Source: Ferrimonas balearica DSM 9799
GTDB taxonomy: Bacteria; Pseudomonadota; Gammaproteobacteria; Enterobacterales; Shewanellaceae
DNA: 64,000 nt
Direction of reading: 5' to 3'
NCBI RefSeq assembly: GCF_000148645.1
Contig: NC_014541.1
Location: 2,069,139-2,133,138, forward strand
Shown here: positions 1 through 64,000 of the stretch, piece by piece
Layout: each line of letters begins with the position of its first letter
Position numbering within the stretch: position 1 is the stretch's first letter
Translations under genes and position numbers: made by a program
The notes under the pieces: generated by a model
The model's input: only the letters and a program-made list of their open reading frames with translations
The model's database searches: none
Told to the model about the DNA's origin: nothing

Positions 1-52
1 TGCAAGCCCATTTTGACGGCCGGACCACCGGCAACGAATTGTGAAGGACCCC

Positions 53-808
53 ATGTTACGAGATGAGTTATTGGCCCAGCTGGACCAACTGCTGAAACCC
101 TGGCTGATGAAAGACTATGCCCCCAACGGGTTGCAGGTTGAGGGCAAGCCGGAGATCCGAAAAGTGGTGACCGCCGTGACGGCGGACCAGTTCGCCGTTG
201 ACGCTGCGGTTGCAGCCGGCGCTGACGCCTTGCTGGTCCACCACGGTTACTTTTGGAAAAACGAAGCGGCGCCCATTGTCGGCATGAAAAAGCGCCGCAT
301 CGAGCAGCTGATTAAGCACGACATCAACCTCATCGCCTACCATCTGCCGCTGGACGTGCACCCTGAACTGGGCAACAACGCGCAGTTGGCCAAAGCGCTG
401 GGCATCGTTAATGTCCGGCCTTTTGAAGAGGGCAATGAAACCAGCCTGGTATTGCGTGGCGAGCTGGACCCACCGCTGTCGGGCCATGAGCTGGCCGTTA
501 AGGTGGGCGATGCGTTGAGCCGCCCTCCGCTGCATATTGCCGGCCACCAGCGTGCCATCCGCACCATCGCCTGGTGTACCGGCGGCGCACAGGATTACAT
601 TGATGGCGTCGCGGCGGCCGGTCTGGATGCGTTTCTCTCTGGCGAAGTGTCAGAGCGCACCTATCACAGTGCGGTGGAGCAGGGCATCGATTACTACGCC
701 TGCGGTCATCACGCTACGGAGCGCGGTGGGGTAAAGGCGCTGGGTGAATACCTGGCGGCGGAGCTGGGGCTGGACGTCGAGTTTGTCGACACCCCCAACC
801 CGGTTTAA
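53..808 (+). CDS. Nif3-like dinuclear metal-centre protein (YbgI family)
   Basis: A 251-residue protein of the Nif3/YbgI family, which forms toroidal hexamers with a two-metal site in each subunit. The biochemical role is not settled in the family. Seen: the metal-ligand motif LLVHHG near residue 65, the YHLPLDVHPELGNN segment near 100, TGGAQDYID near 180, and the C-terminal GHHATERGG motif near 215. The length matches the E. coli protein (about 247). The ATG at 53 is preferred because AAGGA lies just upstream; a GTG at 41 is in frame but would place that ribosome site inside the gene. The gene converges on the antiporter gene with a 4-base stop-codon overlap. Confidence 0.9.
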   Translation: MLRDELLAQLDQLLKPWLMKDYAPNGLQVEGKPEIRKVVTAVTADQFAVDAAVAAGADALLVHHGYFWKNEAAPIVGMKKRRIEQLIKHDINLIAYHLPLDVHPELGNNAQLAKALGIVNVRPFEEGNETSLVLRGELDPPLSGHELAVKVGDALSRPPLHIAGHQRAIRTIAWCTGGAQDYIDGVAAAGLDAFLSGEVSERTYHSAVEQGIDYYACGHHATERGGVKALGEYLAAELGLDVEFVDTPNPV

Positions 809-2595
809 CCCTTCTCGTCATTGTTAAGCAGTGCCAGTACCTCCCACCCAGGTCCCGGTTCAAACGGGGCCTGGGCGGTAAATACCCTCAGTTTTCTCTC
901 TTTGTCGAAAGCAAACAGCGGCAACCCCTTCTTGCCTTGATTGGCCTGATAATCCTCCCAGCCGTAGCTGTCACTGAGCTTTGTGGCGCGCACCTGAGCG
1001 CCCTGGGCGACCAGACTGCTGAGCTTGCCAAAGTACGCTTCCTCTCCAAACAGCGATTGGTGTCGCTCCACCCGTCGCCGCCTTGGGCTGTTGTCCCTGA
1101 CCGGCTCAGGCAGCCGGTACACCTTGTCTGCGCCAAAACGATCCTGATAGTGGTAGGCGACCTCGGCATTCATACGGTGGTAGGGGGCCAGCACCAACAG
1201 TCGGTTCACCAGTGAGAGGTCCAGTGTGGCGTCCGCGTGTTCCGACGTGGGGTTGCCATAGTAAACCGGCAGATCCTGCATCCTGGCCTGTCTGAGGCTT
1301 TCCCAGTTGGTATCGCTGAGCAATACGGGAATGTCATAGCGGGCCAGTGCCGAGGCGATGGTTCTGGCCAATGGATTGGCGCCAAAGACAAGAAAGCCGT
1401 TTCTCGGTGGTGCTTTGAGGTCAAGCCAGCGTGCCATCGGGGAGGTGAACAAACTTTGCATGACGACGGTGGCGATGATCACCAGGAACACCAGTGGCAC
1501 CAGCCGCTCGGTTCCCACCAGATTTTGGTCTGCCAGTTTCAGGGCAAACAGGGAGGAAACCGCAGCCGCCACGATGCCACGGGGGGCCACCCAGCCAATC
1601 ATCCAGCGCTCCTTGAGCTTCAACCCGGAACCGATGGAACAGATAAACACTGCCACCGGACGGGCGATCAGCACCAACACTGCTAACCAGAGCAGCGCGG
1701 CGCCGTCCACCTGGGCGATGTCAGCCCGGGTCAGGCGTGCCGCCAGAAGCAGGAACAGGGCGGAGATCAGCAGGATCGACAGGGTTTCCTTGAACTCGAT
1801 AATGGGGTCGAGATCGATGCCCCGGGTATTGGCCAGCCATATCCCCATCACGGTTACCGTCAGCAGGCCGGATTCATGCATCATTTCGTTACTGATGGCA
1901 AAGGCCGCCAGCATCAGGGTCAATACCGCTACGGTTTCCAGGTAGTGGGGGAAGATCCGTCGTTTGAGTGCCTGTGCCAACAGGAAACCGGCCAAGGCGC
2001 CTGCCAGGATACCGGTCAGGACCGTCAGGCCGAATGCCCCCAAAGCGTGTTCCCAGGCCAGCCCCTGACGCACACTCAGATACTCATACACCAGCACCGC
2101 CAACAGCGCACCGATGGGGTCAATCAGGATCCCCTCCCAGTGCAACAACGTGGCCAGCTTGGGTTTCAGGCGGACGCTGCGCAGCAGCGGGGCAATCACC
2201 GTGGGGCCGGTGACCACCACCAGGGCGCCCAGCAGTGCTGACAGGCCCGCTGACAAGTCCAGCAGCCAATAGGCGGCGAGTGCACCGATGGCGAAGGTGA
2301 TCAACATGCCCACCGTTACCATCAGGGTGATCAGTCTGTCCTGTCCCTCAAGGTCGGAAAAGCGCAGGGTCAGACTGCCTTCAAACAGGATCACCGCCAC
2401 CGCCAGCGAGACGATGGGAAACAGCAGGTCGCCTAATAGCGGGTCCGGTTGCAGCCACTCAAGGCCCGGGCCCAGTAGCAGGCCCACCAGCAGAAGTGGC
2501 AGGATGGCGGGCACCTTCAGGCGGAAGGCACTCCATTGGCAGAGTATGGACAGCAGGCCCAACGCGGCGAGGGCCATCAGTGGCGAGACGGACAC
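805..2595 (-). CDS. CPA1-type sodium/proton antiporter with C-terminal TrkA-N-like domain
   Basis: A 596-residue inner-membrane cation:proton antiporter. The first ~395 residues are almost entirely hydrophobic segments typical of Na_H_Exchanger, with the family-like stretch VILFEGSLTLRF near residue 70. A nucleotide-binding-like TrkA-N segment follows (GFLVFGANPLARTIA near 400), then a hydrophilic tail. This two-part build is usual for NhaP2/CvrA-like proteins, where the cytosolic domain gates transport. Start is GTG. The Shine-Dalgarno GGAG lies inside a strong hairpin abutting the start codon. The gene follows the DUF4384 gene by 63 bases, so the two may be co-transcribed. Ion specificity cannot be read from the sequence. 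Confidence 0.9.
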   Translation of the reverse strand: MSVSPLMALAALGLLSILCQWSAFRLKVPAILPLLLVGLLLGPGLEWLQPDPLLGDLLFPIVSLAVAVILFEGSLTLRFSDLEGQDRLITLMVTVGMLITFAIGALAAYWLLDLSAGLSALLGALVVVTGPTVIAPLLRSVRLKPKLATLLHWEGILIDPIGALLAVLVYEYLSVRQGLAWEHALGAFGLTVLTGILAGALAGFLLAQALKRRIFPHYLETVAVLTLMLAAFAISNEMMHESGLLTVTVMGIWLANTRGIDLDPIIEFKETLSILLISALFLLLAARLTRADIAQVDGAALLWLAVLVLIARPVAVFICSIGSGLKLKERWMIGWVAPRGIVAAAVSSLFALKLADQNLVGTERLVPLVFLVIIATVVMQSLFTSPMARWLDLKAPPRNGFLVFGANPLARTIASALARYDIPVLLSDTNWESLRQARMQDLPVYYGNPTSEHADATLDLSLVNRLLVLAPYHRMNAEVAYHYQDRFGADKVYRLPEPVRDNSPRRRRVERHQSLFGEEAYFGKLSSLVAQGAQVRATKLSDSYGWEDYQANQGKKGLPLFAFDKERKLRVFTAQAPFEPGPGWEVLALLNNDEKG

Positions 2596-2629
2596 AGACT
2601 CGGCTCCACAAGTGGTGGAACCTGAGTCT
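2596..2629 (-). promoter_or_regulatory. start-occluding RNA hairpin of the antiporter gene
   Basis: In the minus-strand transcript AGACUC pairs with GAGUCU. Inside that, GG pairs with CC and UCCAC with GUGGA around a CACUU loop, about 14 pairs with one bulge. The 3' arm contains the GGAG ribosome site and ends directly before the GUG start. There is no U-tract, so translational control fits better than termination. Function is inferred. Confidence 0.5.
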
Positions 2630-2658
2630 AGTCAATCTATTGGTGGGTTGCGCCTGGC

Positions 2659-4092
2659 TCAGAGCCGGGGAGTGGAGGTGAACGAAAGCACCGCTTCTGC
2701 GGTGAGGACCCGATCCTGTTGTTGGGTTATCCGCTTAAGTCCGCGGGTCTGGCCCACCGCCTGTTCGCGGCTGGCACCCACCCGGTGATAGCCGGTTTTC
2801 GGATCGTATCGGGTGGCGGGCAGCGCCTGGTCGAGGGGGTGGTTGCTGGCGATCACCTGCAACATTTCGTAGCCAAATGGGGGTTCTACCTCAAACTCCC
2901 CCAGCAGAACCCACTTGTTGGCTTGCTCCGGCCCGATGTAGTGCTGGAACCGATGGGGGCCGGTTTCATCATTCAGCTCCAGCAGATAGCTGAAGCCCTG
3001 TTGTTCACCGGTGTGGCCCAGCACGTAGAAGTAACCGGAGCGGTTCAGCTTAACCATCAGTTGCACCGTTTCCCCCTGAGCGAAGCCAAGGGCCCGGCTG
3101 CCCTTGTTGGTTTGCAGGTCGACCGTCAGTGCGGAGGGTTCCACGTAACCGGCATACAGCAGGCGCTCAAAGTCGGGACTGGCGGGCTCGATGCTCAGGC
3201 CTTGGTACGCCTGGGGGCGCAGCGTCACCAGTTGGGTGTGCTGAACTTCGCCGCTGTTCAGTTCGACCAGGCTGTAGAGCAGGTCGATTCCCTGACCATT
3301 GGGTTGGTAGTTCCCGGTCAGCAGGTAACGGGCATTATCGCGGGAGGTGGCAAGCTGATTGGCCAGCCCCTGCTGCAGTTGGTTGGCGATACGCTGGCCA
3401 AACTCGGTCACTTGCTGGGAGTGCGGGTAGAGCGGGGGCCGCACCAGGATGCCCTGATAGGGCTTCAGATCGGCGACGATCCGTTCGCTGGCCAGCGCCA
3501 GGGTCGGCAGGGCATCGTTGTATTGGGCTAACTGGGTCTGCAACAGGGCGCGGTGTTCACCCAGTGAGGGCAGTTGAACGGGTTGCGGGGCTAAGAAGTC
3601 GTGCACCAGCCGGAACTGTTCCAGCTGCTGCTGCAGGGTTAACAGCTCAAGCAACTGCTGATACTGACCCTCTCCCAGCTGGCTTTTCAGCCGTGCCACG
3701 CCCTGGTGGAGCTCGCGGTTGAGCAGGTCAATGCGCTGGGCGTAGTTGGGCAGCACCTCATCCGGATTCAGTGAGCCACTGCAGCTGACTAACTGACTGT
3801 CCTGGTGGTAGTCACACTGCTGGCTGACGCCGATAAGGGGAAGGTTAGAGTGGGTCCGGGATTGCAGGGTGAACAGGGAGACCCCATCGGAGTTCTGAAA
3901 GCTGTCGCCACGGGATTCAACCTGCACAAAGATCTGCTTGCTCAATGAGGCCAGCACCGCTTGCTCCGCCGCCTCCCGGCACGCTTGCCGGCCCTCATAC
4001 TGGCCACACTCGGTCTGGCTCTCGGCCCACAGTGTTGCGGCCTGAGCGGGAAGGGCGAGGGTAAGTAACGCGGTTAGTGCGATCCGTTTCAT
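2659..4092 (-). CDS. exported DUF4384-domain protein
   Basis: A 477-residue protein with a clear Sec signal peptide (MKRIALTALLTLALPAQA, cut about residue 18-19), so probably periplasmic or envelope-attached. The middle (about 120-170) is rich in Q, L and E and looks helical. The C-terminal third (about 320-430) resembles DUF4384, with the typical phrase NRSGYFYVLGHTGEQQG. DUF4384 modules occur in secreted or surface proteins and have no assigned activity. Two cysteines (about residues 29 and 38) follow the signal sequence. A good GGAGA ribosome site precedes the ATG. It may share a transcript with the antiporter downstream. No function is proposed. Confidence 0.75.
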   Translation of the reverse strand: MKRIALTALLTLALPAQAATLWAESQTECGQYEGRQACREAAEQAVLASLSKQIFVQVESRGDSFQNSDGVSLFTLQSRTHSNLPLIGVSQQCDYHQDSQLVSCSGSLNPDEVLPNYAQRIDLLNRELHQGVARLKSQLGEGQYQQLLELLTLQQQLEQFRLVHDFLAPQPVQLPSLGEHRALLQTQLAQYNDALPTLALASERIVADLKPYQGILVRPPLYPHSQQVTEFGQRIANQLQQGLANQLATSRDNARYLLTGNYQPNGQGIDLLYSLVELNSGEVQHTQLVTLRPQAYQGLSIEPASPDFERLLYAGYVEPSALTVDLQTNKGSRALGFAQGETVQLMVKLNRSGYFYVLGHTGEQQGFSYLLELNDETGPHRFQHYIGPEQANKWVLLGEFEVEPPFGYEMLQVIASNHPLDQALPATRYDPKTGYHRVGASREQAVGQTRGLKRITQQQDRVLTAEAVLSFTSTPRL

Positions 4093-4181
4093 GGCCTCTC
4101 CTTGGCGATGAATTCACCGATTCGCTCTAGAGAGTAGGGAAAAACCGCTGGCCGCTCAAGATGTAAGCGAATTGTGAAATA

Positions 4182-4207
4182 AAAACGGAGCCCGTAGGCT
4201 CCGTTTT
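4182..4207 (-). terminator. terminator of metG
   Basis: AAAACGGAGCC and GGCTCCGTTTT form an 11-bp perfect stem with a CGTA loop directly behind the metG stop. Read on the minus strand it ends in a T-rich tail. Confidence 0.85.
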
Positions 4208-4210
4208 CGA

Positions 4211-6268
4211 TTACATGATGCGTTGGCCAGGTTTGGCGCCGCTGTCGGGGTTGAGGATGTGGATCTCCTCACCACCCGGGCCGGCGGCCAGAACCATGCC
4301 TTCGGACAGGCCGAACTTCATCTTGCGCGGGGCCAGGTTGGCCACCATCACGGTCAGGCGGCCTTCCAGATCTTCCGGCTGGTAGGCGGACTTGATGCCG
4401 GCAAACACGTTACGGGTTTCGCCGCCCAGATCCAGGGTCAGCTGCAGCAACTTGTTGGCGCCTTTCACGTGCTCCGCTTTGACGATGCGGGCAACGCGCA
4501 GGTCAACCTTGGCAAACTCGTCGAAGCTGATGATGTCCGCGATCGGCTCTTTCTGAAGCTCGTCGTTGTGCTCCAGTTGCAGCGCCGCTTTGCCTGCCAG
4601 GGCGGCTTCCGCTTCGGCATCCGCCTTGGTGGCTTCTACAACCGCTTCGATCTTGGCCGGTTCAATGCGCTGGATCAGGGCTTTGAACGGGTTGATGGTG
4701 TGGCCGGTCAGCACGGTGTTGATGCTGTCCCAGGTCAGTTCGGCACCGAGGAAGGTTTCGGTCTCTTTGGCGATCTCGGGCAGTACCGGCTTGAGGTAGA
4801 TCATCAGGATGCGGAACAGGTGGATGCCCATAGAGCACACTTCCTGGGTTTTCTGCTCCATGCCTTCCTGCTTGGCCAGTTGCCACGGTGCTGCGTCGGC
4901 GATGTAGGCGTTGGCTTTGTCTGCCAGGGCCATGATCTCGCGGATCGCTTTACCGTACTCGCGGCCTTCGTAGAAGTTGGCGATGGTCTCGGCCGCGTTC
5001 TGGAACTCGGCCAGCAGTTCCGGCTGATCAATGCCGTCAGCCAGCTTGCCGTCGAAGCGCTTGGCGATAAAGCCAGCGGTACGGGAAGCGATGTTCACCA
5101 GCTTGCCGACCATGTCAGCGTTAACACGCTGGGCGAAGTCTTCCAGGTTCAGGTCGAGATCGTCGATGCGGTCGTTCAGCTTGGCGGCGTAGTAGTAACG
5201 CAGGTATTCCGGGTTCAGATGGTCCAGGTAGGTGCGGGCTTTGATAAAGGTGCCGCGGGACTTGGACATCTTGGCGCCGTTTACGGTGACGTAGCCGTGG
5301 GCAAACACGTTGGTGGGCTTGCGCAGGTTGGCACCGTGCAGCATGGCCGGCCAGAACAGGCTGTGGAAGTAGATGATGTCCTTGCCGATAAAGTGGTACA
5401 GCTCGGCATCGGAGTCCTGACCCCAGTAGTCTTCGAAGTTCAGGTCATCGCGGCGTTCGCACAGGTTCTGGAAGGCGCCCATGTAGCCGATCGGCGCGTC
5501 CAGCCAGACGTAGAAGAACTTCTTGCCGTCGGTGCCGGGGATCTCGAAACCGAAGTAGGGCGCATCGCGGCTGATGTCCCACTGTTGCAGACCCTGCTCA
5601 AACCACTCGTTCAGCTTGTTGGCCATCTCGGACTGCAGCGCACCGGAGTGGGTCCATTGTTGCAGTACCTCTTTGAACTGGGGCAGGTCAAAGAAGAAGT
5701 GCTCGGACTCTTTCAGTACCGGGGTGGCGCCGGACAGCACGGATTTCGGGTTCTTCAGCTCAACCGGAGAGTAGGTGGTACCGCAGTTTTCGCAGTTGTC
5801 ACCATACTGGTCTTCGGTGTCGCACTTCGGACAGGTGCCTTTTACAAAGCGGTCCGGCAGGAACATCTCTTTCTCGGGATCGAACAGTTGCTCGATCACC
5901 TTGGTTTTGATGTAGCCCCCCTCCTGCAGACGGCGGTAAACCTCCTGCGCCCACTGGCGGTTTTCGTCGCTGTGGGTGGAATGGTAGTTGTCGAAGGCGA
6001 TGTGGAAATCGGCAAAGTCGGCCTGGTGCTCTTTGGACACCTGGGCGATCATCTCCTCGGGGCTCATGCCAAGCTGCTGGGCTTTCAGCATGATCGGGGT
6101 ACCGTGTGTGTCATCCGCACACACGTAAGTGCACTTGTTGCCACGCAGGTTCTGGAAGCGAACCCAGATGTCGGTCTGGATGTATTCCAGCATGTGACCT
6201 AAGTGGATGGGGCCGTTGGCGTACGGCAGCGCACTGGTCACGAGGATTTTTCTACTCTCGGTTGCCAT
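4211..6268 (-). CDS. metG: methionyl-tRNA synthetase
   Basis: Charges tRNA-Met and tRNA-fMet with methionine; cytosolic dimer, class I synthetase. Seen: the HIGH-type motif HLGH at residues 22-25, a zinc-knuckle region with CPKC and CENC near 145-160, the KMSKS loop (AKMSKSRGT) near 330, and a C-terminal tRNA-binding domain ([11 protein letters not shown] to the end) typical of dimeric MetG. Length is 685, close to the E. coli enzyme (677). The inner ATG at 6268 is chosen over 6283 because GAGAG lies just before it and the N-terminus then matches the family. Divergent from apbC, as in many gammaproteobacteria. Its substrate genes, nine initiator tRNAs, lie 43 kb away in this window. Confidence 0.97.
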
Positions 6269-6425
6269 CGTCTCTCGATTCATTTCGGGCTACTACAAGG
6301 GAGCCAAGTCTAACCGAAGGGCAGGGCTTTTTCACCCACAGAGCAAACCTTTGCCTGCTTTATGGTCATACCTTGGCGAACCCTTCTGGTACACTGTGGC
6401 CAACTCAACAAAAAGGAGCGCGCCA

Positions 6426-7538
6426 GTGAGCGACCAAGCCATCCGCAACGGCCTTCCCGAACCCCTTTCCAGCGCCGTGATTGCCCGCCTGGAACAGCAT
6501 ATTGATCCCTATCTCGAACAAGACATTGTCAGCGCCGGTATTGTCCGTGCCCTGGAGCTGGACGGTCGCCGTCTGCAACTGGGTCTGGCGTTCCCTTACC
6601 CGTGCAAAAGTCAGTACCGTGACCTCGTTATGGCGTTGACTGAGAAACTGTCCGATCTGGACGAGGTGGATGAAGTTGAGTGCGAAATTGGTTTGGCGGT
6701 GCCCGCCATCAGCGCTGGCTCGATTCCGGCCATCCCGAACATTCGCAATGTGATCGCCGTGGCATCCGGCAAAGGCGGGGTAGGTAAGTCCACCACCGCC
6801 ATCAACCTGGCGCTGGCCCTGTCTGCCGAAGGCGCCCGTGTGGGCGTACTGGATGCCGACATCTATGGCCCGTCTGTGCCGATCATGCTGGGCGTGACCG
6901 ACTTCCGTCCGGTCAGCTATGACGGCAAAACCATGGCCCCGGCGTTTGCTCACGGCATCGCTGCGATGTCCATCGGCTTTATGGTTACCGAAGACAACGC
7001 CGCGGCGTGGCGTGGTCCGATGGCGGCGGGGGCGCTGGTGCAACTGCTGGAGGAGACCCAGTGGCCGGAACTGGACTACCTGGTGATCGACATGCCACCG
7101 GGCACCGGTGATATCCAGTTGACCCTGTCTCAAAAGGTGCCGGTATCCGGTGCGGTGATCGTCACCACACCTCAGGAGATCGCCACCTCTGACGCCCGTA
7201 AAGGGATCACCCTGTTCAACAAGGTGAACATCCCGGTATTGGGCATCGTCGAGAACATGAGCTACCACATCTGCAGCCAGTGCGGCAGCAAGGAGCATCC
7301 GTTCGGAACTGGCGGTGGCATTGAAACGGCAAAACGCTACAATGTGCCGCTTTTGGGCGATTTGCCCCTGAATCTCACCATCCGTGAGCACGTTGATTCT
7401 GGCCAGCCCAGTGTCATTGCGGAGCCGGAAGGCGAGATCGCTGCGGCGTATCGCGAGATCGCCCGCAAAGCGGCGGCAGCCTTGTTGGCACGTTCCGAAC
7501 CGGAACCGTCACTGGCCATTGAGATCAGCAGCGACTGA
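6426..7538 (+). CDS. apbC: Fe-S cluster carrier ATPase ApbC/Mrp
   Basis: A 370-residue P-loop ATPase that binds and transfers Fe-S clusters in the cytosol. An N-terminal MIP18/DUF59-type segment spans residues 20-100. The deviant Walker A motif GKGGVGKST lies near 117, and a CSQC motif near 283 is the cluster-binding CxxC. The frame stays open upstream, but the GTG at 6426 has AAGGAG about ten bases ahead and gives the family length (E. coli 369), so it is taken as start. A TACACT -10-like element sits about 35 bases upstream. Divergent from metG. Confidence 0.95.
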   Translation: MSDQAIRNGLPEPLSSAVIARLEQHIDPYLEQDIVSAGIVRALELDGRRLQLGLAFPYPCKSQYRDLVMALTEKLSDLDEVDEVECEIGLAVPAISAGSIPAIPNIRNVIAVASGKGGVGKSTTAINLALALSAEGARVGVLDADIYGPSVPIMLGVTDFRPVSYDGKTMAPAFAHGIAAMSIGFMVTEDNAAAWRGPMAAGALVQLLEETQWPELDYLVIDMPPGTGDIQLTLSQKVPVSGAVIVTTPQEIATSDARKGITLFNKVNIPVLGIVENMSYHICSQCGSKEHPFGTGGGIETAKRYNVPLLGDLPLNLTIREHVDSGQPSVIAEPEGEIAAAYREIARKAAAALLARSEPEPSLAIEISSD

Positions 7539-7586
7539 ACTTGGCGCCGTCCATAATGTGTTATTCCCCTGTTGAGAACTGAATCC

Positions 7587-8231
7587 ATGCCCAGTCAAGC
7601 CCAGTGTGTCATCATCGGTATCGCCGGCGCGTCCGCGTCCGGAAAAAGCCTTATCGCCCGCACCATCTATGAAGAGTTGCGTCGTGATTTGGGGACCGAT
7701 CAAATCGAGGTGATCAACGAAGACTGCTACTACAAAGACCAGTCTCACCTCACCATGGACGAGCGGGTGAAAACGAACTATGACCATCCGCAGGCACTGG
7801 ATCATGCCTTACTGCTGCAGCACCTGAAGCAGCTGAAAGCGGGACAAAGCGTGGAAGTCCCCACCTACAGCTACTCCGAACATACCCGGATGAGCGACAC
7901 CAACACTGTGACGCCGAAGAAGGTGATCATCCTTGAGGGGATTCTGCTGTTGACCGACGCTGGCCTGCGCGAGCAGATGCACGCGTCGATCTTTATGGAT
8001 ACCCCGCTGGATATCTGCCTGATGCGCCGTCTGGTGCGGGATGTGGAAGAGCGCGGACGCACCATGGAATCAGTACTGACCCAGTACACCCATACCGTGC
8101 GTCCGATGTTTATGCAGTTTATCGAGCCCTCCAAGCAGCACGCTGACATCATCGTGCCGCGTGGTGGCAAAAACCGCATCGCCATTGATATTCTCAAGGC
8201 GAAAATCATGCAGTTGCTGCACGGCGAATAA
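7587..8231 (+). CDS. udk: uridine/cytidine kinase
   Basis: Phosphorylates uridine and cytidine to UMP and CMP in pyrimidine salvage; cytosolic. Seen: P-loop GASASGKS near residue 15, the nucleoside-binding [11 protein letters not shown] segment near 45, NYDHP near 70, and the conserved C-terminal run [17 protein letters not shown]. Length is 214 residues against 213 in E. coli. The ATG at 7587 is used instead of the in-frame TTG at 7572 because the E. coli protein begins at this point. It lies 48 bases after apbC and 27 before dcd, starting a nucleotide-metabolism pair. Confidence 0.96.
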
Positions 8232-8258
8232 CAACAACAAAACTTCTGGAAGGTAAGG

Positions 8259-8843
8259 ATGCGCCTGAACGACATCGAAATCCTCGAATACCTGGACGCC
8301 GAGCGGATCGTCATTGAACCGCGCCCGTCTAACGACAAGATCAGCGGCGTGACCGTTGACGTGACCCTTGGCAACCGCTTCCGCGTGTTCCAGGACCATA
8401 CTGCGCCTTACATCGATCTTTCCGGCCCCCGGGAAGAGGTGCAAAAGGCGCTGGAAGGGGTCATGAGTGACGAGTTGCTAATCGGTGACGATCAGGCCTT
8501 CTTCCTGCACCCCGGTGAGCTGGCTCTGGGGGTGACCCATGAAGCGGTCACCCTGCCGGCCGACGTTGTGGGGTGGCTTGATGGCCGCTCTTCGTTGGCC
8601 CGTCTGGGCTTGATGGTGCACGTTACCGCGCACCGGATCGATCCGGGTTGGTCCGGCCAGATTGTTCTGGAGTTCTTTAACAGCGGTAAATTGCCGCTGG
8701 CGCTGAGACCGGGTATGCCGATTGGCGCGTTGAACTTCGAACGTCTGTCCGGCCCCTGTGCCCGTCCCTATAACCAACGCCAGGATGCCAAGTACAAAGG
8801 GCAATCAGGCGCCGTAGCCAGCCGTATCAGCCAGGACGGATGA
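8259..8843 (+). CDS. dcd: dCTP deaminase
   Basis: Deaminates dCTP to dUTP, the main route to dTMP in gammaproteobacteria; homotrimer of the dUTPase fold. The 194-residue product carries the diagnostic [24 protein letters not shown] region (residues about 108-131) with the catalytic Arg and Glu surroundings, and ends QSGAVASRI. The length equals that of E. coli Dcd (193). AAGG lies a few bases ahead of the ATG. The last 4 bases overlap pabC (ATGA), implying coupled translation. Confidence 0.97.
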
Positions 8844-9652
8844 CACGCTGGCTCGACGGCCGGCCAACCGCAACGGTTCCCGGCGACGACCGTGGCCTGA
8901 CTCTCGGGGATGGCCACTTCACCACCATGCTGGTTCAGCAGGGTGGGGTGGTGCTCTGGCAGCGCCATCAAACGCGACTGGCTGAAGCCAATGACCGATT
9001 GGGTTTTGCCCAGCAGGACTGGCATCAACTGGAAGCGGAGATTCAGCAGGCCAGCCAGGGCGTTGAGCTCGGTTGCCTGCGCCTGACCCTGACCCGCGGC
9101 AGTGCGGGCCGGGGCTATCAGGGCCAATGGCCGGCGATTCCCCGCCGATTGTTGGCCCTCTCCCCCTTTCCCTCCCACTACCGTCAATGGCAACAACAGG
9201 GCATCGATGCTGAGGTGGCTGAACTCACTCTGGCGACGGGGGGCCCGCTGGTTGGTCTGAAAACCCTCGGGCGGCTGGAGCAGGTTCTGATCAAGCAGGA
9301 AGCGGCGAGTCGAAACGTCGATGAGTTGCTGGTCTGTGATGGCCATGGCCACCTGGTGGAAGCCAGTGCTGGCAACCTGTTTCTGGTGTTTGCTGATGGC
9401 ACCGTCGTAACCCCAAGCCTGTCCGAATGCGGTATCGCCGGCGTCATGCGCGCAGAGGTTATGGCGTTGCTGGCCCAGTCCGGGTTAAAGGTGGTGGAAC
9501 GCCGGGTCAGGGTGGAAGAGTTAACCGATGTGGCCGAAGCCTTTGTCACCAATGCCCTGATGGGCGTGATGCCGCTGCGCCATATCGGAGAGAAACGCTT
9601 AAACCGCCAACTGGCGGATCTGTTATTGGAGAGCCATCAATTATGGCGTTAA
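8840..9652 (+). CDS. pabC: aminodeoxychorismate lyase
   Basis: PLP-dependent fold-IV enzyme that releases pyruvate from 4-amino-4-deoxychorismate to give p-aminobenzoate for folate. Seen: N-terminal [14 protein letters not shown], the lysine segment [13 protein letters not shown] near residue 140 that holds the PLP, the conserved VEASAGNLF near 173, and a GIAGVMR motif near 200. Length is 270 (E. coli 269). It overlaps dcd by 4 bases and mltG by 10. The pabC-mltG-tmk-holB order is the classical gammaproteobacterial one. Confidence 0.93.
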
Positions 9653-10656
9653 AGGCCTGGCTTAAAGGCATTCTGGTGGCCTCCGGCCTGACCATTACCG
9701 TAACCCTGGCAGGGGCAGGTTTTGCCTGGTACCAGACGCAACAAGCGATGGTGCAACCGTTGCAATTGACGCAACCGGAAGAGATTACCCTGACTCGGGG
9801 CGCCAACGCAGGAACCCTACTGGCAGACTGGGAAAAAGCCGGTTGGATTGAGCAACGTTTCTGGCTCCGTCTGGCGCTGAAACTCCAGCCCGAACTGACC
9901 GCCATTAAATCCGGCACCTATGAACTGGCCCCCGACATGACCGTGGCTCAGGCTCTGGCACTGCTGGTGGCCGGCGATGAAAAGCAGTTCCAGATCACCC
10001 TGGTTGAGGGCGGCACCGCAAAGCAGTGGCTGGCTCAGGTGCAGGCGCATCCGCGGATCCAGGCCACTCTGGAAGACATTGCGGCGCTGGACATGGCCCT
10101 TGGGCTGGCGGACCAGCCGGTAGAGGGCTGGCTCTATCCCGATACCTACGCCTTTACCGCAGGGACTACGGATCTGGCGATCCTTCAGCGCGCTTTCGAT
10201 CAAATGGAGTCTGCGGTGGAAACCGTTTGGGCTCAACGGGTAAAAAACCTGCCCATCGACACCCCCTATGAGATGCTGATCCTGGCCTCCATCATCGAGA
10301 AGGAAACCGGCAAGCCGGAGGAGCGTCGCCTGGTCAGTTCGGTGTTCGTCAACCGACTGAATAAAGGGATGCGCCTGCAGACCGATCCGACCGTGATCTA
10401 TGGAGTGGGAGAGGATTACCAGGGGCGCATCACCCGTAAGCACCTGAACACCTGGACGCCGTACAACACCTACCGCATTCACGGTTTGCCGCCGACCCCA
10501 ATCGCCAACCCTTCGCTGGCCTCATTGCAGGCCGCGGTGAACCCGGAGCAGAGTGACTACCTCTACTTTGTGTCCAAGGGTGACGGGTCTCATCAGTTCT
10601 CCCGCACCCTGCGGGAACACAACAACGCGGTTAACCGCTACATCAGAAATCGTTAA
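9643..10656 (+). CDS. mltG: endolytic murein transglycosylase
   Basis: Cleaves nascent glycan strands and so ends peptidoglycan polymerisation; anchored in the inner membrane facing the periplasm. One N-terminal membrane segment (about residues 8-28), then a LysM-like region, then the YceG catalytic domain with the glutamate of ASIIEKETG near residue 220 and the conserved HGLPPTPIANP near 282. Length is 337 (E. coli 340). An open frame extends upstream through pabC, but the ATG at 9643 is the natural start. It is 3 bases from tmk. Confidence 0.95.
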   Translation: MALKAWLKGILVASGLTITVTLAGAGFAWYQTQQAMVQPLQLTQPEEITLTRGANAGTLLADWEKAGWIEQRFWLRLALKLQPELTAIKSGTYELAPDMTVAQALALLVAGDEKQFQITLVEGGTAKQWLAQVQAHPRIQATLEDIAALDMALGLADQPVEGWLYPDTYAFTAGTTDLAILQRAFDQMESAVETVWAQRVKNLPIDTPYEMLILASIIEKETGKPEERRLVSSVFVNRLNKGMRLQTDPTVIYGVGEDYQGRITRKHLNTWTPYNTYRIHGLPPTPIANPSLASLQAAVNPEQSDYLYFVSKGDGSHQFSRTLREHNNAVNRYIRNR

Positions 10657-10659
10657 AGC

Positions 10660-11283
10660 ATGACAGAGCAAGGCACATTCATCGTAATTGAGGGTCTGGA
10701 AGGGGCGGGCAAAAGTACCGCCATTGCCGTGGTGGACCAATACCTCAAGCAACGCTTCCCGGAGCGCGAGATTGTTCATACCCGCGAACCGGGCGGCACC
10801 CCCCTGGCGGAAGAGATCCGGGCGATCTGGAAGCAACCCCGGGAAGAGGCGATGGCCCCCATGACCGAGCTGCTGATGGTGTATGCCTGTCGCGCCCAGT
10901 TGGTGGAGTCCGTCATCAAGCCGGCACTGGCTCGCGGTGCCATCGTGGTGGGCGACCGTCATGACCTGTCCAGTAAAGCCTATCAGGGCGGCGGCCGGGG
11001 ACTGGCGGAGCCGGTGGCGCGCCTGTCGGCGCTGACGCTGGGGGATTTCGCCCCGGACCTCACCCTCTACCTTGATATCGACCCGGCCGTCGGTCTGGCC
11101 CGGGCCCGTGCCCGTGGTGAACTGGATCGCATTGAACAGGAGGCGCTGGCCTTCTTCCAGCGTGCCCGGGCCACCTATCAGGCGGAAGCGGCGGCCGACC
11201 CCCGCATTGTGACCATTGATGCGGGCCAAAGCCTGGAACAGGTGCATCAGTCGCTGATTAATGCGCTGGACGCGGGCCTATGA
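10660..11283 (+). CDS. tmk: thymidylate kinase
   Basis: Phosphorylates dTMP to dTDP, the last specific step toward dTTP. The P-loop [10 protein letters not shown] is at residues 10-19, the TREPGGTP motif near 45, the [16 protein letters not shown] block near 100, and the LID-like [11 protein letters not shown] near 150, as in E. coli-type enzymes. Length is 207 (E. coli 213). Its stop codon overlaps the holB start (ATGA). Confidence 0.96.
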
Positions 11284-12185
11284 TCGAAGGCTACCCCTGG
11301 CTTCTGCCGGTTGCCGAACAGTGGCAGCAACAGCGCCAGCAAGGGCGGCTGGGGCATGCGCTGATCCTGCAGGGGCCTGCCGGCGTCGGTAAGAGTCTGC
11401 TGGCCGACTGGATCGTCTCCCGTCTGCTCTGTCTCGAAGGGCGTGGTTGTGGCCACTGTAAAGGATGCCAACTGCTGGCTGCGGGTCATCACCCTGACCG
11501 CTACGAGCTGGCACCGGAAGGGCAGCAGATCAAAGTGGATGCGGTGCGTGGCCTGATCAGCCAGTTGGCGGGTACGGCCCACCAAGGCGGCGCGCGGGTG
11601 GCGATCATCCATCAGGCTCAACGTCTCAACGCGGCGTCTGCCAACGCGCTGCTGAAAACCCTTGAGGAGCCGCCAGCGGGCGTGTACCTGGTGTTGGTGG
11701 TCGGGCCGGGGCAGCCGTTGTTGCCGACCATTGTCAGCCGCTGTCAGCGGCTGGTGGTACCGATGCCTTCTGCCGCTGCGATTGAGCAGTTTCTGGGGGA
11801 GCAGGGCAACGCACTGGCATCGTGGGCATACTGGCCCCGTATTCTCGGGGGGCCATTGGCCATTCGTCATGCGGTTGAAGAGGGCAAGCTGGACCAGCTG
11901 GCGACCTTGCGCCAGGGCTGGCAGCGCAGTCTGAACCACGGGTTGCTGGATCCGGTATTGAGTCAAGTGGATGCGGAACAGGCGCCGACAGTACTCAAGG
12001 TGTTGTACTTTGAGCTATTATCGCAGTGTGAGGCAGACCCACAGCAAACGGTGTGGTGTTACCCCATGATGCAAAAGGTGGCGCAGACGCAACGTTGGCT
12101 GGACCGTCAGACCGGCATCAACTTGACGGCCACCTTTCAGCAATTGATAGTGGAATATCGACGCGGAGCCCAGGAGGGGGCATAA
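11280..12185 (+). CDS. holB: DNA polymerase III delta' subunit
   Basis: Clamp-loader subunit of the replicative polymerase. Seen: P-loop-like [13 protein letters not shown] near residue 35, a zinc module with [13 protein letters not shown] near 55-67, the [12 protein letters not shown] motif near 123 and an SRC arginine-finger-like motif (IVSRCQRL) near 153. Length is 301 against 334 in E. coli, with a short C-terminal collar domain. It overlaps tmk by 4 bases and is followed after 6 bases by pilZ. Confidence 0.93.
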
Positions 12186-12191
12186 ACCTGT

Positions 12192-12518
12192 ATGGTGACA
12201 TTGGAAGTTCAGTTCGACAGTTTGGCCCAGTTGTTTCGTGCCTACATGCCCTTTGTCCGGCATGGTGGACTGTTTTTCGTTTCCAGCCATGAGTATCAAC
12301 TCGGTGACTGGGTCGAGGCGCGCTACCGTCTGCCGGAAAGTGCCGAATGGCATGAGTTCGGTGGCAAGGTGGTGTGGATCAATCCCCTGGGTTCTCAGGG
12401 TGGACGCCCGCCCGGTGTTGGCATCGCCTTTGGCGACGAGCAGAACCCCCATAAGCCCCGCATTGAACAACTGCTGGCTGACCAGCTCGGCTCCAATCAA
12501 TTGACCTCCACTATGTAG
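12192..12518 (+). CDS. pilZ: PilZ-domain protein, type IV pilus PilZ-like
   Basis: A 108-residue single-domain PilZ protein placed behind holB, the position where Pseudomonas and Shewanella carry the pilus-biogenesis protein PilZ. The sequence runs LFRAYMPFVRHGGLFF near the N-terminus and GVGIAF near residue 77. The RxxxR and D/NxSxxG ligand motifs of c-di-GMP-binding PilZ domains are not evident, which fits the non-binding PilZ subfamily. The pilus role comes from family and position only. A terminator follows. Confidence 0.85.
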   Translation: MVTLEVQFDSLAQLFRAYMPFVRHGGLFFVSSHEYQLGDWVEARYRLPESAEWHEFGGKVVWINPLGSQGGRPPGVGIAFGDEQNPHKPRIEQLLADQLGSNQLTSTM

Positions 12519-12545
12519 CCGGGTACCCTTGCGGCCCGGTTTTTT
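12519..12545 (+). terminator. terminator after pilZ
   Basis: CCGGG and CCCGG pair around an 11-base loop and are followed by six T. It probably ends the dcd-pilZ operon or partly separates tatD from it. Confidence 0.7.
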
Positions 12546-12561
12546 AGTGGAGCGTTCCCCT

Positions 12562-13329
12562 GTGCTCATCGATTCCCATTGTCACCTGGACCGCCTCGTA
12601 GAAGGCGACCAGCCGGGTGATCTGCAACCCATCCTCGACGCGGCCCGAGCTCGTGGCGTAGAGAAGTTCCTTTGCGTCTCCGTATCGCAAAAGGGCTATC
12701 CCCGCATGAAAGCGCTGGCGGCGCCCCATCCCGAGGTGGTGATCTCCTGTGGCGTGCATCCCCTCGACATCAAGGATGGATTTGATCCGGCCTGGCTGGC
12801 GCAGGAAGCGGCGGCCACTGAGGTGGTGGCACTGGGTGAAACCGGTCTGGATTACTACTACAGCCAGGATAATGTCGAGGCGCAGCAAGCCGCGTTTGCC
12901 AGCCATATCGAGTTGGCCAACCAGCTGAATAAGCCGGTGATTATCCACACCCGGGATGCCCGTGAGGACACCCTGGGGGTGTGGCGTGAGTGCCAGGGCC
13001 AGAACGGTGTATTGCACTGCTTTACGGAAACTTGGGAGATGGCGCGTGACGCCCTCGATTTGGGCCTTCACATCTCCATCAGCGGTATCGTAACGTTCCG
13101 CAATGCCGAAGCGTTGCGTGACGTGGTGCGAAAAGTGCCCATGGATCGCCTGTTAGTGGAAACCGACTCTCCCTATCTGGCGCCGGTACCATACCGGGGC
13201 AAAACCAACCAGCCCGCTTACGTGCATGAAGTGGCCCAGTTTGTGGCTGACCTGAAGCAGGTGCGTTACGAAGCGTTACTGGAACAGACCAGCGAGAACT
13301 TCTATCGCTTGTTCCCCGGGGCGCGATAA
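12562..13329 (+). CDS. ycfH: TatD-family metal-dependent hydrolase (YcfH)
   Basis: A 255-residue TIM-barrel metallohydrolase of the TatD family; relatives act as DNases or aminoacylases and the cellular role is uncertain. Metal ligands are visible: DSHCHLD at residues 4-10, GETGLDYYY near 93, the HTRDA motif near 130, HCFTE near 155 and ETDSPYLAP near 205. The GTG at 12562 is chosen because GGAG lies 9 bases upstream and the protein then begins directly before the DSHCHLD metal site. It sits at the end of the tmk-holB-pilZ series, as in E. coli-type order. Confidence 0.92.
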   Translation: MLIDSHCHLDRLVEGDQPGDLQPILDAARARGVEKFLCVSVSQKGYPRMKALAAPHPEVVISCGVHPLDIKDGFDPAWLAQEAAATEVVALGETGLDYYYSQDNVEAQQAAFASHIELANQLNKPVIIHTRDAREDTLGVWRECQGQNGVLHCFTETWEMARDALDLGLHISISGIVTFRNAEALRDVVRKVPMDRLLVETDSPYLAPVPYRGKTNQPAYVHEVAQFVADLKQVRYEALLEQTSENFYRLFPGAR

Positions 13330-13351
13330 GTCGTCCGCGGTGATCAGAAAA

Positions 13352-13374
13352 GGGCAGCCACAGGCTGCCCTTTG
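13352..13374 (+). terminator. terminator of ycfH
   Basis: GGGCAGCC and GGCTGCCC pair around ACA, preceded by AAAA and followed by TTTG. Good rho-independent shape just behind the stop codon. Confidence 0.75.
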
Positions 13375-13388
13375 CGTTGTTTACGCAC

Positions 13389-13424
13389 AAAAAAAAGCCC
13401 GCGACGACTCCGATGTCACGAGCT
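13389..13424 (-). terminator. terminator of rsmF
   Basis: On the minus strand AGCUCGUGAC pairs with GUCGCGGGCU (two G-U pairs), then a run of eight T. It lies about 107 bases past the rsmF stop. The rest of the 13425-13530 gap shows nothing further. Confidence 0.7.
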
Positions 13425-13530
13425 TAGGGGAAGGGGATCGTGCCACCTCGGGCACCTTGTAGGCTGTAAGCGTAGACCAGTCTGGTCGATTTGCAGCACC
13501 AATCCCCGATATTTCGTAACAGCACGTTTC

Positions 13531-14943
13531 TCAGCGGGTGCTGATCTTATCCCGCACCAGTTCTCGCGGCAGCGCATTCTTGAGGCGACTGCCCACCCAT
13601 TTCGCCAATCCCAGCGGGTGGCCAAGCCAGGTTACAACAACCTCGCCCTTGCCTTCGGCGCTGCTGCGACTGACGTCGCGGCCCATCAGGTATTGCTCCG
13701 CTTCACCGTTACTCAGTGCCACCGCTTTGTCATCGTCCAGTGCTAAAGCCATGGCCGCTTCGTGGAACGTCTTGAACCCTTTCTTGTGGGTTTCTGCCAG
13801 TTTCAGGCCCATCCGATCCATCCGGATGGTACCGATCCAGTGTTCCAGCCCCTCAGGGAACCACCACAGTTCGCTGTCGCGTGCCATGATGCGCCCATCT
13901 TCGGGCAGGCTGAGCCCAAGCTGCCCGGCCAGGTACTCGGTAACCGACTCGACCTCCGCACGCTTGGCGGGCAGGTAGGGAAACTTGCCCAGCTTGTAGC
14001 GACGCTGTTCGGTGTCGATGCTGGCGGTTTTACGCAGGGCAGCCACAAAGAACCCTTCGGAGTCGTAGATCTGCGGCCAGACGTGCAGGTAGCCTTCATC
14101 AGTGGTGGCGCGATCCGCGCCGGGGAACAGGTCGGCCAGGTTTTCCACTTCCACTGCGTCCGGGTATTGGTCCAGCAGATGCTGGCACACATCCTGATTC
14201 TCCCGGTGGTTCAGGGTGCAGGTGGAGTAAACCAGCAGGCCACCGGGTTTGAGGGCTGCAAACGCGGACTCAATCAAACCCCGCTGCAGTTCAGCGATCT
14301 CCTCAACCGATTCCGGGTCCCAGTTGGCAAAGGCATCCGGGTCTTTGCGAATGGTGCCTTCGCCGGAGCAGGGCGCGTCCAGCAGGATGGCATCGAACTG
14401 TTCCGGCAGTGCCGGACCAAACACCCTTCCGTCAAAATGGGTCATCACCACATTGCGGATCCCCAGACGCGATAAGTTGGCGTGCAGGCCCTTGAGTCGG
14501 CTGGAGGAGTACTCATTGGCCAGCAGCAGGCCCTGGTTGTCCAGTCGTGCGGCAATCTGGGTGGTCTTTGAGCCCGGTGCGGACGCCACATCCAACACAC
14601 GCTGGGGGGCATGGCTGTGAGTAAACAGCGCGGTAGGTGGCATCATCGAGGACGCCTCCTGAATGTAAAACAGGCCAGCAAGGTGCTCAGCCGTGTTCCC
14701 CAGGGTTTGGCTTTCGTCGTCGCGCTCAAGCCAAAAGCCCTCTTCGCACCAAGGCACCGGGGTCAGGGTCCAGCCCTTATCGCTCATTAACTCGACAAAG
14801 CCTTCCACGCTGATCTTTAACGTATTGACGCGTATGGAACGACGCAGCGGTTGGCCGCTGTACGCGATGAAATCATCGAGGGTAAGATGGGCGGGCAGAA
14901 TCGCCTTGATGCTGTCCAGAAATTGTTGGGGGAAGGGCGCCAT
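13531..14943 (-). CDS. rsmF: 16S rRNA m5C1407 methyltransferase
   Basis: SAM-dependent RNA cytosine-5 methyltransferase that modifies C1407 of 16S rRNA in E. coli. Seen: SAM-site [13 protein letters not shown] near residue 123, [15 protein letters not shown] with one catalytic cysteine near 190, and the [11 protein letters not shown] motif with the second cysteine near 240. A C-terminal PUA-like RNA-binding region ends the protein. Length is 470 (E. coli 479). The frame is open for a further 800 bases upstream, antisense to the next gene; the ATG at 14943 matches the family N-terminus. It neighbours letB-letA, as in E. coli, but with a SpmA-SpmB gene in between. Confidence 0.95.
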
Positions 14944-15007
14944 GTTCCGGGTCCTTGAGGGTAAAACGGCGGCAACTATAACACAGCGGAAGTGAGGTAG
15001 GCACAGA

Positions 15008-16234
15008 GTGTTAAACAGAGTTTGGGGCGGCTTCTTTCTGCTGTCTGGATTGGCGGCGCTTATGCAGTGGTACGGCGGCAACGATGCCATCTTTGCCACC
15101 CTGATAGAGCAGGTGATGTCGATGGCCAAACTGGCGGTGGAGATCGCCATTGGCCTGGCCGGCATCATGGCCCTGTGGATGGGCTTGCTGAAGATCGCTG
15201 AACATTCCGGGCTGACGGATAAACTGGCGCGCTGGCTGTCTCCGCTGCTGCATCGGTTGATGCCGGAGGTGCCCAAGGGCGACCCCGCCTTTGGTGCGAT
15301 CACCATGAACCTGTCGGCCAATGTGCTTGGCCTGGATAATGCCGCCACGCCCATGGGGCTGCGGGCCATGAAGGCGCTGCAGCGCCTTAACCCCAGGCCG
15401 GATACCGCCAGTAACGCGCAAATCCTGTTCCTGGTGCTGAATACCTCCTCCGTCACCCTGTTTCCCATTGCGGTCCTGCTGTACCGGGCGCAACAGGGAG
15501 CTGCCAACCCCGCGGAGGTGTTTGTCCCCATTCTGTTGGCCACCACGGCCTCCACCCTGGCGGGATTGCTTTGTGTGGCAGCCGTACAGCGCATCAATCT
15601 GCTGAATCGGGTGGTGTTGCTCTGGGCAGCGGCCATCGTCGGCCTGCTGATGGCGCTGTTGGCCACCGTAGCCGGATACAGCGCGCAGCAACTGCAGGGA
15701 TTTTCCGTATTCTGGGGCAATGCGGCGCTCTGTGCCTTTATCGGCATCATTCTGGCCAGCGGGTACTGGCGCGGCGTTGCGGTGTTTGACCGCTTTGTCG
15801 AGGGGGCGAAAGAGGGGTTTCACACCACCGTCAGCATCGCGCCTTACTTGCTGGCGATGCTGGTGGCCATCGGGGCACTGCGCGGTTCCGGCGCGTTGGA
15901 ACTGTTTCTCGATGGGATCCGAAGCGTGGTGTTGGTACTGGGGTGGGATGGGCGCTTTGTCGATGCGCTGCCAACGGCGTTGATGAAACCGTTTAGTGGC
16001 TCCGGCGCCCGGGCAATGATGCTGGAAACCATGAGCAGCCACGGCGTTGATTCGTTTGCCGGTCGGTTGGCTGCCTTGTTCCAGGGCTCAACGGAAACCA
16101 CCTTCTACGTTCTTGCGGTCTATTTTGGCGGGGTGGGCATTCGCCACACCCGCCATGCCATTCCGTGTGGTTTGGCAGCGGACCTGGCCGGCATTCTGGC
16201 GGCCATTGCCGTTGCCTATTGGTTCTTTGGCTGA
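15008..16234 (+). CDS. SpmA-SpmB fusion, nucleoside-recognition (Gate) membrane protein
   Basis: A 408-residue polytopic membrane protein. The first ~200 residues match the SpmA pattern ([21 protein letters not shown] near 98), and the second half matches SpmB ([14 protein letters not shown] near 328, [17 protein letters not shown] near 358). In Bacilli these are separate spore-maturation proteins with Gate domains. Fused forms are common in non-sporulating proteobacteria, where the substrate is unknown. The GTG at 15008 follows GAGG by several bases. Inserted between rsmF and letB, and convergent with letB. Confidence 0.88.
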
Positions 16235-16238
16235 GTGT

Positions 16239-18830
16239 TCAGAAACGCGGCTGCCAGTCCAACCAATCCGCTTTGGGACGCTCGGCCAGCTGGAACCGGG
16301 CACCGTTATCCAGCACGTCGCTGTCGGCCTGTTCGGTGGCAAAGGCGATACCACCGATCAGCAGGGTTTCCAGTGACTCCGCAGCCACCTGAGCGCCGCT
16401 GAACCAGCCCACATCCACGTAGAGACCCGATGCGTTCCAGAACTGGCTGGTGCGATTGACCAGGTGCTGGTAGCGCGGGTCAAACTGCACTTCGATGTCC
16501 ACCGAGGCGCCATCCTCCGCCAGCCGGGTGTGAACCACTTCCCCCACCTTCATCTGGCGGTAGAGCACCGGGCTGCCGATCTTCAGTGAGCCCAGTCGGG
16601 ACTGATTCAGCACCAGGCGCAGGCCATCGTCGTAGGGCAGCAGCAGAGGGGTATCCTGCAACAGCGTAAAGTGATCCTCGCGACTGCCGGATTGGCCGGG
16701 CAGGGCGGCGATGTAGTTGCCGGTAAGCAGGGTATCCAGATTCTTGGCGCCGGCCAGACTGACATCGGCGCTGACCAGATAGAAACGGGCATCGTTACGC
16801 AGGAAGTGGGTTTGCCACTTGGGCGCCAGACTGGCCTTCACGGTCTGGTGTTGCAGGTCATCACTGAGGGTGACACTGTCGACCTGACCAATGGTGTGGC
16901 CCAGATAACGGATGGCGGCATTTCGTTCTAACCGGACTTTGGCCGGGGCGTAAAGGGTCAGCTCGACGCTGGGTTCAATGGCGGATTGGCGGTCAGGGAA
17001 GATCCGCAGGTCGGCTTCGGCAGCGCCCTCCAACTGGTCAAAGCCGAGACCGCCACGCAGCAACTGCGGCAAGGGACCGGCTTCAATGGAAACGCCTGCC
17101 AGCGACCCTTCCACCTTGATGGGGCTCTGGTGCCAGAAACGAGCCCGCTGATCGACCAACTGACGATAGGCTGGCTGAACCGCCAGTTTCACCGCGAATC
17201 CGTCGCCCTGAAGGCCGATATCAGCCACCTTGCCAACTTCCAGCTCACGGTAGTAGAGCGGGGCGCCGAGGGTCAGCCCCTTCAGCTCATGGGCAAACAG
17301 AGTGACAGTAACGGCAGGGCCTTCCAGCGCCTGCTGGCGATTCGGGAAGACGGTAAAGACCTTGTCTGTCGATGCGGCGTCGCCCTCACCACTGCTGAAA
17401 CTGATGCCACCCTTTATCAGATTGGCCAGCGGTGCTGCCTGCACTTTGATGCCGGACAGGTCGGCTTCCACGGCGACACCACTGTGCAGCCAGAAGCGGG
17501 ATTGTTCCTTAACCAACTGGTCATAGGGCTGGCTGACCCAGGCGGTGGCTTCGATGCCGTCATCGGTCAGTGCCATTTGCAGCACTTCGCCAACCGGGAA
17601 ACCGCGATAGAGCAGGGGGGCGCCGATGGAGAGGCCGGTGGCGTCGCTTTGACTGAGGTGGATTAATCGCCCCTGGCCGGGGTTCAGGGGGCGGGTATCA
17701 TCCAGTTGGAACTGGTCTGAAAACGCTCCCTGGCCGGGCAGCAGAGCGATGAAGTCGCCAAAGATCAGGGTGTCCAGATGCTTCACCCCATCCAGCGCCA
17801 ACTCGGCACCGGCGCGCCAGAAACGGCTGCCAGCGGTAAACAGGTGACGGTATTCACCGTTGATGCGGGCATTAAGAACGACACCGGATTCGGTCAGGGC
17901 GATGTGGTTGATGGCGCCCAGTTTCAGTCCCCGATGTTGAATTGGCGTGCCAACGCGAAGCCCTTCCGCGTGTTCGGCGGTGAATTCAATGTCAAAGCTG
18001 GGTTGCGCTTCATCAGCATTGGCGTGCAAGCGATACAGGTCACCGGATCGGGCTTCTTCACCTTCCGCCGGAGAGGAGAAACTGATGCCACCGGCCAGCA
18101 GCGTCGCCAGACTGTCGAGCTCCACGTTGATGCCGTCCAGGCCGGCCTGAACCCGGGCACCGGAAAGATTCCAGAAGCGGCTGTTATTGCGTACCAGGCT
18201 GCGGTACTTCGCCTCAATCGCTGCGGTGAGGCGGACTTTCAGTGTGTCCTGCTCCAGCTCGTACTTGATGATCTGGCCCACCTGAATCTGGTGGAAGTAG
18301 ACGCCACTGCCCACATCCAGCGAGCCGCGCCGATCCGCCAGCAGCTCAATGGTCAGGCTGCCATTCTGGGCCGCTGCCAGAGGCGCATCGAAACTGCCTT
18401 CAAAGCGGGTACGACGGGAGCCTTCGCCGGGGGACATGGTGATGTAGTTGCCACTGAACAAGGCATCCAGTCCTTCGATACCGGTCAGGGAGGCTTTGGG
18501 AGTCACCAGCCAGAATTGGGTGCCTCGGCGCAGTAGGTCGTCTACCTGGTGGCTCATCTTAACGGTGACGGTGACACCGCCTTCTTCGTTAAGCTCAACC
18601 TGGTTAACCTGGCCAACCACCAGGCCCTGGTAACGCACCAGGGTTTTATTGGCTTCAATGCCATTGGCAGAAGGGAACTGAATCTCGATGTCGGTGCCAC
18701 GTTCGCGAACGTAAGAGGCGAGCAGCCACGCTCCCAGCAGGAACGCGGTAATGGGCAGAATCCAGATCGGAGAGAGCAGCTTCTTCTTAGCGACTTTCGG
18801 TGTCTTGGTGGCGGTCATGGAACTCTTCAC
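16239..18830 (-). CDS. letB: LetB, seven-MCE-domain periplasmic lipid tunnel
   Basis: An 863-residue protein with one N-terminal membrane anchor (about residues 22-40) and seven successive MCE domains, recognisable by repeats such as GLVVGQV, QIQVGQI, GLKLGAI, GFPVGEV, ELEVGKV, GHTIGQV and QMKVGEV. E. coli LetB (YebT, 877 residues) has the same number and stacks into a tube that spans the periplasm for phospholipid movement. An alternative start is the ATG at 18818. It overlaps the second letA half by 44 bases, so translation is likely coupled, and ends 5 bases from the convergent SpmA-SpmB gene. Confidence 0.95.
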   Translation of the reverse strand: MKSSMTATKTPKVAKKKLLSPIWILPITAFLLGAWLLASYVRERGTDIEIQFPSANGIEANKTLVRYQGLVVGQVNQVELNEEGGVTVTVKMSHQVDDLLRRGTQFWLVTPKASLTGIEGLDALFSGNYITMSPGEGSRRTRFEGSFDAPLAAAQNGSLTIELLADRRGSLDVGSGVYFHQIQVGQIIKYELEQDTLKVRLTAAIEAKYRSLVRNNSRFWNLSGARVQAGLDGINVELDSLATLLAGGISFSSPAEGEEARSGDLYRLHANADEAQPSFDIEFTAEHAEGLRVGTPIQHRGLKLGAINHIALTESGVVLNARINGEYRHLFTAGSRFWRAGAELALDGVKHLDTLIFGDFIALLPGQGAFSDQFQLDDTRPLNPGQGRLIHLSQSDATGLSIGAPLLYRGFPVGEVLQMALTDDGIEATAWVSQPYDQLVKEQSRFWLHSGVAVEADLSGIKVQAAPLANLIKGGISFSSGEGDAASTDKVFTVFPNRQQALEGPAVTVTLFAHELKGLTLGAPLYYRELEVGKVADIGLQGDGFAVKLAVQPAYRQLVDQRARFWHQSPIKVEGSLAGVSIEAGPLPQLLRGGLGFDQLEGAAEADLRIFPDRQSAIEPSVELTLYAPAKVRLERNAAIRYLGHTIGQVDSVTLSDDLQHQTVKASLAPKWQTHFLRNDARFYLVSADVSLAGAKNLDTLLTGNYIAALPGQSGSREDHFTLLQDTPLLLPYDDGLRLVLNQSRLGSLKIGSPVLYRQMKVGEVVHTRLAEDGASVDIEVQFDPRYQHLVNRTSQFWNASGLYVDVGWFSGAQVAAESLETLLIGGIAFATEQADSDVLDNGARFQLAERPKADWLDWQPRF

Positions 18831-19452
18831 ATTCGAGATCCCACAGTAAGCGGGGATCGAGGGTTTTCGCAGCCAACTGAGTGAACAGAATCACCAGGGC
18901 AAAAAAGGTGGCCGCGGGCGCAGGCTTGGCGTGGAGCAGTTGCCCCATATTGACCAGGCTTACCATGATGGAGATAACAAACAGGTCCAGCATCGACCAG
19001 CGGCCAATGAATTCAATCACATGAAAGCTGAAGGTAAGCTGTCGCCGTGACATTTTCAGACGAAACTGGATGGTCATCAGGATCAGGCTGAGGCCGATGA
19101 TCTTGGCCATGGGCACCAGGATGGACGCGGTGAACACGATGATGGCGATGCCCACCATATCGCTTTCGACCAATGCCACGATACCGCTGTAGATGGTGTC
19201 GTAGGTGGTACGGCCCTGGTTGGTCAATTGGGTAATGTAGAGCGAGTTGGCCGGGAACAGCAGAAACACCGCGGTTATCAGCAGGGCCCAGGAGTATTCC
19301 AGGCTGCGCGGCTTACGGTCGTACACCGGCGTGTGGCAGCGCGGACAGTGATCGGCCTGATGCACCACCAGGCCACAACCGCCGCAAAGGCGCAGGTTGC
19401 GGTCAAGCCCGCGTTCCGGGCGGGGGCGTTCATTTGCCATAAGTTTCGTCAT
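18787..19452 (-). CDS. letA: LetA C-terminal half (PqiA-family membrane protein)
   Basis: A 221-residue protein with a zinc-ribbon-like pair (LCGGCG near residue 22 and CPRCH near 36) followed by about four membrane segments. It matches the second half of E. coli LetA (YebS, about 427 residues), the inner-membrane partner of LetB. The start region overlaps the end of the upstream half by 23 bases and offers two ATGs (19452 and 19440), so re-initiation is plausible. No disrupted motif suggests decay; both halves look complete. Confidence 0.9.
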   Translation of the reverse strand: MTKLMANERPRPERGLDRNLRLCGGCGLVVHQADHCPRCHTPVYDRKPRSLEYSWALLITAVFLLFPANSLYITQLTNQGRTTYDTIYSGIVALVESDMVGIAIIVFTASILVPMAKIIGLSLILMTIQFRLKMSRRQLTFSFHVIEFIGRWSMLDLFVISIMVSLVNMGQLLHAKPAPAATFFALVILFTQLAAKTLDPRLLWDLECEEFHDRHQDTESR

Positions 19453-20089
19453 ACCGTTGCCACATCAGCTCACGATTGTATTCGTATTGCACGTAAAAGG
19501 TTAGTACGAACAATAGGATGTAACACAATGTCCCCCAGCCGTAGGTGAGATCGGCGATGTCCACCAGCTTAAACACCGAGACGAAGAAGCTGATCATGTA
19601 GATCTCGATCATGCTGAGCTGATCCAGGGTAGGGTGATGCAACAGCAACCAGCGCACGGTTTCCCGGCGGATGCCGAAATGAAGCAGTACCAGCTGCGTC
19701 AGGATCGAGAGCAACAGCAGCAGTGGGGCAATTACTCCGGCCACCAATACAGCGATGCCCACCAGCACAAAGCCCTGGTCCATCACCACCATGGCACCGT
19801 GAAGCACCGTGGTTTGGCGGATATTGCCCACCAGATCGATCTCCAGAATCGGCATCAGGTTTGCGGGGAAATAGAGGATCAATGCCGCCAGTGCCAGCGC
19901 CATCAACCCACCCATATCGCAATAGGGCGCGTCATAAATTCGGCTGTGGCAGCGGGGGCAGAAGGCGCGCATACCCCGGGGCAGGGCACGGCGGCGCACA
20001 TAGGTATCACAGGTGGGACACAATAACGGGCGACTGGACAAGAAGGCGCGTCCTGCAGTTTCCTTAAGATTGAGCTCGAGTTTACTCAA
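19430..20089 (-). CDS. letA: LetA N-terminal half (PqiA-family membrane protein)
   Basis: A 219-residue protein with CPTC near residue 24 and CPRC near 44, then about four hydrophobic segments. It is the first half of a LetA-type protein. LetA works in the inner membrane with LetB in lipid trafficking. The order letA(N)-letA(C)-letB, with overlaps at both junctions, indicates one operon. E. coli has a single letA, so the split is either the ancestral two-gene state or a fission; the reading frames themselves are clean. A divergent gap of 128 bases to msrC should hold both promoters. Confidence 0.9.
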   Translation of the reverse strand: MSKLELNLKETAGRAFLSSRPLLCPTCDTYVRRRALPRGMRAFCPRCHSRIYDAPYCDMGGLMALALAALILYFPANLMPILEIDLVGNIRQTTVLHGAMVVMDQGFVLVGIAVLVAGVIAPLLLLLSILTQLVLLHFGIRRETVRWLLLHHPTLDQLSMIEIYMISFFVSVFKLVDIADLTYGWGTLCYILLFVLTFYVQYEYNRELMWQRYDETYGK

Positions 20090-20217
20090 AATACCCGGGC
20101 TTTTCAGTTCAATTGCCCCGGAACTGTCCGTTTAGCGGCAACTCTCCGCGCTAGTCCTTGACTGACAGGGCGTAAACTGGATTAATGGCAGGCTGTTGAG
20201 AACTCTGCATTGCGGCC

Positions 20218-20691
20218 ATGTCTGTACATACACCCGTGGATTATTCCTCCCTGCTTGCTCAGGCCAAAGCGTTGACCGACGGCGAGCCCAATCTGATTGC
20301 CAACCTGTCCAATCTTTCTGCTCTGCTTTATCACGGCCTGGGCCGGGTAAACTGGGCGGGGTTCTACCTGAAAGAGGGTGAGGGGCTGGTGCTGGGCCCG
20401 TTCCAGGGCAATGTCGCGTGTGTGCGCATTCCTTGGGGCAAAGGCGTTTGTGGCACCGCTGCCGCAAGCGGTGAAGTTCAACGGGTAGAAGACGTGCATG
20501 CGTTCGCGGGCCACATCGCCTGCGACGCCGCCAGCAATTCTGAAATCGTGCTGCCGATCCTGGTTAATGGTGAGGTAGTGGCGGTATTGGATATCGACAG
20601 CCCGGAATTCGGTCGCTTTACTGAAGAGGACCAGGCCGGACTCGAACCCATTGCTGAGTTGATCGCGACACGATTTGCGACGGCAGGATAA
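20218..20691 (+). CDS. msrC: free methionine-R-sulfoxide reductase
   Basis: Reduces free L-methionine-(R)-sulfoxide; a GAF-fold cytosolic enzyme. The 157 residues hold three cysteines at the family positions: VACVRIPWGKGVCGTAA (about residues 63 and 77-78) and HIACDAASNSEI (about 103). VLDIDSPEFGRFTEED lies toward the end. The stop codon overlaps the next start by one base (TAATG). Position before proQ-prc matches E. coli (yebR-proQ-prc). Confidence 0.94.
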   Translation: MSVHTPVDYSSLLAQAKALTDGEPNLIANLSNLSALLYHGLGRVNWAGFYLKEGEGLVLGPFQGNVACVRIPWGKGVCGTAAASGEVQRVEDVHAFAGHIACDAASNSEIVLPILVNGEVVAVLDIDSPEFGRFTEEDQAGLEPIAELIATRFATAG

Positions 20692-20990
20692 TGAAAGAGT
20701 TTGTATCTGTTTATACCTACCTGGTAGAGCCCCACGAAGTGGGCGAGTGGGAAGGGGAAGAAGCACTGGCTGCTGAAAACCTGAACCGGCTCTATCATGC
20801 GGTTTATGATGCGGCTGATGATGACATTGAGCCTGGCTTGCTCGAAGAGATGTTGTCAGCCGTATGGCCTCACTGGCAATTTAATCCCCAGTTACTGGAA
20901 CTGGATGATGATCTAACCGACGCTTTTGTCGAAACACTGTTTTCCCACTTTGACCCGAATGCGGGCCAGGATGAGTTTGATGACCACTGA
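20691..20990 (+). CDS. very acidic small protein of unknown function coupled to proQ
   Basis: A 99-residue protein I do not recognise. It has about 26 Asp/Glu against only 2 Lys/Arg, aromatic residues spread throughout, no signal peptide and no cysteines. Its start overlaps the msrC stop by one base and its end overlaps the proQ start by 11 bases, so all three are probably translated from one message. The acidity contrasts sharply with the strongly basic ProQ encoded next. A regulatory or nucleic-acid-mimic role is possible but only inferred. Confidence 0.75.
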   Translation: MKEFVSVYTYLVEPHEVGEWEGEEALAAENLNRLYHAVYDAADDDIEPGLLEEMLSAVWPHWQFNPQLLELDDDLTDAFVETLFSHFDPNAGQDEFDDH

Positions 20991-21636
20991 ACAACCGAAC
21001 ACCCAGGAATCCACTGCAGAGAAGCTGACGGACGTAAAAGCCGTTATCGCCTACCTGGCGGAGAAGTTTCCCGCGTGTTTTTCCCTTGAAGGCGATGCCA
21101 AGCCGCTGAAAATCGGCCTGTTCCAGGAACTGGCTGAGCGTCTGGAAGGTGATGAGCGGGTCAGCAAGACCCAGCTGCGCCAGGCTCTGCGTCGCTACAC
21201 CAACTCCTGGCGTTACCTGCGTTGTCAGAAAGCCGGTGCCCAGCGCGTAGACCTCGATGGGAACGAAGTGGGCGAATTGGAAGCCGAGCACGTAGAACAT
21301 GCTCAGCAGGCCCTGAAAGAGAGCCAAGACAAGGCCAAAGCCGCCCGCGCTGAGAAGCAGGGCAGCAAGCCGGCTAAGCGTCCTGAAGGTCGGAAGCCGG
21401 CTCGTGCCGAACGTCCGAAAACCGCTAAGCTCAAGAGTAAGCCGGAAACCAAGCGGAACCAGGCACCGCTGCAGACTGTCTCATCAGACAAGCTGAAAGT
21501 GGATCAGAACGTCATGGTTCAGCTGGGTCGCTCCCCGGCCAAAGGGGTTATCGTAGACATTAACCGCGAAGATGTGATGGTTCGTCTGGAAACCGGTCTC
21601 ACCGTAAAGGTTAAAGCCGAACACATTCGCATCTAA
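20980..21636 (+). CDS. proQ: ProQ RNA chaperone
   Basis: RNA-binding global regulator that binds structured small RNAs and mRNA 3' ends, first found as a ProP effector. The N-terminal FinO-like domain is visible (FPACFSLEGDAKPLKIGLF near 30, SKTQLRQALRRYTNSWRYL near 65, RVDLDGNEVGEL near 93). A Lys/Arg/Pro/Ala-rich linker spans about 115-165, and a C-terminal Tudor-like domain ends VKVKAEHIRI. Length is 218 from the ATG at 20980, which has AGG 9 bases upstream; 20971 is an alternative. It is followed 31 bases later by prc, as in E. coli. Confidence 0.95.
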   Translation: MTTEQPNTQESTAEKLTDVKAVIAYLAEKFPACFSLEGDAKPLKIGLFQELAERLEGDERVSKTQLRQALRRYTNSWRYLRCQKAGAQRVDLDGNEVGELEAEHVEHAQQALKESQDKAKAARAEKQGSKPAKRPEGRKPARAERPKTAKLKSKPETKRNQAPLQTVSSDKLKVDQNVMVQLGRSPAKGVIVDINREDVMVRLETGLTVKVKAEHIRI

Positions 21637-21667
21637 CGCATCAGCAGCGAAAAGGAGTTGCGAGTCG

Positions 21668-23713
21668 ATGATGAAAAAAACCTTGTCTGCGCTGGTTGCG
21701 GGGGTTCTGCTCTCGACCCAGGCTTGGGCTCTGGCCCCGGACATTACTGCTTCTGACCTGCCGGTATTGGCTCAGGAAGCTCAACATCGCGTCGCCAGTA
21801 AGCGTGTGGCTGACCTGTTTACCCGGTCCCACTACCGTAAGTTCGACATGGACACGGCGTTCTCCAGTGACGTCTTCGACCGCTATCTCCAACAGCTGGA
21901 TTTCAACCGTTCTTTGCTACTGGCAAAAGACGTCGCTCGCTTTGAGGGCCAGCGTGATGCGTTTGCCAAGCAGGTTGCCGAAGGTGACCTGACACTGGCC
22001 TACGAGATGAACCAATTGGCGATGCAGCGCCGCTACGAGCGCCTCGCCTATGCGCTGACCTTGCTCGACACGCCGATCAAATTTGATGTGGCTGGCGACA
22101 AGTATCACTTCGACCGCGAGGAAGCGCCGTGGGCCACCACCACGGCGGAACTCGATGAGCTGTGGCGTCAACGGGTCAAATACGACGCGTTGAACCTGGC
22201 ACTGACCGGCAAAGAGTGGCCCGAGATCCAGGAGATGCTGGAGAAGCGCTACAACAACGCCATCAAGCGCCTGACTCAGACCAACAGCGAAGACGTGTTC
22301 CAGTCGGTGATGAACGCTTACGCCTACACCATCGAACCGCACACCAGCTACCTGTCCCCGCGTAACGCGGATCGCTTCCAGACCGAGATGAACCTCTCTC
22401 TTGAAGGGATTGGTGCCGTCCTGCAGATGACTGACGACTACACCGTGGTGCGATCGCTGGTCACCGGCGGCCCGGCGGACCGCCAGGGCGAACTGTCTCC
22501 CAACGACAAGATCATTGGGGTTGGGCAGGAAGGTAAAGAGGTGGTCGACGTGATCGGCTGGCGCCTGGATGACGTGGTGGACCTGATCAAAGGCCCCAAA
22601 GACTCCAAGGTGACCCTGCAGGTGTTGCCTGCCAAAGGCGGCAACAATGCCCGCGCTAAAGAGATCGTGATTGTGCGTGACAAGGTTCGCCTTGAAGACC
22701 GTGCGGTGAAATCTGAAGTGTTGGAGATTGAGCAGGGCAACGGCGAAGCGCGTCGCATTGGTGTTATCGAGATCCCCAGCTTCTACATGAACATCAGCCA
22801 GGATGTGGCTCAACAGCTGATCAAACTGGATGCTGAGAATGTAGAGGGCGTGGTGATCGACCTGCGTGGTAACGGCGGTGGTGCGCTGAGTGAAGCCAGT
22901 CTGCTGACCGGCTTGTTTATCCGCCAGGGGCCGGTGGTTCAGATCCGGGACCAGCGCGGGCGCATCAGCGTCAATGGCGACAACGACGGGCAGGTGACCT
23001 ACGACGGTCCGCTGACCGTGATGGTTGACCGCTACAGCGCCTCCGCGTCTGAGATCTTCGCTGCGGCGATGCAGGATTATGGCCGGGCCCTGATCATCGG
23101 TGAGCAAACCTTTGGTAAGGGCACCGTACAGCAGCACCGCGGCCTGGGTCGGATCTACGACCTGTACGAAAAGCCGATGGGCAACGTCACCTACACCATT
23201 GCCAAGTTCTACCGCATCAACGGCGGCAGCACTCAACTGGAAGGGGTGATGCCTGACCTGCTGTTCCCGAGTTTTGTCGAGCACGGCGAGTATGGCGAGT
23301 CTCAGGAGAAGAATCCGTTGCCTTGGGATTCCATTCCGAGCGCGCGCTACGGCCGCATGGGTGAGGTGCCGGACGAGATGCTGGCGCAGCTGAAGCAGCG
23401 CCACCAGGCCCGTATCCAGGGCGAGCTTGAGTTCCAGTTACTGGACGAAGACATTGCCCGTTACCGCAAGGACAAGGATAAGGGTTGGATCTCGCTGGTG
23501 AAGGCGGAGCGCGAAGCGGAGTCCGAGGCGGAAGATGCCCGCGAACTGGAGCGCATCAACGCCCGTCGCCAAGCCATCGGTGAGGCGCCGATCGAGGACC
23601 TTGCCGCTGCAGAGGACGACACCGAAGTGCCGGACTTCCTACTGGACGAGGCGGGGGCCATCACCCTCGACATGATCGACTGGACTCGCTTGGCAAAAAG
23701 CAAAAACAGCTGA
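21668..23713 (+). CDS. prc: carboxy-terminal processing protease (tail-specific protease)
   Basis: Periplasmic S41 serine protease that degrades tagged proteins and trims PBP3, among others. Signal peptide in the first ~23 residues (MMKKTLSALVAGVLLSTQAWA). The PDZ region covers about 240-330. Catalytic serine in RYSASASEIF near 457 and catalytic lysine in FGKGTVQQHRG near 480. A C-terminal DUF3340-like region follows. Length is 681 (E. coli 682). Two adjacent ATGs (21668, 21671) are possible starts; AAAGGAG lies upstream of both. Confidence 0.96.
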   Translation: MMKKTLSALVAGVLLSTQAWALAPDITASDLPVLAQEAQHRVASKRVADLFTRSHYRKFDMDTAFSSDVFDRYLQQLDFNRSLLLAKDVARFEGQRDAFAKQVAEGDLTLAYEMNQLAMQRRYERLAYALTLLDTPIKFDVAGDKYHFDREEAPWATTTAELDELWRQRVKYDALNLALTGKEWPEIQEMLEKRYNNAIKRLTQTNSEDVFQSVMNAYAYTIEPHTSYLSPRNADRFQTEMNLSLEGIGAVLQMTDDYTVVRSLVTGGPADRQGELSPNDKIIGVGQEGKEVVDVIGWRLDDVVDLIKGPKDSKVTLQVLPAKGGNNARAKEIVIVRDKVRLEDRAVKSEVLEIEQGNGEARRIGVIEIPSFYMNISQDVAQQLIKLDAENVEGVVIDLRGNGGGALSEASLLTGLFIRQGPVVQIRDQRGRISVNGDNDGQVTYDGPLTVMVDRYSASASEIFAAAMQDYGRALIIGEQTFGKGTVQQHRGLGRIYDLYEKPMGNVTYTIAKFYRINGGSTQLEGVMPDLLFPSFVEHGEYGESQEKNPLPWDSIPSARYGRMGEVPDEMLAQLKQRHQARIQGELEFQLLDEDIARYRKDKDKGWISLVKAEREAESEAEDARELERINARRQAIGEAPIEDLAAAEDDTEVPDFLLDEAGAITLDMIDWTRLAKSKNS

Positions 23714-23739
23714 TTAATCCATTGCTTAGATACCCCAAA

Positions 23740-23765
23740 GGGCCGCACTCAGTGCGGCCCTTTTT
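23740..23765 (+). terminator. terminator of prc
   Basis: GGGCCGCAC and GTGCGGCCC pair around TCA, flanked by AAA and TTTTT. Classical rho-independent form ending the msrC-prc operon. Confidence 0.9.
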
Positions 23766-23818
23766 ATTGCCCCCGCCTTGTTCTCACTAGCGCCTTCGTG
23801 TTAAATAATTTGATGCGT

Positions 23819-23834
23819 ATCACAAAATAACAAC
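23819..23834 (+). promoter_or_regulatory. CRP/FNR-type operator upstream of the NSS transporter
   Basis: TTTGATGCGTATCACA fits the CRP dyad TGTGA-N6-TCACA at 9 of 10 positions and also fits an FNR-type TTGAT-N4-ATCAA at 9 of 10. It ends 14 bases before the transporter ATG, so if bound it would more likely act as a block or within the leader. Which factor binds cannot be decided from sequence. Confidence 0.4.
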
Positions 23835-23848
23835 AAACAGGACGTTTT

Positions 23849-25225
23849 ATGACGCAGCAAGCAGTGACCCATGGACGGTGGTCGAGTCGTTTGACCTATA
23901 TCCTGGCTGCCACCGGCGCCGCAGTAGGGTTGGGGAACATCTGGAAGTTTCCTTACATCATGGGGGAGAACGGCGGGGGCGCCTTCGTACTGGTCTATCT
24001 CCTGTGCATCCTATTTATCGGCATCCCCATCATGATGTCGGAAGTGATCATCGGTAAGTTTGGCCGGCAGACGCCAGCCCGTTCAGCGGTGCTGATGTCC
24101 GAGGCCTCCGGTGGCGGCAAGGGCTGGGCGGTCGTCGGCTGGTCCGGCGTGTTGGCCGGTTACCTGATCCTCTCTTTCTACGTCGTGATTGCCGGTTGGG
24201 CGTTGGCGTATACCTGGTATGGGTTTAACGGCGTATTCGAGGGGCGTGACCCGGCCCAGATCGGCGAACTGTTCACCGGGCTTAATGCCAGCCCTGGTCC
24301 TCTGATGGCCTGGAGTGCCGTCATCATCCTCGGCACCGTGCTGGTGGTTGGCAAGGGCGTTCGCGCCGGGCTGGAACGGGCGGTGAACTGGATGATGCCT
24401 GCGCTGTTGGTGCTGCTGATTGTGATGGTGATCTATGCGGCGCGCCGGGGCGACTTTATGGCGGCGTTCGACTTCATGTTCAATGCGGACTTCAGTGCTT
24501 TGAGCTGGAATGGTGTCCTCATCGCCCTGGGCCACAGCTTCTTCACCCTCTCTCTGGCCTCCGGGATCATGACCATGTACGGCGCCTACCTGCCTGAGCA
24601 AACCTCGGTGGTGAAAACCTCCATCTGGATCGCGCTGATGGACACCATGGTGGCGATGCTGGCCGGTTTGGCCATCTATCCCATCGTATTCGCCAATGGC
24701 CTCGAGCCCGGGGCCGGCCCGGGCCTTATCTTCCAGACGCTGCCCATCGCCTTTGGCTCGATGCCGTTGGGGCAACTGTTTGGCGGCCTGTTTTTCCTGA
24801 TGCTGGTGGTGGCGGCCTTCACCTCCGCCATTGCCCTGATTGAGTCCTCAGTGGCCTGGCTGGTCGAGAAGCGCGGCATGAGCCGGATGGGCGCGGCCTT
24901 TACCGCGGGCTTCGGCATCTGGTCCCTCAGCTTGCTGACGGTGTTTTCGGTAACCGGTGCGCCCTGGGCGACGGTGTCCCTGTGGAGCGACATCAGCATC
25001 ACCCTGTTTGACCTGCTCGACTACATCACGGCCAACATCATGCTGCCCCTGGGCGGATTGATGATCGCGATATTCACTGGGTACCGCGTTCGTAAGGAGA
25101 TCACCTGTCGTGAGATTGGCAGCGTAAAATCGATCTACGCCATCTGGCGCATCTCGGTACGTTACGTGGCGCCCATTGCCATCACCCTGGTGTTCCTGCA
25201 ACTGATTGGGGTGTTGGGCCTGTAA
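23849..25225 (+). CDS. sodium-dependent transporter of the NSS (SNF) family
   Basis: A 458-residue inner-membrane protein with about 11-12 hydrophobic segments. The neurotransmitter:sodium symporter hallmark GLGNIWKFPYIMGENGGGAF (about residues 31-50) carries the sodium and substrate site of the LeuT fold. The mid-protein segment LGHSFFTLSLASGIMTMYGAY near 230 is also typical. NSS proteins in bacteria usually take up amino acids with Na+, but the substrate is not readable. It is followed by a second sodium-linked transporter gene, so both may respond to sodium or amino-acid status. Confidence 0.9.
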   Translation: MTQQAVTHGRWSSRLTYILAATGAAVGLGNIWKFPYIMGENGGGAFVLVYLLCILFIGIPIMMSEVIIGKFGRQTPARSAVLMSEASGGGKGWAVVGWSGVLAGYLILSFYVVIAGWALAYTWYGFNGVFEGRDPAQIGELFTGLNASPGPLMAWSAVIILGTVLVVGKGVRAGLERAVNWMMPALLVLLIVMVIYAARRGDFMAAFDFMFNADFSALSWNGVLIALGHSFFTLSLASGIMTMYGAYLPEQTSVVKTSIWIALMDTMVAMLAGLAIYPIVFANGLEPGAGPGLIFQTLPIAFGSMPLGQLFGGLFFLMLVVAAFTSAIALIESSVAWLVEKRGMSRMGAAFTAGFGIWSLSLLTVFSVTGAPWATVSLWSDISITLFDLLDYITANIMLPLGGLMIAIFTGYRVRKEITCREIGSVKSIYAIWRISVRYVAPIAITLVFLQLIGVLGL

Positions 25226-25250
25226 TCGGCCACACTCACAGGGACTGTCT

Positions 25251-25272
25251 GACGCCGTCTTCGGACGGCGTC
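25251..25272 (+). terminator. hairpin between the two sodium-linked transporters
   Basis: A perfect 9-bp stem, GACGCCGTC with GACGGCGTC, closed by a TTCG tetraloop. The tail GCTATTTG is weak, so termination would be partial, or the hairpin may mark an mRNA end. Confidence 0.5.
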
Positions 25273-25293
25273 GCTATTTGAATAGTGGATGTT

Positions 25294-26751
25294 ATGGAAC
25301 CCAAATCCCCCTCACTTTTTGATGCGCTCGCGCCGGTGGCGGTTCTGATCGCCGGGCTGGCGGCATCGGTTACCCTCTATGGCGACAACGCGTCTTATGG
25401 GCCGAACCAGATTGTGCTGTTTCTGGCCGCCGGTGTCGCGATGATCATTGGCTGGAAAAATGGTTATGACTGGGAGCGACTGGAACTCGGCCTGCAGCAA
25501 GGCATCAGTATCTCCATCGGTGCCATTCTGATCCTGTTGGCGGTGGGCAGCCTGATCGGTACCTTCCTGCTCTCGGGCACGGTACCCACACTGATCTATT
25601 ACGGCCTGCACCTGCTCAATCCCGCCATCTTCTACGCCGCGGCGTGTGTTATCTGCGCGGTGGTGGCGCTCTCCATCGGCAGCTCCTGGACGGTGGCGGC
25701 GACGGTCGGTGTGGCTTTGATGGGCGTCAGCCAGGGCCTCGGCATGGATAAGGCGATCACCGCCGGTGCGGTGATCTCCGGGGCATACTTCGGTGACAAG
25801 ATGTCTCCCTTGTCGGAAACCACCAACCTGGCTCCTGCGGTGGCGGGCTCTGAGCTGTTCAGTCATATCCGCAATATGGCCCGCACCTCCATTCCGGCGT
25901 TTGTGCTGGCGTTGTTGGTGTTTGTGGCACTGGGCTGGGGGCAGGGCAGTGATTACGACCCGTCCCGACTCGATGCCATCGCGACGGGCCTGCAATCGCA
26001 GTTCACACTGGGCTGGTATCTGCTGCTGCCGTTGGTGCTGGTGTTGGTGTTGGCGGTGCTTAAAGTACCGGCGTTTCCCGCCATCGCCATCGGTGCCCTG
26101 ACCGGCGGGTTGTGGGCCGCACTGTTTCAGCCGGAAGCGATTCAGAGCATGACAGACACCACCGGCAGCTATGGGCTGCAGGCGCTCACCGTTGTCTGGC
26201 AGGCACTGTTTGAGGGCATTACCGTTGAAACTGGTTCCGATGATCTGGATGCGCTGCTCTCTGGCGGTGGTATGGGCTCAATGCTCAATACGGTGTGGTT
26301 GATTCTGGCGGCGATGTGCTTTGGCGCGGTGATGGAAACTTGTGGCCTGCTTAAGCGGTTGGTGCAGGCGATCCTGTCTGGCGTTCGCAGCAGCGGATCG
26401 CTGATTGCCACCACCATCACCAGCTGTTTTGGCGTTAACCTGCTGACCGCGGATCAATACATCGCCATTGTGGTGCCGGGACGGATGTTTAAGTCCGCCT
26501 ACGAGGAGCAGGGCTTGTCTCCGCTCAACCTCTCCCGGGCGTTGGAGGACGGGGGCACCATCACCTCGCCGTTGGTTCCGTGGAACAGCTGTGGGGCCTA
26601 CATGCAGGGTGTGTTAATGGTGAATCCGATTGATTACGCTTTGTACGCCTTTTTTAACTGGTTCAGTCCTGTGCTTGGTATACTCCTCGCTCACCTGGGG
26701 GTGGGGATCAAGATGGCTCTGCCCCGTGCCACACGCCTCGAAGAGCAGTAA
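25294..26751 (+). CDS. Na+/H+ antiporter of the NhaC family
   Basis: About 485 residues and roughly 12 membrane segments. Typical NhaC phrases are SIGSSWTVAATVGVALMGV near 130, ISGAYFGDKMSPLSETTNLAP near 160, and near the C-terminus the LEDGGTITSPLVPWNSCGAYM stretch. Such proteins exchange Na+ for H+; some members are malate/lactate exchangers, so substrate is uncertain. A GTG at 25285 is an alternative in-frame start with no better ribosome site. It ends 12 bases before pepN. Confidence 0.88.
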   Translation: MEPKSPSLFDALAPVAVLIAGLAASVTLYGDNASYGPNQIVLFLAAGVAMIIGWKNGYDWERLELGLQQGISISIGAILILLAVGSLIGTFLLSGTVPTLIYYGLHLLNPAIFYAAACVICAVVALSIGSSWTVAATVGVALMGVSQGLGMDKAITAGAVISGAYFGDKMSPLSETTNLAPAVAGSELFSHIRNMARTSIPAFVLALLVFVALGWGQGSDYDPSRLDAIATGLQSQFTLGWYLLLPLVLVLVLAVLKVPAFPAIAIGALTGGLWAALFQPEAIQSMTDTTGSYGLQALTVVWQALFEGITVETGSDDLDALLSGGGMGSMLNTVWLILAAMCFGAVMETCGLLKRLVQAILSGVRSSGSLIATTITSCFGVNLLTADQYIAIVVPGRMFKSAYEEQGLSPLNLSRALEDGGTITSPLVPWNSCGAYMQGVLMVNPIDYALYAFFNWFSPVLGILLAHLGVGIKMALPRATRLEEQ

Positions 26752-26763
26752 GGAGCGCGCTAC

Positions 26764-29376
26764 ATGACGGCCATGCAAGCCAAATTTCGCAAGGATTACC
26801 GGGCCCCGGAATACACCATCACTGAACTTGAGCTGGCGTTCCAGCTGGAACCAAACCACACGGTGGTAACCGCCACCAGCCAGGTTCAACGCCAGGACGC
26901 AGAGGCCCGTGAGCTGGTGCTGGACGGAGAAGCCCTGACGCTGGTGAGCGTGCAGGTGGACGGAGAGGTACTCAGCCAGGACCGTTACCGTGAGGTGGAC
27001 GGTCAACTGGTGATTGCGCTCGACCAGGACCAGGCGACTCTGGTGATCACCACCGAGATTGATCCCGCCAACAACACCACTCTGGAAGGCCTTTACCAGT
27101 CCGGCGGTGCGTTCTGCACCCAGTGTGAAGCCGAAGGTTTCCGCCGCATTACCTACTTCCTGGACCGCCCGGACGTACTTGCCCGCTACCGCACCCGCAT
27201 TGAGGCGGACAAGGCCAGTTACCCCTTCCTGCTCTCCAACGGCAATAAGATCGACAGTGGCGATCTGGATAACGGCCGACACTTTGCCGTGTGGGAAGAC
27301 CCCTTCCCGAAACCGAGCTACCTGTTTGCCCTGGTGGCCGGCGACTTCGATCTGCTGGAAGACCACTTCACCACCGCCTCCGGTCGTGACGTGCTGCTGC
27401 AACTCTTTGTCGACCGCGGCAACCTTTACCGTGGCCACCACGCCATGGCTTCCCTCAAACGCGCGATGGCATGGGATGAGCAACGTTTTGGCCTGGAATA
27501 CGACCTGGATATCTACATGGTCGTCGCCGTCGACTTCTTCAACATGGGGGCGATGGAGAACAAAGGGCTGAACATCTTTAACTCCAAGGCGGTACTGGCG
27601 GACCCCGAAAGTGCCACTGATGCTGAGTACCACCGCATCGAGTCCATCATCGGCCACGAGTATTTCCACAACTGGACCGGCAACCGTGTGACCTGCCGTG
27701 ACTGGTTCCAGCTCAGCCTGAAAGAGGGCCTCACGGTGTTCCGTGACCAGGAGTTTTCTTCTGAGATGGGCTCTCGCGCGGTTAACCGCATTCAGGCGGT
27801 CAAAGTGGTTCGTAACCAGCAGTTTGCTGAAGATGCCGGTCCGATGGCGCATCCGATCCGCCCGGACAAGGTGATCGAGATGAATAACTTCTACACCGTG
27901 ACCGTCTATGACAAAGGTGCAGAAGTGATCCGCATGATGCACACCCTGTTGGGTGAGGCCGGATTCCGTAAGGGGATGGACCTCTACTTTGAGCGCCACG
28001 ATGGCCAGGCCGTTACCTGTGACGACTTCGTACAGGCGATGGAGGATGCCAGCGGCATCGATCTCGGCCAGTTCCGCCTTTGGTACAGCCAGAGCGGGAC
28101 GCCGGTACTCAGTGTGGCAACCCAGTACGACGCAGAGCAGCGTCGTTACACCCTGACGCTGTCTCAGTCTACCCCCGCCACGGCTGACCAGTCTGAGAAG
28201 CACGCTCTGCATATACCGGTCGCGATGGAGCTGCTCGATCCGAACGGCAACAGTGTCCCCCTGGTGGTGGACGGCCAGCCCCATAATGGTCTGCTGGAGC
28301 TCAAAGCCGAGCAGCAAAGCTGGGTGTTTGAAGCGGTTCCGGCAGACGTTGTGCCTTCGCTGTTGCAGGAGTTCTCGGCGCCGGTTCGCCTTAACTACCG
28401 CTACCAGCCCCAGCAACTGGCTCGCATTCTGGCTCACGCCAGCAACGATTTTGCCCGCTGGGATGCCTCTCAGGCACTGTACCAGCATGAGATTTTCGCC
28501 CTCGCCAATGGCGAGCAGGAGCGGGTCAGTGACGTCACCATAGAGGCGATTCGTGCCGTGCTGCTGGGGCAGGGACAAGACCCCGCGCTGGTGGCTGAGT
28601 TGCTGATGCAACCTTCCGAAACCACGCTGGCTCAGGCCGGTGCCGATGCCGATGTGGAAGCGATCCATCTGGCCCGTCGTGACCTCCAGACCCAGCTCGC
28701 GCTCGCGCTTGAGGATGAGCTTGCAACGGTCTATCGCGCCAATCAGGATGCCAGCTATGGCAATGACGGCGTGTCCGTGGGACGCCGCACCCTGAAAAAC
28801 GCCTGTCTGCACCTGCTGGCGATGGGCGGTCGCGTGGACAGCCAAACCCTGGTGGAACGTCAGTATCAGCAGGCAGACAATATGACCGACGCCCTTGCGG
28901 CCTTGAATGCGGCCAATCAGGGGCGCCTGCCGGTGGCAGCGGGACTGATGGACGCGTTTGAAACCAAGTGGCGTGCGGAGCCGCTGGTAATGGACAAGTG
29001 GTTTGCCCAGGTGGCGATGCAGCCCGGCGGCAATGCGCTGTCCGCCGTACAGGAAGCGATGGGTCACAGCGCGTTCGACATGTCGAACCCCAACCGGGTT
29101 CGGGCACTGATTGGCGCCTTTGCTGACGGCAACCCCAATGCTTTCCACGCCATTGATGGCAGCGGCTACCGCTTCCTGACCGACCAACTGATTGCGCTCA
29201 ACAGCATCAACCCGCAATGTGCCGCCCGCATCATGACGCCGTTGATGCAGTGGCAGCGTCAGGACAGTGAGCGCCAGGCATTGATGTTGGCGGAACTGCG
29301 TCGACTGGCTGAACTGCCGGGGCTGAGTCGCGATCTGTTCGAGAAGGTCAGCAAGAGCCTCGAACAAGCGAACTGA
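26764..29376 (+). CDS. pepN: aminopeptidase N
   Basis: M1-family zinc aminopeptidase, cytosolic, which removes N-terminal residues from peptides. Seen: GAMEN at residues 262-266 (exopeptidase motif), HEYFH at 298-302 with E321 as third ligand (HEXXH-X18-E), and the conserved YTVTVYDKGAEVIRM near 378 with the catalytic tyrosine. Length is 870, the same as E. coli PepN. AAGGAG lies ahead of the start. The DUF2835 gene follows after 4 bases. Confidence 0.97.
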   Translation: MTAMQAKFRKDYRAPEYTITELELAFQLEPNHTVVTATSQVQRQDAEARELVLDGEALTLVSVQVDGEVLSQDRYREVDGQLVIALDQDQATLVITTEIDPANNTTLEGLYQSGGAFCTQCEAEGFRRITYFLDRPDVLARYRTRIEADKASYPFLLSNGNKIDSGDLDNGRHFAVWEDPFPKPSYLFALVAGDFDLLEDHFTTASGRDVLLQLFVDRGNLYRGHHAMASLKRAMAWDEQRFGLEYDLDIYMVVAVDFFNMGAMENKGLNIFNSKAVLADPESATDAEYHRIESIIGHEYFHNWTGNRVTCRDWFQLSLKEGLTVFRDQEFSSEMGSRAVNRIQAVKVVRNQQFAEDAGPMAHPIRPDKVIEMNNFYTVTVYDKGAEVIRMMHTLLGEAGFRKGMDLYFERHDGQAVTCDDFVQAMEDASGIDLGQFRLWYSQSGTPVLSVATQYDAEQRRYTLTLSQSTPATADQSEKHALHIPVAMELLDPNGNSVPLVVDGQPHNGLLELKAEQQSWVFEAVPADVVPSLLQEFSAPVRLNYRYQPQQLARILAHASNDFARWDASQALYQHEIFALANGEQERVSDVTIEAIRAVLLGQGQDPALVAELLMQPSETTLAQAGADADVEAIHLARRDLQTQLALALEDELATVYRANQDASYGNDGVSVGRRTLKNACLHLLAMGGRVDSQTLVERQYQQADNMTDALAALNAANQGRLPVAAGLMDAFETKWRAEPLVMDKWFAQVAMQPGGNALSAVQEAMGHSAFDMSNPNRVRALIGAFADGNPNAFHAIDGSGYRFLTDQLIALNSINPQCAARIMTPLMQWQRQDSERQALMLAELRRLAELPGLSRDLFEKVSKSLEQAN

Positions 29377-29380
29377 AACG

Positions 29381-29599
29381 ATGCAGCGTTACCAGTTTGA
29401 TTTGCGGATTCCCGCGCAGGCGATGTTGCGCTACTACCAGGGGCGAGCCCAGTTGGTGGTGATCCGGGATCGGCAGGGCAAAGTGTTACATCTGCACCCC
29501 CGTTATCTGCGACCACATCTTCGCCCTGAAGGTGTGGTGGGCAGCTTTGAACTGCGGCTGAGTCAGCAGGGAGAATTCGTAGAACTGGTGCGGATTTAG
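29381..29599 (+). CDS. DUF2835 small protein
   Basis: A 72-residue basic protein of the DUF2835 family (YYQGRAQLVVIRDRQGK, then LHPRYLRPHLRPEGVVGSF). The family is restricted mostly to gammaproteobacteria and has no known function. The gene is 4 bases behind pepN and shares its terminator, so it is co-expressed with the peptidase. The pattern of short strands and a conserved RPHL.PEG motif suggests a small beta fold; this is an impression only. Confidence 0.85.
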   Translation: MQRYQFDLRIPAQAMLRYYQGRAQLVVIRDRQGKVLHLHPRYLRPHLRPEGVVGSFELRLSQQGEFVELVRI

Positions 29600-29620
29600 A
29601 GCAAATGCTTCAAACGCTAA

Positions 29621-29649
29621 GAGGTCGGCAACATGCCGGCCTCTTTTTT
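29621..29649 (+). terminator. terminator of pepN-DUF2835
   Basis: GAGGTCGGC pairs with GCCGGCCTC around AACAT, followed by six T. Confidence 0.88.
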
Positions 29650-29911
29650 AATGTCTGGGATAAAAGTTCTTTTAAAACAAATGGATGACAAATAGGGGAG
29701 GGGATTCAAACCAACCCACGTTGCTGCATTTAAATGGATTGATTTAAATGGTCGTTTGAAAGTTAGTAAGCCGTTAAATTTGAAGTGCTTTCCATGTCAC
29801 AAAGTGGTTGCTAGCCCCTAACCCTTGTTGTAACAATGGGGTTAATTTCGGCCTCGTTTTGGATCCGAAATCTCATAAAACGATAACATCAGGGAAGGGA
29901 GAACAGCGACA
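29650..29911 (+). promoter_or_regulatory. AT-rich leader of the DUF1302 cluster
   Basis: This 262-base gap is clearly richer in A and T than its surroundings. It holds two ATTTAAATGG copies 14 bases apart (29729 and 29743), a TTGTTGTAACAA dyad near 29825, and TCGTTTT with AAAACGA as an inverted pair before the ribosome site AGGGAAGGGAG. It is the likely control region of the four-gene envelope cluster; no specific regulator is recognisable. Confidence 0.45.
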
Positions 29912-32017
29912 ATGACAGCAAGCGTATCCCGCTTTCGCCGCTCAGTCCTGGCCGCCAGCATCGGTTTGGTGCTCGCAACGCCGGCTCAGGCGGTGACGTT
30001 CGAATGGGGAGACATCCAGGGGAGCTTTGACTCCACATGGACCCTTGGGGCGGCCTGGCGCGTCGAGGAGCGCGATCTGGATAAGATCGGTAAGAGTAAT
30101 CGGTTCCAATGGAGCCCGGGTTACGGCTTTGACTTCGCCAATGGTGCCTTTAATGATGGCGGCCTGGAATCCAGCCAAATTTTCGGCCTGCCGGGTTCCT
30201 ACTCCTCCAACGGCGATCTCGCCAACATGCTCTACGATAAGGGCGATACCTTCAGCGAGATCTTCAAAGGGCTGCACGAACTGGAGCTGGTGTACGAAAA
30301 CGTGGGGATTTTCGTACGTGGGTTCTATTTCTATGACAACAAACTCGAAAACGGCAGCTTCGATTACCGCAATCCATTGACCGGCGAAGAGTTTGACGTC
30401 TGCGCCGATGACAAGGCTTCCGAGTACGCCTGCTCCGACATCCGCTTGCTCGACGCCTATTTCTTTGCCGACTTCGACCTGGGCGAAATGCCGTTCTCCA
30501 TCCGTATTGGTGAGCAGGTGGTCAGCTGGGGTGAAAGCACCCTGATTGCCCACGGCATCAACTCCATCAACCCGGTTGACCTGGCTCGTCTGCAGGCCCC
30601 GGGTTCCGAGCTGAAAGAAGCCTTTATTCCGGTGGGCACCGTTTGGGCCAGCCTTGGCCTGACCGAGAACTTCAACATTGAAGCCTACTACCAGTACCGC
30701 TGGGAGGAGACCCGCCTGCCGGTAACCGGTACCTACTTCTCCAGTAATGACTTCGCCGGCGCCGGTGGTTACGTCAACAACGCGCAGCTGGGCTTTACCT
30801 CCAACCCGGACATCACCCTGGATCACCTGCTGAACGAATACCAGCTGCTGGCCCAGGCCAGTGCCGGTGCGATTGCACAATCCGGTGCCACTACACCGGA
30901 AGAGCTTCAGGCGGCGCTGGCGCCGTTGGCCCCGTTTGCCGTGCCCTACGGCACCAAAACCACCCTGGTGGGTTACGAGCAGGAGCCTGACGACCAGGGC
31001 CAGTTCGGTGTGAAACTGGGCTACTTTGCTCCGTCCCTGAACGACACCGAGTTTGGCCTGTACTACATCAACTATCACAGCAAGCGTCCTCTGATCTCCG
31101 GTCAGGCTGCTGACTTCAGCGGTGCGGCATTGATTGAAGACCTGGCTACTCTGAGCGCCATTGCCGGTGCCGGTGGAGAAGTCAGCCGCGATGACCTGCT
31201 GGGCCTGAACGCCTTCTCCAAGGCGGTGATCGAGTATCCGGAAGACATCAAGCTGTACGGCTTCTCCTTCAACACCACGTTGGGTGATACCTCTGTGGCC
31301 GGTGAGATCGCCTACCGTCAGGACGAGCCGCTGCAGATCGATGACGTTGAACTGCTGTACGCCGCAATGCCGGAGCAGCTCTACAACGCCGATAACGATG
31401 CCTATGATGTGTTTGAGGACCTCTCTCAGTACCGTAAGCCCAATGGCGAGCGCCTGATGCCCGGCGAGTTTGGTTCCGGCTACGTGCTGACCGACTCCAC
31501 CCAGGCTCAGATGACCTTTACCCACATCTTTGGCCCAACCTTCGGCGCGTCCAACTTCCTGATGTTGGCGGAAGTCGGTGGCGTCTGGCTGCACGATATG
31601 CCGGACCCGAGTGTGCTGCGCATGAACGGCCCGGGTACCGAGCGTGCTGGCCTGGCTGGTCGTGAGGACAATGCCGGTGTTCTGAACCTGTTGCATAACG
31701 GTCCGGAAGAGGACGCGTTCCCGACCGACAGCTCCTGGGGTTATCGCATTGTCGCTAAGGCGGACTACACCAACGCCATGTTCGGCTGGAACCTCTCGCC
31801 GCGAGTGGTGTTCTCCCACGACGTGTCCGGCACCACACCGGATCCGCTGTTCCTCTTTATTGAGGACCGTAAGTCTGCCTCACTCACCCTGTCCGGTGAT
31901 TACCAGAATCGCTGGTCATTCGACGTCAGCTATAACGCGTTCTGGGACGGCAAGGGCAGCACCAATTCCCTGGAAGATAAGGACTTTGTGTCCTTTAACG
32001 TGAAGTTCTCCATCTAA
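29912..32017 (+). CDS. DUF1302 outer-membrane beta-barrel protein
   Basis: A 701-residue exported protein. The signal peptide ends at TPAQA near residue 27. The mature part alternates polar and aromatic residues in many short strands, for example WRVEERDLDKIG, FVRGFYFYDN and IRIGEQVVSWGE, and ends in a phenylalanine/isoleucine-rich final strand (DFVSFNVKFSI), as outer-membrane barrels do. DUF1302 proteins nearly always neighbour DUF1329 proteins, as here. By position it would be the outer-membrane part of a trans-envelope assembly with the three genes behind it. Substrate unknown. Confidence 0.88.
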   Translation: MTASVSRFRRSVLAASIGLVLATPAQAVTFEWGDIQGSFDSTWTLGAAWRVEERDLDKIGKSNRFQWSPGYGFDFANGAFNDGGLESSQIFGLPGSYSSNGDLANMLYDKGDTFSEIFKGLHELELVYENVGIFVRGFYFYDNKLENGSFDYRNPLTGEEFDVCADDKASEYACSDIRLLDAYFFADFDLGEMPFSIRIGEQVVSWGESTLIAHGINSINPVDLARLQAPGSELKEAFIPVGTVWASLGLTENFNIEAYYQYRWEETRLPVTGTYFSSNDFAGAGGYVNNAQLGFTSNPDITLDHLLNEYQLLAQASAGAIAQSGATTPEELQAALAPLAPFAVPYGTKTTLVGYEQEPDDQGQFGVKLGYFAPSLNDTEFGLYYINYHSKRPLISGQAADFSGAALIEDLATLSAIAGAGGEVSRDDLLGLNAFSKAVIEYPEDIKLYGFSFNTTLGDTSVAGEIAYRQDEPLQIDDVELLYAAMPEQLYNADNDAYDVFEDLSQYRKPNGERLMPGEFGSGYVLTDSTQAQMTFTHIFGPTFGASNFLMLAEVGGVWLHDMPDPSVLRMNGPGTERAGLAGREDNAGVLNLLHNGPEEDAFPTDSSWGYRIVAKADYTNAMFGWNLSPRVVFSHDVSGTTPDPLFLFIEDRKSASLTLSGDYQNRWSFDVSYNAFWDGKGSTNSLEDKDFVSFNVKFSI

Positions 32018-32033
32018 GAGAGGCGGGACCCTA

Positions 32034-33398
32034 ATGAAAAAGATCACAGTAATGGCGTCTGCAATGGCGCTGATGTTTGGCTCAGGCCTGGCAATGGCCA
32101 AGGTCAGCCCGGAAGAGGCAGCCAAACTGGGCAAAGAACTGACGCCGATGGGTGCTGAGATGGCGGGTAACGCCGACGGCTCCATCCCGGCCTGGACCGG
32201 TGGCATCACCACGCCGCCGGCCGGTTACCAGCCTGGCACCTTCCACCTTGATCCGTATGCCGGCGACGCCAAGATCGCCACCATCACCAAGGACAACATG
32301 GCTGAGTACGCCCCGTTCCTGAGTGCGGGCGTTCAGAAGATGTTCGAGATGTATCCGGACACCTTTAAGATGAACCTGTATCCCACCCATCGCAGTGGTT
32401 CTTACCCTCAGTTCATCTACGACGCCACCATCAAAAACGCCACCAGTGCCGAACTGGTGGACGGCGGTAACGGCATCCGCGGTGCCGCGACGGGTGTACC
32501 GTTCCCGATCCCGGCCAACGGCCTGGAAGTGATCTGGAACCATATCCTCCGTTATCGTGGTGAGACCGCTGAGATCCAGCGTAACCAGGCGGCGCCGACC
32601 GCTGGCGGCTCTTACACCTTGGTGGAAACCAACGAACAGATTAAGTTCCTGTACACCATCCCCGGTGCTGACGCCGCAACGCTGGCGAAAGACAACCTGC
32701 TGTTCTACTTCAAGCAGGTGGTGACCGCACCGGCCCGTCTGGCGGGTACCGCACTGCTGGTTCACGAAACCATGGACCAGAGCAAGCAGCCTCGTCAGGC
32801 CTGGACCTACAACACCGGTCAGCGTCGCGTGCGTCGTGCGCCCAACGTTGCCTTCGACACCCCGGGCACCGCTTCCGATGGCATGCGTACCACCGACGAT
32901 TTTGACCTCTACAACGGTTCGCCCGAACGCTACAACTGGGAGCTGGTCGGTAAGCAGGAGATGTACATCCCCTACAACGACTACAAGCTCCACAGTGGTG
33001 ACGTGAAGTACGATCAGATCCTGCAGGCCGGCCACATCAATATGGACCTGGTACGTTGGGAGAAACACCGCGTATGGGTGGTTGAAGCCACGCTGAAGGA
33101 TGGGGTACGTCACCTGTACAAAACTCGCCGCTTCTACATCGACGAAGACAGCTGGCAGATCGCCCTGGTTGACCTCTATGACAACCGTGACGAGATGTAC
33201 CGCGTGGGCATGGCGCACACCGTGAACTATTACGAGCAGCCGCTGGTCTGGACCACCCTCGAGGTGTTCTACGACCTGAACTCCCGCCGCTACATGGCCA
33301 TGGGTCTGGATAACGAAGGTAAGGTGGCGAATTTCGACGCCGACATCTCCGCCAAAGACTTTACGCCGCAGGCGCTGCGCCGTCAGGGCCGCCGTTAA
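32034..33398 (+). CDS. DUF1329 periplasmic protein
   Basis: A 454-residue exported protein with signal peptide MKKITVMASAMALMFGSGLA. Family-typical segments are LGKELTPMGAEMAGN near 37, GSIPAWTGGI near 54, and a C-terminal half with YDLNSRRYMAMGLDNEGK near 417. No cysteine lipobox is present, so it is probably soluble in the periplasm or associated with the outer membrane. A lipid-carrier (LolA/LolB-like) fold has been suggested for this type of protein; I treat that as inference. It starts 16 bases after the barrel gene with AGGCGGG upstream. Confidence 0.87.
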   Translation: MKKITVMASAMALMFGSGLAMAKVSPEEAAKLGKELTPMGAEMAGNADGSIPAWTGGITTPPAGYQPGTFHLDPYAGDAKIATITKDNMAEYAPFLSAGVQKMFEMYPDTFKMNLYPTHRSGSYPQFIYDATIKNATSAELVDGGNGIRGAATGVPFPIPANGLEVIWNHILRYRGETAEIQRNQAAPTAGGSYTLVETNEQIKFLYTIPGADAATLAKDNLLFYFKQVVTAPARLAGTALLVHETMDQSKQPRQAWTYNTGQRRVRRAPNVAFDTPGTASDGMRTTDDFDLYNGSPERYNWELVGKQEMYIPYNDYKLHSGDVKYDQILQAGHINMDLVRWEKHRVWVVEATLKDGVRHLYKTRRFYIDEDSWQIALVDLYDNRDEMYRVGMAHTVNYYEQPLVWTTLEVFYDLNSRRYMAMGLDNEGKVANFDADISAKDFTPQALRRQGRR

Positions 33399-33412
33399 TC
33401 CCATCTGATAAA

Positions 33413-33433
33413 GGCGCCCCAAATCGGGGCGCC
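33413..33433 (+). terminator. internal hairpin between DUF1329 and YCF48 genes
   Basis: GGCGCCCC and GGGGCGCC form a perfect 8-bp stem around AAATC, followed by TTATT. Strong stem but a short T-run: it may partly terminate or protect the upstream message, lowering expression of the last two genes. Confidence 0.55.
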
Positions 33434-33449
33434 TTATTCGAGAGTTCCT

Positions 33450-34463
33450 ATGTTGTATCGAATCCTTTTTTCCACGGCTTTGCTCAGCACTTCGGTGTTG
33501 GCGGCACAAGCCGACAATCCCCACGCGGCATACCTGGCGCCCAAAGCGGCTCAGGCTCCGCTGTTGGATATTGAGCGCCGCGGTGATGGCTGGTTGCTGG
33601 TGGGGGACCGTGGCACGGTGCTTCAGGGCGATGGTCAGAAGTGGCAGCAAGCTGCATCGCCACTCAGTGTCATGCTGACTTCCGTGACCTTTGCCGATGA
33701 GCAGCGTGGCTGGGCTGTTGGCCACGACGTCACCGTACTTGCCACCAGCGATGGCGGCCAGAGTTGGCAGATTCAGCAAAACTTGCCCAATAAGGACAAG
33801 CCATTGCTGGATGTGCTCGCACTGGATGGTAATGAAGCGATCGCCGTTGGTGCCTATGGCCTGTTCTACCGCTCTACCGATGGCGGCCGAAGCTGGCGTG
33901 AAGAGTTCCACGATGAGCTGTTGTTCGAGGAAGACCGCGAGTATCTGAATGAGCTCAAGGCGGAAGATGAGGCGCTGTATCTCGATGAGCGCAGTGCCAT
34001 CCTGCCGCACTTTAATCGCATCAAGCGTCTGGCCAATGGCGATCTGTTCCTGCTGGGCGAGATGGGCTTTATGGCACGCTCCAGTGATAACGGTCATCAC
34101 TGGGAGAAACTGGAGGAGATCTACTTTGGCTCCTTTATGGATCTGGTAGAGCTGGCGCCAGGCCACTTGTTGGCGGTTGGCCTGCGTGGCAATGCGTTCC
34201 GTACCGATAACGGGGGTCTGGACTGGCGCCCCGTGGAAACCGGCATTCAGTCGACCATTAACAGTGGCATCGCCCTGGAAGACGGACGAGTGGTACTGGT
34301 TGCCAACGGCGGCGTGTTGTTAAGCAGTGACGACCAGGGGCAAAGCTTTACCTCTAAGGTGCTGCTCAAAGGGGAAGACCTTGTGGCTGTGGCGCCGGCG
34401 GGCGAGGGCAGCCTGCTCATTGTTGGCAGTAATGGTGCCAACCTCTATCCGTTGGCGGAATAA
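33450..34463 (+). CDS. YCF48-like beta-propeller protein, exported
   Basis: A 337-residue protein with a signal peptide (about 21 residues, ending AAQA). The mature part consists of propeller repeats of the YCF48/BNR type: GWLLVGDRGTVLQ, GWAVGHDVTVLATSDGGQSW, AIAVGAYGLFYRSTDGGRSW, LFLLGEMGFMARSSDNG and LLAVGLRGNAFRTDNGGLDW. YCF48 is an assembly factor in photosystem II, but bacterial relatives without photosynthesis are common in envelope clusters. Here it probably scaffolds the RND pump and its partners. It is 11 bases from the RND gene. Confidence 0.88.
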   Translation: MLYRILFSTALLSTSVLAAQADNPHAAYLAPKAAQAPLLDIERRGDGWLLVGDRGTVLQGDGQKWQQAASPLSVMLTSVTFADEQRGWAVGHDVTVLATSDGGQSWQIQQNLPNKDKPLLDVLALDGNEAIAVGAYGLFYRSTDGGRSWREEFHDELLFEEDREYLNELKAEDEALYLDERSAILPHFNRIKRLANGDLFLLGEMGFMARSSDNGHHWEKLEEIYFGSFMDLVELAPGHLLAVGLRGNAFRTDNGGLDWRPVETGIQSTINSGIALEDGRVVLVANGGVLLSSDDQGQSFTSKVLLKGEDLVAVAPAGEGSLLIVGSNGANLYPLAE

Positions 34464-34474
34464 GGAGTTGTACC

Positions 34475-36865
34475 GTGCTGGATAAATGGATAAACACCAT
34501 CGAGTTGATGGTATTCCGCCACCGTGCGGCCGTACTGATCCTGTTTACGCTGATGAGCGCGTTTCTTGGGTACAGTGCTACAGAATTGAAGATGGACGCG
34601 GCGTTCACCAAGAACATCCCGCTAAACCATCCCTATATGCAGACCTACATGAAGCACCGCGAGCAATTCGGTGGCGCCAACAGCATCATGGTGGCGGTAT
34701 CGGACAAAAGCGGCGACATCTATAACCCGAAATTCTTCGAGGTTCTGCGTCAGATCCACGATCAGTTGTTCTTTATCCCGGGTGTGGATCGCACCCAGGT
34801 CAAATCGCTCTACTCTCCCTCAACCCGCTTTACCGAAGTGGTTGAGGACGGTTTCCGTGGCGGCCCGGTTATCCCTGCTGACTTCAGCGCGGATCCCGCG
34901 GGCCTGGCCCAGGTTAAAGACAACGTCGAGAAAGCGGGCATCGTGGGTCGCCTGGTCTCTGACGATTTCAGTGCAGCGATGGTAACCGCACAGTTGCTGG
35001 ACTGGGTACCCATTCCGGAAGAGGAACGCGTCGAGGGTGGCCCGGTGACCCGCTCGATGGATGTGCTGGCCTTTGCCGAACAGCTCGAAGCGGAGATCCG
35101 CCAGCAGTACGAGGATGACCAGATTCAGGTGCACATCATCGGTTTTGCCAAGATGTCCGGTGATGTGGCTGACGGTGCCAAAGACGTACTGCTGTTTTTC
35201 CTGATTGCCATCCTGATCACCGCTGTGATGGTGTTCTACTTCAGCCGCAGCGTGATGATGACCCTGTTGCCGCTGGGCTGTTCGCTGATCGCCGTCGTGT
35301 GGCAGATGGGCGGACTGACGGTCCTCGGCTTTGGCCTCGACCCGATGTCGATCCTGGTCCCGTTCCTGGTGTTTGCCATCGGTGTGAGTCATGGCGTACA
35401 GATGATTAATGCGGTGGGACACCGGGTGGCGGAGGGCTCCACCGCCAAAGCGGCGGCGCAATCGGCCTTCCGCTCGCTGTTGGTGCCCGGAGGCGTGGCC
35501 CTGCTGTCTGATACGGTGGGCTTTCTGACCCTGCTGGCGATCGACATTGGCATCATCCGTGAACTGGCCATCACCGCGTCGCTGGGTGTGGGCCTGATCA
35601 TCCTGACCAACCTGGTGTTGCTGCCGGTGTTGCTCTCCTACGTGAAGTTTTCACCCGCCTATCTGGATAAAATCCGCGCCAGCCATGGCAAGGTTGCCCC
35701 GATTTGGCACACCGTGTCCCGCTTTGCTGAGGGACGCCGTGCCAAGGTCGTGGTTGGTGCAGCACTGGTGTTGTTTGGTTTGGGGTACTTCCAGGCCCAA
35801 ACCATGAAGATCGGTGATCTGCACGCCGGTGCGCCGGCGCTGAAGGAGGAGTCCAGATACAATCAGGATACCTTCTACATTACCGACAACTTTTCCATCA
35901 CCACGGACGTGTTGACGGTGATTGTGGAAGCCTATCCGGAGGCCTGTACCTACCATGAGGTGATGGAGCGCATCGACCGGTTCCAATGGCGAGTTGAGAA
36001 TGTGGCGGGCGTGCAATCCACAGCGAGCCTGGCATCCATCGCCAAGATCGTGAATGGCGGCTATAACGAAGGCAACCCGAAGTGGCGGACTTTGCCCCGT
36101 ACCACCGCCACACTGGTGCAGGCTACCTCGCGGGTACCGACCTCATCCGGCCTGCTGAACGGCAACTGCAGTGTGATGCCGGTGTACCTGTTCCTGCAGG
36201 ACCATAAAGCCGAGACGCTGGACCGGGTGGTGGCAGCCGTGAAAGCGGAAGCGGAGCGCTTTAACACCCCAGAGGTCCAGTTCAAGTTGGCTTCCGGCCC
36301 GGCGGGCGTCATGGCCGCCACCAACGAAGCGGTGGCCGAAGCCCAGACGCCGATGATGATCTACGTCTACGGCGCGGTGTTCCTGTTGTGTCTGCTGAGC
36401 TTTAAGTCGCTACGTGCCACGCTGGCGGTGATTCTGCCCCTGTATCTGGTGTCCACTCTGGCGCAGGCGCTGATGACCTTCCTGCAGATTGGCCTGACGG
36501 TCAGCACCCTGCCAGTGATTGCACTGGGTGTGGGCATCGGTGTGGACTACGGTATCTATATCCTGTCGACCATGACACCCTATCTGCGGGCCGGCATGGC
36601 GGTACAGGATGCCTACCTTAAAGCGTTGTGTGAGCGCGGTAACGCGGTGGTGTTTACCGGTATTACCCTCGCGGTCGGCGTCAGCACCTGGGTGTTCTCC
36701 AGCCTGAAGTTCCAGATGGACATGGGCATCCTGCTGACCTTTATGTTCCTGGTGAACATGGTGGCCGCGGTAGTGGTACTGCCTGCACTGGTTCGTTTGT
36801 TGTGGGGCAAGGGCCATCCTGTGTCTCAACAGGCACCCTCGACGGACACCCGCCAGGCGGCGTAA
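34475..36865 (+). CDS. RND/MMPL-family exporter
   Basis: A 796-residue inner-membrane protein with the RND arrangement: one N-terminal membrane segment (about 15-35), a large periplasmic loop, five segments about 235-395, one at about 425, a second large loop, then five segments about 625-780. Conserved phrases include ILVPFLVFAIGVSHGVQM near 290 and VIALGVGIGVDYGIYILS near 680, whose buried acidic residues serve proton coupling. At about 800 residues it resembles hydrophobe/lipid-type (MMPL) pumps, not the ~1,040-residue multidrug ones. No membrane-fusion or TolC gene is present; DUF1302, DUF1329 and YCF48 genes take their place. Confidence 0.9.
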   Translation: MLDKWINTIELMVFRHRAAVLILFTLMSAFLGYSATELKMDAAFTKNIPLNHPYMQTYMKHREQFGGANSIMVAVSDKSGDIYNPKFFEVLRQIHDQLFFIPGVDRTQVKSLYSPSTRFTEVVEDGFRGGPVIPADFSADPAGLAQVKDNVEKAGIVGRLVSDDFSAAMVTAQLLDWVPIPEEERVEGGPVTRSMDVLAFAEQLEAEIRQQYEDDQIQVHIIGFAKMSGDVADGAKDVLLFFLIAILITAVMVFYFSRSVMMTLLPLGCSLIAVVWQMGGLTVLGFGLDPMSILVPFLVFAIGVSHGVQMINAVGHRVAEGSTAKAAAQSAFRSLLVPGGVALLSDTVGFLTLLAIDIGIIRELAITASLGVGLIILTNLVLLPVLLSYVKFSPAYLDKIRASHGKVAPIWHTVSRFAEGRRAKVVVGAALVLFGLGYFQAQTMKIGDLHAGAPALKEESRYNQDTFYITDNFSITTDVLTVIVEAYPEACTYHEVMERIDRFQWRVENVAGVQSTASLASIAKIVNGGYNEGNPKWRTLPRTTATLVQATSRVPTSSGLLNGNCSVMPVYLFLQDHKAETLDRVVAAVKAEAERFNTPEVQFKLASGPAGVMAATNEAVAEAQTPMMIYVYGAVFLLCLLSFKSLRATLAVILPLYLVSTLAQALMTFLQIGLTVSTLPVIALGVGIGVDYGIYILSTMTPYLRAGMAVQDAYLKALCERGNAVVFTGITLAVGVSTWVFSSLKFQMDMGILLTFMFLVNMVAAVVVLPALVRLLWGKGHPVSQQAPSTDTRQAA

Positions 36866-36885
36866 CGCTAAGCCATTGAAACGAA

Positions 36886-36909
36886 ACGCCACCTCCGGGT
36901 GGCGTTTTT
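36886..36909 (+). terminator. terminator of the DUF1302-RND cluster
   Basis: ACGCCACC and GGTGGCGT pair around TCCG, followed by TTTT. The rest of the 297 bases up to the dehydrogenase gene must hold its promoter; no convincing -35/-10 pair was found. Confidence 0.85.
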
Positions 36910-37206
36910 GTTTGTCAGGCCAATCAAAAAATCCGGTCAGGGCAATTCACTGGTCTTACCAAGTCAGTTTGCTGCATAAAGGCGCCCGGTTCCTGCGTGA
37001 ATTTGCAGTTTTTGCGGCACTGACTGACTGAGTTGTCAAAGTTGCTCAAAACCCATACAAAACCCCCAATTTCAAAATGCGTAACGGCTCACATTGAGTA
37101 GTAAAGGGTGATACACTTCGCCTCGCAAGTGCCGCCAAGGCCGCGGCAGATCAAACGGCAAAACAATAATTAGCGAACAAGCGCCATCGCAGAAAGGACA
37201 AGCAAC

Positions 37207-40200
37207 ATGGCCATGCAACCGTCAACGCCCCAAGTCCTGCTCGACAACGTCGTGGAGCTGATCCACAAGAAAATGCCGGAGCAGCAAGCCCCCCTAATCG
37301 ACGCCTTTGCCCGCCTTATTTTTGGCACCCTGGCAAAAGATGAACTCTCCCAGCGCAGCGACAGTGATCTGTACGGCGCGACACTGAGCCTCTGGAACAC
37401 CCTTAACCAGACTCAAGCCGGTGAATTCCGCAATCGGGTGTATAACCCGGTGCAAAGCACCCACGGTTGGCAGTCCGCCCACACCATCATCGAAATGGTG
37501 TTGCCGGACATGCCGTTCCTGGTGGACTCCGTATCCATGGCGCTTAACCGCTCTGGTATTGCGTCTCACCTGATGATTCACTCCCCGGTCGCCATCACCC
37601 GTGACGACAAGGGCGCAGTAAATGGCGTGCGTCACGTACTGGAAGGGCAGGCCGACGATGAGCGCGTTGCGGTCTTTCTGGTGGAGGTCGATAACATCGA
37701 CGATGCCAAGCGCATGACCGCGTTGGCCCGCGAACTGGACTCCGTGATCCTGGACGTGACCGCCGCAGTAAATGACTGGCAGCCGATGCAGGACAAGCTG
37801 GCGGAAGTCACCAACATGGTCAAAACCGGCCCTCATGCCGGTCACGAGAGCGACCGTGAAGAAGCGGTGGCGTTCCTTGAGTTTCTGGCTAACCACCACT
37901 TTACCTTCCTGGGTTACCGTCACTACGACCTGACCCGGGTTGAAGGCGACATCAATCTGCAGGGGGATAACGACAGCAGCCTGGGGATCATGCGAGAGCA
38001 ACCCAGCCAGGGTCTGCTGCTTTCCTCATTGCCGGAGCAAGCGCGCAAAGAAGCGCTGGGCAGCGGTCGTCTTATCCTGACCAAAACCAACACCAAAAGC
38101 CGGGTGCATCGCCCCGCTTACATCGATTACGTTGGCGTCAAATGCTTTGACGAGAACGGGCAGGTGGTCGGAGAGCATCGCTTTATTGGCCTCTATGCCT
38201 CGTCAATGTACAACCGCAGCCCCCGCGAAATCCCACTGATCCGCCGTAAGCTGGAACAGGTCGTGAGCCGTTCCGGGCTGGCGCCGAACAGCCACGATTA
38301 CAAAGCGCTGATGAACATCCTGGAAACCTATCCCCGGGATGAGCTTATCCAGGCCAGCGAACAGCAGCTGTTTGAAGGCGCCATGGGCATTCTGCACATG
38401 CAGGACCGCGACAAGGTTCGACTCTTTGTCCGTCGGGACCCCTTCGGTCGCTTTTTCTCTGCATTGGTGTTCACCACCAAGGAACGCTACAACACCCAGC
38501 TGCGCATTAAGACCCAGAAACTGCTGGCGGAATGCTTCCAGAGTGAAGATGAGGTGGAGTTCACCACCTATTTCTCAGAGTCCACACTGGCGCGCACCCA
38601 CTACCTGGTGAAGGTGGAAGACAACAATATGGATATCGACGTAAAAGAGCTCGAAAACAACCTGGTTGAACTGGCACGTTCCTGGGAAGACAAGCTCGAC
38701 AGCGCCCTGGTGGAAAGCCGCGGTGAAGCGCAAGGCAAGCAACTGTCCCGCCGCTTTGTGAACGCATTCCCCCGCAGCTACAAAGAAGATGTGCTGCCCA
38801 GTGCCGCGCTGGTGGACATCGAGCACCTCGAGAAGCTGGAAACCTCTGACGAACTGGGCATGCTGTTCTATCAGCCGCAGGAGAAAAAACTCGGCGGCAA
38901 ACAGGTGTGCCTGAAGCTGTTCCACAAGAACGAGCCAATCCATCTGTCCGATGTGCTGCCGATGCTGGAAAACTTTGGCCTGCGCGTTATCGGTGAACGT
39001 CCGTATCAGGTGGTGACGTCTGAGGGCAACGAATACTGGATCCTCGACTTCTCCATGACCTTCAAAGGGGAAGTGGAGGAGGACATCAGCTCCTATCAGG
39101 CCCGTTTCCAGGAAGCACTGGGCAAGGTGTGGGCGGCAGAGTATGAAGATGACGGCTTTAACCATCTGGTGCTGTCTGCCGGCCTGACTGGCCGTGAAGT
39201 GACTGTGCTACGGGCGTACGCCAAGTACATGCGTCAAATCGGCGTGACCTTCTCCCAGGAGTACATCGCCGAGACTCTCGATAAGTATCCTCACATTGCC
39301 CGCCTGCTGGTGGACATGTTTGCCAAGCGTTTTAACCCGAAGAGCCGGGCAAACCGCACTCTGGACAAGCAGCTGGCCCAGGTTGAGGCCTACCTGGATG
39401 ACGTCGCCAACCTCGACGATGACCGCATCATCCGTCGCTACGTTGAGCTGATTGAAGCGACGCTGCGCACCAACTTCTACCAGCCGGTCAGCTCCGGTGA
39501 AGACAAGCCGTACGTTTCCTTTAAGGTGCTGCCTGAACTGATCCCTGAGATGCCGCTGCCGTTACCGAAGTTTGAGATCTTCGTGTACTCGCCGCGGATG
39601 GAAGGGGTGCACCTGCGTGGCGGCAAAGTGGCGCGTGGCGGTTTGCGTTGGTCCGATCGTCGTGAAGACTTCCGTACCGAAGTGCTGGGTCTGGTCAAAG
39701 CCCAGCAGGTGAAGAACACCGTGATCGTTCCGTCCGGTGCCAAAGGTGGCTTTGTCTGTAAACAACTGCCGGCAGAGCGTGATGCCATGCTGGCGGAAGG
39801 TCAGGATTGCTACCGTATGTTTATCCGCGGCCTGCTGGATGTTACCGATAACATTGAGCAGGGCGAACTGGTCCCGCCGCTGAATGTGGTGCGCCACGAC
39901 GAAGATGACCCCTACCTGGTGGTGGCGGCGGATAAAGGCACCGCGACCTTCTCTGACATCGCCAACAGCATCTCTGAAGAGTACAACTTCTGGCTGGGCG
40001 ACGCGTTTGCCTCCGGCGGCCAATACGGCTACGACCACAAGAAGATGGGCATCACCGCGCGCGGTGGCTGGGAATCGGTCAAACGCCACTTCCGCGAAAT
40101 GGGGGTCGACTGCCAAACCACCGATTTCACCTGTCTGGCGATTGGTGATATGGCCGGTGACGTATTTGGTAACGGCATGCTGTTGTCACGCCATACCCGC

Positions 40201-42048
40201 CTGCAGGCGGCGTTCAACCACATGCACATCTTTATCGACCCGACGCCGGATGCGGCCACCAGCTATGAAGAGCGTGAGCGCCTGTTCAAGCTGCCGCGCT
40301 CCAGCTGGGAGGACTACAATGCTGAGTTGATCTCCGAAGGCGGTGGCATCTTCAACCGCAGCGCCAAGTCCATCAAGCTGACGCCGCAGATGAAGACCAT
40401 GCTGGCCACCAAGAAGGTGCAGATGACGCCGAACGAGCTGATTCAGCACCTGCTGCAGATGGAAGTGGACCTGCTGTGGAACGGCGGCATCGGCACCTAC
40501 GTCAAAGGCGCTCGTGAAACCCACGTTGAAGTGGGCGACCGTGCCAACGATGCGGTGCGCATCAACGGCAGTCAGCTCAAAGCCAAAATTGTGGGCGAGG
40601 GCGGTAACCTGGGCCTGACCCAGCTGGGCCGCATTGAGTATGCGCAGGCTGGCGGACGCATCAATACCGACTTTGTTGATAACGTTGGCGGGGTGGACTG
40701 CTCCGATAACGAAGTGAACATCAAGATCCTGCTGAACCGCCTGGTGGCGGAAGGCGAGATGACCGTTAAGCAGCGCAATAAGCTGCTGGTTGAGATGACG
40801 GATGAGGTTGCCGAGATCGTCCTTGAGGACTGCCGCAACCAGACTCTGTCCATCTCAGTAACGCAAGCCCGTAATGGCGAGCAGCTGAAAGAGCAGATCC
40901 GCTTTATCCAGTACCTGGAGAAAGAGGGCAAGCTGGACCGGGCGCTGGAGTTCCTGCCCAGCGATGAAGAGCTGTCTGAACGCCTGGCGGCTGGCCATGG
41001 CCTGACCCGTCCGGAGCTGTCGGTTCTGGTGGCTTACGCCAAGATGGTGCTGAAAGAGCAGCTGGTGGATCCGAGCGTTACCGATGAGCCCACCATCTCT
41101 CAGCGTCTGTTTGAGTACTTCCCGGTACGCCTGCAGGCCAAGTACAGCGAATGGATGAAAGAGCACCCGCTGCGGGCTGAAATCATTGCGACGTCGTTGG
41201 CCAACGACATCATCAATAATATGGGCCTGAACTTTATCCAGCGTATGCAGGATGAGACAGGTGCCTCAGTCTCGGAAGTGGCACTGAGTTACACTATTGC
41301 CGCCCAAGTGTTTGGCTTAGATAGCATTAAGGCGCAGATCATCGAGCAGAACGGCGTTGTCGATGCCGAGCGACAACACGAGATGCTCTACCAGTTGCAA
41401 CGCACGGTACGCCGTGCCACACGCTGGTTCCTGCGCCGCCGCACTGGCAACCTCGATGTCGAAGCGAGCGTGGCGTTCTTCCAGCCAGTGGTTCAAGAGC
41501 TCAATCAGAGCTTTGGTTCCCTGCTGCAGGAGGAGGAAGCCCGTGGTATCGAGGCCCGTGCTGAGAGCCTGGTGGCAAGTGGTGTGAATGCCGAATTGGC
41601 ACACACGGTAAGCCGCCTGAGTACCCTGTTCTCAGCGTTGGATCTGGCAGAGATCGCGAAAGACGATAATAAGCCGGTTTCCCTCGTGGCCGAGACCTAC
41701 TTCCGCCTCGGTGCCGGCATCGAGCTGCACTGGTTCCTTGAGCAGATCAACGAGCAGCCGGTTTCAAACCACTGGCAAGCGTTGGCTCGCGCGGGCTTCC
41801 GCGAAGAACTGGACTGGCTGCAGCGCCGTTTGACCCTGGTGGTACTGCGTAACTGCGGTGCCCAATGCCAGGCGGACGCTATCATTGAGCAGTGGGTAGA
41901 TGACAATAACGCAACCCTGGACCGCTGGTTGCACATGATGGCGGAGTTCCGTACCTCCAAGAGCCATGAGTTCTCCAAGTTCTCTGTGGCACTGCGGGAA
42001 CTGAACCTGCTTATCATGCGCTGTGACTCGATCGCTGAGGCACGTTAA
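37207..42048 (+). CDS. gdhB: NAD-specific glutamate dehydrogenase, large type
   Basis: Oxidatively deaminates glutamate to 2-oxoglutarate and ammonia with NAD+; the large L_180/GDH2 class found in Pseudomonas, Shewanella and others. 1,613 residues. The N-terminal ~700 residues are ACT-like regulatory parts. The catalytic core starts near 800 with GGKVARGGLRWSDRREDF and VIVPSGAKGGFVCKQ, the latter carrying the catalytic lysine. Further on come DMAGDVFGNGMLLS near 983 and VGEGGNLGLTQLGR near 1132. A C-terminal helical domain completes it. Arginine and other amino acids control this class allosterically. It stands alone between two terminators. AAAGGA precedes the ATG. Confidence 0.95.
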   Translation: MAMQPSTPQVLLDNVVELIHKKMPEQQAPLIDAFARLIFGTLAKDELSQRSDSDLYGATLSLWNTLNQTQAGEFRNRVYNPVQSTHGWQSAHTIIEMVLPDMPFLVDSVSMALNRSGIASHLMIHSPVAITRDDKGAVNGVRHVLEGQADDERVAVFLVEVDNIDDAKRMTALARELDSVILDVTAAVNDWQPMQDKLAEVTNMVKTGPHAGHESDREEAVAFLEFLANHHFTFLGYRHYDLTRVEGDINLQGDNDSSLGIMREQPSQGLLLSSLPEQARKEALGSGRLILTKTNTKSRVHRPAYIDYVGVKCFDENGQVVGEHRFIGLYASSMYNRSPREIPLIRRKLEQVVSRSGLAPNSHDYKALMNILETYPRDELIQASEQQLFEGAMGILHMQDRDKVRLFVRRDPFGRFFSALVFTTKERYNTQLRIKTQKLLAECFQSEDEVEFTTYFSESTLARTHYLVKVEDNNMDIDVKELENNLVELARSWEDKLDSALVESRGEAQGKQLSRRFVNAFPRSYKEDVLPSAALVDIEHLEKLETSDELGMLFYQPQEKKLGGKQVCLKLFHKNEPIHLSDVLPMLENFGLRVIGERPYQVVTSEGNEYWILDFSMTFKGEVEEDISSYQARFQEALGKVWAAEYEDDGFNHLVLSAGLTGREVTVLRAYAKYMRQIGVTFSQEYIAETLDKYPHIARLLVDMFAKRFNPKSRANRTLDKQLAQVEAYLDDVANLDDDRIIRRYVELIEATLRTNFYQPVSSGEDKPYVSFKVLPELIPEMPLPLPKFEIFVYSPRMEGVHLRGGKVARGGLRWSDRREDFRTEVLGLVKAQQVKNTVIVPSGAKGGFVCKQLPAERDAMLAEGQDCYRMFIRGLLDVTDNIEQGELVPPLNVVRHDEDDPYLVVAADKGTATFSDIANSISEEYNFWLGDAFASGGQYGYDHKKMGITARGGWESVKRHFREMGVDCQTTDFTCLAIGDMAGDVFGNGMLLSRHTRLQAAFNHMHIFIDPTPDAATSYEERERLFKLPRSSWEDYNAELISEGGGIFNRSAKSIKLTPQMKTMLATKKVQMTPNELIQHLLQMEVDLLWNGGIGTYVKGARETHVEVGDRANDAVRINGSQLKAKIVGEGGNLGLTQLGRIEYAQAGGRINTDFVDNVGGVDCSDNEVNIKILLNRLVAEGEMTVKQRNKLLVEMTDEVAEIVLEDCRNQTLSISVTQARNGEQLKEQIRFIQYLEKEGKLDRALEFLPSDEELSERLAAGHGLTRPELSVLVAYAKMVLKEQLVDPSVTDEPTISQRLFEYFPVRLQAKYSEWMKEHPLRAEIIATSLANDIINNMGLNFIQRMQDETGASVSEVALSYTIAAQVFGLDSIKAQIIEQNGVVDAERQHEMLYQLQRTVRRATRWFLRRRTGNLDVEASVAFFQPVVQELNQSFGSLLQEEEARGIEARAESLVASGVNAELAHTVSRLSTLFSALDLAEIAKDDNKPVSLVAETYFRLGAGIELHWFLEQINEQPVSNHWQALARAGFREELDWLQRRLTLVVLRNCGAQCQADAIIEQWVDDNNATLDRWLHMMAEFRTSKSHEFSKFSVALRELNLLIMRCDSIAEAR

Positions 42049-42064
42049 ACCAACCTATAGGGAA

Positions 42065-42093
42065 AAGCCTCGGCCGTAGCCGGGGCTTTTTTT
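42065..42093 (+). terminator. terminator of gdhB
   Basis: AAGCCTCGGC and GCCGGGGCTT form a 10-bp stem around CGTA, followed by five T. It lies just ahead of pyrD. Confidence 0.9.
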
Positions 42094-42108
42094 AGATCTG
42101 GAGAAAGA

Positions 42109-43134
42109 ATGTTTTACCGCATCGCACAAAAATTCCTGTTCCAAACCAATCCGGAATTTGCGCACGACTTCGCCATGGGCAGCCTGCGTCGCACCGCGAA
42201 CACGCCGCTGGCCTGCTTCTATGCACAGAATGTCCCTCACGCCCCGGTGGAATTTATGGGCGTGCAGTTCCCCAACCCAGTTGGTCTGGCCGCGGGTATG
42301 GACAAAGATGGTGAAGCGATTGACGCGTTTGCTGCCATGGGCTTCGGTCACGTGGAAGTGGGTACAGTGACTCCGCGTCCCCAGCCGGGTAACGACCTGC
42401 CGCGTCTGTACCGCCTGAAGCCGGCGCGCGCGATCATCAACCGGATGGGTTTCAACAACAAAGGCGTCGACAACCTGGTCGCCAACATCAAGGCGTCCAA
42501 CCCCGGCAACTGCGTTATTGGTGTGAACATCGGCAAGAATAAAGACACGCCGCTGGAAGAGGGTAAGAACGATTACCTGATCTGCATGGAGAAGGTGTAT
42601 GACGTTGCCGGTTACATCGCCGTCAACATCTCCTCTCCCAATACTCCTGGCCTGCGTACCCTGCAGTACGGTGAGATGCTGGATGACCTGTTGGCGTCGC
42701 TGAAAACCAAGCAGCGCGAGCTGGCAGAGAAGTACGGTAAGTACGTACCGGTTGCCCTGAAGATCGCCCCGGACCTGTCTGATGAGGAGATCCGTCAGGT
42801 TGCTGCGTCGCTGGTTCGCCATGAGATTGATGGCGTAATCGCAACCAACACCACGCTGGCGCGCGAAGGGGTAGAGCACCTGCCTGAGCATACTGAGGCG
42901 GGTGGCCTGTCCGGTGCTCCGTTGACCGAACGCTCCACGATTGTGATCCGCAAGCTGGCGGACGCGCTGGATGGCAAGTTGCCGATTTTGGGAGTTGGTG
43001 GTATCGACTCTGCACAGCATGCCATGGACAAACTGGATGCTGGTGCCAAGATGGTGCAGATTTATACCGGATTTATTTACAACGGTCCGGAATTGGTAAA
43101 AACGATCACTGAAGCGTTTTTGAAGCGCAAATAA
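42109..43134 (+). CDS. pyrD: dihydroorotate dehydrogenase (quinone), class 2
   Basis: Oxidises dihydroorotate to orotate in pyrimidine synthesis, passing electrons to membrane quinones. The N-terminal helices ([19 protein letters not shown]) form the membrane-docking part seen in class 2 enzymes. The FMN barrel carries [16 protein letters not shown] near 62, NRMGFNN near 111, the catalytic serine in [11 protein letters not shown] near 175, NTTLAR near 247 and GVGGIDS near 298. Length is 341 (E. coli 336). It precedes zapC, as in E. coli. Confidence 0.97.
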
Positions 43135-43152
43135 TGCCTCAATGATGAAATA

Positions 43153-43176
43153 AAAAGGGGCTTCGGCCCCTTTTTT
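43153..43176 (+). terminator. terminator of pyrD
   Basis: AAAAGGGGC and GCCCCTTTT pair around a TTCG tetraloop and continue into T. Strong rho-independent terminator. Confidence 0.92.
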
Positions 43177-43235
43177 GATCGAGCGATCAAAGATCCGATC
43201 CGGCGATCAAAATGTGATCACCTAAGATCCTGATC
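43177..43235. promoter_or_regulatory. cluster of eight GATC (Dam) sites upstream of zapC
   Basis: GATC occurs at 43177, 43185, 43192, 43197, 43205, 43216, 43226 and 43232, eight sites in 59 bases. Random expectation is about 0.2. Spacing of 5-11 bases resembles SeqA target clusters. It lies between the pyrD terminator and the zapC promoter region, so methylation-dependent control of zapC or local SeqA binding is possible. Function inferred. Confidence 0.6.
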
Positions 43236-43321
43236 ATAAAAGGATATTTTTTAAGCCAAGCTTGTCAGGCGGTTAATTAATAGTCTAATATAATGTTGGG
43301 CTAGGGAATGGAATAAGCATC

Positions 43322-43861
43322 ATGTACATCACACCAGAACCCTGTTGGGCATGGATGTATCATCATGACGAAGATAAGTTAGCGCTGGAACTCGGTGAGG
43401 ATTGGTTATTTCTCAGCCCGTTCAGTGCTCGTCATCTTATTCCCGACAGTCTGCACGGTGCCGCTTTCAGTGCGCAACACGCCGATTATTACAACGATGT
43501 GCTTGATCGGTTGCGTAAACAGCTGCCTAACAGCGCGCCGGAAGTGGTGCAAATTGCACTGAATCTCACAGCCGCGCATTTCTTCAGCCTCCCGATGATG
43601 CCAAAAAGCTGGTTTTTCCAGACCAGTGCGCACATCGCCTACGCCTGTAATGGTAAATTGGTTGAGCTCGATACTGGCTCAGAGCGCGCTCGTTTTGCTG
43701 TGGTGGATGGCGGCGAGCAGTCGTCATTGCTGATGTTGCTGGAACAGAGCCTGGCTCTGGGCAATAAGAAAACGATGAAACAGTTTGAGCTGATTAAAGT
43801 GATGAACGACAGACTGTCACCCTGTCAGAGCTTGAAGCACCGGCGCATCGTCGCCGCCTGA
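43322..43861 (+). CDS. zapC: cell division protein ZapC
   Basis: A 179-residue cytosolic protein that bundles FtsZ filaments and helps stabilise the division ring in E. coli. Family features: an N-terminal P.WAWMYHHDEDKL.LELG pattern, MMPKSWFF near residue 92, and KVMNDRLSP near 160 (E. coli KIMNDRLKP). The length matches (E. coli 180), as does the position behind pyrD. The similarity is moderate overall but consistent from end to end. Confidence 0.9.
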   Translation: MYITPEPCWAWMYHHDEDKLALELGEDWLFLSPFSARHLIPDSLHGAAFSAQHADYYNDVLDRLRKQLPNSAPEVVQIALNLTAAHFFSLPMMPKSWFFQTSAHIAYACNGKLVELDTGSERARFAVVDGGEQSSLLMLLEQSLALGNKKTMKQFELIKVMNDRLSPCQSLKHRRIVAA

Positions 43862-43866
43862 ATACC

Positions 43867-43896
43867 AACGCCTCGCTGAACAGCGAGGCGTTTTTC
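43867..43896 (+). terminator. terminator of zapC
   Basis: AACGCCTCGCT and AGCGAGGCGTT form an 11-bp stem around GAAC, then a T-rich tail. Confidence 0.9.
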
Positions 43897-43964
43897 TTTG
43901 CGCAAACTCCGCCCTAAGCGCCAGACGCTACACTGTTTCACGGTGTCTATAGCGAGGCTGGCTC

Positions 43965-45161
43965 ATGTCGACTCGAACGTTATTTCCGTTGCTCATCGCC
44001 TTGTCGCTTTGTGGCTGCAGCAGTGTTGAGCGGCAACCCGTACCTGAATCGATGTCTGAATCTGTAACGGTGTTAGGCAGGGATGATCTGCGGGAGTGGG
44101 GAGACGAGATTGGCATAACACCAACGGACATCCTTAAAAAATACGGGGAACTGGAAACCGTATTCCCGGCGATCATGCACAGGGAACATCACTACCTTGT
44201 GCTCTCAGGTGGTGCTGAAGACGGTGCTTATGGCGCTGGTGTGCTGGCCGGGTGGAGTGAGGCGGGTACCCGGCCTGAGTTCACTATGGTGACCGGGATA
44301 AGTACCGGAGCTCTGATCGCACCCTTTGCGTTTCTGGGTTCTGAGTACGATCCGGTTTTGGAAGCGATCTACACCACCCTGGGCTCAAAGGACCTCTACA
44401 CCCAACGCAGTTGGTTAAGTTTATTTACTGCCGATGCGGTCGGCGATACGACGCCTTTTAAAGCCAGTATTGCTCGGTTTCTGGATGACCGGACACTGGA
44501 TGCCATCGCCGCTGAGTATCTTCGGGGCCGACAACTGCTGATTGGCACCACCAATTTGGATGCGGGTCGTCCGGTAATCTGGAATGTGACGCGAATTGCC
44601 GCATCTGGTCACCCTGGCGCCTACCCATTTATTCGCTCGCTGTTTCTTGCATCCGCCGCGTTACCGGGCCTGTTTCCGCCGGTTTATGTGCCTGTCGAAG
44701 GCCCTCAGGGACAACCGATGGATGAGATGCATGTGGATGGCGGAGTCACTGCCCAACTGTTTTTCGCGCCCAGCAACATAGACTGGTCAGAAGTGATCCG
44801 CTTGCTGGATGTGAAAGGAACGCCAACGCTTTACCTGATCCGAAATTCACGGGTCGAGTCACGCTACCAAACGGTTGACCCTAACCTGAAGGCGATCGCC
44901 GGTCGCACCATCGGCACACTGATTCGAACTCAGGGGGTAGGGGATATCTACCGGCTGTTGTACCTGTCGGAACGGGACCATATTCGCATCAAGTCCACCT
45001 GGATCCCGGTCGATGCCGTTGTGGATGTTTCCATCGACGAGGTGTTTGATACCGACTATATGAAGGCGTTGTATCAGTACGGTCGGGAGCGGGCCCTTTC
45101 CGACAGGCTTTGGTTTATTAAGGGCGCCTCCATCAATGACGGTGAGGACGATGAGCCATAA
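43965..45161 (+). CDS. patatin-like phospholipase lipoprotein
   Basis: A 398-residue protein with a lipoprotein signal (ALSLCGC near residue 18), so probably anchored to a membrane in the periplasm or at the surface. The patatin domain is complete: oxyanion-hole glycine run SGGAEDGAYGAG near 85, nucleophile motif GISTGA near 115, and the catalytic Asp in VDGG near 262. Such enzymes hydrolyse acyl esters of phospholipids. It stands alone between a terminator and a 276-base gap. Substrate and physiological role are unknown. Confidence 0.9.
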   Translation: MSTRTLFPLLIALSLCGCSSVERQPVPESMSESVTVLGRDDLREWGDEIGITPTDILKKYGELETVFPAIMHREHHYLVLSGGAEDGAYGAGVLAGWSEAGTRPEFTMVTGISTGALIAPFAFLGSEYDPVLEAIYTTLGSKDLYTQRSWLSLFTADAVGDTTPFKASIARFLDDRTLDAIAAEYLRGRQLLIGTTNLDAGRPVIWNVTRIAASGHPGAYPFIRSLFLASAALPGLFPPVYVPVEGPQGQPMDEMHVDGGVTAQLFFAPSNIDWSEVIRLLDVKGTPTLYLIRNSRVESRYQTVDPNLKAIAGRTIGTLIRTQGVGDIYRLLYLSERDHIRIKSTWIPVDAVVDVSIDEVFDTDYMKALYQYGRERALSDRLWFIKGASINDGEDDEP

Positions 45162-45260
45162 ATGGCAACGAATTGATGACCTTGGTTCAGAGTATGTTTA
45201 ACCGCGCTATGGCATTATTTTTCGCTGCTGTGAATGATCCGTTTGTCCTGCCTTTGCGCA

Positions 45261-45293
45261 TTTTGCTGCCTGAATAATGACCAGGCAGCAAAA
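45261..45293. other. perfect 12-bp hairpin in the gap before the efflux pair
   Basis: TTTTGCTGCCTG and CAGGCAGCAAAA form a perfect 12-bp inverted repeat around a 9-base loop. There is no T-tail beyond the stem, so it could be an operator or a weak terminator of the patatin gene. Nothing else stands out in 45162-45437. Confidence 0.5.
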
Positions 45294-45437
45294 ACGTTTT
45301 GTGATGACCATGGCACACCATATCACCGTCACCGAGTAAGATATTGGCGCTGAAGTATTGAACAGTTCGACACTTTACGCGTCTTCTTTGTTTTTTCATG
45401 TTGGTGCACCGCCAACCAGTATTAGGGAACCTCGCCC

Positions 45438-46580
45438 ATGAACGACTCCGTTTCTGGCCCTTCAACCAACGCGACGTCCAATGAGTCTGCACCGTCTGAG
45501 CCTCAGGATTCGGGGAAAACACTCAACAGTGCGCGCCGTTTTACCTTCATTCTTCTGTTCGCAGCACTCACTATTTGGCTCTACACCTTGTGGGTTGACC
45601 GCCTCACACCGATGACCGATCACGTCCGGGTTAATGGCCAACTGATTCGGTTAAGCCCTCAGGTATCCGCACAGATCGAAAAAGTGTTAGTACCGGACAA
45701 TGCACGGGTTTCTCAGGGCGAACCCCTGATCCAACTTGAAAAGCACCAGTTCCAACTCAAAGTGGATTCCGCCAAAGCGGCATTACAGCAAACTACCCAG
45801 TCCGTGGATGCAGACACCGCTGCAGTCGCGGTTGCGAAAGCCAATCAGGTCGCGGCCCGGGTGCGGTTGGACAACAGCCGCCAACACGCTGAGCGCAACG
45901 TGGCTTTGGCTGAAAACGGCGTTATCAGTCAGTCTGCCCTGGATGACAGTCTTGCCGACGTTCAGTCCGCAGAAGCGCAGTTGGCACAAGCGACGGCAAA
46001 TCTCGAAAAGGCCAAGCAGGCGCTGGGCCCGATTGGCGAAAACAACCCACAACTGAAGTCTGCGCTTAACCAACTCGATCAGGCCCTGCTGAATCTCTCC
46101 TATACCACCCTGTATGCGCCGGGCGATGGGGTTATCACTAATATGGAGCTGGCGACCGGCGATTACGCCGCTGCCGGTAAACCGCTGCTTACCTACATCA
46201 ACAACGACTCGCTTTGGCTGACCGCCATGGTCCGGGAGATCTCACTGGCCTACGTTAAACCCGGGACGCCGGTAAAGATCATTCTGGACTCCTATCCGGG
46301 CCGCAGTTTTGAAGGCGAAGTTCAGTCTATCGGCTGGGGCAGTGCCGGTAATGGCAGTCTGGAAGTGGACGCGAACAGTGGACTGATGACCTCACCCAAT
46401 GGGTTGCAGCATGCGCAGCGTTTCCCGGTCAACATTCGCTTTCTTGAGCTGCCCGATGACGTTCAGTTGAGATATGGCGGCCGGGCCACCGTCAGTTTCT
46501 ATCCGGGACAGACTGAAACCGGTGAGAAACTGCTCGACCTCTGGACCTGGATCTGGAGTTATCTGAGCTATGTTTCATAG
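45438..46580 (+). CDS. HlyD-family membrane-fusion protein of an efflux pump
   Basis: A 380-residue protein with a cytosolic N-terminus, one membrane segment (about 35-55), then a lipoyl half-domain (GQLIRLSPQVSAQIEKVLVPDNARVSQGEPL), a coiled-coil hairpin of about 90-215 rich in A, Q and K, and a barrel-like C-terminal part. It resembles EmrA/AaeA proteins that join an inner-membrane pump to an outer-membrane channel. The gene overlaps the DUF2955 pump gene by 11 bases, so the two form a pair. No outer-membrane factor is encoded nearby. Confidence 0.9.
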   Translation: MNDSVSGPSTNATSNESAPSEPQDSGKTLNSARRFTFILLFAALTIWLYTLWVDRLTPMTDHVRVNGQLIRLSPQVSAQIEKVLVPDNARVSQGEPLIQLEKHQFQLKVDSAKAALQQTTQSVDADTAAVAVAKANQVAARVRLDNSRQHAERNVALAENGVISQSALDDSLADVQSAEAQLAQATANLEKAKQALGPIGENNPQLKSALNQLDQALLNLSYTTLYAPGDGVITNMELATGDYAAAGKPLLTYINNDSLWLTAMVREISLAYVKPGTPVKIILDSYPGRSFEGEVQSIGWGSAGNGSLEVDANSGLMTSPNGLQHAQRFPVNIRFLELPDDVQLRYGGRATVSFYPGQTETGEKLLDLWTWIWSYLSYVS

Positions 46581-47580
46581 TCGAGCTAACGGCCTGATTC
46601 GTCTGGCGGTATTTCCGGTCTTACTGCTGTTTTTACAATACCAGTTTGGCACCCGTTTACCGCTGATTGCGCCAGCGTTGGCGGCGGTCTTTCTTTCCGT
46701 TTCTGCAGTCGCCCCCCCGGTGATCATGGTGGTGATGATGGCGTCAGTACTTGCCGCCACGGCATGGGTGCAGGCGCAGATCAGCATTCTGTTGATTGAC
46801 CACCCGTTGGTCTACTACATCATGCTGTTCGTGCTGGTGTACTGGTGTATGCAGCGGATCCGCGATAACCCGGCCGACCTGCTTGGCATCCTGATGCTGG
46901 TTTCGACAGCGATCGTCGCGGTATTTACCCAACAGAAAGGCGCGGAAGTGAGCCAGTTATCACTGAGCCTGCTGCTTGAGATGGGTTATGCCGGACTGAC
47001 CGCCTATCTGGCCTATTTCCTGTTTCCCGGTGGCGACCCCATTGCGGAAACGCCGAAAGCGCCGCCCAGTCAGGCGTTGCACACGGAGATTTGGCATCTG
47101 GTGGTGAAAGCGGCCGTCGTAATCCTGGTGCTATGGGCCGTGATTCGCATGGATCTGGCCCAAAGCACCATTGTCGCCATCACCGTCGCGAACATCATTA
47201 AAGACCCAAACCCCATCGTGGGTAAGCAATATGGCTGGTTCAGGGTGGCCACCACCTATGGTGGTTTTCTGTTTGCCTTACCGGTGCTGCTAATGAGCTT
47301 GCTGCAGACCAATTTCATTGGCCAACTCGGCGCCGCTTTGGTGTGTGCAATGCTGATGGGGATTTATGCGATCAAGCGACAAGCCAGTTTTAACACTCTT
47401 CAACTGCTCTATACCGGCTTTATTGTGCTGGTGTATTACGGGCTGACAGAAACCGCTGGCACCGCACTGCTTGCCGATGGAAAACGCCTGCTGTCGATTC
47501 TGGGCGCGGTTGTGTTGGGTATGCTGGTGCTGATAGTGCTGCAACCTAAGACAACGACGGAACTGGAGTCCCGTACCTAG
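46570..47580 (+). CDS. DUF2955 / FUSC-like inner-membrane transporter
   Basis: A 336-residue polytopic protein with about 10 hydrophobic segments arranged as two similar halves. It resembles DUF2955 and the fusaric-acid-resistance (FUSC) type pumps such as AaeB, which export aromatic acids with a HlyD partner. The conserved-looking sequence VANIIKDPNPIVGKQYGWFRVATTYGG is near residue 205. The substrate cannot be assigned. Overlap with the HlyD gene implies coupled translation. A strong terminator follows. Confidence 0.87.
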   Translation: MFHSRANGLIRLAVFPVLLLFLQYQFGTRLPLIAPALAAVFLSVSAVAPPVIMVVMMASVLAATAWVQAQISILLIDHPLVYYIMLFVLVYWCMQRIRDNPADLLGILMLVSTAIVAVFTQQKGAEVSQLSLSLLLEMGYAGLTAYLAYFLFPGGDPIAETPKAPPSQALHTEIWHLVVKAAVVILVLWAVIRMDLAQSTIVAITVANIIKDPNPIVGKQYGWFRVATTYGGFLFALPVLLMSLLQTNFIGQLGAALVCAMLMGIYAIKRQASFNTLQLLYTGFIVLVYYGLTETAGTALLADGKRLLSILGAVVLGMLVLIVLQPKTTTELESRT

Positions 47581-47590
47581 AACGCCAAAA

Positions 47591-47628
47591 GGCTGATGAC
47601 CCTTCAAACTGGGTCATCAGCCTTCTTT
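47591..47628 (+). terminator. terminator of the efflux pair
   Basis: GGCTGATGACCC and GGGTCATCAGCC form a 12-bp stem around TTCAAACT, followed by TTCTTTTG. The following stretch 47631-47791 holds no recognisable gene. Confidence 0.88.
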
Positions 47629-47791
47629 TGTTTGTGCGGCCAATGGGTCGCGCAGCTGTACTTCCCCTACATGACGCTATCCCGTATCACCAAAAGCACT
47701 CTCGGTTTGCACCAGTTCGAACTGCCACGTCATTGACTCAAAAAATCAGTCAGCATTGTCCTGCAAGGAATACGGGGGAGGGGACGGATAC

Positions 47792-47819
47792 AAAAAAAGC
47801 CAACGTGATGTTGGCTTTT
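47792..47819 (-). terminator. terminator of the tRNA-fMet operon
   Basis: GCCAAC and GTTGGC pair around GTGAT. On the minus strand the stem is followed by seven T, as expected for the end of the tRNA transcript. It would also work weakly in the other direction. Confidence 0.75.
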
Positions 47820-47825
47820 CTGTTT

Positions 47826-47873
47826 GGGCGATGGCCTGAGGGTTATGAAGACCGATTCAGGTCATCTTGAAAG
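47826..47873 (-). repeat. partial copy of the tRNA-interleaved element
   Basis: Only the 5' half (in transcript sense) of the 83-nt element is present, without the tRNA-derived 3' end. It is the copy nearest the operon terminator. Confidence 0.7.
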
Positions 47874-47955
47874 TGATTGCGGGGGCCGGATTTAACGGGC
47901 TGTCCCACAGCGACGGCCTGAGGGTTATGAAGACCAACTCAGATCATCTTGAAAG
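47874..47955 (-). repeat. tRNA-derived interleaved element P0
   Basis: 82 nt. It carries the last ~20 bases of tRNA-fMet but with TCA in place of CCA (TGATTGCGGG read on the plus strand). Its small stem is GCTGT/ACAGC instead of the GCCGT/ACGGC of the other copies, a compensatory change. Confidence 0.75.
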
Positions 47956-48032
<77 letters not shown>

Positions 48033-48062
48033 TCCGAGTATCGTTTTACTTCTGAAGGGAAG

Positions 48063-48139
<77 letters not shown>

Positions 48140-48170
48140 TCCGAGTATCGTTTTGCTTCTGAAGGGAAGT

Positions 48171-48247
<77 letters not shown>

Positions 48248-48278
48248 TCCGAGTATCGTTTTGCTTCTGAAGGGAAGT

Positions 48279-48361
48279 TGGTTGCGGGAGCCGGATTTAA
48301 GGGGCCGTCCCACGGTGATGGCCTGAGGGTTATGAAGACCGATTCAGAACATCTTGAAAAG
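48279..48361 (-). repeat. tRNA-derived interleaved element P1
   Basis: 83 nt between fMet copies 3 and 4. The 3' ~20 bases equal the tRNA 3' end including CCA. The stem is GCCGT/ACGGT, closing with a G-U pair. Confidence 0.78.
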
Positions 48362-48438
<77 letters not shown>

Positions 48439-48469
48439 TCCGAGTATCGTTTTGCTTCTGAAGGGAAGT

Positions 48470-48552
48470 TGGTTGCGGGAGCCGGATTTAACGGGCCGTC
48501 CCACGGCGATGGCCTGAGGGTTATGAAGACCGATTCAGATCATCTTGAAAAG
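48470..48552 (-). repeat. tRNA-derived interleaved element P2
   Basis: 83 nt, same layout as P3 and P4, with stem GCCGT/ACGGC and a tRNA-fMet 3' end of the A7:U66 type. Confidence 0.78.
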
Positions 48553-48629
<77 letters not shown>

Positions 48630-48659
48630 TCCGAGTATCGTTTTACTTCTGAAGGGAAG

Positions 48660-48742
48660 TGGTTGCGGGAGCCGGATTTAACGGGCCGTCCCACGGCGAT
48701 GGCCTGAGGGTTATGAAGACCGATTCAGATCATCTTGAAAAG
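48660..48742 (-). repeat. tRNA-derived interleaved element P3
   Basis: 83 nt, essentially identical to P2. The P2-copy 5 and P3-copy 6 blocks look like a recent tandem duplication of about 190 bases. Confidence 0.78.
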
Positions 48743-48819
<77 letters not shown>

Positions 48820-48849
48820 TCCGAGTATCGTTTTACTTCTGAAGGGAAG

Positions 48850-48926
<77 letters not shown>

Positions 48927-48957
48927 TCCGATTATCATTTTACTTCTGAAGGGAAGT

Positions 48958-49040
48958 TGGTTGCGGGGGCCGGATTTAACGGGCCGTCCCACGGCGATGG
49001 CCTGAGGGTTATGAAGACCGATTCAGATCATCTTGAAAAG
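48958..49040 (-). repeat. tRNA-derived interleaved element P4
   Basis: 83 nt with stem GCCGT/ACGGC; its tRNA-like 3' end is of the standard (C66) type, unlike P1-P3. Confidence 0.78.
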
Positions 49041-49117
<77 letters not shown>

Positions 49118-49139
49118 TCCGAAAGAGGCTTGTGAGAAT

Positions 49140-49216
<77 letters not shown>

Positions 49217-49234
49217 TCCTCAAAAGCGGGGCGT

Positions 49235-49263
49235 ATCATATTCACTGGCATTTCAGTATGCAA
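49235..49263 (-). promoter_or_regulatory. promoter of the tRNA-fMet operon
   Basis: On the minus strand -35 TTGCAT and -10 TATGAT are separated by exactly 17 bases. A GC-rich stretch (ACGCCCCGC) follows the -10, the kind of discriminator seen at stringently controlled stable-RNA promoters. The first tRNA begins about 18 bases downstream of the -10. Confidence 0.8.
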
Positions 49264-49392
49264 GGGAAAACTCGATTAGCAGGGACTGTTCGGTCAGATT
49301 TTGCACCAAGGTGTTTTTCCCTATAGAGGAGGGGCTTCGAGGCGCAATTGCCGGTATAATACGGCCTTTGTCACCGAATTAAGATCCCATCC

Positions 49393-51495
49393 ATGAAGCG
49401 CTTTTATGCCGCCACCCCCAAGGGGTTGGAATACTTGCTGGTCGATGAACTGACCGAGCTCGGAGCCGTTAATGCCAAAGAAGGCCAGGCTGTCGTCCAC
49501 TTTGAAGCGGAACTGGATGCCGCCTACCGGATCTGTCTCTGGAGTCGTCTGGCCAGCCGCATCGTGCTGGTGCTGGACGAAGTCCAAGCGAAAACAGCAG
49601 AACAGATCTACGACGGCGTAAAAGGGATCTTCTGGCCGGGTGTCTTCGCGCCTCAAAACGATTTTGCGGTGGACTTCCACGGCGGTAACCGCGAGATCCG
49701 TAACAGCCAGTTCGGCGCTTTGAAAGTCAAAGACGCCATCGTCGACAGCTTTATGGAAGAGTGGGGCACGCGACCCACTGTATCCAAGCAATCCCCGCAG
49801 ATCCGTATCGACTGTGCATTGCGAGCCGACAAGTTGCTGGTCGGTCTGAATCTGACTGGCGCCGCTATGCACCAGCGTGGATACCGCCTGGACAAAGGCA
49901 AAGCCCCCATGCGTGAAAACCTGGCTGCGGCTGTGCTGATGCGCAGCGGTTGGACTCAGGCCATGGACAAACCGCTTATCGATCCTTTCTGTGGCTCCGG
50001 CACCTTGTTGGTCGAAGCCGCACTGATGGCCACCGACACCGCGCCGTTGCTGCAACGCCAAAGCTGGGGCTTCGATCACTGGGCCGGCCACCAGCCTGCG
50101 CTGTGGCGCGAAGTACTGACCGAAGCGCAGGTGCGCGCTAACCGTGGCCAGAACCACTGTAAAACCCGCTTTATCGGTCGCGACATCAATCGCCGGGTTC
50201 TTTCGATCGCCAAAGAGAACGCCGAGCGTGCGGGCGTGGCCTCGTTGATTCAGTTTGAAGGTGGCGATGCCACCAATATGCCGTCTCCGCCAGCAACCCA
50301 AGGTTACGTGGTGGCTAACCCACCTTATGGTGAGCGTCTAGGCGATATGCCGGCACTGCTGCATCTGTTTGCCCGTTTGGGGCAGCAGTTCAAAGCGGAG
50401 TGGGCCGGCTGGCAGGTGAGCCTGTTGTGCAGCGATCCCATGCTCCTCAGTGCGCTGCGCCTGAAAGCGGAGAAGCAATACAAGCTGTACAACGGTGCCC
50501 TTGAAGTGATTCTGGCAAACTACCCCATTACCGAAGGGGTGGGCGGGCGTGTATTTGGTGAAGATTTTGCCAACCGTCTGAAGAAAAACCTGAAGGGCCT
50601 CGCCAAGTGGGTGAAGCAGCAGGATATCGACTGCTACCGCGTATACGATGCCGATCTGCCGGAATACAACGTGGCGATCGACCGTTACCAGGACTGGGTT
50701 GTGGTACAGGAGTACGCGCCGCCGAAGTCCGTACCGGAGCAGAAAGCCCGTCAACGCCTGATCGACGTACTGTTGCACCTGCCGGAAGTGCTCGAAGTGG
50801 ATCCGCAGCAGGTGATCGTCAAGGTGCGCCAACAGCAGAAAGGCAAAGGCCAATACGAGAAGTTGGCTCAAGAGCACGAAGAGCTGAAGGTGAACGAATA
50901 TGGCGCCAAGTTCCTGGTGAACCTGACCGACTACCTCGACACCGGCCTGTTCCTGGACCACCGCCTGGCCCGCCGCTATATCCAGGAACATGCACAGGAT
51001 AAGCGCTTCCTAAACCTGTTTGCCTACACCGGCAGTGCCTCGGTACATGCTGCCGTGGGCGGCGCCCGTGCGACCACCACCGTCGACATGTCGAAAACCT
51101 ACCTGCGCTGGGCCGAAGATAACTTCAGTCTTAACCGCCTGCGTGGTCGTGAGCATCGCTTTATTCAGGCGGATTGCCTGGCCTGGTTGGAAGCGTGCCC
51201 GGAGCAGTTCGATTTTATCTTTATTGACCCGCCGACCTTCTCCAACTCCAAGCGTATGGAGAAAACCTTTGATGTTCAGCGCGATCACTTGTGGCTGATG
51301 ACCCAGCTTAAGCGCATTCTGGCGCCGGGCGGTGAGATCCTGTTCTCCAATAACAAGCGTCACTTCAAGATGGACGAAGAGGGGATCCGCGAGTTGGGCC
51401 TGGTGGCAAAAAACATTACGGCGCAAACCCAATCTCCGGACTTTGCCCGCAACAAGCAGATCCATAACGCCTGGGTTCTGCACCATGCCGAATAA
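49393..51495 (+). CDS. rlmKL: 23S rRNA G2445/G2069 methyltransferase RlmKL
   Basis: A 700-residue fusion of two SAM-dependent enzymes (E. coli 702). The N-terminal half has a THUMP domain and an N2-methyltransferase (RlmL, G2445), with DPFCGSGTLLVEAALMA near 197 and the catalytic NPPYGERL near 313. The C-terminal half (RlmK, m7G2069) starts near 430, with LDHRLARRYI near 517, LNLFAYTGSASVHAA near 538 and IDPPTFSNSKRM near 614. The last 11 bases overlap the glutaredoxin-like gene. The gene follows the tRNA array after a divergent gap. Confidence 0.96.
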   Translation: MKRFYAATPKGLEYLLVDELTELGAVNAKEGQAVVHFEAELDAAYRICLWSRLASRIVLVLDEVQAKTAEQIYDGVKGIFWPGVFAPQNDFAVDFHGGNREIRNSQFGALKVKDAIVDSFMEEWGTRPTVSKQSPQIRIDCALRADKLLVGLNLTGAAMHQRGYRLDKGKAPMRENLAAAVLMRSGWTQAMDKPLIDPFCGSGTLLVEAALMATDTAPLLQRQSWGFDHWAGHQPALWREVLTEAQVRANRGQNHCKTRFIGRDINRRVLSIAKENAERAGVASLIQFEGGDATNMPSPPATQGYVVANPPYGERLGDMPALLHLFARLGQQFKAEWAGWQVSLLCSDPMLLSALRLKAEKQYKLYNGALEVILANYPITEGVGGRVFGEDFANRLKKNLKGLAKWVKQQDIDCYRVYDADLPEYNVAIDRYQDWVVVQEYAPPKSVPEQKARQRLIDVLLHLPEVLEVDPQQVIVKVRQQQKGKGQYEKLAQEHEELKVNEYGAKFLVNLTDYLDTGLFLDHRLARRYIQEHAQDKRFLNLFAYTGSASVHAAVGGARATTTVDMSKTYLRWAEDNFSLNRLRGREHRFIQADCLAWLEACPEQFDFIFIDPPTFSNSKRMEKTFDVQRDHLWLMTQLKRILAPGGEILFSNNKRHFKMDEEGIRELGLVAKNITAQTQSPDFARNKQIHNAWVLHHAE

Positions 51496-51721
51496 CACGG
51501 TAGTGCTGTTCCATACCGATGGCTGCCATCTGTGTGAGCAGGCGGAAGCTCTGTTGCTGGAGGGCGGCATCGCCCACAGCAAAGCCGATATTGTTGATAA
51601 GCCGGAATGGGTGGAAGCCTATGGCATCCGAATTCCGGTTGTGCGCCGTCAGGACGGCGCCGAACTGGGCTGGCCGTTTGATCTGGCCCAGTTGACCCAA
51701 TTTGTTGAGGATGACGAATGA
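51485..51721 (+). CDS. glutaredoxin-like protein (DUF836)
   Basis: A 78-residue thioredoxin-fold protein with the CxxC motif DGCHLCEQA at about residues 13-16 and the cis-proline segment RIPVVRR near 50. This short glutaredoxin-like family (DUF836) is common between rlmKL and uup in gammaproteobacteria; its substrate is unknown. Start overlaps rlmKL by 11 bases and end overlaps uup by 4 (ATGA), so the three genes are translationally linked. Confidence 0.88.
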   Translation: MPNNTVVLFHTDGCHLCEQAEALLLEGGIAHSKADIVDKPEWVEAYGIRIPVVRRQDGAELGWPFDLAQLTQFVEDDE

Positions 51722-53640
51722 GTCTGATCCGGTTGAACCAGGCGCAGTTGGCGTTTGGTCATATTCCGTTGCTTGATCACGCCGACTTCGTGCTAGAGCC
51801 GAACGAGCGTGTGTGTCTGGTTGGCCGAAATGGCGCCGGTAAATCCAGCCTGCTGAAAGTGCTCGCTGGTTTGCAGGAGCTGGACGACGGCCAGCTTGGT
51901 TTAAACACCGACATCACCATCGCGTACCTGCCGCAGGACCCGCCGCGCGCAGAGAGCGGCACGGTATTCCAGTACGTCGCCGAAGGTCTGGCGCAGCTGG
52001 GGAAGGTGATTGAAGAGTTTGAGCTGGCCAACCAGAAGGTGATGGCCGACCCCAGCGAGAAAAACCTGGCCCGCCTGGCGCGAGCGCAGGAGGCGATGGA
52101 CCACCATAACGGCTGGCAGTTTGAAACCCGCATCCACCAGACCCTCAGCCACCTTGAGCTCGATGGCCAGCAACCGATGACCGCACTCAGCGGTGGCTGG
52201 CAACGTCGTGCAGCGCTGGCGCGTGCGTTGGTACAGGCCCCGGACGTGCTGCTGCTGGACGAGCCCACCAACCACCTGGACATCGACGCCATTGAGTGGC
52301 TGGAAACGCTGTTGTTGGGCTTCTCTGGCTCCATCGTGTTTATCAGTCACGACCGTGGCTTTATTCGCCGGATGGCAACACGGATCATCGACCTCGACCG
52401 CGGCCAAATCCTCTCATTCCCGGGCGACTACCAAACCTACCTCGATGGTAAAGAGGAAGCGCTGCGGGTCGAGGAGGAGCAGGCGGCGCTGTTTGACAAA
52501 AAGCTGGCCAAAGAGGAAGCGTGGATCCGCCAGGGCATCAAGGCCCGCCGTACCCGTAACGAAGGCCGGGTTCGCGCGCTGAAAGCGATGCGTAATGAGC
52601 GCGCCGCCCGCATCAACCGCCTTGGCAAAGCCAACATGTCGATGAACCAGGGTGAACGCTCCGGCAAGCTGGTGTTCGATGTTGAAAACCTGGGTTACGC
52701 CTGGGCCGACAGCCCCATTGTTAAGGGACTGACCACCTCGGTTATGCGGGGCGACCGCATCGCCCTGATTGGTCCCAACGGCTGCGGCAAGTCCACCCTG
52801 ATTAAGCTGTTGCTGGAGAAGTTGCCGGCACAGCAGGGCACAGTGAAGCAGGGCACCAACCTTCAGGTGGCGTACTTTGATCAGCATCGACTGGAACTGG
52901 ACCCGGCAAAAACCGTTCAGGAAAACGTTGGCGAAGGCAAAGACACGGTGACAGTGGGCGGGCGAGACCGCCACGTTCTGGGTTACCTGCAGGACTTCCT
53001 GTTTGCGCCGGCGCGGGCGCGCAGCCCGGTAAGTTCGCTGTCTGGTGGCGAAAAGAACCGCCTGCTGCTGGCCAAGCTGTTTTTGAAGCCCGCTAACTTG
53101 TTGGTGATGGATGAACCTACCAACGATCTGGATGTCGAAACCCTCGAACTGCTCGAGGCCAAGCTGGCCGAGTTTGACGGTACGCTTCTGCTGGTATCGC
53201 ACGACCGGGAATTCATCGACAACACCGTCACCACCACCTGGTGGTTTAATGGTGATGGCCAGTGGGATGAGTTTGTCGGTGGGTACCAGGATGCGGTAGC
53301 GTTAGGCGCCAAGTTCTATCGTCCGGAGGCTCAGACCCAGGAAGCGGTTGAAGCGCCGAGCGAACCTGTGTCCAGTAAGCCGGCAAGCGCGCCTTCAAGT
53401 GCAGCGCCGAAGAAGCTAACATACAAGCTCCAACGCGAACTGGATGCATTGCCCGCCAAGCTGGAAACGCTTGAAGCGGAGATCGAATCTTTGCAGGCTC
53501 AAATCGCAGAACCCGGATTTTTCGATGGCGACAGCCAGGCGGTAAACGCGGTCCTCACTCGATTAGCTGAAAAAGAACAAGAATTGGAACAGGACTTTGC
53601 ACGCTGGGAAGAGCTCGAAGCGATGCAGGGTCAGGCTTAA
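51718..53640 (+). CDS. uup: ABC-F ATPase Uup
   Basis: A 640-residue soluble ABC-F protein, acting on ribosomes and linked in E. coli to transposon excision and DNA/ribosome quality control. Two ATPase cassettes: Walker A GRNGAGKSS near 38 and GPNGCGKST near 352; signature LSGGWQRR near 157 and LSGGEKNR near 440; Walker B LLLDEPTNHLD near 178 and LVMDEPTNDLD near 461. The inter-domain linker covers about 240-310. A C-terminal coiled coil (about 560-635) is the DNA-binding tail typical of Uup. Length 640 (E. coli 635). Confidence 0.96.
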   Translation: MSLIRLNQAQLAFGHIPLLDHADFVLEPNERVCLVGRNGAGKSSLLKVLAGLQELDDGQLGLNTDITIAYLPQDPPRAESGTVFQYVAEGLAQLGKVIEEFELANQKVMADPSEKNLARLARAQEAMDHHNGWQFETRIHQTLSHLELDGQQPMTALSGGWQRRAALARALVQAPDVLLLDEPTNHLDIDAIEWLETLLLGFSGSIVFISHDRGFIRRMATRIIDLDRGQILSFPGDYQTYLDGKEEALRVEEEQAALFDKKLAKEEAWIRQGIKARRTRNEGRVRALKAMRNERAARINRLGKANMSMNQGERSGKLVFDVENLGYAWADSPIVKGLTTSVMRGDRIALIGPNGCGKSTLIKLLLEKLPAQQGTVKQGTNLQVAYFDQHRLELDPAKTVQENVGEGKDTVTVGGRDRHVLGYLQDFLFAPARARSPVSSLSGGEKNRLLLAKLFLKPANLLVMDEPTNDLDVETLELLEAKLAEFDGTLLLVSHDREFIDNTVTTTWWFNGDGQWDEFVGGYQDAVALGAKFYRPEAQTQEAVEAPSEPVSSKPASAPSSAAPKKLTYKLQRELDALPAKLETLEAEIESLQAQIAEPGFFDGDSQAVNAVLTRLAEKEQELEQDFARWEELEAMQGQA

Positions 53641-53649
53641 GGGGAAACT

Positions 53650-55698
53650 ATGAGCCCAACGTTGTTTGCCACCCGGAAGGTGGCGGTTGCTGTCAGTGCA
53701 GCAATGGCCCTGGGCGCGACCAGCGTCCAGGCCGAGGCCAATTGGCCAGCCTACGAGATTCAGAACATCAATGAGGTGTTCTCGATTCGCGGCACTCTGG
53801 ACAACTCCCGAAATGGTTATGGTGCCGCCTTTGCGGGCGAGACCGCCCTCGGTATTGCCAAGGGGGTAAATGATGCGACCACCTCCGAAGACGATAACGT
53901 TATCGACGACGTCGTAGACGCCATCCTGCCGGAAGAGTCAGCCACCACCAACAGCATCTACCGCCCCTTTAACGGCAACAACTTCCTGTTTGAACAGAGC
54001 GCGGCGACCAACTGGGAGCCCGCCTATGTGCCGCTGCTGGAAAACACCCCGCCGGTACTGAACCCGGATGAGGATGAGAACCCGGACGCCATTCCGCGCA
54101 CCAACGCGTTCTATTTTGATGCCACACCCCTGGGCCTGCGCACCGGCAGCACCTCTGCGCTGCAGGCAACGCCGCTGCCCAACGAAAACTGCGACCCGGC
54201 AGAAAACTCGGACTGCAGTGAGTTCCTCTACTACCGTGACTTCGAAAGCCGTGCGTTTGTGCAGTCCGACGCGGGCTACCTGCTTTTGCCGCCGGAAGCG
54301 GCGTCCATGGCTTATGTCACCGCCGACGAAGATCTCGACCCCACTCCGGTTCAGACGGGCGGCAGCAGCGTTGCTACCGCAGTTAACGACAATGGCGTGG
54401 TAGTGGGTTATGCCTCAACCGAGTTCAGCGAAACCGCCGGCGACAACATCGACCTCTGTATTGAAGCCCTCGCTGACGAAGACAGCGAGACCGTTCCGCT
54501 GCCGATCGAAGCCTGCGTTCAGAACCTGCAAAATGGCTCGGTCATTGGCTACCAAACCCGTGGCTACGTCTGGCAGGTTGATACCAGCAGCATGAGCATT
54601 GTCAGCCAGCAGCCGCTGCCGCTGACCTTCACTCCGAGTGAACTGCCAACCGAATCTGACCGCGACAACGTCTACCTTGGCCAGGCTCTGGGTCTGTCCG
54701 ACGGCAATAACGACTTTATCGTTGGTCGAGGCAATCAACTGAGTAAAAGTGACCGACCGCTGAGCACGTTGTACGCGCAGGCTTGGAAAGCGAACGGTGG
54801 TGATTACTCCACCTATCTGATCGGTCCGACCGTTGAAGACAGCGAGCGTGTTGAGCAGTCCATTGCCTACGACGTGAACGACAGTGGTCTGGCCGTGGGT
54901 GTCGTACGCCGCTGGATTGATGGTTACGTTCGTAACAAGTTTGCGGTAGTAGACCTGAGCGCGGAGCCGGAAGAGTACCGCGACGGGCAACGTTACATGT
55001 TTACTGAGCCCAATGACTTCTTCGACAGCCAGTCCGATCTGGCCTCCATTGGTCGCTCTATCAACAACAACGGCATCGTTGTCGGTAACATCGAAGTGGA
55101 CCGGGTTAAGAACCTGCCGCGTCGGGTTCGGGCCTTTGCGTACGACCACACCAACGAAGACTTTATCAACCTGAATGAGCTGCTGACCTGCGATTCCCGC
55201 GGTTACGTACCGGCTCAGGAAGGGGATGAAGGCGTTGAGATTGATGAAGCCGGCAACCTGTGGAAGAGCTACACCGTCGTCGATGACGAAAACTTCTCTA
55301 CCACCATCACCTATAACGTTGAGATCACTCTGGTGGACGCCAACCAGATCGACGATAACGGCAACATCGTGGCGACCGCCCTGGTGCGCCTGCCACGGGT
55401 GAAAACCGAAGAGGTGGAAGAGACCGACGAAGATGGCAACACCACCATCCGAACCGTTGTGGTGATCGACGAGGCAACCGGCAAGCCGGTGATCGAGACC
55501 GACGCCAACGGCAATCCGACCACCAACCAGGTGCCGCGCTCCGTAGTGCTCAAGCCCGTGGATGCTGCACAAACCTGTACCCTGACCATCGAAGATGGCC
55601 TGAACCCGCCGCCGAACGAGCGACAGGGCGCCAGCTTTGGTTGGGCCTGGTTGATGGCACTGGCCCCGCTGGCCTGGTGGCGTCGCCGCCAGAGCTAA
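53650..55698 (+). CDS. DUF3466 exported protein with C-terminal sorting tail
   Basis: A 682-residue exported protein with signal peptide (about 27 residues, ending SVQAEA). The body has repeated beta segments such as GYASTEF, VGVVRRWIDGYV and NNNGIVVGNIEVDRV, of the HAF/propeller kind. It ends with RQGASFGWAWLMALAPLAWWRRRQS-like tripartite features: small-residue motif, hydrophobic helix and an Arg cluster, as in GlyGly-CTERM tails processed by rhombosortase before type II secretion. The GG is GA here. It lies 10 bases after uup. The function of DUF3466 is unknown. Very acidic overall. Confidence 0.85.
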   Translation: MSPTLFATRKVAVAVSAAMALGATSVQAEANWPAYEIQNINEVFSIRGTLDNSRNGYGAAFAGETALGIAKGVNDATTSEDDNVIDDVVDAILPEESATTNSIYRPFNGNNFLFEQSAATNWEPAYVPLLENTPPVLNPDEDENPDAIPRTNAFYFDATPLGLRTGSTSALQATPLPNENCDPAENSDCSEFLYYRDFESRAFVQSDAGYLLLPPEAASMAYVTADEDLDPTPVQTGGSSVATAVNDNGVVVGYASTEFSETAGDNIDLCIEALADEDSETVPLPIEACVQNLQNGSVIGYQTRGYVWQVDTSSMSIVSQQPLPLTFTPSELPTESDRDNVYLGQALGLSDGNNDFIVGRGNQLSKSDRPLSTLYAQAWKANGGDYSTYLIGPTVEDSERVEQSIAYDVNDSGLAVGVVRRWIDGYVRNKFAVVDLSAEPEEYRDGQRYMFTEPNDFFDSQSDLASIGRSINNNGIVVGNIEVDRVKNLPRRVRAFAYDHTNEDFINLNELLTCDSRGYVPAQEGDEGVEIDEAGNLWKSYTVVDDENFSTTITYNVEITLVDANQIDDNGNIVATALVRLPRVKTEEVEETDEDGNTTIRTVVVIDEATGKPVIETDANGNPTTNQVPRSVVLKPVDAAQTCTLTIEDGLNPPPNERQGASFGWAWLMALAPLAWWRRRQS

Positions 55699-55711
55699 GC
55701 GAAAGGTGTTG

Positions 55712-55737
55712 AAAAAGGGGGCTTCGGCCTCCTTTTT
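55712..55737 (+). terminator. terminator of the rlmKL-uup-DUF3466 operon
   Basis: AAGGGGGC pairs with GCCTCCTT around TTCG, then a T-run. Between here and rmf (about 300 bases) there is only the rmf leader; GTTGAT/ATCAAC at 55953-55979 is a weak dyad and no firm promoter was found. Confidence 0.85.
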
Positions 55738-56044
55738 TGTTTCAATCCGCCAGAGCGCGATTTAACCAATAGCGTTCAGGCACCTATCCTCGCCTGCGTC
55801 AAAAGCCAGATGAGCGCCAACAGTTTGACGATTTTCAGCCGGTTAGGGTTGCGCCGGGCATGGATCTTCAGCCGCATCAAATTTTCTTGAATTTTTAATC
55901 GTTCTGTCTCAGAAGCTTAAAGTTCAACCGACATTGTCAAGGGTTTTGGCCTGTTGATCTCGGCGAAAAAAACATCAACTATTGTCTGGAGGCTGACGGC
56001 CTCTTCCACATTTGCACATCACTGTTACGAGGGATGATATGCCA

Positions 56045-56221
56045 ATGAAAAGACAAAAACGGGATAAGATGGATCGGGCTTTTTCCCGCGGTTTTCAAGC
56101 TGGCCTGACCGGCCGCTCGAAAGAGAATTGCCCTTATCATGCACCGGACGCAAAGATGCACTGGCTCGGAGGATGGCGGGAAGCCATTGATGGCCGAGAA
56201 ACGGGATTGTTTACCAAGTAA
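56045..56221 (+). CDS. rmf: ribosome modulation factor
   Basis: A 58-residue basic protein that pairs 70S ribosomes into inactive 100S dimers in stationary phase. The N-terminus MKRQKRDKMDRAFSRGFQAG and the block GRSKENCPYHAP, then WLGGWREA, match E. coli RMF (55 residues). The ATG at 56045 is chosen by homology; ATG at 56039 has GAGGG at better spacing and would add two residues. E. coli also has rmf beside fabA. ppGpp/stationary control is known for the family; nothing decisive is visible here. Confidence 0.95.
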   Translation: MKRQKRDKMDRAFSRGFQAGLTGRSKENCPYHAPDAKMHWLGGWREAIDGRETGLFTK

Positions 56222-56234
56222 CCCCTCATCAGTC

Positions 56235-56257
56235 GCCCTCCCATTGGAGGGCTTTTT
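56235..56257 (+). terminator. terminator of rmf
   Basis: GCCCTCC and GGAGGGC pair around CATT, followed by five T. Confidence 0.88.
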
Positions 56258-56305
56258 AAGGCCCGGTGGTTGCCGTATGCTGGAAGCGCATAAAGGAGGA
56301 CAACC

Positions 56306-56788
56306 ATGTCAGGGAACATCTACCAATTCAGTGCCGACCTCAACGGCGGCGAGCCCCAATCCTTGGAAGCCTATCGCGGCAAAGTGCTCCTGGTGGTCAA
56401 TACTGCCAGTGCGTGCGGTTTTACGCCCCAGTATGAAGGCCTGCAGAAGTTGCAAAACGAGTTTGGCGAGCGTGGCTTCTCGGTGTTGGCCTTTCCGTGT
56501 AACCAGTTTGGCAATCAGGAATCCGGAGACGACGAGGCGATCCGTGGCTTTTGCGATTTGCGCTTCAATATCGACTTTCCGCTGTTTTCCAAAATCGACG
56601 TGAACGGCAACAACGCGCACCCCTTATTTGAGTGGCTTAAAGCGGAGAAGGGCGGTTGGCTGGGCGACAACATCAAGTGGAACTTCACTAAGTTTCTGGT
56701 GGACAGAGAGGGGCGGGTGGTTGAACGATTTGCGCCGACGACCAAACCTGAGTCGATCGCCGGCGCCATTGAGAAGCTGTTAGCTTAG
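56306..56788 (+). CDS. glutathione peroxidase-family thiol peroxidase
   Basis: A 160-residue cytosolic peroxidase. The catalytic tetrad is present: Cys in NTASACGFTPQYEG near 37, Gln in FPCNQFGNQE near 71, Trp and Asn in IKWNFTKFLVD near 125. It uses cysteine, not selenocysteine. FPCNQF carries a second cysteine that may act as resolving partner, so thioredoxin may be the true donor as for many bacterial members. AAAGGAGG lies ahead of the ATG. Convergent with fabA; its stop codon is in a 15-base tandem repeat. Confidence 0.93.
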   Translation: MSGNIYQFSADLNGGEPQSLEAYRGKVLLVVNTASACGFTPQYEGLQKLQNEFGERGFSVLAFPCNQFGNQESGDDEAIRGFCDLRFNIDFPLFSKIDVNGNNAHPLFEWLKAEKGGWLGDNIKWNFTKFLVDREGRVVERFAPTTKPESIAGAIEKLLA

Positions 56789-56805
56789 AAGCTGTTAGCT
56801 TAGAA
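56769..56805. repeat. 15-bp tandem repeat at the gpx/fabA junction
   Basis: GAAGCTGTTAGCTTA occurs twice in direct succession (from 56772) and a third partial copy follows. The first copy contains the peroxidase stop codon and the boundary of the last copy supplies the fabA stop. Confidence 0.8.
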
Positions 56806-57339
56806 GCTGGAAGTGTCCTGGAACACGCCCACTTTCAGGTCGGTCGCGGTGTAGATTTCGCGGCCGTCCACTGACAGGGTGGCGTCAGCCAGACCCATGA
56901 TCAGTTTACGGTGAATGGTGCGCTTGAGGTGGATATGGTAAGTCACCTTCTTCGCCTCAGGCAGCACCTGGCCGGTAAATTTCACTTCACCGACACCCAG
57001 AGCACGTCCCTTGCCTTTGGCCCCTTGCCAGGCCAGGAAGAAACCCACCAGTTGCCACATCGCATCGAGGCCGAGACAGCCCGGCATCACCGGATCGGAC
57101 TCAAAGTGGCAGTCAAAAAACCACAGGCTGGGGTCGATATCCAGTTCGGCGATGATTTCGCCTTTACCGTATTTGCCGCCATGCTCATTGATGGTGGAGA
57201 TGCGATCCAGCATCAACATGTTGTCTTTAGGCAGACGCGGCGCGTCTTCCCCAAACAGGCGGCCGTGACCGCTTTCAACCAGCGCCTCCTTGTCGTACTC
57301 AGAGGCGTTGATGGGTTCTAATTTTTCTGCCACTTGCAT
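56800..57339 (-). CDS. fabA: 3-hydroxydecanoyl-ACP dehydratase/isomerase
   Basis: Dehydrates 3-hydroxyacyl-ACP and isomerises trans-2- to cis-3-decenoyl-ACP, the branch point of unsaturated fatty acid synthesis. The hot-dog fold catalytic segment [25 protein letters not shown] (about 75-99) holds the active His and Asp. [17 protein letters not shown] near 115 and [11 protein letters not shown] at the end are near-identical to E. coli. Length 179 (E. coli 172, shorter at the N-terminus). An open frame continues upstream, but ATG 57339 is the only suitable start. Control region with FadR- and FabR-like operators precedes it. Confidence 0.97.
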
Positions 57340-57374
57340 CGTTGTAAATCTGCTTTGCTTCCAAAGGAGCAACC

Positions 57375-57403
57375 AGATTAGCGAACAGTTGTACGCCAAA
57401 CAA
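57375..57403 (-). promoter_or_regulatory. fabA promoter with FabR-type operator in the spacer
   Basis: -35 TTGTTT (57398-57403) and -10 TAATCT (57375-57380) with a 17-base spacer. The spacer and the base next to it form the near-palindrome GGCGTACAACTGTTCGCT (57380-57397), close to the E. coli FabR site at the same place. FabR binding there would block polymerase when unsaturated acyl chains are plentiful. Confidence 0.75.
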
Positions 57404-57415
57404 CTCCGATCAGCT
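57399..57415 (-). promoter_or_regulatory. FadR-type activator site of fabA
   Basis: AGCTGATCGGAGTTGTT on the minus strand differs at two positions from the E. coli fabA FadR site as I recall it, and overlaps the -35 in the same way. It also overlaps the lonH stop codon region. Confidence 0.65.
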
Positions 57416-59158
57416 AAAACCGAACAGACGTTTCCAGAAGGGGCGGCGCTCGGGCTCATCGTTGCCGGCCATCTGGTCCAGTCTTTCCTGTACCAATCCG
57501 TAAAGCGTGCCGTCTGGGAAGCGGTTATCCTTATCGGGCTCACCCACTTCACAGCCGGTCAAAAGCGCCAGCGCTTCCTCTACATTGTCGACTTGAAACA
57601 GGTGGAACTGTCCGGATTCAACCGCTTCGATAACATCATCGCTCAAATTCAGCTGACGAGTGTTTGCTCTAGGCAGGATCACGCCCTGGCTTCCGGTGAG
57701 GCCACGGTAGCGACAAACGTGGAAGAAGCCTTCGATCTTCTCGTTTATCCCACCAATTGCCTGCACATTGCCAAACTGGTCGATCGCTCCGGTGAGCGCC
57801 AGTCCCTGCTTTACAGGGGCTTCGGCAATGGTGGAGATCAGGCTGCAGTATTCTGCCAACGACGCGCTGTCACCATCGATGGTCTGGTAGGACTGCTCAA
57901 AAACGATGTTGGCGCTCAGGTGGAGCGGCTCATCCTGGCCAAAGATTCGGTAGAGGCAGGCGGACAGGATCATCATCCCTTTGGCGTGGATGTTGCCACC
58001 GAGCTCGGACTTCCGCTCAATGTCCGCAACCTCACCGTCGCCGTAGTGCACGGATACGGTAATGCGTGCCGGCTCGCCGTAGCTGTGGCCACAATAATCC
58101 ACTACGGTCAGGCCGTTAATCTGGCCAACCTTTTCGCCTTCGGTATCGACACGAACCAGCGCCTCTTCGACGTTGCGTTGAGCGTAGATCTCGACACTGT
58201 TATGGCGATGTCGCTGCTGCTTCAGCGCATCCTGCACCCGTTCGGAGGTGATGGGGCCTTCGCTTTCGCATTGTCCCAACAGCAAACCCATTTCGTGCCA
58301 GGCCAGTGTCAATCTGCCCTGGTGTTCACAGGAGCGACTGGCGTGGCGGGCGAGGGCAGTCAGCGCCCCATTCTCCAGTCGTCGACCGGTGTAGAGCAAT
58401 GACACTTGTTGTGCCGACGCTCCCCAGAGTTGGGCGTCCTCATCGGAATCGACAAACCACTCGGGTTGGGCTTCCGCCATCAGGCTGAACAGGTCGGTGA
58501 AGTTGGGGTCCAGTGCGTCGAGGGTGTCATAGTCGAGCACATCGCCGAGGATAACCACCTTGCAGCAGACCGGGATCTGAATGGGAGAGCCACTGAAGGC
58601 GATGTAACCCCGCTTCAGCGCTTCCTTGACCATAAACCAGCGGCTGGGCTTCTGCAGCAGTCCTTCGGCCGGGATCACCAACACCTCGGAGCTGGCCAAC
58701 AGCCCTGCGTGATAGGCGCCGCTTTTGTCGACGCTTCCCAGCATCGTGTTGCGGGACAGGGGTTGATCTACGAACCGGAGTGGCGTCAGTTCCACCAATG
58801 CGGAAAGGGTTGCCTCGTCTGGAATGGCTTCGCCGTTGGGCAGTGTCCGCTTGGCGAACTGTTCCGCCGTGAGCTTGACCAGAGCTTGCGCTTCACCGTT
58901 AACCACGGACGCCAATATACCCGGGCTGACCTGCAACGGTTGTTGCTGGTGCAGGGCTTCGATCAGTGCTTCACCGTCAAAGCCTGGGAAGGCGGTGACA
59001 AAAAGGTGCTGGTTACTGCAGCGGCGAAACAGAGACCAGGCGCTAACGCACCGCTCCTGACCCAGCATCCAGGGGCTGGTGTGTGGGGCAGTGGCGTCGG
59101 GATCAAGTTGAGGGTAGTGCGGCTTAAGTGCCGACGGGGCCAAGCGCAATTGGGGCAA
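57410..59158 (-). CDS. ycbZ: Lon-family putative ATP-independent protease (LonH/YcbZ)
   Basis: A 582-residue protein (E. coli YcbZ 586) with a Lon proteolytic domain at the C-terminus: catalytic serine in [11 protein letters not shown] near 457, lysine in [11 protein letters not shown] near 500. [17 protein letters not shown] lies near 405. The N-terminal part is a degenerate AAA-like region. The TTG at 59158 is proposed as start: GGAGAG lies about 6 bases upstream and the length then fits the family, while the frame upstream is unlike any homologue. Upstream of fabA as in E. coli. Confidence 0.9.
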
Positions 59159-59293
59159 GGGTGGCTCTCCGGAAAAAAAACAGTCCGCCACTATACCATA
59201 GCGGCTGTAGGACAGCCCGGATGGCGGCCTGAATGTTGGCCAACCCCCTTTGGTTAAATGACAAAGTGTGGGTTTAAGTGCGATTTTTATGGG

Positions 59294-59315
59294 ATACTGT
59301 ATGGGCATACAGTAT
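59294..59315 (+). promoter_or_regulatory. LexA (SOS) box of the first tyrosine recombinase
   Basis: The core TACTGTATGGGCATACAGTA has CTGT-N8-ACAG and agrees with the E. coli consensus in both arms. It is a perfect 10-bp inverted repeat with two central bases. It ends 12 bases before the ATG and overlaps a possible -10 (GATACT), so LexA should repress this gene. Confidence 0.85.
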
Positions 59316-59326
59316 TGGGTAAAACT

Positions 59327-60625
59327 ATGACCTCTGACCGTCCACCAGCGCTGCCTCTGTTCGATACCTTGCGACACTTTGAGTCCAGTAATCCCTTCAT
59401 TAATCAGCATCTGGCTTCGTTGGTTTGCCAGGGTATTGATGACGCATCCCTGAGTTATGAGCACGCCCTCGATTTTCTGGTGGAGCAGCGCCATAACGAG
59501 AACAATTACAAATCACACCGCAGTGAACTCACCACTTTTTTGCACTGGTGTTGGTGCGAAGAGGGCGTGTCGTTGCAGCAGGTGGATCGTCGCCTTCTCG
59601 TGCGCTATCTGGATTATTGCCAGTCACCACCTCCAGCGTTGATTGGCTATCGGAACGTGGCACAGTTTCTGGCAGCCAAAGGGGAAACCGAACGTCGACC
59701 TAATCCAAACTGGCGTCCGTTCTTGGGGCGGATGGAGATGGGGGAAAAACTGCCTTATCGGCTTAGTGTTTCTGCCATCAAGACCAAGCTTGCACTGCTT
59801 TCTGCCTTCTTTACTTACCTCAATGATGTCGAATACACCGACCGTAATCCGGCGGCCCTGTTACTCAAACGGGCAAAAGCGCGCTACGCCGGACAAAGCG
59901 GCCTGGGTGAAGAGACGCCGATGAAGGCGTTTACGGAACTGCAGTGGTCGTACGTACTGGGGGCCGCGACACGATTGGCCAATGAGCAACCGGAACAGTA
60001 CGAGCGCACACTGTTTCTGGTGTCGTTGCTGTACAGCTGTTATTTGCGGGTTTCCGAAGTGTCAGCACGTCCCGGCTTCAGCCCGGTGATGGGGCAATTT
60101 CGCCGGGACAGTAAAACCGGCGTGTGGGGATTCTTTGTGCCGATGAGCAAAGGCGGTAAAAGTCGGACCGTTGCGCTGTCCGATGCGATGCTGAACGCGC
60201 TGAAGCGATACCGGGAATATCTCGGTTTGCCCGCGATGCCGGCACCGAAGGAACTGACCCCGCTGTTTTGCCGCCACCGTGCGGCGCAGCGAGGCCGGGA
60301 TGTGGGTGAACTTAATGCCAACCTAGGTCAACGCCAAATCCGGGAGTTGGTGGATGGACTGATCTCAGTGGCCTCTCAGGACGCTGCCGCGGATGGGTTG
60401 GCGGATGATGCCAGGGAGATGGCTGAGATGACGGTGCACAGTTTGCGTCACACCGGCATCTCTCACGACATCAATCTTAACGGGCGACCTTTGTCTCACG
60501 TTCAGGCCGATGCGGGCCATGATTCCATCGATACGACCAGTCACTATTTGCACACCAGTCAGGTAGAGCGCCATCAGACCGCGAGGACCAAGCCTCTAGA
60601 CCATCTTGGGTTTGCTGCTGACTAG
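59327..60625 (+). CDS. tyrosine recombinase, SOS-controlled
   Basis: A 432-residue phage-integrase-family recombinase. Catalytic set visible: Arg in SCYLRVSEVS near 246, Lys in SKGGKSRTV near 284, HSLRHTG near 380 (HxxR), AGHDS near 407 and the nucleophile Tyr in TTSHYLH near 416. A SAM-like N-terminal DNA-binding region covers about 30-190. The gene starts just after a LexA box, an arrangement known for mobile-element and integron recombinases. It converges with a second recombinase with a 4-base stop overlap. The start at ATG 59327 excludes an upstream frame that would run through the LexA box. Confidence 0.93.
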   Translation: MTSDRPPALPLFDTLRHFESSNPFINQHLASLVCQGIDDASLSYEHALDFLVEQRHNENNYKSHRSELTTFLHWCWCEEGVSLQQVDRRLLVRYLDYCQSPPPALIGYRNVAQFLAAKGETERRPNPNWRPFLGRMEMGEKLPYRLSVSAIKTKLALLSAFFTYLNDVEYTDRNPAALLLKRAKARYAGQSGLGEETPMKAFTELQWSYVLGAATRLANEQPEQYERTLFLVSLLYSCYLRVSEVSARPGFSPVMGQFRRDSKTGVWGFFVPMSKGGKSRTVALSDAMLNALKRYREYLGLPAMPAPKELTPLFCRHRAAQRGRDVGELNANLGQRQIRELVDGLISVASQDAAADGLADDAREMAEMTVHSLRHTGISHDINLNGRPLSHVQADAGHDSIDTTSHYLHTSQVERHQTARTKPLDHLGFAAD

Positions 60626-61668
60626 TAGAGTCCCTGACCCGGGTGGCTGTTGAAGTGCCCAAGGTCGTCCAGATAGAGCATCAGGGTTTTGGGATCACGG
60701 TGCCCGGAGATCTTCATGACTTCACTGATCGGCGCGCCTTTGAGCAGCGCCGAATCGATAAAGCCCCGACGCAAGCTGTGTCCGGATACGCCGCCGTGGC
60801 TTGCCTCCATGCCAATTCCCTGAGCCCTTTTCATAATGATTCGGGCAACGGAGCTGGGGTGCAGAGGTTTTGCTAACGGCTGGCGATTGCGGTTTGCACG
60901 GCGGAACAGCGGGCCCTGTTGGGCGCCAAGTCGCATCATATAGCGTTGCAACAAGGCAACCGGGCAGCGGCTGGGATCCTGGCCCGCTACAATCGGCACC
61001 TGACTGAATTCACTGCGTCGCTTTCGGGTTTCGAAACCCAGGTTGGCGCCATTAGGGTAGAGCCGAACATCTTCAATCTTGAGAGAAGCGAGGTCACTCA
61101 CCCGCAGTGCGCCGGCAAAGCCAACCGCCAGTAGCGTCTTGTCTCTCAGGTCGACAAATTCCTGTTCCTCCATCCGGTGCATCAACTCGGCCATCGGGTC
61201 GCTACCCAGACCTTTTGCTCGTTTCGGGCGAGTCGGCAGCAACCGAACGACACCGGCAAGGTGATCCTGAACCAGGGTGCTGGCTGCAGGATTGGGGGAT
61301 CGTCCTTGCTGAGACATCCACCATTTCAGCGTTGAGAGTCGACGACGAATGGAACGTACTGAGAGGGGAGGGCCGGAAACCAACGTGGACTGGCCATTGT
61401 GGGGATTGTAGGTCAGTCGGTTGGGACGTCCTTCACAGGCCATATGTGTCATCCACAGGCACAGGTCAGCATCGGTTGCTCGTTCTGGATTGATGCCATG
61501 CGCCTGACACCAGTAACCATACTGCCTTAGATCAGAACGTCGCGCCTGCCAGGTTTTCTCCGACAGTCGAGCTCGATGCACCTGGTCCAGCAAGGCCTGA
61601 TCGATCGAATCGACTGCGATGCTAAGCCCTTGTTTTGGCGAGATTAAAGCAGGTGCATCCGGTGTCAT
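60622..61668 (-). CDS. second tyrosine recombinase
   Basis: A 348-residue integrase-family protein. Arg in AGALRVSDLASL near 188, HSLRRGF near 299 (HxxR), SGHRDPKTLMLYLDD near 322-336 with the His and the nucleophile Tyr; the basic KRRSEF near 217 supplies the lysine. An N-terminal core-binding domain covers about 20-150. It differs clearly from the first recombinase, so the pair is not a simple duplication. No good ribosome site precedes the ATG. The pair lies between lonH and the MatP-like gene, genes that are direct neighbours in E. coli. Confidence 0.92.
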   Translation of the reverse strand: MTPDAPALISPKQGLSIAVDSIDQALLDQVHRARLSEKTWQARRSDLRQYGYWCQAHGINPERATDADLCLWMTHMACEGRPNRLTYNPHNGQSTLVSGPPLSVRSIRRRLSTLKWWMSQQGRSPNPAASTLVQDHLAGVVRLLPTRPKRAKGLGSDPMAELMHRMEEQEFVDLRDKTLLAVGFAGALRVSDLASLKIEDVRLYPNGANLGFETRKRRSEFSQVPIVAGQDPSRCPVALLQRYMMRLGAQQGPLFRRANRNRQPLAKPLHPSSVARIIMKRAQGIGMEASHGGVSGHSLRRGFIDSALLKGAPISEVMKISGHRDPKTLMLYLDDLGHFNSHPGQGLY

Positions 61669-61726
61669 CGGAGAACGGAACCTAAGGTGTTTATATGCGT
61701 GGATCGGATCCTAATGGGTTTGGCAT

Positions 61727-61760
61727 ATTAGATCAACTAACGGCAATTATCTGATCTAAT
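61727..61760. repeat. 9-bp inverted repeat between recombinase 2 and the MatP-like gene
   Basis: ATTAGATCA and TGATCTAAT are separated by 16 bases. The spacing suits two protomers on one DNA face more than an RNA hairpin. It could be an operator of the second recombinase or a recombination half-site pair. Confidence 0.5.
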
Positions 61761-61774
61761 CGGTGCCAGCCTTC

Positions 61775-61799
61775 AACAAAAGGGGAGCGCAAACTCCCC
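61775..61799 (-). terminator. terminator of the MatP-like gene
   Basis: GGGGAG and CTCCCC pair around six bases; on the minus strand TTTTGTT follows. It lies directly behind the stop codon. Confidence 0.65.
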
Positions 61800-61811
61800 G
61801 GTAACGGGTCT

Positions 61812-62216
61812 TCAGAAATCGGTGTTTTCGAGCTCTCGAGCCATCCAACAGATGGTTTCAGAGTAGGAGTCCAGCTGGTATTGCTGGCGAATCTTGTCGA
61901 GGGCAGCCAGTGCATCGGCATCGAGATCGATGGCTTTCTTAGCCCGGCTTTGACGATGGAGATGGGTGCTGTAGCGGCGGCGTAACATAGGAAGACGCCC
62001 AGCGCCGAAGGTGAGCTCAATAAACTCCGTCAATTCTTGCTCTAAGGTGCGGTCGAATTCCGCTTCCCGCGCTCGCCATTGTGGCATCTGCTGTTCTCGG
62101 ATGCGCAAGCGCCAGTTGTCGGGGTCGGCCAGACTGGCGTAACGAACCAGGAATGGCGATGAACGGGTAATCAGAAACTCGACGAAATCACAGGTGATGG
62201 GAAGCGGGCGGGCCAT
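61812..62216 (-). CDS. MatP-like ribbon-helix-helix DNA-binding protein
   Basis: A 134-residue protein. The C-terminal part RAKKAIDLDADALAALDKI then SYSETICWMARELEN reads like the ribbon-helix-helix of E. coli MatP (KKSIDL, 19 residues, SETIVQLIEDAEN), with 20 residues in the spacer here. The preceding RRR/His-rich stretch also corresponds. The N-terminal ~75 residues are helical but not obviously MatP. MatP organises the Ter macrodomain; its gene adjoins ycbZ in E. coli and the same order is seen here if the two recombinases are ignored. A weak or absent ribosome site precedes the ATG. Could instead be an unrelated RHH regulator of the element. Confidence 0.55.
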   Translation of the reverse strand: MARPLPITCDFVEFLITRSSPFLVRYASLADPDNWRLRIREQQMPQWRAREAEFDRTLEQELTEFIELTFGAGRLPMLRRRYSTHLHRQSRAKKAIDLDADALAALDKIRQQYQLDSYSETICWMARELENTDF

Positions 62217-62250
62217 AAAACACTAAAATGATGGAACAGGGTCATGATTG

Positions 62251-62264
62251 TACCACATGTGACA
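62251..62264 (-). promoter_or_regulatory. CACATGTGACA motif, copy 1
   Basis: TACCACATGTGACA, the exact reverse complement of copy 3, located 34 bases upstream of the MatP-like start. Candidate operator of that gene. Confidence 0.55.
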
Positions 62265-62363
62265 GCGGTGGAATTGCTCAGACTCGCCGGTCATCCTACT
62301 GATTTTTGCGCGAAATTAACCCTCTCTCCTGAGGTAGATACTGGGCGATTTTCACGCTATCAC

Positions 62364-62377
62364 TGTCACATGATTCA
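62364..62377 (+). promoter_or_regulatory. TGTCACATG motif, copy 2 (half-conserved)
   Basis: TGTCACATGATTCA shares the first nine bases with the other copies. It lies mid-way in the divergent gap. Confidence 0.4.
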
Positions 62378-62421
62378 TTGTCATTTTCTGTCGTTTTTGA
62401 GGGCAGGGCATCGGTCAAGTG

Positions 62422-62449
62422 GTGACAATTTGCGTTGTCACATGTGGTA
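62422..62449 (+). promoter_or_regulatory. TGTCACATGTG motif, copy 3, within a larger dyad
   Basis: TGTCACATGTGGTA at 62436-62449 is preceded by GTGACAA, giving GTGACAA-TTTGCG-TTGTCAC, 7-bp arms around 6 bases. It ends three bases before the ribosome site of the 66-residue ORF, so binding would affect that gene. The GTGAC/GTCAC half-sites recall, but do not match, matS. Confidence 0.5.
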
Positions 62450-62462
62450 ACCGGAGGCGAAA

Positions 62463-62663
62463 GTGTCAGTAATGGGACTGCGATTTAATCTGTTAGCGCA
62501 GCGCGCGGCTGATAAGGGCTACGGCATCAAAGTGAATCAGCATCACCCGGAGCGGTATGATTTGTATGCGCTCAGTGATCACAGCCACGACCACAGCGTT
62601 TACGACATCAGTTACGAAGCGCTGCTCGAAGAACTCCAGGAGATTGAAGAGGAGGACAGTTAG
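62463..62663 (+). CDS. small protein of unknown function
   Basis: A 66-residue protein that I do not recognise. The N-terminus is basic and hydrophobic (MGLRFNLLAQRAADKGYG), the middle has a His/Asp-rich stretch (LSDHSHDHSVYD) that could bind metal, and the C-terminus is acidic (LLEELQEIEEEDS). The GTG at 62463 has GGAGG five bases upstream, an excellent ribosome site; ATG at 62472 is less well placed. It is transcribed away from the MatP-like gene across a gap with four copies of the TGTCACATG motif. Confidence 0.65.
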   Translation: MSVMGLRFNLLAQRAADKGYGIKVNQHHPERYDLYALSDHSHDHSVYDISYEALLEELQEIEEEDS

Positions 62664-62961
62664 TTGATAACGCTGTTTCAGCCCGAATGCCAGTTGGCAA
62701 GAAGAGCAGGGCGGCCGGACCAAAATTGTCGAGTCAGGAATAGTCTGCCAACTGTTGGCTAAAGGGCTCCGAGTCGATAGGCAAAGCCATCTCTGTCTGC
62801 GGCGCACGTCGTTACCGAAAAGTCGAGGCGCTCCCAACGTAAAGCGCGGCACCATGCGCTTTACGCTTTGAGCTGTTCGGGCCACTAAAAGGCTCAAATC
62901 TCATCGTTTCCTACGCGCCTGGATCAGCATCATGGCTCAGCCAACAGGCCGGATCCACCAC

Positions 62962-62975
62962 TGTCACATGTGATA
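62962..62975 (+). promoter_or_regulatory. TGTCACATGTG motif, copy 4
   Basis: TGTCACATGTGATA, whose core TCACATGTGA is a perfect 10-bp palindrome. It is 513 bases beyond copy 3, outside any obvious promoter. Confidence 0.45.
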
Positions 62976-63033
62976 GGTAAGTCTGCCTGGTGCGGTTCGG
63001 CTGTTAACTAAAGCGCCGGGTTAACAGACTTCG

Positions 63034-63059
63034 ATGCCGATAATCCTAATTATCGGCAT
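63034..63059. repeat. perfect 11-bp hairpin carrying the GCCGATAAT word
   Basis: ATGCCGATAAT and ATTATCGGCAT flank CCTA. No T-tail, so it is not an ordinary terminator. The same word GCCGATAATCC recurs at 63401-63411 and, inverted, at 63461-63471, with a near copy at 63572. Confidence 0.65.
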
Positions 63060-63725
63060 TACGCTGTCGATGGCCTGAGTTGTTTGATTCTACTGGACGC
63101 CAGAACCTTAACGAGGCGGTTCAAAACTGATTCTGCAAAGCAAGTGACGGTCACCAGCGTTGTTAATCCCATCAGGCTCGCAGCCAATAGCGATTCTTAA
63201 AACTGGCACTGCTGGAAACATCCAACCTTCGATTGGTCAGTGTGGATTGCCGACCTAGCCAGGTACAGTTTGGCGTAGCCGTTTTTCCTATAACTAGACT
63301 CGGCTACGCAGGACGGTCATCAGCGGACTCCGACACAGACCACGACACGTAACGGCAGGCATCCTTGAGTTCACACCTCGAGGAATATTTATTTGGCTCG
63401 GCCGATAATCCGGATTGAATGTCGGAGCGTCAGTCCAGGACTCAAAGCGCGTACGGCAATGGATTATCGGCACCGGTTGGGTTGATCGTTCGCATGCAAC
63501 CATCCAGAAATGAAGTCGGCTTGATGCGAATCGCCACAGCAACCGTTAGGATGGTTTTGGAACCAGAGGCTGCCGATAAACTAAGTGCTCAGTGATGATA
63601 GACGTAAAGTTGCAATCCGTTGTTATGCAGACCAACGCGAGAATCACGAAGCAACGCAGGAACCCTGAACGGTCAAATTCCGTACTAAGCCCCAAACCCT
63701 GACCCGGGATTCAATCTGATACTAC

Positions 63726-63753
63726 ACTGCGCACAATGTATATTATGTTAAAT
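63726..63753 (+). other. dif site (XerC/XerD chromosome dimer resolution site)
   Basis: Left arm ACTGCGCACAA, centre TGTATA, right arm TTATGTTAAAT. The centre and the XerD arm are identical to E. coli dif; the XerC arm differs at three of eleven positions. Here XerCD recombine sister chromosomes under control of FtsK, marking the replication terminus. It could alternatively be an arm of an element integrated by XerCD, but no second dif-like site was found in the window. Confidence 0.92.
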
Positions 63754-63819
63754 ACGCAGTGGATGAACACAGGGCTCCCGCCTTTTTGGATTTCGCGTTC
63801 GCTCAGACACCCGTGCCGT

Positions 63820-63848
63820 CTGACCTGCTTTGGTCTAATCGTTAAAAT
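63820..63848 (+). promoter_or_regulatory. putative promoter right of dif
   Basis: -35 CTGACC and -10 TAAAAT separated by 17 bases, 67 bases past dif, pointing toward the window end. Confidence 0.4.
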
Positions 63849-63874
63849 GCGCGCCAGCTTTTACCGAGGCTCGC

Positions 63875-63985
63875 TTGTCCGGAAAAATAGCCATTGTTTG
63901 GCTCAGCAGCTTTGTCCTACTCGGTATCCCGGCCACTGCTATCGGCTTTTCAGAAAATGGGATTGTGACATGGTTGCCACCCTGA
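63875..63985 (+). CDS. possible 36-residue membrane peptide
   Basis: A TTG-started frame with CGAGG upstream encodes SGKIAIVWLSSFVLLGIPA then TAIGFSENG and stops at TGA 63983-63985. The hydrophobic stretch of about 18 residues looks like a signal or membrane segment. It follows a plausible promoter. An ATG overlaps the stop (TGATG), so a downstream gene may begin at 63985, but the window ends. Low certainty. Confidence 0.25.
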   Translation: MSGKIAIVWLSSFVLLGIPATAIGFSENGIVTWLPP

Positions 63986-64000
63986 TGGTGGCTGGTTGGT

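Follow-up and report, generated by a model that had tools for sequence, protein, structure and literature searches.

The 28-mer ACTGCGCACAATGTATATTATGTTAAAT, located on the forward strand at positions 63726-63753 of the analysed Ferrimonas balearica DSM 9799 stretch (64,000 nucleotides, C1:2069139-2133138, hereafter the window), is almost certainly the dif site of the chromosome, as judged from its letters and its surroundings. It is accompanied by two tyrosine recombinase genes, YrecA and YrecB, which lie between lonH and dif and encode neither XerC nor XerD. It appears probable that this replication terminus combines dif with self-contained Xer-like modules, in which each recombinase would be paired with a palindromic site of its own. 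The dif itself is an ordinary and expected one. Neither the two recombinases nor their palindromes had been mentioned in the earlier note, which was made on this DNA from the sequence alone.

The site shows the dif-type architecture: an 11-bp XerC arm (63726-63736), the 6-bp centre TGTATA (63737-63742) and the conserved 11-bp XerD arm TTATGTTAAAT (63743-63753). On the chromosome it occupies C1:2132864-2132891. When both strands of the whole 4,279,159-base single-contig chromosome were searched with up to three mismatches, this was the only match; the reversed pattern, used as a control under the same conditions, gave none. At the same threshold 100 shuffles of the window did not yield any match, and no other site with up to seven mismatches of the 24-base core was found in the window or in the stretches L059, L042 and L060. 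The earlier note had recognised a chromosomal dif here by its TGTATA centre and had proposed a genome-wide search for other 28-mers with three or fewer mismatches; the 28-mer was found where it had been placed, it is unique in the chromosome, and at this threshold the search uncovered neither a further copy nor a second, better dif. The dif listed for S. oneidensis MR-1 in the accessible part of PMC2731167 has the same 28 letters. Among 60 relatives, 53 carry one such site each and 7 carry none (up to two mismatches in the last 24 bases). Variation was observed in the XerD arm, the best-conserved arm of dif: a T-to-G change, which gives TTATGGTAAAT, is present in 7 of 14 Ferrimonas and in G024 of the same family, and TTATGGTAAAA was seen in one (variant loci L018, L022, L023, L025, L026, L027 and L030); F. 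balearica does not have this change.

The position of the site agrees with that of a terminus. It stands 49.8% of the way round the circle from dnaA, the frames that open the contig being those which we take to be dnaA, dnaN, recF and gyrB. GC skew is positive in all 19 sampled 20-kb bins on the left of the dif bin and negative in 18 of the 19 on the right, the exception being bin 2568000 (+0.011). The likelihood change point of the skew, calculated on a continuous 400 kb, falls 958 bp from dif, and its 2-unit interval (2131594-2135446) contains dif (2132864). Furthermore, over 400 kb the KOPS-type motif GGGNAGGG is distributed 46:4 to the left of dif and 4:50 to the right of it, in a test which assumes an E. 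coli-type motif, and its polarity flips between 2131539 and 2133630, an interval of about 2 kb around dif. Both partner recombinases are encoded, XerC (357 bits against the NCBIfam equivalog cut-off of 335.15) and XerD (388.9 bits against 329.6). The claim that the window ends at the replication terminus was therefore confirmed by the location of dif opposite to dnaA, at the GC-skew switch and between converging KOPS, and the GC skew, which had been suggested as a check, changes its sign around dif. Uniqueness, position, the skew and KOPS switch, the identity with the S. oneidensis site and the presence of XerC and XerD together make the dif assignment as firm as a sequence permits.

The genes next to these elements were also compared. 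The fabA gene (~56800-57342, complementary strand) and the lonH-type protease gene (listed ORF 57410-59494, complementary strand) are synteny partners of dif in Ferrimonas, and the measured positions agree with the earlier placement of fabA-lonH within about 7 kb of dif. According to tblastn all 14 Ferrimonas loci have both genes near dif, with fabA at a distance of 3.7-10.5 kb; none of the six dif loci of other genera that gave hits shows this arrangement, and a seventh locus gave no hit whatever. The neighbourhood of fabA-lonH and dif is a genus-level arrangement and not special to the F. balearica strain. In E. coli matP adjoins fabA; an involvement of MatP through fabA was considered and rejected, since PF06303 is absent. 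A small ORF of 134 amino acids (61812-62216, complementary strand), which adjoins YrecB in part of the Ferrimonas, belongs to no Pfam or NCBIfam family and has one weak PHROG match (E 0.0015) of unknown function.

YrecA (59258-60625, forward strand, PF00589) probably begins at 59327, a start which gives 432 amino acids and fits the homologues better than the listed ORF of 455. It reaches 48-51 bits and YrecB 48-49 bits against the XerC/XerD equivalog cut-off of about 330, and YrecA is also below the cut-offs of XerS (20 against 267 bits) and XerA. It possesses the complete catalytic set of tyrosine recombinases: R264, K298, H394, R397, H421 and Y430 are invariant in 31 aligned proteins, and all 21 family members whose sequence was usable retain the catalytic residues (G043 and G046 have no usable frame). 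Structure prediction from a 14-row alignment reached a mean pLDDT of 47.7, the PDB search returned one marginal hit, and a contig scan with YrecA returned one locus with 24% identity. A YrecA match (E <= 0.001) was detected in 76 of 96 family genomes, in two of them with only 33-34% identity and in one only weakly. The module is not essential, because 20 of the 96 genomes have no match, one has a weak one, and a few copies contain stop codons.

Where the gene and dif are on the same contig, they are always close to each other: all 72 pairs lie within 28.5 kb and 33 of them within 210 bp. For this count 78 genomes were entered (74 belonging to the family and 4 to other families), five having gene and dif on different contigs and one having no dif; G016 (gene in pieces), G116 (weak hits only) and second hits per genome were left out. 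The gene points at dif in 68 of the 72, which is weaker evidence than the distance, as genes on the leading strand are oriented towards the terminus in any case. At the order level 46 genomes contain a YrecA homologue (E <= 1e-30), and again all 27 same-contig pairs, four of which are also among the 72, lie within 31.5 kb, 14 of them within 310 bp; in the remaining genomes homologue and dif are on different contigs (9) or canonical dif is lacking (10). In an Aeromonas caviae record dif follows the homologue by about 100 bp. Among the best 45 rows of an 11-group comparison, whose loci were mostly chosen for having dif and YrecA on one contig and are hence not independent, a tyrosine recombinase is the sole gene found near dif in all 11 groups. 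Among the titles and abstract openings listed from an open-access collection, we did not find a report of a recombinase next to a canonical dif in this group of bacteria.

A tree built from 24 YrecA proteins groups the sequences of Ferrimonas, of the Shewanella type and of the Aeromonas type into one clade each, and YrecA and GyrB distances are correlated (r = 0.80), the GyrB tree itself not recovering Ferrimonas as one group. The dN/dS values are 0.02-0.08 in the seven of nine pairs that allowed a computation (dS above 2 in three of the seven). The identity to the Ferrimonas protein, 62% in the Aeromonas-type and 54% in the Shewanella-type genomes, first hinted at horizontal hopping; recent hopping was rejected, as GyrB has 76% identity in both cases and the genera stay together in the YrecA tree, but older transfers may have taken place.

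Between YrecA and dif, 667 bp left of the latter, there is a perfect copy of the palindrome P_A, TGCCGATAA-TCCTAA-TTATCGGCA (63035-63058), which on sequence grounds is probably the recombination site of YrecA. It is the only match with up to three mismatches in the window (0.01 expected), and up to two mismatches allow a single copy in 804 kb of F. balearica (overlapping pieces, about 18% of the chromosome). Among 69 genomes with YrecA, 62 contain the motif TGCCGATAA-N6-TTATCGGCA with up to two mismatches, 55 of them perfectly (Ferrimonas 13/14; other sets 16/17, 22/27 and 11/11); in the other seven it was not found near YrecA, some of these being on short contigs. The centre of the palindrome is conserved to 39-48% and the arms to 95-100% per column, the latter partly by construction, as the motif itself was the query. 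The reversed motif, taken as a control, gave no match in 602 kb, and the perfect palindrome is absent from six loci of Shewanella-type genomes that have no YrecA. A search which did not use the motif was carried out on 29 loci with a YrecA orthologue and dif: within 500 bp upstream of YrecA a perfect inverted repeat was present in 21 of them, and the longest repeat was of the TGCCGATAA type in all 21. Palindromes are not rare in general, 11-6-11 repeats with at most one mismatch being found upstream of 69 out of 786 long open frames and of 26 out of 57 YrecA genes; it is therefore the shared arms and not the symmetry that carry the argument for P_A. Additionally, the inner ATAA-N6-TTAT and the 6-bp centre are the same as in dif.

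The position of P_A relative to the gene is variable. It is upstream of YrecA in 38 of the 62 genomes, mostly within 130 bp, and downstream in 24, among them all 13 Ferrimonas that have it, where the copies sit between the YrecA stop and dif. In seven Ferrimonas the distance from dif is 21-56 bp; the F. balearica arrangement, in which P_A is separated by 667 bp from dif and by 2.4 kb from YrecA, is looser than elsewhere. Three extra 8-base half sites were recognised between P_A and dif (63401, 63464 and 63572; 63401-63579), against 0.045 expected from 720 kb of the same genome; they are not present in the equivalent stretch of G003 and G007.

The second recombinase, YrecB (60622-61668, complementary strand, PF00589), is convergent with YrecA. 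Its R, H, R, H and Y align with those of YrecA, and the lysine columns do not. It was found in 8 of 11 Ferrimonas genomes searched and, with 30-31% identity, in three of three Aeromonas-like genomes. About 60 bp upstream of its start lies P_B, AGATCAACTAA-CGGCAA-TTATCTGATCT (61730-61757), a palindrome with two mismatched pairs which is the proposed YrecB site. Arms of the AGATCA type begin 87-155 bp before the matched YrecB start in eight of eight Ferrimonas, four of which, including F. balearica, have P_B with two mismatches; beside the ~30% identical YrecB a different, perfect palindrome is present in all three Aeromonas-type genomes.

The resolution of chromosome dimers by dif, FtsK and XerCD is known from the E. 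coli literature, and in F. balearica it is supported through the anatomy. XerC would bind the left arm of dif and XerD the right one; in a chromosome dimer FtsK, guided by the converging KOPS, would bring both copies of dif side by side at the septum, and strands would be exchanged by the Xer pair in the TGTATA centre. To the left of dif there are two compact modules, YrecA with P_A and YrecB with P_B, whose palindromes have a dif-like geometry (arm, 6-bp centre, arm), and each recombinase would most likely act alone on its own symmetric site, like XerS, XerH and XerL. YrecA and P_A probably represent an old, mostly vertically inherited terminus module which would work beside dif. That this module serves chromosome resolution or unlinking is possible, falling just short of an evenly balanced proposition.

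Relatives in which canonical dif is absent are informative in this respect. Ten order-level genomes lack it and have a YrecA homologue. In nine of them (G221, G040, G245, G233, G256, G276, G050, G181 and G186; homologues of 27-35% identity) another palindrome, GTCCRATA-N8-TATYGGAC, is found with up to two mismatches and begins 39-390 bp ahead of the matched start of the gene; as G040, G221 and the class-level locus L183 had served to define the motif, seven of the nine genomes are independent. The tenth, G127, has a YrecA orthologue with P_A. In G221, a single contig of 4.39 Mb, the cumulative skew was followed over a 220-kb stretch, and its maximum lies 12 kb from the module. In four f16 genomes the GTCC palindrome and canonical dif are about 60-90 bp apart, and in G050 and G186, which belong to the same genus group, no 24-mer within 500 bp of the palindrome resembles dif with fewer than eight mismatches. 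The GTCC palindrome is missing at five of nine diverged homologues near canonical dif, two of which carry the TGCCGATAA-type repeat instead, one with a mismatch; it is also lacking in the G243 and G343 loci. At the class level it is perfect within 1.5 kb of the homologue in one of 28 loci (L183; homologues 35-44%), and the 11-mers shared beside these homologues were not informative. Canonical dif (up to three mismatches) is lacking in 34 of 35 class-level genomes with a YrecA homologue, the assemblies being mostly fragmentary, and this coincidence is only suggestive. We tentatively consider it possible that a lone recombinase with a palindromic site forms a second resolution or unlinking system, which would have stood beside dif since the common ancestor and would be the sole system where canonical dif was lost. 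The extension of such a system over the Shewanellaceae-type, Aeromonadaceae-type and further families of the order belongs to the same joint reading and is just as tentative.

The palindromes occur in viral sequences as well. Perfect P_A was found in 65 IMG/VR stretches (some from one contig), with a YrecA relative in 26 of them and a dif of up to four mismatches in 19; the GTCC palindrome is present in 26 stretches. In 11 of 18 IMG/VR loci the last P_A is 717 bp from dif. In the filamentous-phage-like locus L335 a Zot-type assembly gene, a replication initiator and an HTH regulator adjoin dif, and in our reading a P_A copy overlaps the start or first codons of the replication gene. Some of the downstream P_A copies could be phage-owned, since phages carry the motif too. 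A second dif-like site with three mismatches, on the same strand and 11-12.5 kb from dif, was found in 4 of 96 family genomes (G003, G022, G062 and G078), a pattern expected of elements integrated at dif. In the Ferrimonas G009 a dif copy with five mismatches stands directly behind P_A, and the real dif is reached after a further 6.8 kb, which is the usual picture of integration at dif. YrecA relatives are present on 530 plasmid records; against 50,697 phage records YrecA gave a single weak match (26% identity over 47% of the query). The plasmid relatives L380 and L381 have no palindrome beside the gene, and L131 has a one-mismatch palindrome candidate downstream. On the Shewanella baltica plasmid pSbal01 (L130) YrecA and the palindrome stand beside ccoNOQP, an order which resembles the chromosomal terminus neighbourhood.

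Elements do insert at dif in relatives, as the second copies in 4 of 96 genomes and the degenerate dif of G009 indicate, YrecA relatives reside on 530 plasmid records, and some YrecA copies contain stops. It could accordingly be supposed that only dif matters, and that YrecA and YrecB are leftover integrases, kept as the terminus tolerates insertions, with the palindromes being old attachment sites. We regard this as unlikely, since the YrecA tree is broadly congruent with GyrB, dN/dS is low, the catalytic residues are kept in 21 of 21 proteins, the phage records gave but one weak match, and the recombinase is the sole gene near dif in all 11 groups (among the best 45 rows, which are not independent).

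An operator or hairpin RNA element controlling the recombinase or phage genes is in our opinion an improbable identity for the palindromes. It would suit the 38 of 62 genomes in which P_A precedes the start of YrecA, in most of them by no more than 130 bp, the copy over the first codons of the L335 replication gene, and the RNA fold of P_A, which is better than that of shuffles (z -3.2). However, 24 of the 62 genomes have P_A downstream of YrecA, which argues against a YrecA operator, P_A comes as close as 21-56 bp to dif in seven Ferrimonas, its 6-bp centre is variable and its inner ATAA/TTAT is as in dif; furthermore, no run of T follows it in the window, and one copy with up to two mismatches is present in 804 kb. 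Finally, the 28-mer itself might be a dif-like decoy, that is a phage or plasmid site, with the true dif elsewhere. Extra dif-like copies do exist in relatives, but the present site is unique in the genome, lies at the skew and KOPS switch and is identical to the listed S. oneidensis dif, and of 60 relatives 53 possess a single site of this kind and the other 7 none; the decoy was rejected on account of the unique site at the skew switch, and its probability is practically negligible. The combination of dif with YrecA/P_A and YrecB/P_B modules is the reading which we prefer.

Compared to the known systems, the F. balearica dif itself shows no difference from the dif/XerCD of Gammaproteobacteria (E. 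coli, S. oneidensis), with which it shares the 28 bp, the 11-6-11 structure, the terminus position, the KOPS polarity and the pair of XerC and XerD. The YrecA module resembles, as far as they are described in the accessible parts of the reports, difSL/XerS of streptococci and difH/XerH of epsilon-proteobacteria, where likewise one recombinase gene is linked to one terminus site; unlike these, it stands beside a normal XerCD/dif. According to the same parts of the reports difSL has an 11-bp centre, whereas P_A has perfect palindromic arms and a 6-bp centre. YrecA scores far below the XerS cut-off, and to XerH it was likened by description. In Legionella, as stated in the accessible sections of PMC9765430, the single recombinase XerL acts on a long inverted repeat and serves genomes without known XerCD, the L. 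pneumophila gene and site being more than 400 kb apart; XerL is also mentioned in the accessible part of PMC11472951. With the dif/XerL of Legionellales, so far as these sections describe it, the YrecA module shares the single recombinase, the long uninterrupted inverted-repeat arms and the terminus site. A kinship of YrecA to XerL, likened by description, is a lead; among plasmid-borne genes, the best matches to the G221 protein were found on Legionella plasmids (51-52%). As in the case of IMEX elements, relatives have elements beside dif flanked by degenerate copies, whereas YrecA/P_A looks mostly vertical, and the stretches read around the F. balearica dif did not yield a second dif-like copy. 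From the characteristics of single-recombinase modules, YrecA/P_A displays a symmetric site linked to the gene (as a motif only) and the terminus location; it does not replace XerCD in F. balearica, where XerC and XerD are present.

The question has a wider background. In the accessible part of their paper, Carnoy and Roten described the lack of dif/Xer in Legionellales, Colwellia psychrerythraea and Saccharophagus degradans, and left open how dimers are resolved in large-genome bacteria without dif/Xer (PMC2731167). For Legionellales this question was answered by XerL. If a lone recombinase with its palindrome does constitute a second system, it would explain dimer resolution in some of the large-genome bacteria reported without dif/Xer. 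If YrecA-type recombinases act on the palindromes, the relatives which possess both systems would offer a model for the swap of terminus systems, and the motifs would help to find dif-like sites where the dif consensus fails.

A further gene was observed repeatedly in the neighbourhood of dif. The ccoN gene of the cbb3 oxidase has its CcoN frame at 15563-17131 of the stretch L059 (C1:2135562-2137130), less than 8 kb separate ccoN from dif in six of the 14 Ferrimonas loci and also in six loci of other genera, and frames placed like ccoN recur near dif in 6 of the 11 groups.
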